DNA from: Exiguobacterium acetylicum DSM 20416
GTDB lineage: Bacteria > Bacillota > Bacilli > Exiguobacteriales > Exiguobacteriaceae
Assembly: GCF_000702605.1 (NCBI RefSeq)
Contig: NZ_JNIR01000001.1
Location: forward strand, 1,540,501 to 1,604,500
Reading direction: 5' to 3'
Length of the DNA: 64,000 nucleotides
Positions within the stretch are counted from its first letter, which is position 1. The number at the start of each line of letters is the position of its first letter. Position numbers and translations under genes: made by a program. This document shows, piece after piece, positions 1 to 64,000 of this stretch. Under the pieces are notes generated by a model. It did not search any database and was not told the origin of the DNA. It saw only the letters and a list, made by a program, of their open reading frames with translations.

Positions 1-356
1 TCAATGACTTCCCCGTTTCCGGATACAAGTAAGAGATGTGTTCCATCCATGACGAGTAAGAGTGCTTCTAGTTGACGCAGCATCTTATCGCCTCGCCATT
101 CCTTCGCTAGCTCAACTGCTGCCCGTTGTAAGTTCCCGTTATACATTTCAAGCTTCGCTTCGAATTTTTCAAAGAGTGTAAACGCGTCCGCGACACTTCC
201 AGCAAATCCGGCAATGACTTTTCCACCATAGAGGCGCCGTACTTTTTTCGCACTTTTCTTCATGATGACTTGGTTTCCGAAAGTCACCTGTCCGTCTCCG
301 CTCATCGCGGATTGTCCGTTATGTTGAATCGCAAAAATCGTCGTTGCATGAAACAT
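1..356 (-). CDS. hslV: ATP-dependent protease subunit HslV (ClpQ/CodW), C-terminus cut by window edge
   Basis: This is the proteolytic subunit of the HslUV two-component protease, a cytoplasmic threonine protease that degrades unfolded and regulatory proteins with the HslU ATPase. The first ~118 residues are present. They start [14 protein letters not shown], and the ATTI segment matches the Firmicute family, where a processed Thr is the nucleophile. [10 protein letters not shown] and [18 protein letters not shown] follow, both family hallmarks. The ATG at 356 has a GGGAGG ribosome site upstream. The gene lies 14 bases after xerC, as in the Bacillus codVWXY operon, so hslU and codY are expected beyond the left edge. 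The 3' end is missing only because the window stops. Confidence 0.95.
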
Positions 357-370
357 CAATGTTTCCTCCC

Positions 371-1249
371 TTAGGCACGAGGATGTGCTTGTTGATAAAC
401 ATGTCGTAATCGTTCCGTCGTTACGTGTGTGTACTGACCGGTCGTCGACAGCGATGCGTGTCCAAGTAACTCTTGGACTGCTCGCAAATCGGCGCCTCTT
501 TCCAGTAAATCTGTCGCGAAACTATGACGAAGCGCATGTGGTGTCACATGTTTCCCAACAAGTTGTTCCCCTTTTTTCATGATTTTCCGAATCGCATCCG
601 TCGTCAATCGACGCCCTGAATGAGACAAGAATAACGCTTGCTCATGACCTGCGACTGGATCTCGTGATGGTAAGTACAGTTCTAATGCATCTTTAGCAAA
701 GGTTCCAATTGGTGCGATGCGTTCTTTCCCACCTTTTCCATACACATGGACGTAGGAGTGATCAGTCGCGAGATCACGAAGATCAAGTTGAACGACCTCG
801 CTGACCCGCATACCCGTCGCATATAAAAGTTCTACTAACGCCACATTCCGGTTGCCAAGCGTATCACTCGATCGAAAGGCATCGAGGAAACGTTCATATT
901 CCGTTGGAACGAGGAATGTCGGAAGTCCTTGTTGTCGTTTTGGTGCTTTTAATCCATCGAATGGATTAGGCTCATCGGTGTCACGTGTCAAAAAACGACC
1001 AAATTGTTTGAGGCAGGAAACTTTTTGTGCAATCGTCGCCCGCGCCAGCTCCTGATCGTAAAGAGCATACAAATAACGCCGTGCACTTGCCAATTCAATC
1101 GATCGTAACTGATGATCGCGGCAAAAAGCGGCGTATTGTCGAAGTGTTTGATCATAAGAGCGACCTGTATTCGGAGATAATTGACGTTCAATATGAACAT
1201 ACCGCATAAAATCTTCTAGCAGTCGCTCAAAAGCAGTGTCTATCCCCAT
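371..1249 (-). CDS. xerC: Tyrosine recombinase XerC (CodV-type)
   Basis: Site-specific tyrosine recombinase that acts with XerD at dif to resolve chromosome dimers. An N-terminal SAM-like DNA-binding domain (about residues 1-95) precedes the catalytic domain. All catalytic residues can be read: Arg148 in MRVSEVV, Lys172 in YGKGGKER, His238 and Arg241 in HALRHSF, His264 in LLGHAS and nucleophile Tyr273 in GQYTHV. I start it at the ATG at 1249 (292 aa), not at the ATG at 1276. A GGGGG ribosome site precedes 1249, and the predicted promoter would put the transcript start only about 9 bases before 1276. XerC rather than XerD is inferred from the trmFO-xerC-hslV order. Confidence 0.93.
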
Positions 1250-1291
1250 GAATGCGCCCCCTTCTGACCATTTCATTCTCGAATCGCCCTT

Positions 1292-1320
1292 AGCATAGCA
1301 CAGACCAAGTAGTCTGACAA
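1292..1320 (-). promoter_or_regulatory. Promoter for xerC-hslV
   Basis: On the minus strand a -35 TTGTCA (1315-1320) and a -10 TATGCT (1292-1297) are separated by 17 bases. Transcription would start near 1285, just after the trmFO terminator and 36 bases before the xerC ATG at 1249. This makes xerC-hslV a separate unit from topA-trmFO. Confidence 0.7.
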
Positions 1321-1371
1321 TAGACCAAAAACCGAAAAATTAACGAAATTATCGCGCTTTTATGACAAATT

Positions 1372-1416
1372 AAGAAATGGGGAGAAAGAGCGCTGAATCA
1401 CGCCTTTCTCCCCATC
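1372..1416 (-). terminator. Intrinsic terminator after trmFO
   Basis: A perfect 10-bp inverted repeat (GGGGAGAAAG / CTTTCTCCCC) with a ~15-base loop lies six bases past the trmFO stop. It is followed on the minus strand by a T-rich run. Confidence 0.8.
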
Positions 1417-1421
1417 AAAAA

Positions 1422-2726
1422 TCACATATCCGTGAAATCTTTGATTGCTTCAAGTGCTCGCTCTGCGTAGAGCGCATACTTCTCAGGTTTTTTCATCCGA
1501 ACCGGATGACCAACGAGTGCTGGTACCAATCCGAAGTTGGCATTCATTGGCTGGAAGTTCTTCCCTTCCGCCGTCGTGATATAGTGCGACATCGCACCCA
1601 TCATCGTTTCCTGCGGGAACGTAACCGGTTCCGCCTCATTGACGAGACGTGCCGCGTTAATTCCTGCCGTTAAGCCGGACGCTGCTGACTCGACGTACCC
1701 TTCGACACCTGTCATTTGACCAGCAAAGAACAAGTCGTCACGTGTACGTGTCTGATACGTTGGCTTTAACAAATTCGGTGAGTTGACGAACGTGTTACGG
1801 TGCATGACACCATAACGGACGATTTCTGCATTCTCAAGACCAGGAATCAAGCGAATGATCCGCTTTTGTTCGCCCCATTTCAAATGTGTCTGGAAGCCGA
1901 CAAGGTTGAACAATGTTCCAGCTGAGTTATCTTGACGCAATTGAACGACAGCATATGGCCGTTTGCCTGTCTTCGGATCTTCAAGTCCGACTGGCTTCAT
2001 TGGTCCGAACAAGAGTGTTTTCGGTCCGCGAGAAGCGAGAACTTCAAATGGCATACAGCCCTCGAAGTAAATCTCTTTTTCAAATTCCTTCAGTGGAACA
2101 ACTTCCGCATTGATCAGCTCATCATAGAAGAGCTGGAATTCTTCTTCCGTCATTGGACAATTCAAGTAGGCAGCTTCGCCTTTATCATATCGTGATTTCA
2201 GATAAACCTTCTCACGATCGATTGTGTCTCCATCGAGAATCGGTGCCGCTGCATCGAAGAAGTATAGATAATCTTCACCTGTGAATTGTTTAAGTGATTC
2301 CGATAATGCCGCACTCGTCAACGGACCCGTCGCGACGATCGTCGGACCATCTGGAATCGCTTCGATTTCTTCATGATGGACTGTAACGTTCGGATGGTTT
2401 TTCAACGTTTCCGTCACATATCCTGCGAAGTCGTGCCGATCGACAGCAAGTGCTCCACCTGCTGGAACGCTCGCTAAGTCTGCTGCTTTCATGATCAAGG
2501 AATCGAGCTGACGCATCTCTTCCTTTAAAACACCGACTGCGTTCGTTAACTGGTTCGCTCGAAGTGAGTTCGAACAGACGAGTTCAGCGAATTGGTCTGT
2601 ATGGTGCGCGGGTGTCTGCTTGACAGGCCGCATTTCATATAAGTCTACTTGTACGCCGCGTTTTGCAAGTTGCCATGCTGCTTCAGAACCTGCAAGTCCC
2701 GCGCCGATTACCGTTACACGTTTCAA
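1422..2726 (-). CDS. trmFO: Methylenetetrahydrofolate-tRNA uracil-54 methyltransferase TrmFO
   Basis: Folate- and FAD-dependent enzyme that makes ribothymidine at U54 in the T-loop of tRNAs; it replaces the SAM-dependent TrmA of Gram-negatives. The 434-residue length is normal. The N-terminus has the dinucleotide-binding [11 protein letters not shown] and YEMRP, and [11 protein letters not shown] carries the conserved Cys of the family. The C-terminal part contains [18 protein letters not shown], the second FAD motif. The start codon is TTG at 2726; its AGGAGGA ribosome site lies inside the last codons of topA, 3 bases upstream, so translation is coupled. An intrinsic terminator follows. Confidence 0.96.
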
Positions 2727-2729
2727 CGG

Positions 2730-4826
2730 TCATTCCTCCTCTTGCTCCTGATCGATGCGTGTTTCATGATGTCCACAAGATGTACATTCTACTTTCACAC
2801 CGTTCTTGATTTTCTTTTGTACCATCATACTGCTACATACCGGACATGGTTCTTCGACCGGTTTATCCCATGAGACGAACTCACATTCCGGATAGTTCGA
2901 ACAACCGTAGAACAAACGTCCTTTTTTACTACGACGTTCGACGATGTCGCCCGTTCCACATGTCGGACACTTCACACCGATCTCGACTTGGATCGGTTTT
3001 GTGTTACGACACTCTGGGAAGTTCGAGCACGCCATGAACTTGCCATAACGTCCCATCTTGATGACCATCGGATGACCACAGACTTCACAATCTTCTCCAG
3101 CCGGTTCATCTTTGATTTCAATCTTCTCGATTTCTGCTTCTGCTCGTGTCAGACGCTTTGCAAAGGACTTGTAGATTGGATCGACGACTTCCGTCCACTG
3201 CATGTCACCTTTTTCGATCGCATCGAGTAAAGCTTCCATGTCTGCAGTGAACTGGACAGTGATGAACTCTTGGAAATAGTCGCTGATCATATCGATGACG
3301 AGTTCACCAAGTTCCGTTGGTAAGAATTTCTTCTCTTCAAGCGTCACGTAACCCCGTTTTTGAATCGTATCGAGCGTCGGCGCATACGTCGACGGACGAC
3401 CGATGCCGAGTTCTTCCATCGCCCGGACAAGACGTGCTTCCGTATAACGTGGCGGTGGTTGGGTGAAGTGTTGTTTCGGTTCGATTGCTGATTGTTTTAA
3501 CTCTTCCCCTTCATCGAGTGGAGGAAGTAATCCTTCCTTGACGTCTGAAACCGCCTCATCGTCCGTATCTTCGATGTAGACCTTCATGAAGCCTGGGAAT
3601 TTAACGGTCGACCCGTTGGCACGGAAAGTGACGTCGTTCGAGACGAGATCGATCTTGACGGTATCGAGAATCGCTGGCGCCATCTGACTTGCGACGAACC
3701 GTTCCCAAATTAGTTTATATAAGCGGAACTGATCACGCGATAAATACGATTTGACGAGTTGTGGCTCGCGCATCGTCGAAGTCGGACGAACTGCTTCGTG
3801 CGCATCTTGTGAGTTCGCTGATTTTTTTTCTTTGCGTTTCTCGCTTGCGATGTATTCTTTTCCGTACGCCTGCTCAATGAACCCGTGTGCTTCAAGGTTC
3901 GCCGAATCTGACGTCCGTGTCGAATCGGTACGCATATACGTGATCAAACCGACTGTACCTTCTTTTCCAATCTCGATTCCTTCGTATAGCTGTTGTGCGA
4001 TCATCATCGTCTTCTTTGCTCGGAAGTTCAGCTTACGTGCTGCTTCCTGTTGCAGGGAACTCGTCGTAAACGGTAACGCCGGATTCCGTTTCCGCTCTTT
4101 TTTCGTGACGGAATCAACTGTGAAGTCTTCCGAGAGTTGATTCAAGATTTGATCGACTTCTTCTTGCGAATGAAGTTCACGCTTCTTGCCATCGACTCCA
4201 TAGAAGTTCGCTTCGAGCTTTTCACCGTTTGCATCGAGTTCGAGTTTGATCGTCCAGTATTCTTCAGGCATGAACGCGTTGATTTCTTGTTCCCGATCAA
4301 TGATCATCTTGACGGCAACGGATTGAACGCGTCCCGCAGATAACCCTTTTTTAATCTTCTTCCATAATAACGGACTCATGCTGTAACCAACAAGGCGGTC
4401 CAAGATACGACGGGCTTGCTGTGCATCGACAAGATCATAGTTGAGCTTGCGTGGTCGCTTGAACGAATCCTTGATGGCATCTTTCGTGATTTCATTGAAG
4501 ACGACGCGGCACTCCGTTGATTCATCAACGCCTAATGCTTTGGCTAAATGCCATGCGATCGCTTCCCCTTCACGGTCGGGGTCGGCTGCGAGATAGATTT
4601 TTTGTGCTTTTTTCGCAGCTGTCTTGAGTTCTTTTAAGACCGGACCTTTACCACGGATCGTGATATATTTCGGTTCATAGTCATGTTCGACGTCGACTCC
4701 CATTTGGCTTTTCGGCAAGTCAATGACGTGCCCCATCGACGCTTTCACGGTATAGTTGGATCCGAGATAACGTTTGATGGTTTTTGCCTTAGCGGGTGAC
4801 TCGACGATTACTAGATATTTTGCCAT
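2730..4826 (-). CDS. topA: DNA topoisomerase I
   Basis: Type IA topoisomerase that relaxes negative supercoils behind polymerases. The 698-residue protein has an N-terminal Toprim domain (Glu9; DPDREGE at 82-88) and the active-site tyrosine in LITYMRTDS (Tyr297). Three C-terminal zinc-finger-like modules follow, with CEVCG...CSNFPEC, CPTCG...CSNYPEC and CPVC...CTSCG. The ATG at 4826 has a GGGAG site. The gene is followed after 3 bases by trmFO and has its own strong promoter inside the end of dprA. Confidence 0.97.
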
Positions 4827-4872
4827 TGCAATCGCTCCCTATTAGAGGCGTACTCGTATTTTAATCTCACTT

Positions 4873-4902
4873 ATCATAGTAGTCTCGATTCCCATTTGTC
4901 AA
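4873..4902 (-). promoter_or_regulatory. Promoter for topA-trmFO inside the 3' end of dprA
   Basis: Consensus -35 TTGACA (4897-4902) and near-consensus -10 TATGAT (4873-4878) with an 18-base spacer. The start point near 4866 leaves a 40-base leader before topA. The promoter is embedded in the last codons of dprA. Confidence 0.75.
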
Positions 4903-5701
4903 CGTTCAGCCGAATACTTTTTGAAACTTCTTCCGGATTAAGGAGTGGAATCGCTCCTTCTGCGATCAATTGATTCGTTCCGGTAAAGAACGATTCAGTT
5001 GGACAACCCGGCAAACAATAGACATCTTTTCCTTGATCAAGTGCGTGACTTGCAGTATTCATCGTACCGCTTCGTTTCGCCGCTTCGACGATGATCAACG
5101 AGGAGGACAATCCGGCGATGATGCGATTCCGTTCTAGAAATTGAAATTTTTGAATAGGAGTTCCGGATGGATATTCGGAGAGAAGAAGACCGTTTGAGAG
5201 GATCCGTTCAAAAAGAGTAGCATGGGAAGTGGGATATAGACGATCAAGTCCGCCAGCAAGAACCGCAATCGTTGTTTGCTGATGTTTTAAGGATAGACGA
5301 TGAACGAGGGCATCGATGCCATAGGCACCTCCGGAAACGGTGGCGAGATCGGGGTGAAAGAAGGGTTGCAGGAAACGCATGCGGGAAAGGTGTTGCGGTG
5401 AAGGGGTTCGACTACCGATGATACTGACGCGTGGAAGAGTTAGGCGGGACGGGTCACCGCGGTAAAAGAGGGCATAGACAGGTTGAGGGATCGTCAGTAA
5501 CACAGTCGGAAACAGCCGATCTCCTTTGACTAGAATCGACTCTTCGATCCAATCAAGCTGTAGTGCTTGTTCATACCGTTTTCGAAGACGCGTCGAAACG
5601 GGTAATTCATGACTTGGAACGATTCCGAATTGCTCAATCAATCGGACGATCGTGTAGGGTACCTGACACATGGCGAAGCGGACATACAGTTCACGTTTCA
5701 T
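4874..5701 (-). CDS. dprA: DNA-processing protein DprA (Smf)
   Basis: Single-strand DNA-binding protein that loads RecA on incoming DNA during natural transformation. This 275-residue version has a SAM-like N-terminal region and the Rossmann-type DprA domain: SIIGSRTPS near 95, SGGAYGIDA, AVLAGGLDRLYP, LERNRIIAGLS and the late RSGTMNTASHALDQGK segment. No extra C-terminal winged helix is visible. It sits between sucD and topA as in Bacillus (smf). Presence of dprA alone does not prove competence. Confidence 0.93.
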   Translation of the reverse strand: MKRELYVRFAMCQVPYTIVRLIEQFGIVPSHELPVSTRLRKRYEQALQLDWIEESILVKGDRLFPTVLLTIPQPVYALFYRGDPSRLTLPRVSIIGSRTPSPQHLSRMRFLQPFFHPDLATVSGGAYGIDALVHRLSLKHQQTTIAVLAGGLDRLYPTSHATLFERILSNGLLLSEYPSGTPIQKFQFLERNRIIAGLSSSLIIVEAAKRSGTMNTASHALDQGKDVYCLPGCPTESFFTGTNQLIAEGAIPLLNPEEVSKSIRLNVDKWESRLL

Positions 5702-5738
5702 GAGATCAGCGCTCCTTATTTAAGCTTCTTATTTATAT

Positions 5739-5782
5739 AGAAGAAAGCCGTCCTGATTTGATCAGGACAGCTTCTTTTTTTG
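5739..5782. terminator. Bidirectional terminator after sucD
   Basis: A long hairpin (GTCCTGAT/ATCAGGAC extended by AAGC/GCTT with one mismatch) lies just past the sucD stop. The T tract is perfect on the plus strand and weaker, but present (TTTCTTC), on the minus strand, where the upstream gene ends. Confidence 0.75.
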
Positions 5783-5784
5783 AT

Positions 5785-6702
5785 TTATTTGACTGTGCTG
5801 TTCGTCACGCACTCGTCATAGATCCCTGCTTCTTTGATGACACGGATTAACGTCTCACCAATGACAGCTGGTGTTTCTGCTACTTCGATTCCGTTTGCAC
5901 GGAGTGTCTTGATTTTTTCAGCAGCTGTTCCTTTACCGCCAGAGATGATCGCACCTGCGTGACCCATCCGTTTGCCGGCAGGAGCTGTTTGACCACCGAT
6001 GAAACCAATGACTGGTTTCGTCATGTTCGCTTTGACCCACTCAGCCGCTTCTTCTTCAGCTGTTCCACCGATTTCCCCTAACATGATGACAGCTTTTGTT
6101 TCTGGATCTTCATTGAACGCTTTGAGCGTATCGATGAAGTCCGTTCCATTGACCGGGTCGCCCCCGATACCAACAGCTGTCGATTGACCGATGCCTGCTG
6201 TCGTCAATTGATGGACAGCTTCATATGTCAAAGTCCCAGAACGTGAGACGATACCGACATGACCTGGTGTATGGATATATCCTGGCATGATACCAAGCTT
6301 CGCGACACCTGGAGTGATGACGCCAGGGCAGTTCGGTCCAATAAGACGAACTGGTTTGCCTTCGAGGTAACGTTTTACTTTGACCATATCAAGAACTGGA
6401 ATACCTTCCGTGATACAGATGATCAACGCGATGCTCGCATCTGCTGCTTCCATGATTGCATCCGCTGCGAATGCTGGTGGAACGTAGATGATCGATGCGT
6501 TCGCACCCGTTTTTTCGACCGCTTGTGCGACCGTATCAAAAACAGGAACACCACCGAGTACTTCCGTACCGCCTTTTCCTGGTGTGACACCGCCTACGAG
6601 GTTTGTGCCGTAGTCGATCATCTGTTCACCGTGGAACATCCCTTGGTTACCAGTAATCCCTTGAATAATGACTTTCGTCGATTCGTTCACCCAAATACTC
6701 AT
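5785..6702 (-). CDS. sucD: Succinyl-CoA synthetase alpha subunit
   Basis: The alpha subunit of the TCA-cycle enzyme that interconverts succinyl-CoA and succinate with ATP/ADP. The 305-residue protein has an N-terminal CoA-binding Rossmann domain ([22 protein letters not shown]) and a C-terminal ligase domain. The phosphorylated histidine is in [14 protein letters not shown]. The ATG at 6702 follows a GGGGGAG site lying in the sucC-sucD gap of 13 bases. It is co-transcribed with sucC. Confidence 0.97.
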
Positions 6703-6715
6703 CTTTAGCTCCCCC

Positions 6716-7876
6716 TTACTTCACGAGCGCAGCGATTTTTTCTGCGCCGTCTGCCATTGATGTAGCTGCTGTAATCGCTAGACCTGAATCTTTGAGAATT
6801 TGTTTCCCTGCATCAACGTTCGTCCCTTCAAGACGAACGACGAGTGGCAATTCGAGACCGACTTCTTTTGTCGCCGCAACGATACCTTCTGCGATGACGT
6901 CACATTTCATGATTCCACCGAAGATGTTGACGAAAATCCCTTTGACGTTCTCATCTGATAAGATCAGTTTGAATGCTTCTGTAACTTTCTCTTTTGTCGC
7001 ACCACCACCGACATCGAGGAAGTTTGCAGGATCACCACTGAAGTGTTTGATGATATCCATCGTTGCCATGGCAAGACCCGCACCATTGACGAGGCAACCG
7101 ATGTTTCCATCGAGCGCGATGTAGTTCAAATCACTTTTCGACGCTTCGACTTCACGTGGATCTTCTTCTGTTTCATCACGTAACGCTACGATATCCGCAT
7201 GACGATACAACGCGTTTGAATCGAAGTTCAACTTTGCATCTAATGCAAGGACTTCGCCATCCTTCGTCGTAACGAGTGGGTTGATTTCTGCGATCGAACA
7301 ATCCTTGTCGACGAAGAAGTTGTAGAGTTTTGTGACCATACCGACGAACTTGTTGACGAGCTTCACTGGAACACCCATTGCGAACGCAAGTTTACGCGCT
7401 TGGAATCCTTGAAGACCAACCGCAGGATCAACGACTTCTTTGATGATTTTTTCTGGTGTCGCTTCCGCCACCTCTTCGATGTCCATACCACCTTCGCTTG
7501 ATCCCATGATGACAACACGTCCTGTCACACGATCAAGTACGATTCCAAGATAGTATTCTTTGTCAATCGCACAACCTTCTTCGACGAGAAGACGTTGAAC
7601 GACTTTTCCTTCTGGACCTGTTTGGTGCGTGACGAGCGTTTTGCCGAGTAACTCCGTCGCATATTCCTTCACTTCTTCTTGCGATTTCGCAAGCTTGACG
7701 CCACCTGCTTTACCGCGTCCCCCCGCGTGAATTTGAGCTTTGACGACTTTAATCGGGCCTGACAATTGTTCTGATGCATCGACCGCCTCTTCGACGGTGA
7801 AGGCTGCGATTCCGTTTGGTACGGGTACACCGTACGAACGAAGTAATTCTTTTGCCTGATACTCATGTACATTCAT
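6716..7876 (-). CDS. sucC: Succinyl-CoA synthetase beta subunit
   Basis: Nucleotide-binding subunit of succinyl-CoA synthetase. An ATP-grasp domain occupies the N-terminal two thirds ([32 protein letters not shown]). The C-terminal flavodoxin-like domain has [13 protein letters not shown] and [15 protein letters not shown]. The 386-residue length is typical. The ATG at 7876 has an AAGGGGG site. The upstream promoter overlaps a catabolite-response element, which suggests CcpA control of this TCA step. Confidence 0.97.
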
Positions 7877-7915
7877 GAAAAAATCCCCCTTAACCCCTTT
7901 AGTTTCGGCTCTTTC

Positions 7916-7944
7916 ATTGTAGTTAAAATTGGAAGCGCTGTCTA
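7916..7944 (-). promoter_or_regulatory. sucCD promoter with overlapping cre site
   Basis: On the minus strand -35 TAGACA (7939-7944) and -10 TACAAT (7916-7921) are 17 bases apart, with a start near 7909. The 15-base plus-strand segment 7929-7943 (TTGGAAGCGCTGTCT) fits the relaxed cre consensus WTGNAANCGNWNNCW at every position and covers part of the -35. That position would let CcpA block polymerase. Confidence 0.65.
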
Positions 7945-7963
7945 TCGTTATCGACCGAAAGCT

Positions 7964-8224
7964 TTATTTTTTCAGAATTTCATCTTGATCGAGACGATAT
8001 AAAAAGGCGAATAACTCAGCGATGACACCGTACAATTCTTCTGGAATCTGTTCCGATACTTGGACAGCGTCTAGTAACGTCATCAACGTTTCGTCCTGTC
8101 GGATGGGAATATCATGTTTCAATGCCTCTTCTAAAATCCGTTCCGCGATATGTTCCGATCCCTTAGCGACGACTTTTGGGGCATGCATCTGTTCTTCGTA
8201 TGATAGAGCTATTGCTTTTTTCAT
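7964..8224 (-). CDS. ylqH: FlhB C-terminal-domain-like protein (YlqH family)
   Basis: An 86-residue protein resembling the cytoplasmic C-terminal half of the flagellar export-gate protein FlhB. It begins MKKAIALSYEEQMHAPKVVAKG. In FlhB the equivalent segment directly follows the self-cleaved NPTH motif. The protein therefore corresponds to the released FlhB C-terminal fragment and has no membrane part and no cleavage motif. The start overlaps the stop of the upstream FliK-like gene (ATGA). The cellular role is not established. It lies next to sucC as in Bacillus. Confidence 0.85.
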   Translation of the reverse strand: MKKAIALSYEEQMHAPKVVAKGSEHIAERILEEALKHDIPIRQDETLMTLLDAVQVSEQIPEELYGVIAELFAFLYRLDQDEILKK

Positions 8225-9087
8225 ATATGAAGATCCACCCTTCCATTACGCGTTGAGATATCATGCGGTACGCGCTCTTTCGTCTGTTCGACCCAATCGA
8301 ATCGCGTCAATACATAGCCTTGTTCCTCTAAACGAGTCTGGATTTGCGGTGTGTAGGCTTGCATGAACGTATCGACGTGCGCATTCGGATGAAAAACGGA
8401 AATCGAAACATTCCGGTCTGCGATCAAGACGTCAACAGCGACCTCACCGAGCGCCGGTAATTGAAGATACAACACGACGCGGGCATGATTTGGATCAAAC
8501 GTCCGTTCGAACGGTGCTTCCATCATGAGATCGACATCTTCGAAAGGTCCAAATTGAGGTAATTGAAATAAATAGACTCCTTTCCCTGCTTCGTTTGTTG
8601 CTTGAACGAGTTGTTGCGCTAAAATCTGATCACTCGTCTTTCGATCAAGCGTTCGACCTGTCTCGTCACCCTTTGCCAGTTGAACGAGTTCGGTAAGAGC
8701 GTGCTTTAGCTGCTTTGCTTCTCCTTCTGTTACCGGTTGACCGATTTGCTTTAGGAGTTCACGTGTTTCCGCAGTCGGTACCGTCTGACGCTGTAAAAAG
8801 GAATCGAGTAACTGTGGTAGAGCCGACTTTTGCGGAACAGACTCGGTCGAGATGATTTTTAAGACCGGTTGTCCCTCTGCTGAAACGACTTGAAAGCGAT
8901 ACATGTTCCCTTCTTTTAGTTCAGCCGTTGTCCCAGCCGTCAAGACGCGTTGACCGACTTGGAGTTCCATCAATCCGTCCGGCAACAGTTTCAATACTTT
9001 ACCGACGATGTTTGCTCCTTCCCGTAACGGCAGGTTCGCATGATCGATGATTTTAAATGGAAGTAAGGCACGATGTTCGATTTGCAT
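8221..9087 (-). CDS. ylqG: FliK-like protein of unknown function (YlqG family)
   Basis: A soluble 288-residue protein without signal peptide. The N-terminal ~75 residues (GKVLKLLPDGLMELQVGQ; YRFQVVSAEG) look like the small beta domain seen in FliK-like proteins. The middle is helical and variable. Residues ~205-260 (VVLYLQLPALGEVAVDVLI; SISVFHPNAHVDTF; TRLEEQGYVLTRFDW) match the pattern of the flagellar hook-length control C-terminal domain: a conserved LG-E-V strand, then a helix ending in LEEQGY. It is translationally coupled to an FlhB-C-like gene, which is the partner of FliK in flagella. Family assignment rests on pattern and gene order. Confidence 0.75.
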   Translation of the reverse strand: MQIEHRALLPFKIIDHANLPLREGANIVGKVLKLLPDGLMELQVGQRVLTAGTTAELKEGNMYRFQVVSAEGQPVLKIISTESVPQKSALPQLLDSFLQRQTVPTAETRELLKQIGQPVTEGEAKQLKHALTELVQLAKGDETGRTLDRKTSDQILAQQLVQATNEAGKGVYLFQLPQFGPFEDVDLMMEAPFERTFDPNHARVVLYLQLPALGEVAVDVLIADRNVSISVFHPNAHVDTFMQAYTPQIQTRLEEQGYVLTRFDWVEQTKERVPHDISTRNGRVDLHI

Positions 9088-9099
9088 GCTCGATCCCTC

Positions 9100-9852
9100 C
9101 TAGAGACGTTCTTTGACAGGACGGAATGTTTTCCGGTGAATCGGTGTGACGCCCAGTGTATCGAGCGCTTGTAAATGTATCGGTGTTCCGTAACCTGCGT
9201 GTGTTTCAAATCCGTATCCCGGATACTCGATCGCGTATTGTTCCATCATCGCATCTCGTGTCTCTTTCGCAACGACACTTGCAGCAGCAATTGAGACACT
9301 TCGCGCATCTCCTTTGATGAGAGAGAGTTGTGGTATATCGTCGTCGAGTGTCATCGCATCGACGAGTAAGGCATCCGGTTGCAATTGACGTAGAGCATTT
9401 TGCATCGCCTGTTTCGATGCTTGATAGATATTGATTTCGTCGATTTCAGCCGGTTCGATGATGCCGATCGCAATCTCAGCAACTTCTTGCAAATGCTTAA
9501 GTGCCGCTTGTCGCTGTACTTTACTCATCTGTTTTGAATCCGTTAGTCCCGGATGATAGAAACCGTCTGGTAAGATGACAGCTGCTGCGACGACAGGACC
9601 AGCTAGTGGACCTCGTCCGACTTCGTCCACTCCTGCAATTCGAACGTACCCTTGTTGACGATATTCGTCTTCAAATGCGAGTCGTTCCTTGAAATCGATC
9701 CGTTGCTGCTCTTCGAGCGCAAATCGTCGCTCTGTCTGACGAAACAGTGTATGCACCCCTTTTCGCGCATCTGTCGCCAGTTCCTGCTTCAGTTGAATAA
9801 ATTCTTCTAGTGTTGCTTTTTGCAATCGTTCTTTTAATTCGGCTATTTTCAT
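9100..9852 (-). CDS. rnhB: Ribonuclease HII
   Basis: Cleaves RNA in RNA-DNA hybrids and single ribonucleotides misinserted in DNA. The catalytic domain starts with IAGVDEVGRGPLAGPVVAAA, giving the first Asp-Glu pair. LLVDAMTLD supplies another acidic residue and SIAAASVVAKETRD the typical C-terminal motif. Residues 1-70 are the extra N-terminal helical region usual in Bacilli. The ATG at 9852 is preceded by AAGGAG, which directly follows the U-tract of the rbgA terminator. Expression therefore probably depends on readthrough. Confidence 0.96.
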   Translation of the reverse strand: MKIAELKERLQKATLEEFIQLKQELATDARKGVHTLFRQTERRFALEEQQRIDFKERLAFEDEYRQQGYVRIAGVDEVGRGPLAGPVVAAAVILPDGFYHPGLTDSKQMSKVQRQAALKHLQEVAEIAIGIIEPAEIDEINIYQASKQAMQNALRQLQPDALLVDAMTLDDDIPQLSLIKGDARSVSIAAASVVAKETRDAMMEQYAIEYPGYGFETHAGYGTPIHLQALDTLGVTPIHRKTFRPVKERL

Positions 9853-9867
9853 ACACCCTGCTCCTTT

Positions 9868-9902
9868 GAAAAAAACTTGGACATCAAAGGATGTCCAAGT
9901 CC
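9868..9902 (-). terminator. Intrinsic terminator between rbgA and rnhB
   Basis: A perfect 10-bp stem (ACTTGGACAT/ATGTCCAAGT) with a 6-base loop is followed by seven T residues on the minus strand. It starts 4 bases after the rbgA stop and abuts the rnhB ribosome site. Confidence 0.85.
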
Positions 9903-9903
9903 G

Positions 9904-10767
9904 TTATGCATTCGTTTCCCACTCTTCGACTGTTTCAAGCGTCACCCGACCGAGCTTTTCCGTTCGCAATTCATGCAGGAGCATTTCGCTCGTCCGCTCG
10001 AAATCGACATAACCCCCTGAGACGAAACCACGCTTTTTACCGATTGCTTCGAGTACATCAACCGCTTCTCCCGATACTTCGTCGAGTCGATAACGCTCAC
10101 GTAACTGCTCCGGATACCGTGTCTTTAGCTCACGAAGGGCAAATAGCGCGATATCGTCGATGTTTAAGATATCATCTTTGATCGCTCCTGTTGCTGCTAG
10201 ACGATAGCCGACGACTTGATCGTCGAACTTCGGCCAGAGAATACCTGGTGTATCGAGTAATTCCATCTCACCTGTTTTCATCTTGATCCACTGCTGGCGT
10301 TTCGTCACACCTGGACGGTCACCGGTGATGGCGATATTTCGGCCGGCAAGTCGATTGATGAGCGTCGATTTCCCGACGTTTGGAATACCAATGATCAAGG
10401 CACGAATCGCACTCGGATTCCGACCTTTCTCCCGCATCCGTGCATGTTTTTCTTTCATTAGTCGTAAAGCGCCCTCATGGATTTGATTCAATCCTTTATT
10501 GTGCTTCGCATCAACCGCGACGACATCGACACCATCTGCTCGTAATGCCTGCATCCATTGTTCCGTCACTCGTTTGTCTGCCATATCCGCTTTGTTGAGG
10601 ACAATCAATCGCGGCTTACCTGCCGTGATCTGTTCGACCATCGGATTACGGCTCGACATCGGAAGACGTGCGTCGACGAGTTCGATCACCACATCGATCA
10701 ACTTTAATTTTTCTGTGACTTCCCGACGTGCTTTGGCCATGTGACCGGGGAACCATTGAATCGTCAT
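9904..10767 (-). CDS. rbgA: Ribosome biogenesis GTPase RbgA (YlqF)
   Basis: GTPase needed for late maturation of the 50S subunit, where it promotes addition of L16 and neighbouring proteins. G motifs occur in circularly permuted order: NKADM (G4) precedes [12 protein letters not shown] (P-loop) and DTPG (G3). I use the ATG at 10767, which begins [20 protein letters not shown] exactly like the family (287 aa). The open frame continues far upstream into lepB out of frame, but that extension is not family-like. A start at 10785 (six residues more) is possible because the ribosome site is close. Confidence 0.94.
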
Positions 10768-10861
10768 ATCCTTCACCTCGTTCATATATTCCTGGACTTC
10801 TTGCTGATCATACGATACATGAAAAAAACATCCACTCCCTAGTATACGCAACTTAAGACGA

Positions 10862-10914
10862 GAAAAGAAGATGAGCTGCTTACTTTTAACGGCAAGCGTC
10901 TCATCTTCTTTCGT
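10862..10914 (-). terminator. Terminator after lepB
   Basis: A long hairpin begins next to the lepB stop: AGAAGATGAG pairs with CTCATCTTCT, with a secondary GCTT/AAGC stem in the loop. A TTTTCTC tract follows. Confidence 0.75.
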
Positions 10915-10915
10915 T

Positions 10916-11455
10916 TTAATCGACAGAGCGTACATCATTGAATGGATAGAAGACGAAGTTCGTCGTTCCGACGATTTGTTCTTCATCCACGAAACCGATA
11001 TCACGACTATCTTTTGAATTTTGACGGTTGTCTCCCATGACGAATACTTTCCCTTTCGGAACAGTCGTTTCACCTGTTCGCTCTTCAAGCGTGAAGTCTT
11101 CCGTCAATGGCACACCACTCATCTGGGCTTTGTATTCTTTCAAATACGGTTCAGCTACTTTCTTATCGTTGACATACAACGTATCGTCTTTGTAATACAT
11201 CGTATCTCCTGGAACAGCGATGACCCGTTTGATGTAATCTCGAGTTTCCGTTGCATGGAAGACGACGATATCGCCTCTTTCTGGTTCATTAAAATAGTAC
11301 GGGACCTTATTAACGATCATTCGATCCGCATTGTGTAAGGTTGGCATCATCGATTCCCCATCAACGATGACGGGTACGAACAGGAACGTTCGAATGATGA
11401 ACGCGATGACGAGCGCTACGACGAGCGCCTTTACCCAACTGAATAACTCCTTCAC
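10916..11455 (-). CDS. lepB: Type I signal peptidase
   Basis: Membrane-bound serine protease that removes signal peptides from exported proteins. There is one N-terminal membrane segment (about residues 9-30, [17 protein letters not shown]), then the extracytoplasmic catalytic part. The catalytic Ser is in DGESMMPTL and the general-base Lys in [28 protein letters not shown] is the family box. I start at the GTG at 11455 because GGGAG lies 8 bases upstream. The GTG at 11464 sits on top of that site. It stands between rplS and rbgA with a terminator on each side. Confidence 0.92.
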
Positions 11456-11510
11456 GAATTCCACTCCCTTGATTAACGCAATTTCTTCCTAAGGACTAGT
11501 ATACGCATAA

Positions 11511-11544
11511 ACGGCAAAAAAAGAAGCTTGTCCGGAGACAAGCC
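11511..11544 (-). terminator. Terminator after rplS
   Basis: GGCTTGTC/GACAAGCT hairpin with a 4-base loop, then TTCTTTTTTT on the minus strand, 15 bases past the rplS stop. Confidence 0.85.
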
Positions 11545-11558
11545 ACTTTTTCACATGA

Positions 11559-11912
11559 TTAACGACGAATTTCTTTAATACGCGCCGCTTTACCACGAAG
11601 GTTACGGAGGTAGTAAAGTTTCGCACGACGGACTTTACCGTAGCGAACGACTTCGATTTGTGCAACACGTGGTGAGTGGAGCGGGAATGCACGCTCAACG
11701 CCAACTCCGTAAGAAATTTTACGGACTGTGAATGTTTCACTGATGCCGCCACCGTGACGTTTGATGACTACGCCTTCGAAGAGCTGAATACGCTCACGCG
11801 TACCCTCGACGACTTTAACGTGTACACGGACTGTATCCCCAGGACGGAACGCAGGGACGTCTGACTTGATTTGTTCTTGTGTAAGTTCACGGAACAATTG
11901 TTGTGTGTTCAT
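11559..11912 (-). CDS. rplS: 50S ribosomal protein L19
   Basis: Ribosomal protein at the 30S-50S interface. The 117-residue product carries the complete L19 fold, with [28 protein letters not shown] and [16 protein letters not shown]. The ATG at 11912 has AAAGGAG. A 112-base leader with strong hairpins separates it from trmD and probably serves autoregulation. A terminator follows. Confidence 0.98.
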
Positions 11913-11931
11913 GAATGATTTCTCCTTTTTT

Positions 11932-12007
11932 CACCAATGTTCTTATCTTCATTTGCTTCAAGCATCCGACAGCGGAACATCGTTAATGGGTGGCTTTTGC
12001 CACATGT
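11932..12007 (-). promoter_or_regulatory. Probable L19 leader RNA (autoregulatory structure)
   Basis: The space between trmD and rplS forms two hairpins on the minus strand: GTGGC-AAAA-GCCAC (11990-12003), and a longer stem CGATGTTC...GAACATTG (11935-11982) that encloses GCTTGAAGC. Firmicutes are known to have a structured L19 leader at this site. Assignment rests on position and general shape, not on a covariance search. Confidence 0.55.
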
Positions 12008-12024
12008 TTTAACTTATCATAGAT

Positions 12025-12753
12025 TCAGTCGTTTGACAATCCTGAAATCGAGTCTAAATAATGCTGATCTTCTTCTGTTAACGGTGCATCAACGAGGAGA
12101 TCGGGACGACGCTCATATGTCCGTTTTAGCGACTGTTCCCGTCGCCATTTTTCAATCCGGGCATGGTTGCCTGATAACAAGACATCGGGTACGCGGTGCC
12201 CTTTATATTCTGCCGGACGTGTATAATGCGGATATTCAAGTAGCCCCGTCGAGAAGGAATCATCTTCGTGACTCGCAGATGCACCGAGGACGTCCGGTAA
12301 AAGTCGGACGACAGCATCGATCATCGTCATCGCAGCAAGTTCTCCTCCCGTCAAGACAAAGTCTCCGAGCGAGACCTCATCCGTCACCAACTGATCATGA
12401 ATTCGCTGATCAAACCCCTCATAGTGACCACATAAGAAGACTAGTTCTTCTTCGTTTGCCCACTCTTCTGCCATCCGTTGCGAAAAACGTTTACCGGTCG
12501 GTGTCATGACGATGATTCGTCGTTTTCGTTCCGGCAGGCTCGCCATCGCATCGAAGACGGGTTGAGGTGTCAACAGCATGCCAGCTCCTCCACCATATGG
12601 ATAATCATCGACCTTACCATGCCGATTCGTTGAAAAGTCCCGAAAATTGATTGTTTCGAGCATGACGCGTTCATCGTCTTGCGCTCGCTTGACGATCGAA
12701 TGATCGAGCGCTGAAAACATTTCTGGAAACAGCGTCAACACACGGATGTTCAT
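12025..12753 (-). CDS. trmD: tRNA (guanine-37-N1)-methyltransferase TrmD
   Basis: Knotted SPOUT methyltransferase that makes m1G37 in tRNAs reading CNN and GGG-type codons, which prevents +1 frameshifts. The 242-residue sequence has LFPEMF at the start, [20 protein letters not shown], the SAM-knot LTGGELAAM and YPHYTRP. It overlaps the rimM stop by four bases (ATGA), so the two are coupled. rplS follows after the leader. Confidence 0.98.
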
Positions 12754-13259
12754 TCTTCGATCAGTCCCGGAAGCGGCGTGATTTGGATGCGTTTCTGTTC
12801 GACATCAACGGAAGCAACGACTTGTTCAATATACGGAATCAAGACATCCTTTTTCCCATCGCGTTTGATCGTCCAGACATCGTTCGCTCCTGTCTCGAGA
12901 ATATCGGAGACGACACCAATTTTCGTCTCACCGTCGTAGACCGTACAACCGATGATTTCATGATAGTAAAATTCATGTTCGTCTAAGTCCTGCAAGTCTT
13001 CTGCGTGGACATAGAGTTTCAATCCTTTATACTTCTCGACATCATTGATATGATGCATCCCTTTGAACGTCACCATGATGAATTGTTTATGTTTTCGGTA
13101 GCCACTGATTGTTACCGGTGTATACGTGCCTTCAGAGCCGAGAAAGACTTCCTTCCCGACTTTAAAGCGTTCCTCCGGGAAATCCGTGCTCGCGAGTAAC
13201 TTCAATTCCCCTTTTAGACCGTGCGTATTAGCGATTTTCGCAATTTCCAACCATTCCAT
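12750..13259 (-). CDS. rimM: 16S rRNA processing protein RimM
   Basis: Assembly factor for the 30S head that binds S19. The N-terminal RimM domain ([16 protein letters not shown]) is followed by a PRC-barrel ([31 protein letters not shown]). I use the ATG at 13259 (169 aa) with a GGAAGTG site. An upstream in-frame start at 13310 lies in the rpsP terminator hairpin and adds residues unlike the family. The usual Bacilli neighbours khpA and ylqD are absent upstream. Confidence 0.95.
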
Positions 13260-13283
13260 TCGTTTCACTTCCTTTCTTGAATT

Positions 13284-13316
13284 AAAAAAAGGAGGTAAGC
13301 TTTCGCTCACCTCCTA
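13284..13316 (-). terminator. Terminator between rpsP and rimM
   Basis: AGGAGGTGAGC-GAAA-GCTTACCTCCT hairpin followed by seven T residues on the minus strand, six bases after rpsP. Only ~24 bases separate it from rimM, too few for a normal promoter. rimM-trmD is therefore likely read by leakage. Confidence 0.9.
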
Positions 13317-13321
13317 ACGTC

Positions 13322-13597
13322 TTACTTCGCGAGTTTCGCGTTGTGGAATTTCTCCATGATACCAGCTTGTGAGAAGAGGTTACGAACTGTGTCCGAAGGT
13401 TTAGCACCTTCAGAGAGCCATTTAAGAGCTAGCTCTTCGTTGATTTTAACTTCTGCTTCTGGTTTAGCAACTGGATTGTAGTATCCGATTTGCTCGATGA
13501 AACGACCATCACGTGGTGCACGTGAGTCTGCTACTACCACACGGTAGAAAGGTGATTTTTTTGCGCCCATGCGCTTAAGACGAATTTTAACTGCCAT
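13322..13597 (-). CDS. rpsP: 30S ribosomal protein S16
   Basis: Ribosomal protein bound early to 16S rRNA. 91 residues, beginning [19 protein letters not shown] and containing [20 protein letters not shown], a complete family signature. The ATG has GGAGGGAC upstream. It lies between ffh and rimM. Confidence 0.98.
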
Positions 13598-13690
13598 TCG
13601 TAAGTCCCTCCAAATAATAAATAATTTTTTCGTTTAGTCAAATTGACAACTTCATTAGTATACAACGTTACAGCGAAAGAGAAAAGACTT

Positions 13691-15040
13691 TTAAAAGAAT
13701 GGAAGGCCAAAGCCTTTCTTTTTCCCTTTGCCCATCTGTCCGGAAAATTGTTTCATCATTTTCCGCATGTCTTCAAACTGTTTAATGAGACGGTTGACTT
13801 CTTGGATACTGCGTCCGCTACCGCGGGCAATCCGCTTCCGGCGACTCGCATTCAAGATTTCAGGTTCAGTCCGCTCTCGTTTCGTCATCGATTGGATGAT
13901 CGCTTCGACATACACGAGTTGCTTCTCATCGATTTGGGCGTTTTTCAACCCCTTCATCTTCCCTTTACCTGCCCCAGGGATCATTCCCAACAGTTCGTCG
14001 AGTGGACCCATCTGTTTCACTTGCTGCAACTGCTCGATGAAATCATCGAATGTAAACGATGCATCGCGCATTTTGCTTTCTAACTCTTTGGCACGCGTAG
14101 CGTCCATTTGTGACTCTGCTTTTTCAATCAGTGTCAGCATGTCTCCCATGCCTAGAATCCGAGACGCCATCCGCTCGGGATAGAATGGTTCGATGGCATC
14201 GAGCTTCTCTCCAAGACCGACGAACTTAATCGGTGCTCCGGTGACTGCCTTGATGGAGAGTGCTGCACCACCTCGCGTATCTCCGTCGAGCTTCGTCAGA
14301 ACGACTCCCGTTACGCCAAGCTTCTCGTTGAAGCTCTCTGCGACGTTGACAGCATCCTGACCCGTCATCGAATCGACGACAAGGAAGATTTCATGCGGTT
14401 TGGCGATCTCCTTCACATCAACGAGTTCCTGCATCAGTTCCTCATCGACGTGTAAGCGACCTGCCGTATCGATCAACACGATATCGTGATGATGCTCTTT
14501 TGCATAATCGAGTGCACCGGTAACGATTTCTTGCGGACTGACCTGATCTCCCATCGAGAAGACCGGTAACTCCAATTGTTTTCCGAGTGTCTCTAATTGT
14601 TTGATTGCTGCCGGACGATAAATATCCGCTGCAACAAGCAAAGGACTACGATTATGTTTTTTACGTAAATGATTGGCAAGTTTACCAGTTGTCGTTGTTT
14701 TACCTGCCCCTTGCAGACCCGTCATCATGATGACGGTCGGAGGACGGTTCGCAAGCGTCAATGGTGACACTTCTGCACCCATCAGATTCGTCAATTCATC
14801 ACGGACGATTTTGACGACTTGTTGCCCTGGCGTCAAAGACGTCATGACATCCTGTCCGACGGCGCGTTCCTTTACATCATTTACGAATTGTTTGACGACT
14901 TTGAAGTTGACGTCGGCTTCGAGTAGCGCTAAGCGAACTTCGCGCATCATCTCTTTGACGTCTGCTTCAGAAATCTTACCTTTACCTCGCATTTTAGCGA
15001 GACTGGCTTGAAGCCGTTCCGATAATCCTTCGAATGCCAT
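13691..15040 (-). CDS. ffh: Signal recognition particle protein Ffh
   Basis: GTPase of the signal recognition particle, which binds 4.5S/scRNA and hydrophobic signal sequences. N domain ~1-90, G domain with GLQGAGKTTTTGKLA (P-loop), DTAGRLH and TKLDGDTRGGAA. The methionine-rich M domain from ~300 has the RNA-binding ARGSGRSIQEVN motif and a basic tail. 449 residues. It follows ylxM by 12 bases. Confidence 0.98.
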   Translation of the reverse strand: MAFEGLSERLQASLAKMRGKGKISEADVKEMMREVRLALLEADVNFKVVKQFVNDVKERAVGQDVMTSLTPGQQVVKIVRDELTNLMGAEVSPLTLANRPPTVIMMTGLQGAGKTTTTGKLANHLRKKHNRSPLLVAADIYRPAAIKQLETLGKQLELPVFSMGDQVSPQEIVTGALDYAKEHHHDIVLIDTAGRLHVDEELMQELVDVKEIAKPHEIFLVVDSMTGQDAVNVAESFNEKLGVTGVVLTKLDGDTRGGAALSIKAVTGAPIKFVGLGEKLDAIEPFYPERMASRILGMGDMLTLIEKAESQMDATRAKELESKMRDASFTFDDFIEQLQQVKQMGPLDELLGMIPGAGKGKMKGLKNAQIDEKQLVYVEAIIQSMTKRERTEPEILNASRRKRIARGSGRSIQEVNRLIKQFEDMRKMMKQFSGQMGKGKKKGFGLPFF

Positions 15041-15052
15041 TAAGAATGCCTC

Positions 15053-15373
15053 CTACTCTAATTGCTCCAATGTCTCAATGATCACTAGGGCTTCACCCGG
15101 AAGGTCGCATTGCTTCAGCTGATCGAGTAACTGCTTTCGCCGTTCGTGTTTCTTGAACAGGGATAGTCGTTCTTCATACTGCTCGAGCATGGCTTCCGTG
15201 CGTTTTATGTTGTCGTAGACTGCTTGTCGGCTGACTTCAAACTCATCGGCGATCTCACCTAAGGAAAAGTCATCTAAGTAATAGAGTGACATGTAATTCC
15301 GTTGTTTTGGCGTCAAAAGCTCCTGATAAAAGTCAATCAGATAATTCATCCGGTTCGTTTTATCAAGTGTCAT
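15053..15373 (-). CDS. ylxM: YlxM/p13-like DNA-binding protein associated with SRP
   Basis: A 106-residue helix-turn-helix protein of the UPF0122 family. The HTH reads [19 protein letters not shown] and resembles sigma-70 region 4. Family members are co-transcribed with ffh and modulate the SRP pathway. The second half is charged and likely coiled coil. A consensus promoter stands directly upstream, so ylxM is the first gene of this unit. Confidence 0.94.
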
Positions 15374-15417
15374 CCGAGCACCTCCGCAATGTTAAGTGAA
15401 ATTCCTTTACAGATAGT

Positions 15418-15446
15418 ATAGTACAGCCCTCACAGTGTGTTGTCAA
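15418..15446 (-). promoter_or_regulatory. Promoter for ylxM-ffh
   Basis: Perfect -35 TTGACA (15441-15446), 17-base spacer, -10 TACTAT (15418-15423) on the minus strand. The start would be near 15410 in the ftsY-ylxM gap. Confidence 0.7.
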
Positions 15447-15472
15447 GTTTTTTTCTTTACATGAAACGTCGC

Positions 15473-16477
15473 TTATTCAGCGCTTTCTTCCGTGTCGACG
15501 TTTTCTTTTTCTTCAAAGACATCGCCAAACAGGCCATATACGAATTGTTCTGCGTCAAACGGTTGTAAATCATCGATTTTTTCACCGAGACCAACGAACT
15601 TAACCGGCAGATTCAGCTCGTTCTTAATCGCAAGAACAATCCCGCCTTTTGCCGTTCCATCAAGCTTCGTCAAGACGATCCCGCTGACGTTCGTCGCTTG
15701 TTTGAAGGCTTTTGCCTGCACCATCGCGTTTTGCCCTGTTGTTGCGTCAAGTGCTAGTAACACTTCATGGGGTGCACCTGGAATTTCACGTTCGATGACA
15801 CGCTTGACCTTTTCAAGTTCGTTCATCAGGTTGACCTTGTTTTGAAGACGTCCTGCCGTATCACAAATCAGGACATCAACCTTACGTGCTTTTGCTGCTT
15901 GGACGGCGTCATAGACGACAGCAGCCGGGTCGGACCCTTCGCCTTGGCGGATGACCGGTACACCGGAGCGTTCACCCCAGACTTGCAATTGATCGATCGC
16001 ACCCGCCCGGAACGTATCCCCCGCTGCTAACATCACGCTCTTGCCTTCTTGTTTTAATCGGTTCGCAAGTTTCCCGATTGTCGTCGTCTTCCCAACGCCA
16101 TTGACACCAACGAAGAGGATGACATTCAGCTCATGATCGAGATCGAGAGCTGTCTCTTCTTCTTCGACTAACATCTTCGCAACGACTTCAACGAGGACGT
16201 CTCGGACTTGTTTTGGATCCTTGACGTTACGTCGTTTAACTTCTGTCTTTAATTCCTCGACCAAATCCATCGTCGTCGTCACACCGACGTCGGCTTGGAT
16301 CAACACTTCTTCTAACTCTTCGAAGAAGTCTTCATCAACTTCTCGGAAGCGGTAGACGAGATCATTGACGGCACTCGCTAATCCGTCACGTGTCTTCGTC
16401 AAGCCTTCCGTGAATTTAGTCGTGACTTCTTGTGTCGAAGTCGTCAAGCGGTCTTTCAGTTTTTTAAAGAAACTCAT
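15473..16477 (-). CDS. ftsY: Signal recognition particle receptor FtsY
   Basis: Membrane-associated GTPase that receives the SRP-ribosome complex. 334 residues with a short N-terminal basic region and no long acidic A domain. The NG domain shows GVNGVGKTTTIGKLANRL, DTAGRLQNK, TKLDGTAKGG and VGLGEKIDDLQPF. Its ATG overlaps the smc stop (ATGA), so it is coupled to smc. Confidence 0.97.
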   Translation of the reverse strand: MSFFKKLKDRLTTSTQEVTTKFTEGLTKTRDGLASAVNDLVYRFREVDEDFFEELEEVLIQADVGVTTTMDLVEELKTEVKRRNVKDPKQVRDVLVEVVAKMLVEEEETALDLDHELNVILFVGVNGVGKTTTIGKLANRLKQEGKSVMLAAGDTFRAGAIDQLQVWGERSGVPVIRQGEGSDPAAVVYDAVQAAKARKVDVLICDTAGRLQNKVNLMNELEKVKRVIEREIPGAPHEVLLALDATTGQNAMVQAKAFKQATNVSGIVLTKLDGTAKGGIVLAIKNELNLPVKFVGLGEKIDDLQPFDAEQFVYGLFGDVFEEKENVDTEESAE

Positions 16478-19400
16478 TGTTTAATCTCCTTTGGTTCTTC
16501 ACTTAATGTACGCCGTGCCTCTTCTAGTTTAACGGATAACACTTCAGATATCCCGTTTTGCTGCATCGTGACACCATATAAGACGTCTGCTGCCTCCATC
16601 GTCCCTTTACGATGAGTGATGATGACGAACTGTGTCTCGCGTGCTAGCTGATGGACGAACTCGCCGAATCGCGCGACGTTCGCTTCATCAAGCGCTGCCT
16701 CGACCTCATCGAGGACACAGAATGGAACGGGACGTGTCTTAAGAATCGCAAATAATAAAGCGATTGCCGTCAAAGCACGCTCTCCACCAGACAAGAGCGA
16801 CAAATTTTGCAGCTTCTTACCAGGCGGTTTCGCGACAATATCAATTCCACTCGTCAACAGATCACTCGGGTCAACGAGGACTAGATCGGCTTCACCGCCC
16901 CCGAATAGCTCTCGGAATGTTTCCCGGAAGTGTTCACGGACAGCATCATACGTTTGACGGAACAACCGAATGACTTCTCGGTCCATCTCTTCGATGACGC
17001 CATAGAGATCCGTTTTAGCAGCGACGAGATCATCCCGTTGCGCTGACAGGAACGTAAACCGTTCATCGACCTCCGCGAATTCCTCAATCGCACCGATATT
17101 GACGATGCCGATTTCTTCGAGTTGGCGTTTGAGCAGATGAATTTCCTCTTTCGCCTCATCATACGATAGATCGAGTGGTGCAATCAGTTCGAGCAGTAAT
17201 CCCATCTCTTCAAGCATTTCTTGTCTTGTCTCAAGACGTGTACTTGTTTTCCCTTGAGAAAGTCGAAGTTGCTCGAGTGTCTGTTTCGTCGTTTGTTGAT
17301 CGTCCTTTGTCTTCGCTTCGCGGATCCGGATCAAGCGCAAGGATTCTGCTTGTACTTGAATCCGTTGTCCGATCGCGACGAGTTCGGTCTCGACCCGTTG
17401 TTGTTCCTGTTCCTGTTCACGCTGTTCCGCATGCAAGGCATCGATTTTCGCTTCATCGAATCCTTCAAGGACATGACGCAAGTCACGGCGTTTATGACTA
17501 CGCTCAAGCTTCGCGTGACTGACCTGTTCCGTCAGGCGTTCGATATCTTGCGTGAGTTGCGCTTGTTTCATTTGAATCGTCCGCTCTTCGAGAACTGCTT
17601 CTGCTTGTTCCTTCTTCAGTTCGTCCATCGTAACGGCGCCACGGGCTTGAGCATCCTTGAGACGATCTAAGGCTTGTCTGAGCTCTGTTTGACGCTCCGT
17701 CCATTTTGCGATCTCGACTTCCGACGTCTCGATGATCCGACGTGCTTCTTGTTCTTGTTCGAGTACACGTGCCATCTGTCGATCTTCAACCGATAATTCA
17801 GACGTCATGACAGCAAGATGACGGTTCGCATCTGCTAACGTATCGCGCGATTGTTCGAGTTGTCCTTGTAATGTTTGAATCGTTTCTGTCCGCGTCCGAG
17901 CAGTAGCATCAAGCGTCTGAATCGCCGCTCTCAGATCTTCCAAGCGGCGCATCTGCTCCCGAATGACCGCTTGCCCGCGTGTCAGTCCCTCTTTTAACTC
18001 GTCGAGCTCACGCGATTGACTGAACAATGGGGTACCCTTCTTCCGACTTCCGCCAGTCATCGTACCGCCAACGTTGACGACGTCTCCTTCGAGCGTGACG
18101 AGACGATAGCGATGTCCTGTCGAACGGGCAATTTGGTTCGCCTGTTCAAGTGACTCGACGACGAGTGTCGTACCGAGCAGGTTCATCTTTAATTTCGTCA
18201 ACGACTCATCCGTCGTCACGAGATCACTTGCGATCCCGACGAATCCAGACATCCCTCCGACTTGTTCTCGCACTGAACGGTTAACTTCACGTGCTTGGAG
18301 TGAGGCGAGCGGCATGAACGTCGCTCGACCGGCATTTAATTGTCGGAGTTCCTGAATCAGACGACGTCCAGTCGCATCGGTATCAACAACGATGTTTTGC
18401 ATCGCCCCACCGAGCGCTGTCTCGATTGCCGCTTCAAACCGCGCCGGAACCGAAATCAACTCTGCGACCGCCCCGTGAATACCTGGGTGATGATCTCGTT
18501 GTTTTAAAATCGTCTTAACGGCACCGAAATAACCGCTATAGTCGGCTTTGACAGATTCAAGGAATTCAATCCGGTCTTCCGTCTTATGACGACGTCGTTC
18601 TAAATCCGCAACGGACTGTTCGACTTGGCGTAACGCATGTTGTTGTTCATTTCGTGCAACAAGTGCCGTTGTTTCTTCTTCTGTTGCTTGGTCCAACTTC
18701 GTCCGGATCGAAGCAACATCCGCTTCTAGTCGAGCGACATCTTCCTCGAGTTGACGACGTGTCGATTGTTTCGTACCGCTATCCGCCGTAAAAGAACGTT
18801 GTTGTTCTTCTGCCTGCATGAGATCTTGCTTCGCCCGGTTATAGGCATTATTCGTCGCAGCTAATCGACTCGCCACATCAAAAGCTTCCGAACGTAATGT
18901 TTCAGCTTCCTTATCAAAATCACGATCGGTTTGTGTCAGCGCTTGATCGGCTCGTTCTCGTTCAGCCGTGATCCGTTTTGCTTCCTGATCGACTTCTGCT
19001 TGGCGTTCTTGTAAAGCCGTCAATTCGCGTTCTAGTTCCTTGACGCGTTCTTCGACGACGGCAACCTCTTGTTCGAGTCGCTCTTTCGTCTCGGTTCCGT
19101 GCTTTTCACGCTCTTTCGCTAGGTTAAGGGCACCTTGGATCTCAACAAGTCGCGTCGAGACATGTCGAAGTTGCTCCTGCAAAGTGTTTTCTTGTTGTCG
19201 TTCTTCTTCAAGCATCGATTCTTGTTTCTCTCGTGACACGACGGTCTCTTCATAAGTCGTCTTTTGAGACGCAAGGCGTTCTTCACATTGTGCGATGTCA
19301 CGCGCCAATGTTTCGAGCTCCGTCTGATACGTCGTGATTTCATGCGCCAAGATGCCACGTTCCAGTACATCATGCCGTTCTCGAGCGACGAGATACTCTT

Positions 19401-20037
19401 TCGCGAGCGCCGCTTGTTCACGTAACGGCTCGATTCGTCCGCCCAGTTCATATAAAATATCATCGACACGCGATAGATTCGCTTCCGTATCACTTAATTT
19501 CCGCTCTGCTTGCTTCTTGCGATGACGATACTTCAAAACGCCTGCTGCTTCCTCAATGACAGCACGACGTTCTTCCGGTTTACCGGAGATGACTTGTTCA
19601 ACTCGCCCTTGTCCGATGATCGCAAAGGCGTCACGTGACAAGCCTGTGTCCATGAACAGATCAAGGACATCCTTCAGACGACATGGTTTTTTATTTAAAA
19701 AATAATCGCTGTCTCCATTGCGGCTGACACGACGCGTGACGCTGATTTCCTGATACGGTAACGCCACCGTTCCCGACTCGTTGTCTAAGACGAGCGTCAC
19801 TTCAGCAAATTGTTTTCGGTGTTCAGACAGACTGCCGGCAAAAATGACGTCTTCCATCTTCGCCCCGCGCAGGGACTTCGCAGATTGTTCTCCGAGCACC
19901 CAACGGACAGCGTCCGATATATTTGATTTCCCACTTCCGTTCGGTCCGACGACTGCCGTGACACCCGGAAGGAATTCTAGTTCAGTTCGACTGGCAAATG
20001 ATTTGAAGCCATTGATTTCAATTCGTTTTAAGTACAT
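16474..20037 (-). CDS. smc: Chromosome partition protein Smc
   Basis: ATPase core of the SMC-ScpAB condensin, which extrudes DNA loops and segregates chromosomes. About 1187 residues. The ATPase head half carries GPNGSGKSNISDAVRW (31-46), long coiled coils flank a hinge at roughly 500-670 (GMSGFVGIASDLV; GGTMTGGSRKKG), and the C-terminal head has LSLLSGGERALTAIALLFA and FCVLDEVEAALDEAN. I start at the ATG at 20037 (MYLKRIEINGFKSF); the GTG at 20046 overlaps its GGGTGA ribosome site. In most Bacilli rnc is directly upstream; here an opposed UPF0435 gene lies between. Confidence 0.97.
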   Translation of the reverse strand: MYLKRIEINGFKSFASRTELEFLPGVTAVVGPNGSGKSNISDAVRWVLGEQSAKSLRGAKMEDVIFAGSLSEHRKQFAEVTLVLDNESGTVALPYQEISVTRRVSRNGDSDYFLNKKPCRLKDVLDLFMDTGLSRDAFAIIGQGRVEQVISGKPEERRAVIEEAAGVLKYRHRKKQAERKLSDTEANLSRVDDILYELGGRIEPLREQAALAKEYLVARERHDVLERGILAHEITTYQTELETLARDIAQCEERLASQKTTYEETVVSREKQESMLEEERQQENTLQEQLRHVSTRLVEIQGALNLAKEREKHGTETKERLEQEVAVVEERVKELERELTALQERQAEVDQEAKRITAERERADQALTQTDRDFDKEAETLRSEAFDVASRLAATNNAYNRAKQDLMQAEEQQRSFTADSGTKQSTRRQLEEDVARLEADVASIRTKLDQATEEETTALVARNEQQHALRQVEQSVADLERRRHKTEDRIEFLESVKADYSGYFGAVKTILKQRDHHPGIHGAVAELISVPARFEAAIETALGGAMQNIVVDTDATGRRLIQELRQLNAGRATFMPLASLQAREVNRSVREQVGGMSGFVGIASDLVTTDESLTKLKMNLLGTTLVVESLEQANQIARSTGHRYRLVTLEGDVVNVGGTMTGGSRKKGTPLFSQSRELDELKEGLTRGQAVIREQMRRLEDLRAAIQTLDATARTRTETIQTLQGQLEQSRDTLADANRHLAVMTSELSVEDRQMARVLEQEQEARRIIETSEVEIAKWTERQTELRQALDRLKDAQARGAVTMDELKKEQAEAVLEERTIQMKQAQLTQDIERLTEQVSHAKLERSHKRRDLRHVLEGFDEAKIDALHAEQREQEQEQQRVETELVAIGQRIQVQAESLRLIRIREAKTKDDQQTTKQTLEQLRLSQGKTSTRLETRQEMLEEMGLLLELIAPLDLSYDEAKEEIHLLKRQLEEIGIVNIGAIEEFAEVDERFTFLSAQRDDLVAAKTDLYGVIEEMDREVIRLFRQTYDAVREHFRETFRELFGGGEADLVLVDPSDLLTSGIDIVAKPPGKKLQNLSLLSGGERALTAIALLFAILKTRPVPFCVLDEVEAALDEANVARFGEFVHQLARETQFVIITHRKGTMEAADVLYGVTMQQNGISEVLSVKLEEARRTLSEEPKEIKQ

Positions 20038-20078
20038 CTTGATCACCCGTATGTTTAAATTTCTTTTGAATTTCTTTC

Positions 20079-20105
20079 AGTTTACCATAGCCGAAACGCT
20101 AGCAA
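20079..20105 (-). promoter_or_regulatory. Possible extended -10 promoter for smc-ftsY
   Basis: Minus strand TTGCTA (20100-20105), 15-base spacer, and TGGTAAACT giving an extended -10 (20079-20084). The opposed UPF0435 gene blocks transcription from rnc, so smc needs its own promoter here. The -35 match is modest. Confidence 0.4.
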
Positions 20106-20163
20106 CATGATAGGTTTTAAGGTAGTATCATGCGAAACAAGAAGAAGAGGAGCGAATAACACG

Positions 20164-20364
20164 ATGACGATTGAACAAATGATTGAAGCAATCTTAGATA
20201 AATTGAACATCATCAACAAAGGGGTCATTAAAGCAGACCAGTTCGACGGCTCAAAAAATGAGGACTTAAAAGAGATTTATGAGTTCGTCATGATGCGCGA
20301 CTCGTTATCACTTGCAGAGGTCGATGCGATCGTCGACGAACTGAAATCCCTCAAGACTGTCTAA
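20164..20364 (+). CDS. UPF0435 (DUF1128) family small protein
   Basis: A 66-residue protein starting MTIEQMIEAILDKLNIINKG and ending LAEVDAIVDELKSL. It matches the Bacillus YfkK-type UPF0435 family in length and in the pattern of two amphipathic helices around an EDLKEIYEFV core. Function is unknown. It is the only plus-strand gene in the first 30 kb. It lies between rnc and smc, which are normally adjacent, and shares a bidirectional terminator with rnc. An AGGAG site is 10 bases upstream of the ATG. Confidence 0.85.
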   Translation: MTIEQMIEAILDKLNIINKGVIKADQFDGSKNEDLKEIYEFVMMRDSLSLAEVDAIVDELKSLKTV

Positions 20365-20383
20365 TCAAGCGAACTTCACACGA

Positions 20384-20429
20384 TAAAGGCCGATCATCTC
20401 TCACGCATTCGAGAGATGGTCGGCCTTTT
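20384..20429. terminator. Bidirectional terminator between the UPF0435 gene and rnc
   Basis: A 17-bp stem (AAGGCCGATCATCTCTC with GAGAGATGGTCGGCCTT, one G-U) with T tracts on both sides separates two converging genes. Confidence 0.88.
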
Positions 20430-20434
20430 GTTGC

Positions 20435-21205
20435 TTAAAACTGTTTCTTTAATTCAAGTAAGGCTTGTTTTGCCACCTGTTGTTCTGCCTCTTTTTTCGA
20501 TCGGCCTGTCCCGATCCCTTCAAGCTCATCCGCGACTTGGACACGCGAGATAAATTCCCGACTATGCGCCGGACCGCGCTCCTCGATGATTTCACACTCG
20601 ATGACACCTAAACCGACACGTTGAATCGCTTCCTGTAATTGACTCTTGAAATCTGTCTGTTCTTCAAAAAAGCCTGTCGCCACTTTCGGAAAAACCGCTT
20701 CGGCGAGGAATCGTTCGGCTGCTTCGATGCCTTGGTCAAGATACAAGGCGCCAATGAAGGATTCGAAGACATCCGCAAGTAAGGCTGGACGATTCCGACC
20801 ACCGGTCAGTTCTTCCCCCTTACCTAACAGAATCATATCGGAAAACTGATAGTGATTCGCAAATTGGACGAGTGACGGTTCACAGACGATCGCCGCTCGC
20901 AATTTCGTTAATTCCCCCTCGGAACGTTCCGGGTAGTGTTCGAATAGATAGCGTGATACGGTCAACTCTAAGACAGCGTCCCCTAAAAATTCTAGGCGTT
21001 CATTATCCCCTTCTGACTCACGTTGTTCATTGACGAACGAAGAGTGCGTGAAGGCTTGTTTTAATAGCTCGACATTAGAAAACGTGATATTCAGACGCTC
21101 TTGTAACGCTTCGAATTTCTGCTCGATTTGAGCGAGCGTCCGAGCATCCTTGCGTCGTTTTACATAGGGTCCTTTTCGGACACGACGTCCTTTTTGATTC
21201 GTCAT
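20435..21205 (-). CDS. rnc: Ribonuclease III
   Basis: Double-strand-specific endonuclease for rRNA precursor and mRNA processing. The catalytic domain holds the signature [17 protein letters not shown]. The C-terminal double-strand RNA-binding domain spans about residues 180-255 ([14 protein letters not shown] ... [16 protein letters not shown]). A basic N-terminal tail ([15 protein letters not shown]) is present. The ATG at 21205 has a perfect AGGAGG; the upstream in-frame start at 21232 lies in a hairpin. It follows acpP. Confidence 0.96.
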
Positions 21206-21218
21206 AGTTCCTCCTAAA

Positions 21219-21256
21219 CAGCTAAAGCCCACCGCAAAATGCGGTGGGTCAGCTTC
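21219..21256 (-). terminator. Hairpin between acpP and rnc
   Basis: CCCACCGCA-TTTT-TGCGGTGGG flanked by AGCTGA/TTTAGCT makes a stable hairpin 5 bases past the acpP stop. The T tail is short (CTTTAGCT), so it may stabilise the abundant acpP mRNA end or terminate only partly before rnc. Confidence 0.6.
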
Positions 21257-21261
21257 AATGA

Positions 21262-21501
21262 TCAGACTTGTGTTTCGATGTAGTTGACGACATCGCCGAC
21301 AGTCTTCAAGTTTTCTGCTTGCTCATCTTCGATCGTGATTTCGAACTTGTCTTCTAAGTCCATGACGAGTTCCATGACTTCGAGAGAGTCAGCACCGAGG
21401 TCGTCTTTGAACGATTTATCAAGTGTGATTTCACTTTGTTCTTTACCTAATTTTTCTGCGATTGCTTCTTGTACGTCTACTAAGATTTGTTCTTTTGTCA
21501 T
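21262..21501 (-). CDS. acpP: Acyl carrier protein
   Basis: Carries growing acyl chains in type II fatty acid synthesis on a 4'-phosphopantetheine attached to Ser in [10 protein letters not shown]. 79 acidic residues, four-helix fold pattern. The ATG at 21501 follows GGAGGG. Upstream in-frame codons to 21552 lack a ribosome site and are not family-like. Last gene of the fapR-plsX-fabD-fabG-acpP set. Confidence 0.97.
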
Positions 21502-21571
21502 TTTAAAATCCCTCCATGAGTTGAGTATATAAGATGATTGCCGATTTGGCAAAGTACTACCGTTAGTTGTG

Positions 21572-22303
21572 TTACATCGTCATGCCGCCATCGACGGCAA
21601 GAGTTTGTCCTGTGATATATCGCGCTTCATCTGAAGCGATGAAACTGACGAGTGAAGCGATATCGTCCGTTTGACCGAAGCGTTTCAACGGAATTTGCCC
21701 GAGTGACAGGTTCCGCTGTTCTTCCGTCAATTCATCCGTCATGTCAGTCTCGATAAAGCCTGGACAGATAGCATTGACTGTGACGCCTTTACTAGCGAGT
21801 TCACGTGCGACGGATTTCGTCAGCCCGATCAGACCCGCTTTCGCAGCGACATAGTTCGCTTGCCCTGGATTTCCGGAAATACCGACGACTGATGCGATGT
21901 TGATGATACGACCGCTTGTTTTTAACAATGGACGTGTCGCAGCTTGCGTGACAAGAAACGCTCCCTTGAGGTTCGTATCGATGACAGCATCGAAATCCGC
22001 TTCCTTCATGCGCATTAGCAAACCATCGCGCGTGATGCCGGCATTATTGACGACACAATCCAGTTGACCGAACGTGTCGATTGTCTGTTTGATCATCTGT
22101 TTGACAGCATCTGCTTCAGCGACATTCGCTTGAATCGCGAGTGCCTCTCCGCCTGCTTCCCTGATTTCACGGACAACGGCTTCCGCCTTATCCGTGCTTC
22201 CTGCATAGTTGACGACGACACGGAAACCATCTGTTGCCAATCGCTTCGCGATGGCAGCTCCGATGCCGCGTGACGCGCCAGTGACGAGTGCTACTTTACT
22301 CAA
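21572..22303 (-). CDS. fabG: 3-oxoacyl-[ACP] reductase FabG
   Basis: NADPH-dependent reductase of the elongation cycle. Short-chain dehydrogenase with cofactor motif [23 protein letters not shown], catalytic Ser in [11 protein letters not shown] and YVAAK Tyr-Lys. 243 residues. Translation starts at TTG (22303), four bases overlapping the fabD stop (TTGA), with GGAGGG inside the end of fabD. This means close coupling. Confidence 0.97.
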
Positions 22304-23220
22304 CGAATTCCCTCCGCTTCCAGTTGCTCAAGTGTCGTGATGCTGATGATCTTCGCATCTTTTTTGATTCGTTTCACGAGACCGCTCAATGGAGATGATG
22401 GACCAAACTCGATGAATGTATCCGCACCCTCTTCAATCAGACGCTCGACGCATGATTCGAATCGAACCGGTGAATAGAGCTGTTGAACGAGCAAACGAAT
22501 CAATTCGTCTGGTTGATCGTGGAACGCACTGTCGACGTTCGAGATGAATTTCGTCTTCGCTGCTTCAAACGGTGACGAGACGAGAATGTCTTCGAATCGT
22601 GGTGCGAATGGTGTCATGAGTGACGAATGGAACGCACCTGATACATCAAGCGGTAAGACATGTTTTGCTCCGAGCTCTTTTAACTTCGCTGTAGCGGATT
22701 CGACCGCTGCAATTTGTCCGGAGATGACGAATTGCCCAGGACAGTTGTAGTTCGCTATCTGGACAATCTCTCCCGTTGCCGCAATCGATTCGACCGCGTG
22801 ATGGGCTGCCTCGACATCATTCATGCCGATGACTGCCGCCATCGTTCCACCCGTGACTTGATTCATGAGTTTTCCGCGTTCGCGGACGAGATAGACGGCT
22901 TCAGACGGTGTGATGACAGAAGCTGCGACGAGCGCGCTATATTCTCCAACACTGTGTCCGAGTACGAAATCAGGTGTGTGTCCTTGTGCTGCGTACTGCT
23001 GTGCGAGTAATGCACTATGTGCGACGATGGCTGGTTGAGCGATGTCCGTCGCTTTCAATTCATCCTTCGTCCCTGTCGTCATCAGCGTCGTCAGATCCAG
23101 ACCAATTCGCGTTCCGAGGTCAGCGAGTGCTTGGCGTGTCTCGTCTTGCGTGATAAGCGTCTGTCCCATTCCAGGCGTCTGTGACCCTTGTCCTGGAAAC
23201 ATCCAAACTGTTTTCCCCAT
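22300..23220 (-). CDS. fabD: Malonyl-CoA:ACP transacylase FabD
   Basis: Transfers malonyl groups from CoA to ACP. 306 residues with [12 protein letters not shown] at the N-terminus, the catalytic [10 protein letters not shown] serine, and SGAFHSSLM supplying the active-site histidine. It lies 16 bases downstream of plsX and overlaps fabG. Confidence 0.97.
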
Positions 23221-23236
23221 CTCGTCTCACTCCTTC

Positions 23237-24232
23237 TTAACGTGCTTCTGTTGCCTTCGCTTGAACGATTTTGGCAACGACTTCTTGTTCGACCATCTTT
23301 TCCGCTTGAACGAGCGCTCGGCTAAATGCGTAGGCATTACTTGAACCATGCGCCTTGATGACCGGAGCCGCAATGCCGAATAGTCCAGCACCGCCATATT
23401 CTTCATAAGCGAGCAACTGCTTCATTTTTTTTAACTTCGGTTTCAGTACGAGAGCGGCGAGCTTTGATGTCCACGAGCTCATGAACTGTTCCTTCATGAC
23501 ACCCATGATCATACTGGCAGCCCCTTCTGTACTCTTAAGTAACGTATTGCCGGCAAAACCTTCCGTGACGATGACATCGACGTCACCGCTCATCGCTTCT
23601 CTCGCCTCGACGTTCCCAACGAAATGAATCGGTGCTGTCTCAAGTAGCGGATACGTTTCCTTCGTCAGTGCATTCCCTTTACCGGCTTCTGATCCGATAT
23701 TCAGGAGTCCGACTTTCGGACGTGTGATGCCGCGAACTTGTTCTGCGTAGACAGACCCCATGATGGCATAATCGAGCAAATGCTCTGCCTTCGCATCCGG
23801 GTTGGCGCCAACATCTAAGATGACGACACCTTTCCCATTACGTGTCGGGAAAGTCGGGGCCAGTGCAGGACGGTCAACTCCTTCGATTCGACCGATGACG
23901 AACAATCCGGCAGTCATGAGCGCTCCCGTGTTTCCTGCTGAAATCAAGGCATCTGCTTCTCCTGATTTCACCAGGTTTGCAGCCACAACGAGTGAGCTAT
24001 CTTTCTTGCGGCGAATCGCACGTACCGGTTCATCTTCTCCGGTGATGACGGATGCCGCGTGGACGATCGTCACGCGCGGATCCTCGATTGTGTATGAGCG
24101 TAATTTTAACTCATCTCCGACTAGTCGGATATCGATGTCTTCGTTTGGACGTTCTGCCAAATAGGCAACGACCCCTTCTACGATGGCACGGGGTGCGTGG
24201 TCGCCCCCCATAGCGTCAACTGCTAAAATCAT
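23237..24232 (-). CDS. plsX: Phosphate acyltransferase PlsX
   Basis: Makes acyl-phosphate from acyl-ACP, the first step toward phosphatidic acid in Gram-positives, where PlsY then uses it. 331 residues starting [14 protein letters not shown], with [18 protein letters not shown] and [11 protein letters not shown]. It overlaps fapR by ATGA, with the ribosome site inside the fapR end. The gene links fatty acid and phospholipid synthesis in one FapR-controlled operon. Confidence 0.97.
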
Positions 24233-24798
24233 TTCGATTCCTCCTTACTACTTCGATACACCGTGAACTCACCGATGAAGACACATTCTTCACCGACATA
24301 ACTCTCCACCGTGATGTCAGAACGCCCATCTTGACGATGGGAACTGACGAACGCCTTCGCAACGACGCGTTCTCCGACGTGAACGGAGCGTGTGAACTGG
24401 ACGTTCGCACGTGTCGTCAACGCGAGTTCATCATCGATGAGTGCAATCGCAAGCGAGTTTGCCTGCGCGAACAAAATATGTCCGCGGGCGATTGCATTCC
24501 GACTAAATGCATGTTCCGGCAAAATCTCAAGGATCGAGATGGCAGATGTATCGAGTTTCAGGTCAATCATATCACCAATGACTTCATTTTCAGTCAACGT
24601 ACGCACATCATCCAGCCGTTCGGTCGCGACGTGTTTAATTCGCTCCCGTAATTCCGGAATCTTTAATTCCATCCGGTCGAGACGAATCATCTGGATACTG
24701 ACACGGAATCGTGTCGCCAGCGCTTCATCCGTGATGAACGGATTTTGCTCGATCGTCTGTAATAATTCTTGTTGTCTCTCTTTTTTAGGTACCCGCAT
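24229..24798 (-). CDS. fapR: Transcription factor FapR, lipid synthesis repressor
   Basis: Repressor that senses malonyl-CoA and controls fatty acid and phospholipid genes. The N-terminal DeoR-like helix-turn-helix ([21 protein letters not shown]) is joined by a linker helix to a hot-dog effector domain ([28 protein letters not shown]). The ATG at 24798 (189 aa) has GGGAGG; the longer frame to 24828 would run into the operator. A palindrome matching the FapR operator overlaps the start point, so autoregulation is expected. Confidence 0.96.
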
Positions 24799-24830
24799 GT
24801 ATGTTCCTCCCACAAGAAGGATGACCACTA

Positions 24831-24847
24831 TTATTACCTGGTACTAA
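24831..24847. promoter_or_regulatory. FapR operator
   Basis: The plus-strand 17-mer TTATTACCTGGTACTAA is a near-perfect palindrome of the known FapR type (TTAGTAC-centred). It covers the predicted transcription start of fapR, so bound FapR would block its own operon. Confidence 0.85.
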
Positions 24848-24851
24848 CAGT

Positions 24852-24880
24852 AGTATATATCCCTTGTTGTTCACTTTCAA
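24852..24880 (-). promoter_or_regulatory. Promoter of fapR-plsX-fabD-fabG-acpP
   Basis: Minus strand -35 TTGAAA (24875-24880), 17-base spacer, -10 TATACT (24852-24857). The start near 24846 falls in the FapR operator. Confidence 0.8.
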
Positions 24881-24883
24881 GTA

Positions 24884-26914
24884 TTATTCGATTCTTTCTC
24901 CTTCAAGTAGCCCTTGTCGTTCGATATAGTCACGTAAGACATCATATTCCGGCGCTTGCCAAAAGGCGTCCGATCGCAGTAAACGGACTGCATCTTGTCG
25001 CGCGGTTTCCATGACTTGTATATCGAGCGCAGGATCAGTCAAGACGAATCGCGGTAAACCACTTTGTTCGGTACCAAAGAAATTTCCGGCTCCGCGCAGT
25101 TTCAAATCCTTTTCCGCTAGCTTGAAGCCATCGTTCGTCTCCGTCATCGTCTTGATCCGTTCTTTTCCCGTATCGGAAGAGGGATCGGCGATTAGAATAC
25201 AATAAGACTGGGCATCACCTCGACCGACGCGTCCTCTTAATTGGTGTAATTGCGCAAGACCGAAGCGTTCTGCATCATGAATGACGATGATCGACGCGTT
25301 CGGAACGTTCACGCCGACCTCGACGACAGTCGTTGAAACAAGGATTTGAACGGTATTCTCCTTGAACGCCTGCATGACTTCGTCTTTTTCGGAAGAAGTC
25401 AAGCGCCCATGCATCAAACCGACATGATAGGGCTTGAACCTCTCGGTCAATATCGCATGTAATTCAATCGCATTTTGAACTTCAAGTGATTCGGATTCCT
25501 CGATCAATGGCGTGATGACGTAGGCTTGTCTTCCTTGCGACAACTCTTTCTCGACGAACCCGAAAACGCGTTCCATCTGTTGTGGTTTCGCCCAGTAGGT
25601 CTCGATTTCCTTTCGTCCCGCCGGCATCTCATCGATGATCGAAACATCCATATCTCCAAAGACCGATATCGCAAGCGTACGCGGAATCGGTGTCGCTGTC
25701 ATATATAATACATCTGCCTGTTCGGCTTTCGCGCGCAATCGTTTCCGTTGTTCGACACCGAAGCGATGTTGTTCATCGGTGATGACGAGGTGTAATGCCT
25801 TGAACTGGACGGTGTCTTGAATCAGCGCATGTGTTCCGACCAAGACGTCGATTTCTCCTGTCACGAGGGCTTCGAGCAAGTGCGCGCGCGCTTTTCCTTT
25901 AACTGAACTCGTCAGTAGACCGACCCGAATGCCAAGTGGTTCAAGCAATGGGGCGAGCGACGCTGCATGCTGTTCCGCTAAAATTTCGGTCGGCACCATT
26001 AAGGCGCCTTGTCTTCCGGCACGAACCGTCGCGAATAAGGCGATGGCTGCAATGACGGTCTTCCCGCTTCCGACATCCCCTTGCAACAACCGATTCATTC
26101 GTTCGCCGAGACCGATATCGTCAAGGATTTCTTTTGTCACACGTTGCTGGGCACCTGTCAGCGGAAACGGCAGGCTCTTGATGAAATTAGCGATATCCAT
26201 TTCATGAAGGGGAAGAGCGACCCCTTGACCTTTCCGTCGCCCAAGACGTAACGCCTGTAATTTCAGTTGGAAATAGAGGCACTCCTCGTAGACATAACTC
26301 CGACGAGCAGCCGTTAACTCTTGTCGATTCGTCGGGAAATGAAGTGCCTTTAGCATCGTCATCCGATCTTGTAACCGGTATGTCTTCCGGATGCTATCCG
26401 GTATCCGTTCAGCCAATGCCTCAGTCTCCTTGAACGCCAAGTCGACGACGCGCCGAAACGTCTTCATCCGCATGTCGCCACGTAACGAATAGACCGGTGT
26501 CAATTCACCTTCGATTGCTCCAAATTGTAATTCCGTCGCAGAGATTGTCATCCGATGTAAGTCCCATTTGCCACTGACCGTCACTTCTGCCCCGAGCTGC
26601 AGTTGGTCTTTGTAGAATGCCCGGTTGAACATCGTTACGGTCACACTATACCGTTCTTCAACGAGCAGACGGAACGTTAAACGATTCTTTCCTTTGCCAT
26701 AATAGCGCACAAGTGGTTCAGACTGGACTTGACCCGTGAACTTGACTTTATCCTCATGGATTGCTTCCGTTAGACTTCCCGTCACGAAGTCATCATAACG
26801 AAACGGGACGTGCTCGAGCACGTCCGCAACGGTGAGAATATTCATCTCTTCTAGTTTTTTCGCCAAATCCCGTCCGACACCTTTTAATGTGTTGACGTCA
26901 CGTGATGGATTCAT
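24884..26914 (-). CDS. recG: ATP-dependent DNA helicase RecG
   Basis: Branch-migrating helicase that remodels stalled forks, R-loops and Holliday junctions. 676 residues: N-terminal wedge domain (OB fold), then helicase motifs with LLQGDVGSGKTVIAA (Walker A), ITDEQHRFG (DExH-like), TATPIPRTLA, and late motifs STTVVEVGVNVPNA and QLRGRVGRG. The ATG at 26914 overlaps the sdaAA end by 17 bases. Confidence 0.97.
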   Translation of the reverse strand: MNPSRDVNTLKGVGRDLAKKLEEMNILTVADVLEHVPFRYDDFVTGSLTEAIHEDKVKFTGQVQSEPLVRYYGKGKNRLTFRLLVEERYSVTVTMFNRAFYKDQLQLGAEVTVSGKWDLHRMTISATELQFGAIEGELTPVYSLRGDMRMKTFRRVVDLAFKETEALAERIPDSIRKTYRLQDRMTMLKALHFPTNRQELTAARRSYVYEECLYFQLKLQALRLGRRKGQGVALPLHEMDIANFIKSLPFPLTGAQQRVTKEILDDIGLGERMNRLLQGDVGSGKTVIAAIALFATVRAGRQGALMVPTEILAEQHAASLAPLLEPLGIRVGLLTSSVKGKARAHLLEALVTGEIDVLVGTHALIQDTVQFKALHLVITDEQHRFGVEQRKRLRAKAEQADVLYMTATPIPRTLAISVFGDMDVSIIDEMPAGRKEIETYWAKPQQMERVFGFVEKELSQGRQAYVITPLIEESESLEVQNAIELHAILTERFKPYHVGLMHGRLTSSEKDEVMQAFKENTVQILVSTTVVEVGVNVPNASIIVIHDAERFGLAQLHQLRGRVGRGDAQSYCILIADPSSDTGKERIKTMTETNDGFKLAEKDLKLRGAGNFFGTEQSGLPRFVLTDPALDIQVMETARQDAVRLLRSDAFWQAPEYDVLRDYIERQGLLEGERIE

Positions 26915-27794
26915 TCGATAACTCTCCGAAGATTTTCGCTTCGAGCCAGCGACCCGTCGGCGTATTCGCGAGTCCGCCTTTTGCTGTCTCGCGAAGCGCA
27001 GATGGCATCATCTGACCAATCTCATGCATGGCTGAGATGACTTCATCACACGGAATCCGTGACGTGATTCCAGCGAGTGCCATATCGGCAGCGACAACGG
27101 CATTCGCTCCACCCATTGCATTTCGTTTGACGCACGGTACTTCGACGAGTCCTGCAACAGGATCACAGACGAGTCCGAGCATGTTCTTCAGCGCGATCGC
27201 AAAAGCATGCGCTGACTGATCCGGCGTCCCACCTGCCATCTCAACGATCGCAGCTGCTGCCATCGCTGTTGCTGAACCAACTTCTGCCTGACAGCCACCA
27301 GCTGCTCCGGAAATCGACGCATTATTCGCGACGACGAAGCCGAACGCACCGGATGTGAACAAGAAGCGTAACATCTGCTCACGCGTTGGGTTTAAGCGAT
27401 CTTTGACCGCAAATAACGTACCTGGCACGACGCCGGCACTCCCTGCCGTTGGTGTCGCACAAATTTTTCCCATCGCAGCATTGACTTCATTCGTTCCGAT
27501 TGCCTTACTAACGGCGTCCAGTAATAAATCACCGGATAATCCTTTACCTGAAGCACGGTACCGTTGAAGCAAGACAGCATCCCCACCGGTTAGTCCTGTC
27601 ACCGACTGGACACCATCACCATCAAGTGAACGAGCGACTGCTTCTTCCATGACTTGTAGGTTTCGCTCCATCATCGCGTAAACTTCATCCCGCTCTAAGT
27701 GACGAACCGTCATCTCTTGCTCGATCATGACTTCCGAAATCGGAATGTTTCGTTCCGTCGCGATGGCGACGAGTTCTTTTACGGATTTAAACAT
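26898..27794 (-). CDS. sdaAA: L-serine ammonia-lyase, iron-sulfur-dependent, alpha subunit
   Basis: Catalytic subunit that deaminates L-serine to pyruvate and ammonia with a [4Fe-4S] cluster. 298 residues including GSAGVVPGTLFAV, the cluster region CDPVAGLVEVPCVKRNAMGG with two of the cysteines, and a C-terminal QMMPSALRETAKGGLA motif. It lies 4 bases after sdaAB and overlaps recG, as in Bacillus. Confidence 0.95.
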   Translation of the reverse strand: MFKSVKELVAIATERNIPISEVMIEQEMTVRHLERDEVYAMMERNLQVMEEAVARSLDGDGVQSVTGLTGGDAVLLQRYRASGKGLSGDLLLDAVSKAIGTNEVNAAMGKICATPTAGSAGVVPGTLFAVKDRLNPTREQMLRFLFTSGAFGFVVANNASISGAAGGCQAEVGSATAMAAAAIVEMAGGTPDQSAHAFAIALKNMLGLVCDPVAGLVEVPCVKRNAMGGANAVVAADMALAGITSRIPCDEVISAMHEIGQMMPSALRETAKGGLANTPTGRWLEAKIFGELSNESIT

Positions 27795-27798
27795 GTTT

Positions 27799-28461
27799 TC
27801 ACTCTCCCATCATGACGGCACGCTCGACTTGAGGTAACCGATCGATTTCTTCCAACACTTCTGCCGTTATCCGGTCATCAATCTCAATTGCCATGAGTGC
27901 TTGTTTTCCTTTTTCATGCCGTGACACTTCCATATGCCCAATGTTGATTTCGTAATCAGCCAAAATGCTCGTCACGGCTGCAATCGCACCAAAGCGGTCA
28001 TGGTGTAAGACGACGAGTGCCGGTCCCCCACCGGACAAGCGAAGCGGTACACCATTTAGTTCCGTGATCTCAATCGTTCCCCCACCGATTGAAATACCAA
28101 CCAATTCAAACTCTTCTAATCCATTCGACAAGTGGACACGTGCCGTATTCGGATGATCCGTCAACGCCTCACTCGTCTCGAAATGAATCTCAAACCCTTT
28201 CGACTTCGCGATATCGATCGATTGTGGAATCCGGTCGTCGAACGTGTCGTATCCGAGAACCCCGCCAATGATCGCCACATCCGTTCCATGTCCGCGATAC
28301 GTATCAGCAAATGACCCATAAAACGTGATGTGGATGACAGTAGGTGTTTCCCCGAATAATTTACCCGCCATCAATCCAATCCGTGCAGCTCCCGCTGTAT
28401 GCGAGCTTGATGGACCAACCATGACTGGTCCGATGATGTCAAAGACGCTACGATATTTCAT
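27799..28461 (-). CDS. sdaAB: L-serine ammonia-lyase, iron-sulfur-dependent, beta subunit
   Basis: Small subunit of the two-part serine dehydratase. The N-terminal ~150 residues have the substrate loop VGPSSSHTAGAARIG. The C-terminal ~75 residues form an ACT domain (ALVVLHHDRFGAIAAVTSIL; NIGHMEVSRHEKGKQ), which in this family may bind serine. The ATG at 28461 has GAGGGGA. A promoter may be nested in the hairpins that end the upstream fakA unit. Confidence 0.95.
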   Translation of the reverse strand: MKYRSVFDIIGPVMVGPSSSHTAGAARIGLMAGKLFGETPTVIHITFYGSFADTYRGHGTDVAIIGGVLGYDTFDDRIPQSIDIAKSKGFEIHFETSEALTDHPNTARVHLSNGLEEFELVGISIGGGTIEITELNGVPLRLSGGGPALVVLHHDRFGAIAAVTSILADYEINIGHMEVSRHEKGKQALMAIEIDDRITAEVLEEIDRLPQVERAVMMGE

Positions 28462-28489
28462 CTCTTTTCCCCTCTCTATGAAACAAACG

Positions 28490-28550
28490 AAATCCCACCT
28501 CTATTATCGCAGATGGTGGGATTCGTGAAAAGGCTAGTCGCCCTTTTCAG
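28490..28550 (-). terminator. Tandem hairpins after fakA
   Basis: Two inverted repeats follow the fakA stop: GAAAAGG/CCTTTTC (28527-28549) and AATCCCACC/GGTGGGATT (28491-28522). The second is followed by TTCGTTTGTTTC on the minus strand. The second is the likely terminator. Confidence 0.65.
28503..28531 (-). promoter_or_regulatory. Possible promoter for sdaAB-sdaAA-recG
   Basis: TTTTCA (28526-28531), 17 bases, GATAAT (28503-28508) on the minus strand, lying inside the terminator hairpins. The same TTTTCA -35 occurs before the YloU gene. The leader would be about 35 bases. Confidence 0.45.
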
Positions 28551-28560
28551 TATGATGGTT

Positions 28561-30234
28561 TTATTCGACGCTTAAAATGTACGAATAAAGTGGTTGTTTA
28601 CCGTCGTGGACTTCCACTTCAGCATCCGGATTAACCGATTCGATGTACGCGACGAGTGCGTCAACTTCTTCTGTTGAGACGCCTTCACCGTAAAGAACCG
28701 TGATGATCTCATCATCTTCCGTGACGAGTGTATCGACGAGTTTCTTGACAGCACCAAGACTTGATCCGTCTGTAGCGACGATTTGTTTTTCAGCAATCGC
28801 CATATGGTCGTCCTTCTTGATTTCAACACCATCGATGTTCGTATCACGTACAGCATATGTGACTTGACCCGACTTAACAGCTGCAATCGCATCCGCCATA
28901 TGCGCTTCGTTCTCTTCGACAGTCGCTTCCGGATTATAAACGATTGTTGCTGCTAAACCTTGTGGGACTGTTTTTGATTTCACGACCGTCACACCACAAT
29001 TCGCGACAGATGCTGCTTGTTCAGCCGCCATGATGATGTTCGAGTTGTTCGGGTAGACATAAACGTGTTCCGCGTGTGCATCCTCGATCGCCTTAACGAT
29101 ATCTTCCGTTGATGGGTTCATCGTTTGTCCGCCTTCGATGACGACACTGACACCGAGTGATTTGAAGAGTTCACTGATTCCTTCACCCATTGCGACTGTC
29201 ACGAGGGCTGCTTTCGCTTTTGCCTTCGGTGCAGCAACTGGAGTGACTTGGTTCGCGCCTTCTTCTTCAAGGATTGTTGAGTGTTGTTGACGCATGTTTT
29301 CAATCTTAACAGCGACGAGTTCACCGAAACGTTGTCCTTTTGTGATGACTTCTCCTGGTGTTTCGACGTGGACGTGAACTTTAAGGAGTTCTTCATCCGC
29401 GACGACAAGCAACGAATCACCGAATTCCGCTAATTCGTTACGGAAGTCTTCTTCGCTGAACGGTGCATTCGCAAGTTTGTCATCCTGGAAACGAACCATG
29501 ATTTCCGTGCAGTAACCGTAATGGATTTCCTCCGTCGACATGAAGCTTTGAGCCGTTTTGTGATGCTCTGCTTCGACGAGTGCTTCCATGACAGGCGCAT
29601 GCGGCTTGTCGAGTTCTTTTCCTTCGAGCGTTGCGAGAAATCCTTCATAGATACAGACGAGACCTTGACCACCAGAGTCAACGACGCCTACTTCTTTTAA
29701 TACCGGAAGAAGTTCTGGTGTACCGTCGAGCGATACTTTCGACGCTTCGACGAGTTGACGCATCAACTCTAAGAAATCCGTCGTCGTCTCAGATTGTGCG
29801 ATAGCAGCGACAGCTGTTTCACGGGCAACCGTCAAGATTGTTCCTTCGACCGGTTTCATGACTGCTTTGTATGCTGTATCGACACCTTTTTGCAACGCAT
29901 CTGCGAATTCCTTCGTATCAATCGTTGTCTTACCTTCGATTGATTTCGAGAATCCACGGAACAATTGGCTTAAGATGACGCCAGAGTTTCCGCGTGCTCC
30001 CATCAATAATCCACGTGCGAAGACGTTCGCGACTTCCGATACAGAATCCGAAGTTGATTTACCTGCTTCTTTTGCACCTGAAGTCATCGTCAAATTCATG
30101 TTCGTTCCCGTATCACCATCTGGCACAGGGAAGACGTTCAATGAATCGACGAAATCTGCGTTTTGATAGAGATTCGCCGCGCCATTTTGAATCATCTTGA
30201 CTAACTGCGCTCCTGTTAAACGATCTACACTCAC
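28561..30234 (-). CDS. fakA: Fatty acid kinase catalytic subunit FakA (YloV)
   Basis: Phosphorylates FakB-bound fatty acids for PlsX/PlsY-dependent phospholipid synthesis. 557 residues. The N-terminal DhaL kinase domain carries NVFPVPDGDTGTNMNL (Mg-ATP-binding Asp triad), GARGNSGVILSQ and DSGGQGLV. A middle domain and a C-terminal DegV-like domain follow (VYPNNSNIIMAAEQA). The start is a GTG at 30234 with AGGAGG 8 bases upstream; the longer frame to 30267 overlaps the yloU stop and has no ribosome site. Confidence 0.93.
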   Translation of the reverse strand: MSVDRLTGAQLVKMIQNGAANLYQNADFVDSLNVFPVPDGDTGTNMNLTMTSGAKEAGKSTSDSVSEVANVFARGLLMGARGNSGVILSQLFRGFSKSIEGKTTIDTKEFADALQKGVDTAYKAVMKPVEGTILTVARETAVAAIAQSETTTDFLELMRQLVEASKVSLDGTPELLPVLKEVGVVDSGGQGLVCIYEGFLATLEGKELDKPHAPVMEALVEAEHHKTAQSFMSTEEIHYGYCTEIMVRFQDDKLANAPFSEEDFRNELAEFGDSLLVVADEELLKVHVHVETPGEVITKGQRFGELVAVKIENMRQQHSTILEEEGANQVTPVAAPKAKAKAALVTVAMGEGISELFKSLGVSVVIEGGQTMNPSTEDIVKAIEDAHAEHVYVYPNNSNIIMAAEQAASVANCGVTVVKSKTVPQGLAATIVYNPEATVEENEAHMADAIAAVKSGQVTYAVRDTNIDGVEIKKDDHMAIAEKQIVATDGSSLGAVKKLVDTLVTEDDEIITVLYGEGVSTEEVDALVAYIESVNPDAEVEVHDGKQPLYSYILSVE

Positions 30235-30259
30235 TAAAGTTTCCTCCTCTATTCCCGCC

Positions 30260-30622
30260 TTAGACATTCGTCAAGCGGACTCCTTGGACAAAGATGTTCA
30301 CAGATGTCACGTCAAGACCTAGTGCCTGACTGAGCGTGTATTTCACGCGACTCTGTACGTTATTCGCCACCTCTGAGATTTTCGTTCCATAACTTACGAT
30401 GATATGCATATCGATATGGACCTGCTCTGAAGCCTGTCGAACGATGACACCGCGTGCAAAGTTCTCGCGTTTTAAGAGTTCTGCAAGACCATCCTTGATT
30501 TGAGACTGGGATGCCATACCAACGACACCAAAACATTCCATTGCTGCGCCGCCCGCAAGTTGCGCAACGACATCATTATCTACATCAATCTTTCCATAGG
30601 TCGTTTTCATCTCGATCGCCAC
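30260..30622 (-). CDS. yloU: Asp23/Gls24 family protein YloU
   Basis: Small cytoplasmic protein of the Asp23 envelope-stress family, 120 residues. AQLAGGAAMECFGVVGMASQ and VDMHIIVSYGTKISEVANNVQ-like segments are typical. I start at the GTG at 30622, giving MAIEMKTTYGKIDVD, which aligns with the Bacillus YloU start; AAAGGGGG stands upstream. It is paired with fakA, 25 bases apart. Precise function is unknown. Confidence 0.9.
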   Translation of the reverse strand: MAIEMKTTYGKIDVDNDVVAQLAGGAAMECFGVVGMASQSQIKDGLAELLKRENFARGVIVRQASEQVHIDMHIIVSYGTKISEVANNVQSRVKYTLSQALGLDVTSVNIFVQGVRLTNV

Positions 30623-30659
30623 CTGAGTAGCCCCCTTTGAATATTGTATTCTTCTCATA

Positions 30660-30688
30660 ATTCTACTATAAGGACCTACTATTGAAAA
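30660..30688 (-). promoter_or_regulatory. Promoter for yloU-fakA
   Basis: TTTTCA (30683-30688), 17-base spacer, TAGAAT (30660-30665) on the minus strand, with a ~31-base leader to the GTG. The rest of the gap to rpmB (to ~30820) is AT-rich and shows nothing else I can name. Confidence 0.5.
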
Positions 30689-30823
30689 GTCGCCGTACTG
30701 ACTATACAATGAATAAGTGAAAAATAGTAGCGGTCAAATGAACTTTTACCATCATCCTCATCCATTATTTTAAATTTCGAGGTTGTCTGTCAAGTTTTTT
30801 TCTTGTCAGCTACTTTTTTTATG

Positions 30824-30852
30824 TTGCAACCGCCCTGACACCATGCTAAGAT
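30824..30852 (+). promoter_or_regulatory. Promoter for rpmB
   Basis: TTGCAA (30824-30829), 17-base spacer, TAAGAT (30847-30852). The start near 30859 leaves a ~47-base leader with AAAGGAGG. Confidence 0.7.
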
Positions 30853-30905
30853 AGCAAAGTGTCTATTAGGACGAACGCAAAACAACATAAAAGGAGGCGG
30901 AACGC

Positions 30906-31094
30906 ATGGCACGTAAATGCTACGTTACTGGGAAATCGCCAAAGTCGGGTAACAACCGTTCACACGCATTGAACAAAACAAAACGTACTTGGGGAGTCAA
31001 CGTACAAAAAGTACGTATCCTCGTCGACGGTAAGCCGAAAAAGGTTTGGGTTTCAGCTCGAGCTCTTAAATCAGGTAAAGTCGAACGCGTATAA
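30906..31094 (+). CDS. rpmB: 50S ribosomal protein L28
   Basis: 62-residue ribosomal protein starting [16 protein letters not shown] with [16 protein letters not shown]. Only one cysteine is present, so this is the zinc-free (C-minus) paralogue type. It is monocistronic with its own promoter and terminator, divergent from yloU as in Bacillus. Confidence 0.98.
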
Positions 31095-31102
31095 GGCGCA
31101 AC

Positions 31103-31137
31103 CACCGGATGGGAATCTTCCCTTCCGGTTTTTTTAT
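31103..31137 (+). terminator. Terminator after rpmB
   Basis: ACCGGA-GGGAA / TTCCC-TCCGGT hairpin (two internal mismatches) followed by seven T residues, 9 bases past the rpmB stop. Confidence 0.85.
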
Positions 31138-31165
31138 ACCCTCATTTATTTTTCTCATAAACTAA

Positions 31166-31194
31166 TTGTCGCTTTTATTGAAAACGCTTACAAT
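31166..31194 (+). promoter_or_regulatory. Permease promoter overlapped by a perfect cre site
   Basis: TTGTCG (31166-31171), 17-base spacer, TACAAT (31189-31194). Positions 31179-31192 read TGAAAACGCTTACA, which matches the cre consensus TGWAANCGNTNWCA at all 14 positions and overlaps the -10. Catabolite repression by CcpA is the expected outcome. Confidence 0.75.
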
Positions 31195-31234
31195 AGGAAC
31201 GTACTTTATTTTGTCAGAATTGGGGGAAGTCATC

Positions 31235-32638
31235 ATGCAACTCAAACGAGAGATGACGAGTCGACACCTGTTCATGATCTCACTCGGGGGAATCATCGGG
31301 ACAGGCTTATTTTTAGGGTCAGGATTAACGATTTCACAAGCAGGACCTCTCGGGGCGGTCCTCAGTTACATCGTGGGTGGGACCATCATGTATCTGACGA
31401 TGTTATGTCTAGGGGAATTAGCGGTCTATATGCCGGTCTCGGGGTCCTTCCAGACCTATACGACCCGCTTCATTGGACCAGGAATTGGCTTTGCCGTCGG
31501 TTGGATTTATTGGCTCGGCTGGGCCGTGACGGTCGCACTCGAAATCACGGCAGCTGGCAGTTTGATGGACCGCTGGTTTCCGAATGTACCCGTCGTCGTC
31601 TGGTGTACCGTCTTTACGGTCTTACTGTTCGGTCTGAATGCCGTCTCAGCCAAAGCATTCGGTGAAGCCGAATTCTGGTTCTCGAGTTTGAAGGTCCTCG
31701 CGATCCTTTTCTTCATCATTCTAGGTGGCGCTGCTTGGTTCGGCTGGTTACCGATGGAAGCAGATCGTCCAACCTCGTTATTCGCGAACTTTACGGCAAG
31801 CGGTTGGTTTCCAAACGGGATTCTTGGCGTCTTGACGACGATGATTGCTGTCAACTTCGCCTTCCAAGGAACGGAATTGATCGGTGTTGCGGCTGGGGAG
31901 TCCGACACGCCAGAAAAATCGATTCCAAAAGCCATCCGCAATACAGTCTGGCGGACGTTCATCTTCTTCGTCTTATCGATTACGATCGTTGGTGCATTAA
32001 TTCCGTATGAAACAGCTGGCGGAGTCAGCAGTCCGTTCATCATGGTCTTTGATGCGATCGGTATTCCGTACGCTGCTGATTTGATGAACATCGTCGTCTT
32101 GACGGCACTATTGTCCGTCGGAAACTCCGGATTATATGCGGCGACTCGGATGTTATGGGCAATGGCGCAAGAAGGGATGATTTCAAAGAAATTATCTTAC
32201 GTCAATGCACATGGTGTGCCGATGCGGGCGTTGCTCTTTACGATGATGTTCGCGATGTTATCGCTTCTGACCGCATTTTTCGCAGAAGATACCGTCTTCA
32301 TTTGGCTCTTGTCCTTAGCCGGACTCGGGGCTCAAGTCGGCTGGATTTCAATCTCTGCTTCTCAGCTTGCATTTCGTCGTCAGTTCGTCCGAAACGGACA
32401 CGATGTATCCGAACTGAAATTCAAGACACCACTCTATCCGGTGTTACCACTGATTTCGTTGACACTTAACGTCGTCGTCCTCGTCAGTCTTGCGTTTCAA
32501 GCGGATCAACGAATCGCTCTATACATCGGTGTTCCTTTCTTCCTTGTCATGTGGGGAAGTTATCATCTCTTCGTCAAAGGAAAACATCTATCCGCTCAAA
32601 GCGACATCCGTGTCGCCCCTTCTCAACTCGAAGAATAA
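31235..32638 (+). CDS. Amino acid permease, APC superfamily (AAT family)
   Basis: A 467-residue transporter with about 12 membrane segments. The family motif GGIIGTGLFLGSG is in the first segment and TELIGVAAGESDTPEKSIPKA sits in the central loop. Much of the N-terminal half (ELAVYMPVSGSFQTY; FIGPGIGFAVGW; AEFWFSSLKV) resembles S-methylmethionine/arginine-type permeases, but the substrate cannot be fixed from sequence. The ATG at 31235 has GGGGGAAG; an earlier in-frame ATG at 31166 would lie in the promoter. It is controlled by a cre site and ends in a terminator shared with thiN. Confidence 0.9.
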   Translation: MQLKREMTSRHLFMISLGGIIGTGLFLGSGLTISQAGPLGAVLSYIVGGTIMYLTMLCLGELAVYMPVSGSFQTYTTRFIGPGIGFAVGWIYWLGWAVTVALEITAAGSLMDRWFPNVPVVVWCTVFTVLLFGLNAVSAKAFGEAEFWFSSLKVLAILFFIILGGAAWFGWLPMEADRPTSLFANFTASGWFPNGILGVLTTMIAVNFAFQGTELIGVAAGESDTPEKSIPKAIRNTVWRTFIFFVLSITIVGALIPYETAGGVSSPFIMVFDAIGIPYAADLMNIVVLTALLSVGNSGLYAATRMLWAMAQEGMISKKLSYVNAHGVPMRALLFTMMFAMLSLLTAFFAEDTVFIWLLSLAGLGAQVGWISISASQLAFRRQFVRNGHDVSELKFKTPLYPVLPLISLTLNVVVLVSLAFQADQRIALYIGVPFFLVMWGSYHLFVKGKHLSAQSDIRVAPSQLEE

Positions 32639-32646
32639 TTTCATCT

Positions 32647-32681
32647 AAAAAGAGGCCGCGGAGTCATCCACGGCCTCTTTC
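32647..32681. terminator. Bidirectional terminator between permease and thiN
   Basis: AAAGAGGCCG-GGA / TCC-CGGCCTCTTT hairpin with A and T runs on both sides, between convergent genes. Confidence 0.88.
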
Positions 32682-32692
32682 CTATGATTGTG

Positions 32693-33295
32693 CTATTCCT
32701 TAAGCGTCCGCATCATCAATAGTTCTCCTTGATGGAGCTCTACCTTCGCTTCTGACGCACACCATTCATTACTGACGGTCAAGGAACCTCCGACCGGTAC
32801 TGGATGTGCATCAAGTGGATATTTGACTCCGGATAAGCTTAAAGTCGACGGTACGAGTGGAATGAACGAAAGATAATGATAGCTCCCTGCTTCGACTGCA
32901 TACGTTCCCTCAGCCAAGTATCGTACCTCTTCTCGTTTCGTCACGAGTCGTGCCTCTGGGTATCGCTTCAACAAATAGACATTTTGGACGGTCATGTCGA
33001 GCCGCCCACCTGTCGCCCCGATAATGAAGGTATCCTCAAACTGTTTCTTCTCTGAGACTGTACGAAGTGCCAGTTCGAGATCCGTTTCATCTTTCTCGGC
33101 CGGATGAACGATTGCCCCTTCTGGTACATAACCAAGCGAATCAAAATCACCAATCGTCAGGTCGCATGTCAGCCCAAACGATTCAATCGTCTGAACACCA
33201 CCGTCGACACCGACGATAAAGTCACCTGGCTGACAAAACGTCCGTAAATCCGGCGCTTCTTCTCGCGGACCGGCACAGACGAGAATCGCCCGCAT
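32693..33295 (-). CDS. thiN: Thiamine pyrophosphokinase
   Basis: Transfers pyrophosphate from ATP to thiamine to make TPP. 200 residues with CAGPREE, IVGVDGGVQTIE and IGDFDSLG near the N-terminus, DETDLELAL, and GATGGRLDMTVQNVYLL, all hallmarks of the TPK fold. It lies 1 base after thiT and behind a TPP riboswitch, so the end product of ThiN limits its own synthesis. Confidence 0.95.
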   Translation of the reverse strand: MRAILVCAGPREEAPDLRTFCQPGDFIVGVDGGVQTIESFGLTCDLTIGDFDSLGYVPEGAIVHPAEKDETDLELALRTVSEKKQFEDTFIIGATGGRLDMTVQNVYLLKRYPEARLVTKREEVRYLAEGTYAVEAGSYHYLSFIPLVPSTLSLSGVKYPLDAHPVPVGGSLTVSNEWCASEAKVELHQGELLMMRTLKE

Positions 33296-33296
33296 C

Positions 33297-33857
33297 TCAG
33301 ACGCCTCGTGCCGAATAACGGAGTAAGCGTGGCGCAGTCGTAAATAGAATTCCTGCTACGATTCCACATAAGATGTACGAAGGAACCATATACGTTGCGT
33401 TATAGACAAAAGAGTACTCCACGACTGGACCTTTTGCATACTCGGCAAAAAAGACGATTCCACTGATGACATGACAGATATAACGGAGTCCTGCGCCTAA
33501 TAACGTCGCAAGGAGAACGAACGCCATCAAGCTTTTCTTTTGTCCATTGCGCGCGGCTAGTCTGACTTGACGCGCGAACAGACCACTTAATCCGACGACA
33601 CCATACGCAATCGTATAGTCAAGCATCGGTTGAACGATCGTCAAAACTTGTGGAGCGAACATCAATTGAATCGTACCGACAAGCGCTCCCGTGACGACCC
33701 CTCCGACGACACCGTGGCGAAATGCCATGACGAAGATCGGTAGCATCGCTAAGCTGATTGAGCCTCCTTGTGGCATTTTGAATGGAATCAGTAAATCAAA
33801 GACGACTCCGAGACTGGCGAAGATGGCAATTTCCATCATCATTTGTAACCGTTTCAT
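33297..33857 (-). CDS. thiT: Thiamine transporter ThiT (ECF S component)
   Basis: Substrate-binding membrane subunit of an energy-coupling-factor transporter for thiamine; it needs the shared EcfAA'T module encoded elsewhere. 186 residues, six membrane segments, N-terminal ASLGVVFDLLIPFKMPQGGS typical of ThiT, and GLRYICHVISGIVFF near the thiamine site. ATG at 33857 with GGAGG. Controlled by the upstream TPP riboswitch. Confidence 0.95.
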   Translation of the reverse strand: MKRLQMMMEIAIFASLGVVFDLLIPFKMPQGGSISLAMLPIFVMAFRHGVVGGVVTGALVGTIQLMFAPQVLTIVQPMLDYTIAYGVVGLSGLFARQVRLAARNGQKKSLMAFVLLATLLGAGLRYICHVISGIVFFAEYAKGPVVEYSFVYNATYMVPSYILCGIVAGILFTTAPRLLRYSARGV

Positions 33858-33889
33858 GCTGTTTTTCCTCCTTCATTGTACGAGAGGAC

Positions 33890-33922
33890 GCAAAAAGGCA
33901 GTACGACGAACGCCGTACTGCC
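33890..33922 (-). terminator. Riboswitch-controlled terminator before thiT
   Basis: GGCAGTACG/CGTACTGCC hairpin followed by TTTTT on the minus strand, between the TPP aptamer and thiT. This is the expression platform. Confidence 0.85.
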
Positions 33923-33927
33923 TGCGT

Positions 33928-34021
33928 GCGCCACATCCCTACGTCCGTTTGAACGGAACAGGTTCGAAGGGTTAAAGTCTAAAAGACTCCTCTCAGCCGC
34001 TTTTCAAGCGACACCCCTTGC
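33928..34021 (-). promoter_or_regulatory. TPP riboswitch (THI element)
   Basis: On the minus strand the conserved aptamer elements appear in order: AGGGGTGTC, GGCTGAGAGGA, TTTAACCCTTCGAACCTGTTCCG and ACGTAGGGATGT. The following terminator indicates transcriptional OFF control of thiT-thiN by TPP. A perfect -10 TATAAT at 34050-34055, overlapping the rpe stop, could start this transcript, but no good -35 is seen. Confidence 0.93.
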
Positions 34022-34050
34022 GGTCATCATATTTCGTTTTCTCGTTCTTA

Positions 34051-34707
34051 TTATACGGCAGCCCCTTGACGAATGCTAGTGATCGCTTCCGCATAATCTG
34101 GTGCATTGTAGATTGCTGATCCTGCGACGAGAACGTTCGCACCGTTATCGATGCAAAGCTTTGCCGTTTCCGGATTGACGCCACCGTCAATCTCGATTTC
34201 AAATGTCAGACCACGATCTGCTTTCATTTGCGCGAGTGCTGCGAGTTTCGGCATGACACGCTCGATAAAGGCTTGTCCACCGAAGCCCGGATTGACCGTC
34301 ATCAATAAAACCATATCGACATCCTCAAGGACGTGTTCAATCGTTGATAATGGCGTATGGGGATTCAAGACGACCCCTGCCTTTGCGCCCGCTGCTTTGA
34401 TTTGTTGCAAGACACGATGGACATGATTCGTCGCTTCGACGTGGAACGTCACGATGTCCGCCCCTGCTTTGACGAAATCCTCGACGAAACGTTCTGGCTG
34501 GTCGATCATCAAATGGACATCGAGAATCATATCCGTCTTTTGACGTAAGCTGCTAAGCACAGGTAATCCAAATGAGATGTTCGGTACGAACTGACCGTCC
34601 ATGACATCAAAATGGATATAGTCCGCGCCTGCTGCTTCGACTGCTTTAACATCGCGTTCGAGATTCGCAAAATCTGCTGATAAAATAGATGGTGCAATTT
34701 TAATCAT
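34051..34707 (-). CDS. rpe: Ribulose-phosphate 3-epimerase
   Basis: Interconverts ribulose-5-phosphate and xylulose-5-phosphate in the pentose phosphate pathway. TIM barrel of 218 residues with [58 protein letters not shown] and [11 protein letters not shown]. The ATG at 34707 follows GGAGG two bases after rsgA, so the genes are coupled. Confidence 0.97.
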
Positions 34708-34709
34708 CT

Positions 34710-35615
34710 TTAATACCTCCGGGCTCGATTCTTGATTTCGTCTATAAACATACCATAGTTCTCATAACGAGAGGACATGATTTCTTGGGCTTCGACGGCT
34801 TCCTTGACGGCACAACCGGGTTCATTCAAATGCAAGCAACCTCGGTATTTGCAATCATCTTGTACAGCCACGAATTCAGGGAAACTCCACCGTACATCCT
34901 CGATTTCCATATCATACGGAAAATCGAGGTTCGAGAAACCTGGCGTATCGGCAATCAATCCTTCGGCAAGCGGCATCAATGTGACGTGGCGAGTCGTATG
35001 ACGTCCGCGTCCGAGTGATTTCGAGATGGCACTTGTTTCTAAATCAAGAGAGGGCTCCAGTGCATTGAGCAATGAACTTTTCCCGACACCGGATTGTCCG
35101 GCGAGAACGCTTGTTTTTCCAGCAAGTAACGGACGGACTTGCTCAATACCTGCCAACGTCTCACTTGATGTCTCGATGACCGTATACCCAATCTTCCGGT
35201 AAGCGGCAATCGCCTCTCGGACAGCCGGTCCTTTGACATCGTCCAGCAAATCCATCTTCGTCAATAGGATGACGGGTTGAATTTCCTTCGCTTCGATCAA
35301 AACGAGAAATCGGTCGAGCAAGTGCGCTGAAAAATCAGGTTCTGCCGCCGAGACGACGAGCAATGCCTGGTCGATATTCGCGACTGGAGGGCGTACTAAA
35401 AAGTTGTCCCGCTCCTTCACTTCGAGAATATATCCTGTCTCACTTTCGATATGAAGAACGACCTCGTCTCCGACGACTGGACTGATGCCGCGTTTTCGGA
35501 AATTCCCTCTTGCCCGTGAACGGACCTCTCCTTCTGGTGTCATGACATCATAAAAGCCACCCTGCAGACGTATGATCGTTCCTTCTCGATTCTCTTCGAT
35601 GCGTTGTTCCGTCAT
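34710..35615 (-). CDS. rsgA: Ribosome small-subunit GTPase RsgA (CpgA)
   Basis: Circularly permuted GTPase that checks late 30S assembly. N-terminal OB fold ([14 protein letters not shown]), then TKMD (G4) preceding [12 protein letters not shown] (P-loop) and DTPGFS (G3). The C-terminal zinc module is [17 protein letters not shown] start at the ATG at 35615 (301 aa) with AAAGGAG. The frame extends upstream into prkC but without family similarity. The prkC-rsgA-rpe order is that of Bacillus. Confidence 0.96.
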
Positions 35616-35640
35616 CCTATGCACTCCTTTTTCATCACAT

Positions 35641-37575
35641 TCATTGTGCGTCTTTTGCTTGATTGTACGTGATGGTTTTTGAACGATACACCGTATCGTC
35701 TTTATAGATCGTAATTTTTCCTTCTTCTCCTGGATCAATCGTCACCGGCACGTCGAATGTCTCATCTTGATCAATCGATTCCTCGATGACGGTCCGCTTC
35801 CCTTTCGCGTCTTCCGTCTCAATCCGTATGACTTGTTTCGGTGGTTCCTCGTCCTCGTTCTCGCTGACCGCATCATAGACGACCTTTTCAGGGAACGTTG
35901 CCGTCACCGTTTTTTCTTCCTCACCTTTTGAGATGAAGACGGTCACAGAGTCGTTTGGTTCGACTTGTGCCCCTGCTTGTGGGAATTGACGGATGACTTG
36001 ATCGAGCTTGACATCACTCGAGAATTCTTGTTCAAACGTACCGTCGAGACCCATTTCATCGAGATACGCTTTCGCTTCATCACTCGATAAGTTCGTCAAG
36101 TCTTTCAATTCAAAGGATGACGTTCCTTCCGAGACAGTGATCGTAATCGTCTGTTCTTTTGCAATCACTTCCGTTCCAGCAGAGATCGATTGCCGGATAA
36201 CATTACCTCGCGCAATTTCATCCGACTTTTCACGTTCGACCTCGACTTTTGCGAATCCAGCCTCTTTTAATGTTGCAATCGCCTCTTTTTCAGCGTCATC
36301 TGTCACATCTGGTACTTCGACCGGAGCACTACCTGTAGAGACGACCAAGTTGACCGTCGAACCCTTTTTGACTTGTGCATTTTCACGCGGTGTCTGACTA
36401 ATGACATCGCCTTCATCGACTGTATCGCTATTTCGTTCTGTCGTCTCGACGACGAATCCAAGTTTCTCAAGCTTCGTTTCCGCATCGTCTCCATCTGTCT
36501 TGACGACAGATGGTACGGTGACCGTTGGATCCGGCCACATCGCAAACGTCGTAGCCGCTCCACCGAGTAAAACGAGCAATAAGAGAACGATCCACCAGCG
36601 TTTTTTCTTTTTCTTTTCCGGTGTTTTCGGTTGAACAGTCGTGACGGCGGGTGATTCTGGTTCCGCTTTTGATTCTTCTGGCACTTGGACGGGTGACAAG
36701 ACCATCGTCTTTTCCATCTCATCCTCTTCTGCACCTCGAATGCCTTCACTTGCCCGTTCGTCAGACAACGCCGTCACCATATCTGCCTTAAAGGCTGCGA
36801 CGGACTGTTGGCGGTCATGCGGTGCTTTCGCGAGCGCCTGCATGATACAGTTCTCAAGCGCTTGTGGCACTTTCGGATTCAAGACGGATGGGCGACGCGG
36901 TGTATCTTGCAGATGCTTCAGCGCAATCGCGACCGGTGAATCCCCTTCGAACGGCACTTGTCCTGTAACAAGTTCGTATAAGACAGCACCAAGTGAATAG
37001 ATATCCGACTTCTCATCCGCAAATTTACCTTTTGCTTGTTCCGGTGAAAAGTAATGCACGGACCCAAGAACGGACATCGTATGCGTCAGCGTCGCATTCG
37101 ACATCGCCACAGCAATTCCGAAATCCGTTACTTTGACGGTACCATCTTCTCGAATCAACATGTTTTGCGGTTTAATATCGCGATGGATAATCCGGTGTGC
37201 ATGGGCGTGATCGATTGCATCACAAATTTGAGCGATGATATCAACTGCCTGCGGCACAGGTAATGCTTGATTTTCACAAAATGTTTTTAATGTCATACCA
37301 TCGATATACTCCATGACGATGTAATAGATGGCATCTTCTTCGCCTACATCATAGACGGCAACGATGTTTGGATGATTCAAGCTGGTAGCAGCATGTGCTT
37401 CACGTTCGAATCGACGAATGAATTGTTCGTCATGCGAAAATTCAGTTCGTAAAATCTTAATGGCAACATGACGCTTTAAAATCTCATCATAGGCTTGATA
37501 GACATTCGCCATCCCGCCACTTCCAACTAGCCGTTCTATGCGGTAGCGGTCATTTAATCGATCTCCGTATCGCAT
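35641..37575 (-). CDS. prkC: Serine/threonine protein kinase PrkC with PASTA repeats
   Basis: Transmembrane kinase that responds to muropeptides/lipid II. 644 residues: kinase domain 1-270 with VGSGGMANVY, HRDIKPQNM and DFGIAVA; a Pro/Glu-rich juxtamembrane part; one membrane segment at ~325-347 after a KKKKKRWW stop. Three extracellular PASTA repeats begin near VTVPSVV, VEVPDVT and FELKDLT, and a C-terminal beta-rich Ig-like tail follows. ATG at 37575, 2 bases after prpC. Together with PrpC it forms a kinase/phosphatase switch. Confidence 0.97.
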   Translation of the reverse strand: MRYGDRLNDRYRIERLVGSGGMANVYQAYDEILKRHVAIKILRTEFSHDEQFIRRFEREAHAATSLNHPNIVAVYDVGEEDAIYYIVMEYIDGMTLKTFCENQALPVPQAVDIIAQICDAIDHAHAHRIIHRDIKPQNMLIREDGTVKVTDFGIAVAMSNATLTHTMSVLGSVHYFSPEQAKGKFADEKSDIYSLGAVLYELVTGQVPFEGDSPVAIALKHLQDTPRRPSVLNPKVPQALENCIMQALAKAPHDRQQSVAAFKADMVTALSDERASEGIRGAEEDEMEKTMVLSPVQVPEESKAEPESPAVTTVQPKTPEKKKKKRWWIVLLLLVLLGGAATTFAMWPDPTVTVPSVVKTDGDDAETKLEKLGFVVETTERNSDTVDEGDVISQTPRENAQVKKGSTVNLVVSTGSAPVEVPDVTDDAEKEAIATLKEAGFAKVEVEREKSDEIARGNVIRQSISAGTEVIAKEQTITITVSEGTSSFELKDLTNLSSDEAKAYLDEMGLDGTFEQEFSSDVKLDQVIRQFPQAGAQVEPNDSVTVFISKGEEEKTVTATFPEKVVYDAVSENEDEEPPKQVIRIETEDAKGKRTVIEESIDQDETFDVPVTIDPGEEGKITIYKDDTVYRSKTITYNQAKDAQ

Positions 37576-37577
37576 AT

Positions 37578-38312
37578 TCAGACCCTCTTTCTTTCTTTGA
37601 ACCGGATGGCGGCAATCGTAATATTATCCGCGCCTCCTCGAGCGTTCGCTTCTTTCACCAATCGTCCGACAATCTCATCAAGCGGCTCATCCTGTAAGAT
37701 GATCTGTTCGATGACATCATCTGGTACTTCATCGGTCAATCCGTCACTACAAACGAGGACGAGGTCATAGTCTGGAGCATCTCTGACTTGAATGTCGACT
37801 TCGACCGTTTCGTTCGAGCCGACCGACCGTGTGATGACATTCTTACGTGGATGATTTTCGACTTCCTCATCCGAAAGCTCCCCCATTTGTCGTAACATGT
37901 TGACGTAAGAATGATCGTCCGTCAATTGTTTTAACGCCGTACCTTCAAGGGCATAGACTCTACTATCTCCAACATGACCGATGACGAGCAAATCCTCGAC
38001 CCAGCAGACACAGGCAATGGTCGTTCCGACGATCGCAAGTTGCTCTTCTTTTGAAAACTGAAGAATCCGGGCATTCGCCTCGGCTACACGTTGTTCTATC
38101 CATTCAGACAATTCCATCGGACGATTTGGCATGAGTGAAAAGGATGCTTCAAATACCTCGCGAACGATCGCACTTGCGATATCGCCAGCAGCATGACCTC
38201 CCATACCATCCGCAACGACGGCAAGACCACGTTCGGCGTTCCCGACGAGTAATACCGTATCCTCATTTTTAGTCCTGACTTTCCCAGTAGTCGAAAGGTG
38301 AGCTAACTCCAT
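37578..38312 (-). CDS. prpC: PP2C-family protein phosphatase PrpC
   Basis: Mn-dependent Ser/Thr phosphatase that reverses PrkC phosphorylation, e.g. on translation factors and cell-wall proteins. 244 residues with metal-binding VADGMGGHAAGD, GHVGDSRVY, CSDGLTDEV and GGADNIT. It has GGAGG before its ATG, 18 bases after rsmB. Confidence 0.97.
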   Translation of the reverse strand: MELAHLSTTGKVRTKNEDTVLLVGNAERGLAVVADGMGGHAAGDIASAIVREVFEASFSLMPNRPMELSEWIEQRVAEANARILQFSKEEQLAIVGTTIACVCWVEDLLVIGHVGDSRVYALEGTALKQLTDDHSYVNMLRQMGELSDEEVENHPRKNVITRSVGSNETVEVDIQVRDAPDYDLVLVCSDGLTDEVPDDVIEQIILQDEPLDEIVGRLVKEANARGGADNITIAAIRFKERKRV

Positions 38313-38330
38313 GACAGTCCTCCGTTCGTG

Positions 38331-39662
38331 TCAATCTTCTCGTTTTTTAAACGCGGCAATATAGAAGCCGTCCGTTCCAACTGTCGTCGGTAACAACTTG
38401 AGTTCTGCTCGATCCCCGATCAGATGTCGCACGGATTCTGGCATGCGTGCCGCGAAGGATGTGTCAAAATCGAACCCTTGATCGAGAATGAACGCTGTCT
38501 GCTCCTCGTTTTCTGTCGGATCAATCGTACAAGTCGAATAGACGAAGGTTCCACCCTTTTTAACGAGTGGTAAGACAGCTGTCAGAATATCTCGTTGGAT
38601 TTTCGGCAGTTGCTCGAGCTGTTCCGGACGTTTCGTCCATTTGATATCTGGTTTTCTCCGAATGACACCGAGTCCTGAACAAGGTGCGTCAACAAGAATT
38701 CGATCAAAAGATTCTACTTCAAAGCGTTCCCCTGCTTTACGTGCATCTAACGCTTCTGCTTGAACAGTCGTAAGACCTAATCGTGTCGCTTGCTGTTCAA
38801 TCAGTTTAATCTTATGTGGATGAAGATCAAGTGCCTGTAGTGTACCCGTCGTCAAACCTTCAGCAATGTGCATCGCTTTCCCACCAGGTGCAGCACAGCT
38901 GTCGAGTACATGATCAGATGCTTCTGCACCAAGTGCACGAGCGACAAGCATCGAGCTCTCATCCTGCAAAGATAGGTATCCGCGATTGATCAAATCGGTT
39001 TTTTGAACGCTTCCTCGTTCGATTTCGAGACCGTCTGGCGCTACCGTAGATGGTTTTGCCGTCACACCTTGGTCGAGTAGAAGCTCGATCGCTTCCTCTC
39101 GCGTCGTCTTCGTCCGATTGATACGAACCGTGACCGGTGCAGGCGTGTTATTCAATTGACAGATCTGAAGCGTTTCTTCCGGACCAAACAGTTCAAGCCA
39201 GCGTTCGACGAGCCACTGCGGGTGACTCGTTTCGATACTGATCCGTTTTGCAACAGGCTCAATCTCAGCGAAATGAGGCATTCCCGCCCGTAATACATTC
39301 CGGAGCACTCCGTTGACGACTTTCGAGACATGGACTTTTCCACGTTTTTTAGCAATCTCAACAGCTTCATGGATGACGGCATGATCCGGTACACGATCAA
39401 GATAAAACAACTGATACACACTCATCCGTAACAACGGACGCATGAACGGATCAAGTTTTTTCTGTTTTGCTAAATATGGCTCCAAAATGTAATCAAGCGT
39501 CAACTCACGACTAAGTGTCCCGTAGACGAGTTCCGTGAACAAACCGACATCTGACGCTGAGATAGCACGCTTTTCAAGCATCTGGTGAACGGTGATTGTC
39601 GAGAAGGCACCACCTTGACCGATTTTCATCAGTGTCGTTACTGCTGCGTCGCGTACATTCAT
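38331..39662 (-). CDS. rsmB: 16S rRNA (cytosine-967-C5)-methyltransferase RsmB
   Basis: SAM-dependent m5C methyltransferase. The N-terminal NusB-like domain (~1-140) is followed by the Rossmann domain with SCAAPGGKAMHIAE, DAPCSGLGVIRRKPDI and TCTIDPTENEEQ; the cysteines of the last two are the catalytic pair. 443 residues. It overlaps the def-fmt stop by ATGA. Confidence 0.96.
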   Translation of the reverse strand: MNVRDAAVTTLMKIGQGGAFSTITVHQMLEKRAISASDVGLFTELVYGTLSRELTLDYILEPYLAKQKKLDPFMRPLLRMSVYQLFYLDRVPDHAVIHEAVEIAKKRGKVHVSKVVNGVLRNVLRAGMPHFAEIEPVAKRISIETSHPQWLVERWLELFGPEETLQICQLNNTPAPVTVRINRTKTTREEAIELLLDQGVTAKPSTVAPDGLEIERGSVQKTDLINRGYLSLQDESSMLVARALGAEASDHVLDSCAAPGGKAMHIAEGLTTGTLQALDLHPHKIKLIEQQATRLGLTTVQAEALDARKAGERFEVESFDRILVDAPCSGLGVIRRKPDIKWTKRPEQLEQLPKIQRDILTAVLPLVKKGGTFVYSTCTIDPTENEEQTAFILDQGFDFDTSFAARMPESVRHLIGDRAELKLLPTTVGTDGFYIAAFKKRED

Positions 39663-41041
39663 GCGTTCTCACCTACTTGTTGTCCGAGTTCAAGCGATTG
39701 ACCGATCCCGCGCATGAACGTGGCACCATCCATTCGTTTTTTACCGGACGGTTGTAAGTCGATCAGCTTCAACGCTGTTTCAGAACCCGTTGCGATGACG
39801 GGACCATCTGCTTCTAAAGCGATGATTTCACCCGGTCGTCCCGTTCCTTTGACTTTCGTTGCGAAAAAGACTTTTAAACGATCATTTCCAAGCATCGTAT
39901 ACGTACTCGGGAAAGGATTCATTCCTCGGATTTGATCATAGAGTGTCTCACCCGGTAACGTAAAATCAAGCCGTTCCCGTTCCCGTGAGATATTCGGCGC
40001 AAACGTCGCTTCTGCCTCGACTTGCGCTTCCGGTGTCAATTCACCTGCTAACAGACGCGGCAACGTTTCAAGCAACAGCCGCGCTCCTGCGTCCGCTAAT
40101 TTTTCGAACATCGTTCCGACTGTATCGTTCTCTTCGATCGGAACGATGATTTTTGACAACATATCACCGGCGTCAAGTCGATCGACCATATACATGATCG
40201 TCACGCCCGTCTCTTTTTCGCCATCAATGATTGCTTGATGAATCGGGGCACCGCCACGATATTTCGGTAAGAGTGACGCATGGACATTGATTGCCCCAAA
40301 ACGTGGTGCTTCCAAAATAGCTGTCGGTACAATCTGACCGTAAGCTGCCGTGATAATAAGATCTGGTTTTAAATCAAGGACGTCCTGATAGTCTTCACGA
40401 ATCCGTTTCGGTTGCAACACGGGAATATCGTGTTCCATCGCGACGAGTTTCACTGGTGTCGGTTTGACTTCTCGTTTTCGTCCGACCGGCTTATCTGGTT
40501 GTGAGACGACACCGACGACGTCATACCCGGCATCGATGACTTCACGTAGCGTTCCTGCCGCAAATTCAGGCGTCCCCATGAAGACGACGCGCGGCTTTTC
40601 TTGCTCGACGAGTTTATCCGTGAACAGGACACCGTCTAAATGATCCATCTCGTGCTGGATCGCACGTGCAAAAAAGCCGTTTGCTTTGATTTTGACCGTC
40701 CGTCCAAGACGATCTTGCGACTTGACGACGATGCGGTCGAACCGTTCGACCGGTCCGAAAACACCTGGCATGCTGAGACATCCTTCGTCATCAATCTGTG
40801 AACCATCGGCTTCGATGATTTCCGGATTGATCAGCTCAATCGGTCCTGTCTCATCATCCGTATGGACGACCGCTACACGGATCGGTTGATTGATTTGCGG
40901 TGCCGCTAAGCCGACACCATCATATTCATACATCGTATCGAACATCCGGTCGATCATCTTACCAAGTTTTTTATCGAACTTCGTGACAGGTTCACACACC
41001 TGTCGTAATACGTCATTAGGTACTTCTACTACTTTATACAT
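39659..41041 (-). CDS. def-fmt: Peptide deformylase / methionyl-tRNA formyltransferase fusion
   Basis: One 460-residue frame joins two normally separate enzymes. Residues 1-146 form a peptide deformylase with GVGLAAPQ (42-49), EGCLS (metal Cys88) and HEMDH (130-134). From residue ~149 follows formyltransferase: RVVFMGTPEF, NVHASLLPKYRGGAP (Asn252, His254), DRLDAGD (Asp290) and a C-terminal OB-like domain. There is no linker: DKLVEQE runs straight into KPRVVFMG. Both active sites look intact. The genes are neighbours in Bacillus, so loss of the junction stop explains the fusion. A 2-base sequencing error at the junction is the main alternative. Flanked by priA and rsmB as expected. Confidence 0.9.
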   Translation of the reverse strand: MYKVVEVPNDVLRQVCEPVTKFDKKLGKMIDRMFDTMYEYDGVGLAAPQINQPIRVAVVHTDDETGPIELINPEIIEADGSQIDDEGCLSMPGVFGPVERFDRIVVKSQDRLGRTVKIKANGFFARAIQHEMDHLDGVLFTDKLVEQEKPRVVFMGTPEFAAGTLREVIDAGYDVVGVVSQPDKPVGRKREVKPTPVKLVAMEHDIPVLQPKRIREDYQDVLDLKPDLIITAAYGQIVPTAILEAPRFGAINVHASLLPKYRGGAPIHQAIIDGEKETGVTIMYMVDRLDAGDMLSKIIVPIEENDTVGTMFEKLADAGARLLLETLPRLLAGELTPEAQVEAEATFAPNISRERERLDFTLPGETLYDQIRGMNPFPSTYTMLGNDRLKVFFATKVKGTGRPGEIIALEADGPVIATGSETALKLIDLQPSGKKRMDGATFMRGIGQSLELGQQVGENA

Positions 41042-41050
41042 ACAGACACC

Positions 41051-43375
41051 TCACATGAATACAAATGGATTCAAGTCGATCGCGACTTGTGTTTTTGACT
41101 TTTGACGACGGGCTAAGATATCACGGAGATGTGTCCGGACATCTTCCTGCCCTTTATGTTTAATTAAGACCTGTTGTCGGTACATATTCTTCAGTCGAGC
41201 AAGTGGCGCATCGAACGGTCCATTGACGACTAAGTCCTCTGACTCGAAAGCCCGCAGCTCGGAAGCAATCTGTTGCGCTTCTGCTTGTGCTTCGAGTGGA
41301 TGTGTCGCTGAGACCGTGATTAAACCAAGGAACCAGAATGGAGGGTGTCCCCCGAGTTTGCGCAACTGCATCTCGCGCTTATAGAACGTTTCGAAATCAT
41401 GCTGTTTTGCCGTCTGAATGACGTAGTGCTCCGGATTATAGGTCTGGATGATCGACTGTCCGGCGAGTTGCCCCCGCCCGGCACGACCCGACACTTGCGT
41501 GATCAACTGGAACGTTCGCTCACTTGCCCGAAAATCCGGAATACCGAGCGTCGCATCGGCAGCGAGCACCCCTACGAGCGTGACATTTGGAAAGTCGAGA
41601 CCTTTGGCGATCATCTGTGTCCCGAGAAGAATGTTCCCTTCCTTACGCTCGAAGGCATCGAGTAACTTCTCATGTGCACCTTTACGAGACGTCGTATCCT
41701 GATCCATCCGGATAATGCGCGCTTCCGGAATCAAATGCGCCAACTCTTCCTCGATCTTTTGCGTCCCCGTTCCGAACTGACGAATCTTCGTAGATTCACA
41801 GGACGGACAAGTTTTCGGCATCGCTGCCTCGAATCCACAATAGTGGCACTTCAAGCGATCTTCGTGCTGATGATACGTTAAATTAACGGCACAATGTGGA
41901 CATTGCAACGTCTCACCGCAATCCCGACATAAGACGAATGTCGTGTACCCACGACGGTTCAAAAGCAAGACCGTCTGTTCGCCGCGCTCGATTCGTTCTT
42001 TGATGCCTTCGATGAGTGCAAGACTGAACGGAGTACGATTGCCTCTTTCAAGCTCTTTACGCATATCAACGATGTCGACAGGCGGTAATTCCCCACCAAA
42101 TCGTTCACGAAGCGGTAAGTAATGATAAACCCCTTTTTGTGCCCGCGCATACGTTTCGAGTAACGGTGTTGCACTTCCGAGCACGACGGGACAACGATGA
42201 TAAGCCGCCCGCCACTTCGCGACATCGCGCGTATGATAACGCGGATTCTCTTCTTGTTTATAGGTTGTTTCATGTTCTTCATCGAGAATAATGATTCCGA
42301 TATTCGTCAGCGGCGCAAACACGGCGGACCGTGCACCGACAACGACATCAACCTCGCCTTGGGCGATTTTGCGCCACTCATCATACTTTTCTCCAAGCGA
42401 TAGACCGCTATGCAAGACAGCGACCCGTTCTCCGAAACGACGTTTGAAGCGTTTGACCATCATCGGCGTCAGACTGATTTCAGGAACGAGCAAGATCGCT
42501 TGTCTACCGCGTTCGAGTTGTGCATGAATCGATTCAAGATAGACTTCCGTCTTACCACTTCCTGTTACGCCATGTAACAAGAACGTTCCGGTCTCCGCTT
42601 CAGCCGTGATCGCCGAGACGGCTTCCTGTTGCTTTTCCGTCAAAGAAGACGGCACAAAGATATCTTGGACGAGATGCTCGTAAGGATTTCGCCGCACATC
42701 GATCGTCTCGACTTGAACGATGCCCTTTTTATCGAGGGCGTTCAACGTCGCGCTCGTTGCGCCCGTCGCCTGCTTGATTTCACTCCACAACGCATTCGGA
42801 AATTCTTGGATATACGCATAAAGTGCCGCTTGTTGGCTCGCTTGTTTTGTAAAGGTTGCTTGCTCCTCGAGGAGACGAATCCGTTTATCGGTTTTAGACG
42901 TCTTTTTCTCGCGAATGACCGGTTGAAGCGTCACATCAGCTTGTTTCGCCGCTGTTAAAATGACTTGTTGGACTTCCGTTGGTAATTGACTCATTTTCTT
43001 ACCATGATATGCCCGAAGTGGGCCCGACTCGACTATGACCAGTTTATCATAACTCACCTTTAAGGCAGCCGGCAGCATCGCAAGCAACGCCGTCGCCTGA
43101 AAACACAAGGTCGTTTCTGATAAATACGCCGACAACTCGAGTAATTCTTCCGTATAGGTCGGGGTCTCATCGAGAACACGAACGATTGATTTGACGTTCG
43201 TCAGATCAGACGTAGCTTTTGTTCCAACGACGATTCCAAGCAACGCCCGTGGACCGAATGGTACCTCGACGCGCATCCCGGGAACGATCAACTCTTGCCA
43301 GAGTTTCGGCACGGCGTAATCAAACGGACGATCAACGGTGGCCGCTGCGACATCGACGATGACTTCGGCTATCAT
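41051..43375 (-). CDS. priA: Primosomal protein N' PriA
   Basis: 3'-5' DNA helicase that restarts stalled forks by loading the primosome. 774 residues: N-terminal 3'-DNA-binding domain (VIVDVAAATVDRPFDY), winged helix, helicase core with LLHGVTGSGKTEVYL, ILDEEHETTYKQ and SATPLLETY. The zinc cluster is CRDCGETLQCPHC ... CHYCG ... CPSC. VSGRAGRGQLAGQSIIQT follows. It starts on the coaBC stop (ATGA). Confidence 0.97.
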   Translation of the reverse strand: MIAEVIVDVAAATVDRPFDYAVPKLWQELIVPGMRVEVPFGPRALLGIVVGTKATSDLTNVKSIVRVLDETPTYTEELLELSAYLSETTLCFQATALLAMLPAALKVSYDKLVIVESGPLRAYHGKKMSQLPTEVQQVILTAAKQADVTLQPVIREKKTSKTDKRIRLLEEQATFTKQASQQAALYAYIQEFPNALWSEIKQATGATSATLNALDKKGIVQVETIDVRRNPYEHLVQDIFVPSSLTEKQQEAVSAITAEAETGTFLLHGVTGSGKTEVYLESIHAQLERGRQAILLVPEISLTPMMVKRFKRRFGERVAVLHSGLSLGEKYDEWRKIAQGEVDVVVGARSAVFAPLTNIGIIILDEEHETTYKQEENPRYHTRDVAKWRAAYHRCPVVLGSATPLLETYARAQKGVYHYLPLRERFGGELPPVDIVDMRKELERGNRTPFSLALIEGIKERIERGEQTVLLLNRRGYTTFVLCRDCGETLQCPHCAVNLTYHQHEDRLKCHYCGFEAAMPKTCPSCESTKIRQFGTGTQKIEEELAHLIPEARIIRMDQDTTSRKGAHEKLLDAFERKEGNILLGTQMIAKGLDFPNVTLVGVLAADATLGIPDFRASERTFQLITQVSGRAGRGQLAGQSIIQTYNPEHYVIQTAKQHDFETFYKREMQLRKLGGHPPFWFLGLITVSATHPLEAQAEAQQIASELRAFESEDLVVNGPFDAPLARLKNMYRQQVLIKHKGQEDVRTHLRDILARRQKSKTQVAIDLNPFVFM

Positions 43376-44562
43376 GCCAATGCCTCCGCAAATTGGCGCA
43401 TGAGCGATTTAGCGAGCGTCGATTTCAATTGTTGATCGTATCGCGTGACGGAATCATTCTTCCCGAAGACGACAACCTCGTTTTCGTCGCTGACAAATCC
43501 GATGTCAGAACGAGAGACATCATTCGCGACGATGAAATCCGCCTTCTTTCGGATGAGTTTCTGTTTCGCGAACGTCTCGACATCCGTCGTCTCCGCTGCA
43601 AATCCGACTAATAGTTGGTGTTGTTTCTGCTCACCGAGCGTCTTCAGAATATCCGTCGTCTCCTCGAGTTCAATCCGCAATGGTCCGTGAATTTTCTTTT
43701 GCTTCTGATCGTACTGGACAGACGGTCGATAGTCAGCTACGGCAGCGGACATGATGACGATGTCTTGCGTCTCATAATCACGTAACATGGCTTCGAGCAT
43801 CTCTTCTCCCGACTCAACGGCAATCGTCGATATGCCGGTCGGTAATCCGATCCGAAGGGGTCCATGGACGAGCGTGACATCTGCTCCTGCGTCTCTCGCT
43901 GCTTCCGCAAGTGCAATTCCCGTCTTTCCTGAAGAGTCATTCGTCAAGTAACGGACCGGATCAATCCGTTCAACTGTCGGACCTGCACTGATCAAGACTT
44001 TTCGCCCGGCTAAATACTTATCTTCAAAGAACGTTGAGAGTGTTGCGACTAAGTCTTCCGGTTCAGGTAAACGACCTTTCCCGACCCAACCACATGCGAG
44101 ATTTCCGACTCCCGGTGCAATCACCTGGACACCATCCTGCTTGAGTTGTTCGATATTGCGGACTGTCGCCGGATGTTCGAGCATGTTGACATTCATCGCC
44201 GGTGCGACGATGACGGGACACGTCGCGGCGAGGATCGTTGTCGTAATGAAGTCATCTGCGATCCCGTGTGCGAGTTTTGCGATCAAGTTCGCTGTCGCTG
44301 GTGCGACGACGATTAAGTCCGCTTCGTCCGCTAAATCGATATGGGCGATCTTTGACGGATCATGCTCGATGAAGACATCATCATAGACCGCTTTTCGCGT
44401 CAGTGCTTCAAACGTCGTCTTACCGACGAATTGTTGTGCATTACGCGTCATTGCAACTTGGACGTGTGCCCCTGCTTGAACGAGTTTTGAAGCGAGTGCT
44501 GCTGATTTATAGGAAGCGATTCCACCGCCGACACACAGTAGAATGTTTCGGTTGGTTAACAT
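43372..44562 (-). CDS. coaBC: Bifunctional phosphopantothenoylcysteine decarboxylase/phosphopantothenate-cysteine ligase
   Basis: Performs two steps of coenzyme A synthesis. The N-terminal FMN-dependent decarboxylase (CoaC) has LCVGGGIASYKSA, the His in ADEADLIVVAPATAN region and PAMNVNMLEHPA. The C-terminal CTP-dependent ligase (CoaB) has ISAGPTVERIDPVRYLTNDSSG-type substrate motif and VGFAAET. ATG at 44562 (396 aa) with AAGGAGG; the in-frame codon at 44616 lies inside the rpoZ terminator. Overlaps priA. Confidence 0.96.
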   Translation of the reverse strand: MLTNRNILLCVGGGIASYKSAALASKLVQAGAHVQVAMTRNAQQFVGKTTFEALTRKAVYDDVFIEHDPSKIAHIDLADEADLIVVAPATANLIAKLAHGIADDFITTTILAATCPVIVAPAMNVNMLEHPATVRNIEQLKQDGVQVIAPGVGNLACGWVGKGRLPEPEDLVATLSTFFEDKYLAGRKVLISAGPTVERIDPVRYLTNDSSGKTGIALAEAARDAGADVTLVHGPLRIGLPTGISTIAVESGEEMLEAMLRDYETQDIVIMSAAVADYRPSVQYDQKQKKIHGPLRIELEETTDILKTLGEQKQHQLLVGFAAETTDVETFAKQKLIRKKADFIVANDVSRSDIGFVSDENEVVVFGKNDSVTRYDQQLKSTLAKSLMRQFAEALA

Positions 44563-44580
44563 GTAGGTGTCCTCCTTATT

Positions 44581-44612
44581 GAAAAAAACAGCCACGATGA
44601 CAAGTGGCTGCT
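44581..44612 (-). terminator. Terminator between rpoZ and coaBC
   Basis: GCAGCCAC/GTGGCTG hairpin then seven T residues on the minus strand, abutting the coaBC ribosome site. coaBC-priA-def-fmt must be read by leakage or from an unseen promoter. Confidence 0.85.
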
Positions 44613-44618
44613 TCAAAA

Positions 44619-44822
44619 TTAGTCTTGCGGTTGGTTCGTGACGGATACTTCTTCGAAATAAAGCTCTTCTAAAGCTTTCCCGACCGGTTTATGCGATTTT
44701 GGGTTCGTGACTTTCACGCGTTTCCCGTCTTGGATTTGACGTGCACGCTTAGCGGCAACTGTAACGATCGTATATTTCGACGGTACTTTCTTTTGAAGCT
44801 TATCAACTGATGGATATAACAT
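44619..44822 (-). CDS. rpoZ: RNA polymerase omega subunit
   Basis: 67-residue assembly subunit of RNA polymerase. [20 protein letters not shown] and AAKRARQI match the family core; [10 protein letters not shown] ends it. The ATG at 44822 follows one base after the gmk stop, with GGAGG in the gmk end. The upstream in-frame extension overlaps gmk. Confidence 0.96.
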
Positions 44823-44823
44823 A

Positions 44824-45480
<657 letters not shown>

Positions 45481-45482
45481 TC

Positions 45483-45512
45483 ATATTAGCAGTAGAGACG
45501 GGAAGTTCGCAA
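45483..45512 (-). promoter_or_regulatory. Possible promoter for gmk
   Basis: TTGCGA (45507-45512), 18-base spacer, TAATAT (45483-45488) on the minus strand, about 35 bases before the gmk start. Both boxes are imperfect. Confidence 0.4.
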
Positions 45513-45609
45513 GTCATCTTTTTTAGCTCGACTGCTTTATCATACCATAACGATGCCATTTCTGTTACCTTTAGAAAGTGAGAACGAAATCAAGAAAGAA
45601 GGTAATCGT

Positions 45610-47301
45610 ATGGCTTTTGACGGATTGATGACGACACGTGTCGTCGAAGAACTCCAACCGCTCGTCGGAGGACGGATCAACAAGGTATACCAACCTTACA
45701 CATTGGATTTAGTATTCCAGGTCCGGGCCGAGCGAAAAAACGTACTATTGCTCGCCTCTGCGAATGCCATGTATGCACGGATGCACATTACGTCGGAAGC
45801 AGTCAGCAACCCGAGTGAACCCCCACTCTTCTGCATGATGCTCCGCAAACATGTCGAAGGCGGATTCATCGAATCAATCGAACAACTCGAACGCGACCGG
45901 ATCATCGTCTTACGCGTCCGGTCACGGAACGAACTCGGTGATGAGGAAGCGAAAAAAATCTATGTCGAGTTGATGGGACGTCACTCGAACATCATTTTGA
46001 CCGATGGACAAGATAAGATCCTCGATGCGATCAAACACTTGCCCCTCAGTCAAAATACCTTCCGGACGATCATGCCGGGCATGACTTATCAACTTCCACC
46101 AGCACAGGATAAAGTTGATCCGCTTACAGGAGATATCGAAAAGGCGCTTCACCGGATCGACTGGAACGCCGGGAAACTCGATCGCCAGTTACTTGGTCTG
46201 TTCAGTGGTCTATCCCCGCAAATCGCAAAAGAGATCGTGACACGGGCAGGTCTTGCCAACCGGACAAATCTTGCATCTGCTTTTCAAGATGTCCTGAAGG
46301 AACTCGATGGTCCTTATGTCTTACAACGGATGGAGGGTGGTAAGGAACGCTTCGCCCCCGTCCGCTTAACGGAAGGATCCATCATCGATGAAAAGATGTT
46401 CGAGACGAGTGGTCAAGTCCTCGATGCCTTCTTCCATCAAAAAGCGAACCGCGATCGCGTCAAACAACAAGCAGCTGATCTCGAACGGTTCATCAAGAGT
46501 GAATATGATAAAAATATTCTAAAACGCTCGAAACTCGAAAAAGATTTAGAAGCGACGCTACGGATGGATGAGTGGAAACATAAAGGGGAATTACTGACGA
46601 CCTATCTGTATCAGCTCGAACGTGGGATGAAGGAAGCGACAGTCGTCGATTACTATGACCCAGACGGCGCTGAGATCACGATTTCGCTCGACCCTCGCTT
46701 TTCACCGAATGAGAACGCGCAACGTTACTACAAACGGTATAACAAATTAAAAACCGCCAAAGTCGAAGTCGCGCGTCAGCTCGAGAAGAACCAAGCTGAG
46801 ATTGCATATTTTGAAGGTTTGCTTGCACAGCTCGACGTCGCGTCCCCGGAAGACATTCGGGAAATGCGCGAGGAACTCGTCGAAGAAGGTTATCTGCGCG
46901 AACGACAAAAGAAGAAAAAGAAACCACAGCTCCCACAACTCGAAGCATACCGTTCTTCGACTGGTCTTCCATTCTTCGTCGGAAAGAACAATAAACAAAA
47001 TGATTACGCGACGTTCAAGTTCGGTCGACGGTCCGATACGTGGCTACACACGAAGGATATCCCGGGATCGCACGTCATCATTCAAAGTGATACACCTGAC
47101 GAGACGACGTTGAAGGAAGCAGCGATTGTCGCGGCTTATTTCTCGAAAGCACGTGAGTCGAGCCAAGTCCCGGTCGACTTCACGGAACTACGTTATGTCA
47201 AAAAACCGAGTGGTGCAAAACCCGGATTCGTCATCTATACGGATCAAACGACTCTTTACGTCACACCTGATCCAGATGTCGTCCAATCCTTACGTCAATG
47301 A
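45610..47301 (+). CDS. rqcH: Rqc2/NEMF homolog RqcH (fibronectin-binding protein A family)
   Basis: Binds stalled 50S-peptidyl-tRNA and recruits tRNA-Ala to add C-terminal alanine tails that mark nascent chains for ClpP. 563 residues: NFACT-N domain (MAFDGLMTTRVVEEL; QVRAERKNVLLLASAN), helix-hairpin-helix, two long coiled coils (~290-440), and the C-terminal NFACT-R domain with FVGKNNKQNDYATFK and DTWLHTKDIPGSHVII. The ATG at 45610 has GAAGG; the longer frame from 45553 has no ribosome site. Older annotation calls it fibronectin-binding. Confidence 0.94.
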   Translation: MAFDGLMTTRVVEELQPLVGGRINKVYQPYTLDLVFQVRAERKNVLLLASANAMYARMHITSEAVSNPSEPPLFCMMLRKHVEGGFIESIEQLERDRIIVLRVRSRNELGDEEAKKIYVELMGRHSNIILTDGQDKILDAIKHLPLSQNTFRTIMPGMTYQLPPAQDKVDPLTGDIEKALHRIDWNAGKLDRQLLGLFSGLSPQIAKEIVTRAGLANRTNLASAFQDVLKELDGPYVLQRMEGGKERFAPVRLTEGSIIDEKMFETSGQVLDAFFHQKANRDRVKQQAADLERFIKSEYDKNILKRSKLEKDLEATLRMDEWKHKGELLTTYLYQLERGMKEATVVDYYDPDGAEITISLDPRFSPNENAQRYYKRYNKLKTAKVEVARQLEKNQAEIAYFEGLLAQLDVASPEDIREMREELVEEGYLRERQKKKKKPQLPQLEAYRSSTGLPFFVGKNNKQNDYATFKFGRRSDTWLHTKDIPGSHVIIQSDTPDETTLKEAAIVAAYFSKARESSQVPVDFTELRYVKKPSGAKPGFVIYTDQTTLYVTPDPDVVQSLRQ

Positions 47302-47308
47302 CGCTACA

Positions 47309-47360
47309 CAAAAAAGCGCTGTTTTTCCTAAATATTACTTAGGAGAAACAGCGCTTTTTC
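47309..47360. terminator. Bidirectional terminator between rqcH and the exporter gene
   Basis: A long hairpin AAAAAAGCGCTGTTT-TCCTAA / TTAGGA-AAACAGCGCTTTTT between converging genes, with T tracts on both strands. Confidence 0.88.
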
Positions 47361-47364
47361 ATCG

Positions 47365-48276
47365 TTACTTCATTTTTTCTAACTGTTCCCGGTAATCGAG
47401 CAAATGCCCATGGATGATATCCTTCGCCTCGCTTAATTCTTGATCGAATGAGAACATCGCTTGTTTTCGTTCGTGGGAGAAGATGACATCGTAATGATGG
47501 CTGAGTAAGAAATCAATTTCCTGACCGAGCGTCTTTTCCTGTTCTTCTGTCATCGGGATATCCCGATGACTGGCAATGCTTTCAAGCAAGACGAGCAACT
47601 TGTCTTCAAGATCGACAAGCTCCTTCAGTCGAATGAACGCTTCACTTTGACCGCTCGCCACTAGTGGATATTTTTGATCTTCTTGGAGCATCAACATCAT
47701 TTCCTCATGCTTGAGAATTTGTTTACGGACAGTAAGCAAGCGTCCATCATCTTGCACAAGGCTGCGCCAATCTTCCATCAACTGTTGCGTCGTTTTTTTG
47801 ACGAGTAACAGTAAGCGGTCTTCATAATGTGGTGGGAAGACGATGTAATTGACGAGGACAGCAGATAATACCCCAACGACAGTCAGCAACGACCGTGATA
47901 AGGCGTAGTGGACGTAGTCGGCGGTCGGGCTCTCGAACATCAACACAATTGCAAAAGCGGCGAACGTCGACATATCCGTTCGTCCAATCATCGAATTGAG
48001 GACGAGCGAGACAACGACGGCGAGTCCGATCGTCAGTGGATTGGCGCCAAGTGTCGCAACGATGGCGAGTCCACACATCAGTCCAAGTACCGTTCCGAAG
48101 ATCCGATTGAAGACGATTTTGAACGACCGATGAATCGTCGGTTGCATCGCAACGATTGCCGCGACGGCTCCCATGCCTGAATAAATACCGAAGACATACC
48201 AAGAGATGCTGAGGGCAAGAGCTACCGCGATGCCGGTCTTGATCGTCCGAAGTCCAATCCGAAACTTTAATTTCAC
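47365..48276 (-). CDS. Aromatic acid exporter (ArAE/FUSC-like) family membrane protein
   Basis: 303 residues. The first ~155 contain about five to six hydrophobic segments (GIAVALALSISWYVFGIYSG; GAVAAIVAMQPT; FGTVLGLMCGLAIVATLG; LLTVVGVLSAVLVNYIVF). The remainder is a charged, helical cytoplasmic domain. PTIHRSFKIVFNRIFGTVLG matches the ArAE/DUF939 pattern. Substrate unknown. The start is GTG at 48276, overlapping the stop of the DUF4097 gene by four bases (GTGA), with AGGTGA 8 bases upstream. Confidence 0.85.
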   Translation of the reverse strand: MKLKFRIGLRTIKTGIAVALALSISWYVFGIYSGMGAVAAIVAMQPTIHRSFKIVFNRIFGTVLGLMCGLAIVATLGANPLTIGLAVVVSLVLNSMIGRTDMSTFAAFAIVLMFESPTADYVHYALSRSLLTVVGVLSAVLVNYIVFPPHYEDRLLLLVKKTTQQLMEDWRSLVQDDGRLLTVRKQILKHEEMMLMLQEDQKYPLVASGQSEAFIRLKELVDLEDKLLVLLESIASHRDIPMTEEQEKTLGQEIDFLLSHHYDVIFSHERKQAMFSFDQELSEAKDIIHGHLLDYREQLEKMK

Positions 48277-49175
48277 TCGAGCGTCACCTGCCCGACTTCA
48301 CTATTGACTGTCACTTCCGGTTTTTCTTGTTTCGACAGTTCATAAATCGTCTCATCCTTATTCTTTTGTTTTGTATATCGGTCAGAGGCTTTAACATCGC
48401 CTCCCGTGTCAATCGTAATCGTACCGGCTGCTTTGTTTGGTTTTAGCTTTGTCGCGCCGTCAATCGTTGTGACGTCGAGACTCAACTTCGCCATGTAGTC
48501 TGATAGAGAGACACTCTCGCCTGTCACCTGCGCATGGACGGCATCCATTTCCTTGACGGTAATCGCACGTGTTGCATTCAGTGTAATCTCATCACCTTTT
48601 ACTTTATCGAGACTCATCGCTTCTCCGTCCATCTCGATCGTTTTTGCGTAGATGCCCATTCCTTTCAGTGTACCGGCATCGACATCGACACGGTTCATAT
48701 AACTTGGTAATCCCACTTGAATCGTGTAGTCTGCTGTTTTTTCGCTCGGACGATTGCCAAGTCGAGACAGCCAACCATCTCGTCCTGTCACCGTCACCGT
48801 ATTCGTCGATGTACTGATTTTCAGTCGTTTTCCACTCGACGCACTATCGACGAGTTTGATTTGGACGTTTCCGTCTGTGCTTCGAACGAATTGTACCGTT
48901 GCGTGCGGCGCCTCGATGGCGAGAGATTTATAGCGATTCGTCGTTTTGAATGTTTCGCCGCGCGATAACAATTCCGTTGAGACGAGCAATGTGATCGAAT
49001 AGATGAGGACAAGTCCGAGAATGACACCACCGTATAAATAAAGCGGTCGCTTCACTGGCCCTTTTTCTCCAATCCGATTCAACCGTGCATCCATCTTTTG
49101 TTTTTGTTTATTTTTCAAGCGTGTGAACGACGATTGTTTTCGTTTCCGCACACTCCTACTATTATGCTCTTCCAT
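48273..49175 (-). CDS. Membrane-anchored DUF4097-like beta-helix protein
   Basis: 300 residues. A very basic cytoplasmic N-terminus (~1-45; many Lys/Arg) precedes one membrane segment (LYLYGGVILGLVLIYSITLL). The extracytoplasmic remainder is made of short repeated strands such as GMGIYAKTIEMDGEAMSL and GDEITLNATRAITVKEM, as in DUF4097 putative adhesins. ATG with GGAGGGG and a good promoter upstream. It is the first gene of a two-gene unit with the exporter. Function unknown; a cell-envelope role is inferred. Confidence 0.75.
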   Translation of the reverse strand: MEEHNSRSVRKRKQSSFTRLKNKQKQKMDARLNRIGEKGPVKRPLYLYGGVILGLVLIYSITLLVSTELLSRGETFKTTNRYKSLAIEAPHATVQFVRSTDGNVQIKLVDSASSGKRLKISTSTNTVTVTGRDGWLSRLGNRPSEKTADYTIQVGLPSYMNRVDVDAGTLKGMGIYAKTIEMDGEAMSLDKVKGDEITLNATRAITVKEMDAVHAQVTGESVSLSDYMAKLSLDVTTIDGATKLKPNKAAGTITIDTGGDVKASDRYTKQKNKDETIYELSKQEKPEVTVNSEVGQVTLE

Positions 49176-49201
49176 GTCAGCCCCTCCATCTCATGTCTAC
49201 C

Positions 49202-49231
49202 ATTATTCCGAATATCTGAATCGGCTGTCAA
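49202..49231 (-). promoter_or_regulatory. Promoter for the DUF4097-exporter unit
   Basis: Perfect -35 TTGACA (49226-49231), 18-base spacer, AATAAT (49202-49207) on the minus strand. The start would be near 49195, ~20 bases before the ATG. Confidence 0.55.
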
Positions 49232-49330
49232 CAGCCCCCTTCTTATCATAGAAGAAGTTCACCGTTTCGCCATCGGGCGGAAGAAGGAAGCGTCATCGGA
49301 TGAACCACTGACATTCCAGAAGAATAATCG

Positions 49331-49369
49331 ACAAAAAGGAGAGGAACATTGACGTTTCCTCTCCTTTGC
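49331..49369 (-). terminator. Terminator after the UPF0173 gene
   Basis: AAAGGAGAGGAA/TTCCTCTCCTTT stem with an ~8-base loop and TTTTTG tail on the minus strand, 12 bases past the stop. Confidence 0.85.
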
Positions 49370-49380
49370 TTAAGAACGGA

Positions 49381-50070
49381 TTATAATTCGAGTGACTCGC
49401 CGATTGCGAGTGGATGACCCGTTTGACCTTGCGCTTCAATCTTTTCACAGAATGCGTTGGCATCTTGTTTGATTAAATCAAATGTATCGTAGTGGATCGG
49501 TACGACTGCTTTCGCTTGCAACATATCTGCAGCGATCAACGCATCATCCGGACCCATCGTGAAGTTATCACCGATCGGTAAGAAGGCTAAATCGATTTCG
49601 TGATGGGCGCCATAAAGGGCTAAATCCCCGAACAGTGCCGTATCGCCTGCATGATAGATTTCTTTCCCTTCGATCGTCAGCAAGAATCCAGCCGGCATCC
49701 CCATATACGTAATCGTCTGTTTTTCCTCATCGATGATGCTCGACGAGTGGAATGCCTGTGTCATCTTCACCTTACCAAACGAAAATTCAAACTGTCCGCC
49801 GAGATTCATCGGATGAACGTTGAGCCCTTTGAAACTTAGATACGTCGCCAGTTCATGAGTAGCAATGATTGTTGCTCCCGTGGCTTTCGCGATTCGCTCT
49901 GCATCAAGCATATGATCGGCATGGGCATGGGTTAGCAAAATAAAATCTGCCTTGACGTCATCTGGATTCGTCGTCGCTTTTTCATTACCGCTAAAGAATG
50001 GATCGATGACGAGATGGTGACCATTCGTTTCAATCGTTACTGTTGACTGTCCATGATAAGTTAGCTTCAT
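49381..50070 (-). CDS. Metal-dependent hydrolase, UPF0173 (YtkL) family
   Basis: Metallo-beta-lactamase fold of 229 residues. It begins [25 protein letters not shown] gives the di-metal His/Asp cluster; [15 protein letters not shown] and [11 protein letters not shown] supply further ligands. Substrate unknown. It is 19 bases after the HxlR gene on the same strand and could be cotranscribed with it. Confidence 0.92.
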
Positions 50071-50089
50071 CTAGTTCACTGCCTCTCGA

Positions 50090-50404
50090 TTAGGATTCGG
50101 ATAATTGATTCCCTTCCCCCCATGCGCATAAACCTTTCATGGCTGGTTGCAGTGTAAATGCCGCTTCTGTCAATTTGTATTCGACGTGTAAGACGGCTTC
50201 ATCATACTCAATCCGCTCAATCATTCCGAGACGTTCGAGTTCTTTTAACTGATCAGTCAAGACTTTCCGAGAAATCCCGGGAATGGCACGTTGTAACTCT
50301 AAAAAACGTTTCGGACCGTTCTCTAACGTGCAATATAATTGTGGACGCCATTTTCCGCCGATGATGGCGAGCGCCCGATTGACCGGAAATTGTTCTGTCG
50401 ACAT
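50090..50404 (-). CDS. HxlR-family transcriptional regulator
   Basis: 104-residue winged-helix protein with IIGGKWRPQLYCTLENGPKRF, the family start, and RKVLTDQLKELERLGMIER as recognition helix and wing. HxlR proteins often sense aldehydes or oxidants by an N-terminal Cys just before IGGKW. Here that position is not Cys (QFPVNRALAIIGGKW); cysteines occur later (LYC and LCAW). It is divergent from a VOC-domain gene and an oxidoreductase, the likely targets. Confidence 0.92.
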   Translation of the reverse strand: MSTEQFPVNRALAIIGGKWRPQLYCTLENGPKRFLELQRAIPGISRKVLTDQLKELERLGMIERIEYDEAVLHVEYKLTEAAFTLQPAMKGLCAWGEGNQLSES

Positions 50405-50421
50405 GTTGTTCTCTCCTCCAG

Positions 50422-50445
50422 AGTAGTTACTTCAAAGTGCGTACT
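50422..50445. promoter_or_regulatory. Candidate HxlR operator
   Basis: A 24-base imperfect dyad, AGTAGTTACTT-CA-AAGTGCGTACT, with 8 of 11 positions symmetric. It lies 17 bases upstream of the regulator gene, between it and the divergent VOC gene. HxlR regulators usually bind such a site in the shared intergenic region. Confidence 0.5.
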
Positions 50446-50508
50446 ATGCAATCGAGTGTAGCGTAAGTTAGAGTATGCGTAAATCATTTTGCAAAAGGAG
50501 TGTTAAGC

Positions 50509-51000
50509 ATGACGTATCCACGTAATTTTTCGCACATCGGTCTTTCTGTACCGAATCTCGACGAAGCCGTCCGTTTTTATCAAGAGGTGATGGGCTGGTA
50601 TATCATCATGGAACCATCTGATGTCCTCGAAGATGATTCTGCCATCGGTGTCATGTGTACGGATGTCTTTGGTGCAGGATGGAACAAATTCCGGATTGCT
50701 CACATGGCGACAGGTGACCGTATCGGAATCGAGTTGTTCGAGTTCCCGAACAATGAACAACCCGAGAACAATTTCGAATTCTGGAAAACAGGGATCTTCC
50801 ATTATGCGATCCAAGACCCAGACGTCGAAGGACTCGTCGAAAAAATCGTCGCCCACGGCGGCAAACAACGGATGCCGATCCGCGAATACTACCCTGGAGA
50901 CAAGCCGTATCGGATGGTCTACTGTGAGGATCCATTCGGTAACCTCGTCGAAATCTACTCTCACTCGTATGAACTCACGTATTCGGAAGGAGCGTATTAA
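50509..51000 (+). CDS. VOC (glyoxalase/bleomycin resistance) family protein
   Basis: 163 residues with the paired beta-alpha-beta-beta-beta modules of the vicinal oxygen chelate fold: FSHIGLSVPNLDEAVRFYQE (His as first metal ligand), RIGIELFEFP (Glu), IFHYAIQDPDVEGLVEKI and CEDPFGNLVEIYSHS (Glu). Substrate unknown; a lactoylglutathione-lyase-like or dioxygenase-like role is possible. ATG at 50509 with AAGGAG; a GTG at 50500 overlaps that site. Two bases before the oxidoreductase gene. Confidence 0.9.
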   Translation: MTYPRNFSHIGLSVPNLDEAVRFYQEVMGWYIIMEPSDVLEDDSAIGVMCTDVFGAGWNKFRIAHMATGDRIGIELFEFPNNEQPENNFEFWKTGIFHYAIQDPDVEGLVEKIVAHGGKQRMPIREYYPGDKPYRMVYCEDPFGNLVEIYSHSYELTYSEGAY

Positions 51001-51002
51001 AC

Positions 51003-51974
51003 ATGAAAGCATGGTTAAATCACTCAGGTACAGCCATTGATCAATGGACATTCGAAGAGGTCGAAACGCCAACGCCAGGAGAAGGACAAGCTTTGATTCG
51101 CGTCAAGACCGTCGCGTTGAATCCCGTCGATTATAAAGCGACCAACAATCCAGCTTGGACGTTCCCGCATATTCCGGGCGTTGACCTAGCCGGTGTCGTC
51201 GAACAAATCGGACCAGGCGCAGAAGTAAAAGTCGGGGATCGTGTAGCGATTCATACGAACCTGCAACGCGATGGTGCTTTTGCTGAATATGCGCTCGTCG
51301 ATACACGTGCCCTCGCCCTGATTCCGGAAGACGTCTCATTCGCTGAAGCCGCTGCGATTCTTTGCGCAGGTATGACAGCTTATGAAGCTATCGTCCAAAA
51401 GATGAACACGACAGGAAAAGAGACGATCCTCATTCATGCTGGTGCAGGTGGTGTTGGTGGCATCGGCATTCAACTCGCGAAACGCCTTGGTCTTTCGGTC
51501 GCAACGACTGCTTCGACGGAAAACCACGAGTGGGTCAAGCGACTCGGTGTCGATCTTGCCATTGACTATAAAAAAGAAAATGTCACGGATGTCATTCGAG
51601 ACTGGACGAACGGTCGCGGCGCTGACTTGATTTTCAATACAGTCGGTCGTGACGAAGCAACAGCAGATCTCGGACGTCTTGCTTTCTCAGGACAACTTGC
51701 CTTCATCGCCGGTGGTCCTGATCAGTCAGTCGTCAAACCGTTCACGCTCTCTCCATCAATCCATGAAGTGGCACTCGCGGCTGCTTATGCCAGCGAAAAT
51801 GACCGCGCCATCCGAAACCTCGGTCATATGGCAAGCGAGTTATTAAAACTCGTCGCAACAAAAGAACTCGATCCACTCGTCACGGAAGAGATTCCAGCAG
51901 CAGACATCGTCAAAGGATTGCAACGTCTATCTGAACGCCACGTCCGTGGTAAAATCATTGCTACATTCAATTAA
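51003..51974 (+). CDS. Zinc-free medium-chain NADPH:quinone/alcohol oxidoreductase
   Basis: 323 residues. GroES-like N-terminal half (ALNPVDYKATNNP; IPGVDLAGVVEQIGPG; GDRVAIHT) and Rossmann half with IHAGAGGVGGIGIQLAKR and GADLIFNTVGRDEA. No structural-zinc cysteine cluster, so it belongs to the quinone-reductase (QOR) branch. It is coupled to the VOC gene and is likely HxlR-controlled, which suggests detoxification of reactive carbonyls or quinones. Confidence 0.92.
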   Translation: MKAWLNHSGTAIDQWTFEEVETPTPGEGQALIRVKTVALNPVDYKATNNPAWTFPHIPGVDLAGVVEQIGPGAEVKVGDRVAIHTNLQRDGAFAEYALVDTRALALIPEDVSFAEAAAILCAGMTAYEAIVQKMNTTGKETILIHAGAGGVGGIGIQLAKRLGLSVATTASTENHEWVKRLGVDLAIDYKKENVTDVIRDWTNGRGADLIFNTVGRDEATADLGRLAFSGQLAFIAGGPDQSVVKPFTLSPSIHEVALAAAYASENDRAIRNLGHMASELLKLVATKELDPLVTEEIPAADIVKGLQRLSERHVRGKIIATFN

Positions 51975-51989
51975 TTTCATTTTGACATG

Positions 51990-52036
51990 AAACAGCCGAT
52001 CATCCTATTTTATAAAAGGATGATCGGCTGTTTTTG
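51990..52036 (+). terminator. Terminator after the oxidoreductase gene
   Basis: ACAGCCGATCATCCT/AGGATGATCGGCTGT perfect 15-bp stem followed by TTTTTG. A mostly non-coding gap to 52083 contains nothing else clear. Confidence 0.9.
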
Positions 52037-52082
52037 TACATATCAATGTCTAGCCATGTCCAAGATACAGGCGGCTCGATAT

Positions 52083-52589
52083 TCACCGATAGCGCTCTTG
52101 TTTCTTGATATGTAAGGATCGTCCGACCAACTCGAAACCGACATGCTGATAGATCTTATTCGCTGTCTGGTTCGACCAATCGGTATAGAGCGTCACGACC
52201 GGATAAGGCTGTAGTAGATGTTCAGATAGTTTGGCGACGAGATAAGAGGCATACCCATTTCCACGCAGTTCTTTCGGCGTATAGACGTAAGAAATCGTAA
52301 TCCCAGTTTGTGTCGGACGCGTCGCTGCCGCCATTGCGACAAGCATATCTCCACTAAACAGTCCGAACAAGCTTCCTTGATGGATGTGGCGCGTCATCGA
52401 CTGATGGAGTTGTGCAAGCTGTCGCTCGGAAGGACGCGGTTCGACTTCATATAAAAATCCGGACGCAAACGCTAAGGCTTGTTGTCTTTCATCGTCCGAA
52501 ATCGGTCGGAAGACGACGTTTTCCGGAACATCTGGCATCTTGACCTTCGTCAGTGCATACATCCCCTGTTCCATATGTACCTCATACAT
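52083..52589 (-). pseudogene. GNAT acetyltransferase, catalytic C-terminal part of a split gene
   Basis: 168 residues with the GNAT acetyl-CoA motif (ISYVYTPKELRGNGYASYLVAKL) and the late NQTANKIYQHVGFELVG. Its first residues, MYEVHMEQGMYALTKV, look like the middle of a longer two-domain GNAT protein (~275-280 aa), not a true start. It overlaps the upstream frame by 8 bases (ATGTATGA) in a different frame and has no clear ribosome site. Either a frameshifted gene, a sequencing indel, or a split gene read by reinitiation. Confidence 0.75.
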
Positions 52590-52893
52590 GGAATGTGGAA
52601 GTAAAAAGCGGTGCTAAGATGACCTGTTCTCCGACGAATCCTGGACTGTCCAGAATTCGCGCAAGCTTTCGGATCCCTTCTTGCGAGAACACATCCCCAG
52701 CGACGATGGCTTGCTCGGGTATCGTTTGCAATATGACGAGACGATGATCGCCTTCTTGTGCCGTTGCCATCAAGAGCGGTTCATCCCCACGTTCTAATAT
52801 GCCAAGAATCAACTGATGGGTATCCGGACGTTCAAGCAAAAACGGGAGGACGACCTTTTTGAACTGTTCATAATCACGATAATGCGTCACCAT
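52582..52893 (-). pseudogene. GNAT acetyltransferase, N-terminal part of the split gene
   Basis: 103 residues starting MVTHYRDYEQFKKVVLPFLL with GGAGG upstream. QLILGILERG and GFVGEQVILAPLFTS resemble the N-terminal substrate-side domain of two-domain GNAT proteins. The frame ends TFHV at a TGA where the sequence should continue into YEVHMEQG of the next frame. It lies 80 bases after pyrE without an obvious terminator. Confidence 0.7.
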
Positions 52894-52973
52894 AGTCGAC
52901 GACCTCCTTTATTTTTCTAGTGTACCAAATCTCACACGAGAAATCGTAGGTCGTCCGACGGAATCTATCGATT

Positions 52974-53602
52974 TTAAACGTTCGCTGTAAAACGTTCACT
53001 CCAAGCAACTGGATCTTTCGACCAATCCGCCAACTGTTTTTGCTCTTCTATAGTAATATCGCCTTGTTGTTGCGCCGTTTCGAGTAACGCTTCAAACGTC
53101 AGTAATGCATCCGATTCAATTTTTGCGTCGCGGAGATTGTTTGACAAGCGCTCCATCCCGTATGAGAAGATCGCTTGAATGCGAACGACATCTGCCCCTT
53201 TCGCTTGCAAGGCTTCCGCTGCCTCGATCGCAGACATCCCGGTCGATAATAAATCTTCGATGACGACGACACGTTGTCCAGGCTGAATGACACCTTCGAT
53301 TTGATTCCCTTTACCGTGTTTCTTGTTGCCACTACGTACGTAGACCATCGGTAATCCTAATCGTTCCGCGACGAGTGCTGCGTGTGGAATACCTGCCGTC
53401 GCGGTTCCCGCAATCACATCGACTGCAAGTCGCTTCACTTTCTCTGCGAGTGCATCCGCAATCAACGAACGAACTTCCGGGTACGAGAGCGTCAAACGAT
53501 TATCACAATAGATTGGTGAACGAAGTCCACTCGCCCATGTGTATGGATCGTTTGGCGATAAGGTGACGGCTTCAATACGGAGTAACGCACTAGCGATTGG
53601 AT

Positions 53603-53609
<7 letters not shown>
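52974..53609 (-). CDS. pyrE: Orotate phosphoribosyltransferase
   Basis: Joins orotate to PRPP to make OMP. 211 residues with the PRPP loop VVVIEDLLSTGMSA, GTATAGIPHAALV and YVRSGNKKHGKGNQIEG. The ATG at 53609 overlaps the pyrF stop (ATGGTAA) with GGAAGGGG upstream. Last gene of the pyr operon. Confidence 0.96.
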
Positions 53610-55935
<2,326 letters not shown>

Positions 55936-55939
<4 letters not shown>

Positions 55940-58900
55940 TGGATCACCACTTTCTTTTCATGTGTGAAGGCTTGGATTGCACTGGCTTCAAACGAGCGAC
56001 TTTCGATGACACGTAGAATTGCTTCCGCTGTATCGAGTGATGTCAGACAGACGACTTGATTCTCGGCTGCTGCCCGGCGAATGATGAAGCCGTCTTTTGT
56101 GACTTGTGAGTCCCGACTCATCGTATTGATGACATATTCGATTTCTCCTTTTTCAATCACGTCGAGCATCGATTCGGAAGACGAGTCGATTTTGCCGACC
56201 GTCTGGACCGGTAATCCTTGTTCCGTCAAGTAGGCTGCCGTTCCTTCCGTTGCAAGTAGCGTGAATCCCAGTGAGGCAAAGCGTCGTGCAAGATCCGTCA
56301 TTTCTGCTTTATCTGGATCTGCGACCGTCAAGAGGACACGACCGTGCTCTGGAATTGCCATCCCTGATGCGAGCAACCCTTTATAGAGCGCTTTTTCAAG
56401 CGTCCGGTCCGTTCCGATGACTTCACCGGTTGATTTCATCTCCGGTCCGAGTGTCGGATCAACTTCTTTAAGCTTCGCAAATGAGAAGACCGGTACTTTG
56501 ACCGAGACGAGTGGTTCTTCCGGTAGGACACCACTTGTTAATCCATAAGAAGCGAGTGTCTCACCGAGAATGATGTCCGTTGCGAGACGCGCGACCGGAA
56601 GTCCCGTCACTTTCGAGATGAATGGCACCGTCCGGCTAGCACGCGGATTGACTTCAAGGACATAGAGAGCGCCGTCCGCGTAGACGAACTGGATGTTGAG
56701 TAAGCCTTTGATGCCGAATGCTTTCGCAATCCGTGTCGTGTAGTCGACGATCCGGTCCTTGATGTCTTGGGAGACACGTTGTGGCGGATAGACACCAATC
56801 GAGTCACCCGAGTGAACACCGGCACGTTCGATGTGCTCCATGATGCCTGGAATGACGACATCCGTTCCGTCGCAGATCGCGTCGACCTCGAGTTCGATTC
56901 CTGTCAGGTAGCGGTCAACGAGGACCGGTCGTTCCGGTGAGGCGATGACCGCGTGTTTCATGTAATGTTCCAGTTCTTCTTGAGCATAGACGATTTCCAT
57001 TGCCCGACCGCCGAGGACGTACGATGGACGAACGAGAACCGGGTAACCGAGTGACGCTGCTGCCGTGACCGCTTCTTCGACTGTCACGGCCGTTTTACCT
57101 GGTGGCTGTGGAATGTCGAGCGCCGTCAATGCTGCTTCGAACTGTTTCCGGTCCTCAGCCCGGTCGAGATCCTCAAGCGATGTCCCGAGGATTTTTACAC
57201 CTTCTGCTGCTAATGACTCGGCTAAGTTGATCGCTGTCTGTCCACCGAACTGGACGATGACACCGAGCGGACGTTCATTTCGGATGACTTCCAGTACATC
57301 CTCCGTTGTCAGTGGTTCAAAGTAAAGCCGATCGGAGATCGAGAAGTCGGTCGACACCGTTTCTGGATTGTTGTTGACGATAATTGCTTCGTAGCCAGCT
57401 TGACGAATCGCCTGAATCGAATGGACTGTCGCATAATCGAACTCAACGCCTTGACCAATCCGGATCGGTCCCGATCCTAGGACGAGAATCGAAGAACGGT
57501 TCGTCGCGATCGCTTCATTTTCGCGTTCGTATGTCCCGTAGTAGTACGGCGTGTCGGACGCGAACTCTGCCGCACACGTATCGACCATCTTATAGACCGG
57601 GTGAATCGCTTGTGCTTCACGCATCTGGCGAATCTCCGTTTCCGTTTGTCCGGTGATCCGGGCGAGCATCGGGTCACTGAATCCATACCGCTTCACATGC
57701 AGGAGTAGTTCAGGTGTCAAACCAGCTGCGACCGATTGCTCGAGCTGCCAAATATGGTGCAACTTCTCTAGGAACAGGCGATCAATCGCCGTCCAGTCAT
57801 GAATCTGTTCGACGCTGTAACCGCGGACGAAGCCCGCGTACAAGGCGAAGAGTCGATCGTCCGTCGCTTGGCGAATCGCTTGTTGTAAGGCATCGTCTGC
57901 CATTTCGATGAAGCGTGGCATATACAGATCCGCTGTACCGATCTCGAGCGAACGAACGGCTTTTAGTAAGGCCTCTTCCATCGTCCGTCCCATTGCCATG
58001 ACCTCACCAGTTGCTTTCATCTGTGTTCCGAGTGTTCGGTCTGCCGTTTCGAATTTATCGAACGGCCAGCGCGGAATCTTGGCGACGACATAATCGAGTG
58101 CCGGTTCGAAGGAAGCAAAACTTGTCTCGGTGATCGGGTTCTTTAATTCGGATAAGGCATACCCGACGGCAATTTTCGCAGCCAGTTTTGCGATTGGGTA
58201 ACCCGTTGCTTTTGACGCGAGTGCAGACGAGCGTGAGACACGTGGATTGACTTCGATGACATAGTAGTCGAAGCTCGTCGGATCCAGTGCGAACTGGATG
58301 TTACATCCACCCTCAATCCCGAGTGCACGAATGATATCGAGCGAGACGTTTCGTAGCAATTGATAATCGCGATCCGATAGCGTTTGTGTCGGAGCGAAGA
58401 CGATCGAGTCTCCAGTATGAACACCGACGGGATCGAAGTTTTCCATCGCACAGACGATGATCGCCTGATTCGTCGCATCGCGCATGACTTCGAACTCGAC
58501 TTCCTTCATCCCGGCAATTGATTTTTCTAGAAGTACTTGTGTTGCCGGACTTGCCTTGAGTCCCCCTTCGACGATTCGCGTGAACTCTTCTGGTGTGTTG
58601 GCGATTCCACCGCCCGTTCCTCCAAGCGTATACGCCGGACGGATGATGATCGGTAAACCGATCTGTTGCCGGAATTGTTGTGCCTCTTCAAGCGTATGCA
58701 CGATTTCACTGTCCGGCACACCATGCCCGCGTTTAAACATCAGTTGACGGAACAAATCACGATCTTCTGCCTCTTCGATTGCTGACAATTTCGTACCAAG
58801 TAACTCGACACCATACTCAGCAAGGACACCGAGACGATCCAGCTCGACAGCCAAGTTCAGACCCGTTTGACCCCCGAGTGTCGCAAGTAAGGCGTCTGGT

Positions 58901-59145
58901 CGCTCCTTGCGGATGATCCGCGAGACGAACTCTGCTTGGAGGGGCTCGATGTAGACACGATCAGCGACCGTTGGATCCGTCATGATCGTTGCTGGGTTCG
59001 AGTTGACGAGGATGACTTCATATCCTTCTTCCTTCAAGGCTTGACACGCTTGTGTTCCAGCGTAGTCGAATTCAGCTGCTTGTCCGATCACGATAGGACC
59101 GGACCCGATAACGAGAATTTTCTGGATATCTTGACGTTTAGGCAT
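55936..59145 (-). CDS. carB: Carbamoyl-phosphate synthase large chain
   Basis: Makes carbamoyl phosphate from bicarbonate, ammonia and 2 ATP. 1069 residues: two homologous ATP-grasp halves, each with a GSGPI(V/R)IGQ(A/G)(A/V)EFDYA start (near 14 and ~555) and an EVNPR(V/A)SR motif. The C-terminal MGS-like allosteric domain starts near 940 ([16 protein letters not shown]). Placement in the pyr operon marks it as the pyrimidine-specific copy (pyrAB). Overlaps carA by 8 bases. Confidence 0.98.
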
Positions 59146-60226
59146 GAGAGACCTCCTGTTGTTTCGTGATTTCTTCTAAAAACTGTTGGAATAGACCGTT
59201 CGCATCCATCGGACCAGGTGATGCTTCCGGATGGTACTGGACGGAGAAGACCGCTGCTGTCGTATGACGGATTCCTTCGACCGTTCCGTCATTGATCGCA
59301 AGATGCGTCACTTCAAGCACGGTATCGCGTAATGACTGTTCGTCGACGGCATACCCGTGGTTTTGCGACGTGATATCGACGCGACCTGTCCGGATATCTT
59401 GGACTGGATGATTCGCCCCTCGGTGACCGAATGGGAGCTTGAACGTATCCGCCCCGTGCGCTAGTGCGATCAACTGATGACCGAGACAGATGCCGAAGAT
59501 GACAACTTTTCCCGTCAATTCTTGAATCATCGGAATCGCTGTCGGGACATCCTTTGGATTCCCTGGTCCGTTCGACAGCATCACACCGTCTGGACGATAG
59601 CGTAAGACTTCCGTTGCACTGACGTCGTAGGGCACGACGACGACTTCACAGCCGCGTTTGACGAGTTCACGGACGATCCCGAGCTTCGCACCGAAGTCGA
59701 CGAGGACAATCCGCGGTCCAGCGCCCGGAATGATGTACGCTCGTTCCGTCGAGGCCCGCTTGACTTGATCCGTCTCGATAGGGGCGTTTTGAAGATGAAC
59801 CAGTTCTGCTGCTAAATCGAACTCACCATCAACGAGTCGTCCGCGCATGACGCCTTTCGAACGGATATGTCGTGTCAGTTGACGCGTATCGATTCCACTT
59901 AACCCTGGGATGTCGAGATCTTGGAGTGCTGCATCGAGGGACATCTCACTCCGGAAGTTCGACGGTGTCTGACAATGTTCACGTACGATCAATGCTTTAG
60001 CGAGTGGACGCGTCGTTTCATAATCTTCTCGGTTAATCCCGTAGTTTCCGATCAACGGATTCGTCAACACGATCATCTGATCGCAGTAAGATGGATCCGA
60101 TAACATTTCTTGATACCCTGTCATTCCGGTCTGAAAGACGACTTCTCCTGTTGTTGTCGTATCCGAGCCAAATGCTGTTCCTTCAAACGTCATCCCATCC
60201 TCTAGTATCAGTGTCCGTTTATGCAT
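59138..60226 (-). CDS. carA: Carbamoyl-phosphate synthase small chain
   Basis: Glutaminase subunit that feeds ammonia to CarB. 362 residues: N-terminal CPSase domain ([21 protein letters not shown]) and class I amidotransferase domain with the nucleophile Cys in [12 protein letters not shown] and the His-Glu pair in QYHPEASPG. Overlaps the pyrC stop by 8 bases; GAAGGAGG upstream. Confidence 0.98.
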
Positions 60227-61490
60227 GTGCTGTGTCCTCCTTGAATACGATTTCTCCCTTGACGAGCGTCATGACCGGGAATCCTTTTAACCGTTCTCCT
60301 GCGAACGGTGTGTTCTTACCTTTTGAGCGGAATCGTTCCGGTGATATGGTCCGCTCTGTTTCTAAATCAAGCAGAACCAAATCTGCTTCCGCCCCCACTT
60401 CGAGTTTGCCGTAAGGAAGTTCAAAGATCGCTGCTGCCTTGTCTGTCAAATTCCGAATCAGTGTTTCAAGTGTCATCTCACCTTCAGCGACGAGTTTCGT
60501 ATAGAGCAATGGGAAGGCCGTCTCAAACCCTGTGATGCCGAACGGGGCGCGTTCGATACCGAGTGCCTTCTCTTCTGCCGCATGAGGAGCATGATCGGTC
60601 GCGATGCAATCAATCGTTCCGTCCGCTAGCCCCTCGAGCAATGCTTGGCGATCCGCTTCACTCCGCAGGGGAGGATTCATTTTAAAGTTCGGATCCTGAT
60701 TCGGTATGTCTTCATCGATCAACACGAGATGGTGTGGTGTGACTTCTGCCGTCACCCGGATCCCGGCTCGTTTCGCATCACGGATGACACGGACCGATTC
60801 TTTCGTCGAAACGTGACAAACATGGTAATGGCAGCCAGTCTCTTCGGCGATCAGGACATCCCGGGCGATGTGGATACTCTCAGCAAGCGATGGAATACCT
60901 TGTAGTCCTTCCCGTCGACTATAGTTCCCCTCGTGCACACACCCTGCTTTTAATGAATCATCTTCGCAGTGGGCAACGATCGTTTTCCCGAGCCGTGCCG
61001 CTTGTTGCATCGCTGTCCGCATGACTGCTGCCGTCTGGACACCGACACCGTCATCCGTGAACGCAACAGCATCTGTTAGTTGGTCGAACGCGACGAGTTC
61101 TTGTCCGAGTTGATTTTTTGAAATCGCCGCGTAAGGCAAAACCCGGACGGACGCCGTTTCTTCAATCTTTCGGAACAAGGCATCGAGTGTTTGGCGATCG
61201 TCCGGTACAGGACGCGTGTTCGGCATCGGACAAATCGTCGTGAATCCTCCCGCTGCCGCCGCTGCTGTGCCGGTCGCAATCGTTTCCTTATGTTCGCCGC
61301 CCGGTTCCCGTAGATGGACATGGATGTCGACGAATCCTGGTGCAACGAATAAGCCGGATGCATCAATGACCGTTTCTCCAGCTTGTGGTGTTGCTGCTAA
61401 ATCCGTAATTTTCCCGTCATCGATTCGAATATCCCCCGTCCGAACTTGTCCCGCCTCGAACCATCTTGCATTCTCAATTCGTGTTATCAT
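60219..61490 (-). CDS. pyrC: Dihydroorotase
   Basis: Zinc enzyme that cyclises carbamoyl aspartate. About 423 residues, class I type. [18 protein letters not shown] gives the first metal histidines, later [18 protein letters not shown] and the catalytic Asp in [10 protein letters not shown] prefer the ATG at 61490; an ATG at 61496 is only three bases from the GGAG site. Overlaps the end of pyrB. Confidence 0.96.
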
Positions 61491-62409
61491 CTTCATCGTC
61501 TCCTTTGATTGATTTCGTTGAAAAGCACCATTCTAGAATCGCCATGCGGGCAAAGACACCGTTTTTCATCTGTTCAAAGATCCGTGATCGCGGATGTTCA
61601 ACCAGTTCGTCGGCAATCTCGACTCCTCGATTGACCGGTGCCGGATGAAGCACGATTGCGGAATTCTTCAGACGGTTCATCCGCTCATGCGTTAATCCAT
61701 ACGTCGCGTGATAGTCTGCTGGATCAAATCGAGTCGTCCCGTCATGCCGTTCGTGCTGGACACGCAGTAACATCAAGATGTCGCACTGTTCGACGGCTTC
61801 ATCCATCGAAAGATGTGGAATCCCCATCGCCGGATCGTACCACTCAACTGGTCCTGATCCATAGACGATGGCACCGAGTCGCTTTAAGATATCCGCATTC
61901 GACCGGGCGACGCGACTATGTTGTAAGTCCCCACAGATGACGACGACTTTTCCTTCGACCGTTCCGTACGTCTCGACCATCGTCATCAGATCGAGTAAGG
62001 ACTGGGACGGATGTTGACCGCTCCCGTCTCCCGCATTGATGATCGGAATATCGAGCGTTGCTAGTAGTTCTTCGTAATAGCCGGTCGCCCCGTGACGAAT
62101 GACCAACCCATCTGCGCCGATTGCTTCAAGCGTCTTGCACGTATCGAGTAACGTCTCCCCTTTTTGTACGGAGGAAGTCGCGGTTTCGAACGGTAGTAGA
62201 TACATGTTCAGGCGATGCTCTGCCATCTCAAAGGAAGAGCGTGTCCGGGTCGAGTTTTCAAAGAACAGATTGACGAGTGTCTTATCGGAAAAATCTGGTG
62301 CTGGCTCGCCCCGTTTAAAAGCGAGACTGCGCTCAATCAAAGAATTGATCTCTGTCGTGGATAAGCTTTCTAAATTGACGAAATGCCGGTTTTTTAGGAT
62401 CGTCTTCAT
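61474..62409 (-). CDS. pyrB: Aspartate carbamoyltransferase catalytic chain
   Basis: Condenses carbamoyl phosphate with aspartate. 311 residues with [17 protein letters not shown] (carbamoyl phosphate site), [16 protein letters not shown] and [15 protein letters not shown] at 62409 with AAGGAG 8 bases upstream; a GTG at 62418 sits directly on that site. Preceded by a PyrR-controlled terminator. No regulatory chain (pyrI) is present, as in other Bacilli. Confidence 0.97.
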
Positions 62410-62434
62410 ATCATTCACTCCTTTTCAGGTCATG

Positions 62435-62535
62435 AAAAAGGCGCACCTTCTAAGTGAAGGTGCGCCGAAAGAAGGCAGAGTGATTCCCTGCATCTTTTCA
62501 TGGCCCTCACTTTATCGTTCTCTCGGAACGTCTTA
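62435..62535 (-). promoter_or_regulatory. PyrR-dependent transcription attenuator before pyrB
   Basis: Read on the minus strand: a PyrR-binding loop (CGTTCCGAGAGAACG, 62516-62530) with lower stem CTTT/AAAG, then AAGTGAGGGCC (62502-62512). A terminator hairpin GGCGCACCTTC/GAAGGTGCGCC with TTTTT follows (62435-62466). AAGTGA-GG-GCC can pair with GGC..CC.TTCACTT of the terminator's 5' side. This antiterminator excludes the PyrR-bound lower stem. The layout is a classic attenuator that lowers pyrB-pyrE when UMP is high. Confidence 0.85.
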
Positions 62536-63846
62536 AAAGTTGTTAGCTACCGATTGAGTTGTAGAGGTTTCCGTTGTTTCTTCGACCTGCTCTGTCGTTT
62601 TCGGAAGGACTAGATTCAGGATGATCCCAAGAATCGTCGCCAGTGCCATCCCTTCGAGAGAGAAGTTGCCGATTTTGAGCGCTGCGCCTCCGATACCCGT
62701 GACGAGAATGACGGCTGTAATCGTCAAGTTTCGTTTATCGGCAAGATCAATCTTACTTTCCGTCAGCGTCCGGAGACCGTTTGACGCGATGACTCCGAAT
62801 AAGAGGATACTGATCCCGCCCATGACTGGTGTCGGAATCGTCTTGATGAACCCTTCGACATATCCGAGGAAACCGAAACTGATCGCAAGAACCGCCGCAC
62901 CACCTAGGACAAAGACACTATAGACGCGAGTGATTGACATGACACCGTTGTTTTCACCGTAGGTCGTAACTGGTGGTCCACCGAGCATCGAAGCGACTGT
63001 CTTCGCAATCCCGTCGCCAAGTACGGTCCGGTGCATCCCTGGATCAAGGAGCGTCTCGCGCCCGATGATGCGTGATGTCACTTTTTGTTCGCCGATGTGT
63101 TCCGTCAGTGTGACGAGCGTCACGGGAACGATCAGTAGCAAGGCTGCTGTATTCCACGATGGTGTGTAACTCAGGAACGGAATCGTGAAGTCCGGCACGT
63201 GGAAGAACGTGGCTTGTTGCAGTGGTGTGAAGTCAATGATTCCGACCGATGCCGCAACGAGATAACCAACCGTGATCCCGAACAGGATCGGAATCGTGCT
63301 CCACATTCCTTTTAAGTACGTCATCGCAAGGAGTGTGACACCGAGTGTGACCATCGCGACGAGGAAGTACAGTCCGTTGTACTTACCGTCCGCTCCGTTC
63401 ATCGCCATGTTGACAGCGGTCGGGGCGAGCGATAAACCGATGACCATGATGACCGGTCCGATGACAACCGGCGGGAGTAAGCGAAGCAACCAAGCAGCTC
63501 CCGTGTAGCGGATGAGGAGTGAGACAAGTCCGTAAACGAGTCCAGCGACCATTCCGCCGATTAAGGCATCCTCGACACCCCACCGTTCACTGACGGCAAT
63601 GATCGGGGCAATGTAGGCAAAACTCGAACCAAGATATGTGGGTACTTTGAAGCGGGTAACGGCGAGGAAAATCAGTGTGCCGACTCCGCTTGCGACGAGC
63701 GCGACCGATGTGTTGAGTCCCGTTAAGAGCGGGACGAGCACGGTCGCACCAAACATCGCGAAGACGTGTTGCAGGCTGAGCATCAGCCAGTTTAGAGGGT
63801 GAGTAGGTACTTCTTGTACATCAAGTACTGCGGCATGTTTTGCCAT
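62533..63846 (-). CDS. pyrP: Uracil permease (NCS2 family)
   Basis: Proton-coupled uracil importer. 437 residues with about 14 membrane segments. HPLNWLMLSLQHVFAMFGATVLVP-type N-terminus, GSSFAYIAPI, TLTEHIGEQ with the conserved Glu, and GPPVTTYGENNGVM in the QH/NCS2 signature region. Second gene of the pyr operon after pyrR. Its ribosome site lies in the 3' side of a PyrR-binding hairpin. Confidence 0.96.
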   Translation of the reverse strand: MAKHAAVLDVQEVPTHPLNWLMLSLQHVFAMFGATVLVPLLTGLNTSVALVASGVGTLIFLAVTRFKVPTYLGSSFAYIAPIIAVSERWGVEDALIGGMVAGLVYGLVSLLIRYTGAAWLLRLLPPVVIGPVIMVIGLSLAPTAVNMAMNGADGKYNGLYFLVAMVTLGVTLLAMTYLKGMWSTIPILFGITVGYLVAASVGIIDFTPLQQATFFHVPDFTIPFLSYTPSWNTAALLLIVPVTLVTLTEHIGEQKVTSRIIGRETLLDPGMHRTVLGDGIAKTVASMLGGPPVTTYGENNGVMSITRVYSVFVLGGAAVLAISFGFLGYVEGFIKTIPTPVMGGISILLFGVIASNGLRTLTESKIDLADKRNLTITAVILVTGIGGAALKIGNFSLEGMALATILGIILNLVLPKTTEQVEETTETSTTQSVANNF

Positions 63847-63854
63847 ATGGATGA

Positions 63855-63888
63855 CTCCCTTTCTGGTCTCTCTGGACCACCTTAAAGG
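63855..63888 (-). promoter_or_regulatory. PyrR-binding hairpin overlapping the pyrP ribosome binding site
   Basis: The 51-base pyrR-pyrP gap contains CCTTTAAGG-TGGTC-CAGAGA-GACCA-G-AAAGG on the minus strand, with the UCCAGAGAG core of PyrR loops. The AAAGG arm (63858-63862) is also part of the AAAGGGAG ribosome site (63855-63862) of pyrP. No terminator or antiterminator is present. This suggests PyrR controls pyrP by blocking translation. Confidence 0.75.
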
Positions 63889-63897
63889 TTTTGAATT

Positions 63898-64000
<103 letters not shown>

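Follow-up and report, generated by a model that had tools for sequence, protein, structure and literature searches.

In the window, a stretch of 64,000 nucleotides from Exiguobacterium acetylicum DSM 20416, the gene at positions 39659–41041 on the minus strand joins peptide deformylase (Def) and Met-tRNA formyltransferase (Fmt) in one reading frame. It is very probable that its product is a genuine bifunctional Def-Fmt protein and that the gene goes back to a single ancient fusion in the ancestor of Exiguobacteriaceae, from which it was inherited vertically. The existence and function of the Exiguobacterium fusion are already known from a survey of 5,042 reference genomes (PMC12690207; Mol Biol Evol, Nov 2025, msaf311). 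That study described the def-fmt fusion in the four reference genomes of Exiguobacterium, accompanied by another PDF with a full set of catalytic residues. An E. coli delta def-fmt mutant grew normally again when given the E. alkaliphilum fusion in codon-optimised form. Our literature text searches found no report of the fusion earlier than this one. Both activities are indicated by the complementation, the setting of which was E. coli carrying the gene of another species, ~68% identical to the window's protein. Frame, conservation, selection, the status of the fused Fmt as the only one and the presence of a second Def were determined in the present analysis. Its additions are the fixation of the fusion in 38 of 38 genomes from two GTDB genera, the sole-Fmt status, a variable junction with a missing Def tail, the finding that no internal start is conserved, and a structure model with two domains.

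According to the ORF listing the frame runs from ATG to TGA over 460 codons. The Def domain comprises residues 1–149 (40595–41041, minus strand; Pep_deformylase, PF01327, E 1.6e-50), whereas the Fmt domain, residues 151–460 (39662–40591, minus strand), has no start Met of its own. Pfam assigns Formyl_trans_N to residues 151–326 (3.2e-41) and Formyl_trans_C to residues 350–445 (7.2e-21). PF00551 and PF02911 are thus both found in the Fmt half. The NCBIfam equivalog fmt (TIGR00460) spans residues 151–448 and scores 314.8 bits against a cut-off of 201.5; for pept_deformyl the fusion protein reaches 166.3 against 103.95. All three peptide deformylase motifs (I, GxGxAAxQ; II, EGCxS; III, QHExDHLxG) are present in the fused Def as GVGLAAPQ (42–49), EGCLS (86–90, motif II region 86–93) and QHEMDH (129–134, motif region 129–137). 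Hallmarks of Fmt are NxH...SLLPxxRGxxP, a catalytic Asp and a basic tRNA-binding loop. Fmt motifs were located at residues 181–198, 251–271 and 279–294, and INVHASLLPKYRGGAP, GVTIMYMVDRLDAGDM and QPDKPVGRKREVKPTPVK are retained with small substitutions in all 38 genomes.

A previous sequence-only reading of this DNA had described a single 460-codon frame with intact Def and Fmt motifs. ORF, Pfam and NCBIfam results agree with this description, and a motif check returned the same coordinates and motif positions. That reading also let the two enzymes join without a linker at about residue 147. The single frame holds, but the halves are separated by a variable linker of about six residues, VEQEKP (residues 145–150; 40592–40609, minus strand). 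The ribosome-binding-like sequence GAGGTG lies at 41047–41052 (minus strand) before the single start, where the upstream region reads ATGTGAGGTGTCTGT-ATG, and ATGTGAGGTG precedes the start of the fusion in 38/38 genomes.

A single stop-free match from residue 1 to residues 457–460 was obtained in every one of the 38 genomes of the order, with protein identities of 66–99%. The window's protein shares 99% identity with those of E. indicum HHS 31 and Exiguobacterium sp. Leaf196, and 68% with the fusion of E. alkaliphilum (locus L059). The same fusion was found in 25 Exiguobacterium loci in a scan of GTDB contigs, a set which largely overlaps the 38 genomes; the species include E. indicum, undae, sibiricum, antarcticum, flavidum, alkaliphilum, profundum, aurantiacum and others. 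None of the 38 genomes has lost the catalytic or the tRNA-loop motifs. Within genera, NG86 dN/dS amounts to 0.01–0.07 for Def and 0.015–0.09 for Fmt-N, with synonymous sites near saturation in this comparison. Judged from these substitution patterns, both halves are under strong purifying selection. By the same measure the six-codon linker is far less constrained, which is an estimate from few sites.

In each of the 38 genomes exactly one Fmt scores above the cut-off, and it is the one within the fusion. A second, separate Def is likewise present in all 38. The sequence-only reading had asked about further copies in the genome; that of E. acetylicum (3.28 Mb, 3 contigs) has one separate Def and no other Fmt. 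This Def comprises 182 aa by its listed start, contains GIGLAAPQ, EGCLS and QHEYDHLDG, and is encoded next to a gene read as pyruvate dehydrogenase E1 alpha. A fixed 1:1 ratio, as suggested in the sequence-only reading, would apply to the fused Def alone, since every genome also encodes a free one. The other PF00551 match in the genome, at 64415, is well under the Fmt cut-off and of PurN-like length; further Fmt-type matches in the family are PurN-like or other, and below threshold. An additional Fmt-like protein of ~290 aa occurs in two of the 38 genomes (G031:C1:1203711-1204532 and G027:C1:630560-631381). With 131 and 121 bits these proteins score under the Fmt cut-off, and they are possibly sugar or other N-formyltransferases. 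The second def match in G031 (C1:2262607-2263104) has one internal TAA, which the other 37 genomes lack; possible causes are a broken Def in this genome or a matched stretch that extends beyond a natural stop.

Across Exiguobacteriaceae the junction follows the pattern FTDKL-x(4–11)-R(V/I)VFMGTP, with x standing for VEQEKP in the group to which the window belongs; others have VEQEATP, VETEASP, VEKP, AETTAEAPKDV or AVPEKGTDQ. The Def tail, ~12–24 residues in neighbouring Bacilli, is absent from the fusion. It had been proposed that the junction GAAAAG is the remnant of an ATGA overlap (GAATGAAG) from which TG was lost. The comparison of relatives does not support this origin, since the junction varies between species in sequence and length and the Def tail is missing. 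GAAAAG is restricted to the closest relatives; it is one derived state among many, and a loss of TG from ATGA can therefore not be inferred from it. For the same reasons, a varying linker and a missing tail, this species does not show what the ancestral junction was.

A different account of the same junction is that two separate genes merely appear merged through a sequencing or assembly error with two missing bases. An ATGA overlap of def and fmt is frequent in other Bacilli, and a loss of two bases could indeed merge such genes. However, 38 genomes share the open frame with linkers that differ in both length and sequence, and the synthesised fusion of a relative works (PMC12690207). A base-call error is thus excluded. 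Family-wide conservation and the published complementation together bear out the sequence-only reading in its central point, a genuine def-fmt fusion with both activities. It is also very unlikely that, besides the fused protein, free Fmt is produced through an internal start or by cleavage of the linker. GTG or TTG codons do occur near the junction in some species, and confidence in the structure model is lowest at the linker; yet the stretch from Def motif III to M155 contains no in-frame start that is conserved among the 38 genomes. In the window, M155 is the only ATG/GTG/TTG codon near the junction. It lies inside RVVFMG, and initiation there would cost the Fmt fold its first strand. Within the window, the earlier statement that Fmt has no start of its own which keeps this strand intact was therefore correct. 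At invariant four-fold sites the third-position variability is 1.42 bits at the junction (8 sites) and 1.33 bits as the gene average (110 sites). Since synonymous variability is undiminished at the junction, no conserved internal initiation signal or hidden ribosome site is seen. Hence, a hidden internal Fmt start was rejected as a candidate.

We consider it rather unlikely that the fusion serves a new coupled function, such as tethering of Fmt to ribosomes, sensing of formylation flux, or a tail-less Def working off the ribosome while bulk deformylation is left to the second Def. Compatible with such a function are the loss of the tail found in the Def of neighbours and the retention of the fusion in two genera in which a second Def always occurs. 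The tails of Bacillus-type Def are short, however, and we found no evidence of their binding to the ribosome; moreover, the linker evolves fast in length and sequence and bears no sign of a conserved interface, and E. coli grows normally with the fusion in place of its own two separate genes (PMC12690207). A specialised form of this idea, in which the tail-less Def acts mainly off the ribosome in an Fmt-centred enzyme and the separate Def performs the bulk of co-translational deformylation, is unlikely as well. If it applied, formylation and deformylation would be co-regulated within one protein. We think instead that the fusion mainly replaced the translational coupling of operon neighbours, and we infer that no new chemistry or function was gained.

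The preferred reading, an ordinary bifunctional enzyme, is in line with the predicted structure. An AlphaFold2 model computed with 43 sequences has a mean pLDDT of 93.3 and a pTM of 0.67, and its weakest block is the junction (residues 141–150, mean 73). The model reads as two well-formed domains, the mutual placement of which is left unset by the pTM of 0.67, so that a specific interplay between them would be compatible with it. The fused Def superimposes on B. cereus Def (PDB 1ws0) with 55% identity, an rmsd of 0.7 and a TMt of 0.94, and the fused Fmt on B. anthracis Fmt (PDB 4iqf) with 56% identity and an rmsd of 1.0. Unlike the fused halves, 1ws0 and 4iqf were solved as separate proteins, and among the 50 best matches to solved structures there is none that covers both halves. 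In the preferred reading, one polypeptide folds as two ordinary domains with a short, weakly constrained linker. Its C-terminal domain would formylate the initiator Met-tRNA as the sole Met-tRNA formyltransferase of the cell, and its N-terminal domain would be a competent deformylase that strips the formyl group from nascent chains, a task probably shared with the second Def.

The fusion gene is flanked by priA upstream (41051–43375, minus strand; ORF) and by rsmB downstream (38331–39662, minus strand; ORF), the ATG of which overlaps the TGA of the fusion. Beyond rsmB, at 35641–38312, the ORF sequences indicate a PP2C-type phosphatase and a PASTA-type serine/threonine kinase, which we take to be the usual prpC-prkC pair. 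priA and rsmB flank the fusion in 25/25 Exiguobacterium loci. They also flank separate def and fmt genes in most loci, including nearly all of the Bacillus type. From this we infer, as the simplest account, that two neighbours in an operon fused a single time in the ancestor of Exiguobacteriaceae and that the fusion then descended vertically: the adjacent, co-directional def and fmt of a priA-def-fmt-rsmB operon would have been joined once, anciently.

Outside the genus, the collection scan returned 55 loci, and the fusion was found in none of them (0/55); in some of these loci no def was detected next to fmt, and sampling for fusions outside Bacilli was light. The junctions were scanned with BLAST, as a scan by motifs alone overlooked loci in which the motifs vary. 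Among the matches listed for a sample of 399 Bacilli genomes, those from other families that extend over both genes are all interrupted by one or more stop codons. Five joined matches (L082, L087, L115, L122 and L125), from Lachnospiraceae, Myxococcota, Eisenbacteria and Neomarinimicrobiota, enclose separate frames and hence are not fusions; nor is Babela massiliensis a case of fusion, both genes being reported absent in the paper on this organism. In six loci from Bacilli or Firmicutes (L077, L079, L103, L108, L119 and L124), the search did not detect a def immediately next to fmt, and the def-fmt neighbourhood is hence not universal.

Compared with the separate genes of other Bacilli, the fusion has the same genes in the same order and on the same strand, within the priA-def-fmt-rsmB operon, and Def and Fmt of the nearest separate loci are ~50–63% identical to the fused halves. 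The separate loci differ in having a stop that divides the two frames, a Def tail of 12–24 residues and a start codon belonging to Fmt itself. In Bacillus and Planococcus, def and fmt typically overlap by four bases (ATGA or TTGA). In Fictibacillus, Def ends with FTSKVSSYYEPGEFER-stop and is followed after 9 bases, in the same frame, by Fmt beginning with MKIVFMGTPD. Ribosome-bound PDF of the E. coli type has a C-terminal helix that binds L22; the fused Def ends at the linker without a tail of its own. The family offers a clean natural case in which opposite reactions of the fMet cycle are fixed in one chain throughout. Since the sole Fmt of the cell is tied to one of its Def enzymes, the family also provides a natural test of the need for free Def at the ribosome exit. 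As its existence and function are already published, the remaining value of the fusion is that of an experimental system rather than a discovery. The closest known system is the Exiguobacterium fusion of PMC12690207, the hallmarks of which, an uninterrupted def-fmt frame and a second Def with all catalytic residues, are found here as well. Fused gene, genus and companion Def are shared with that system; only the species differs, and the four reference genomes described there compare with 38 of 38 family genomes here.
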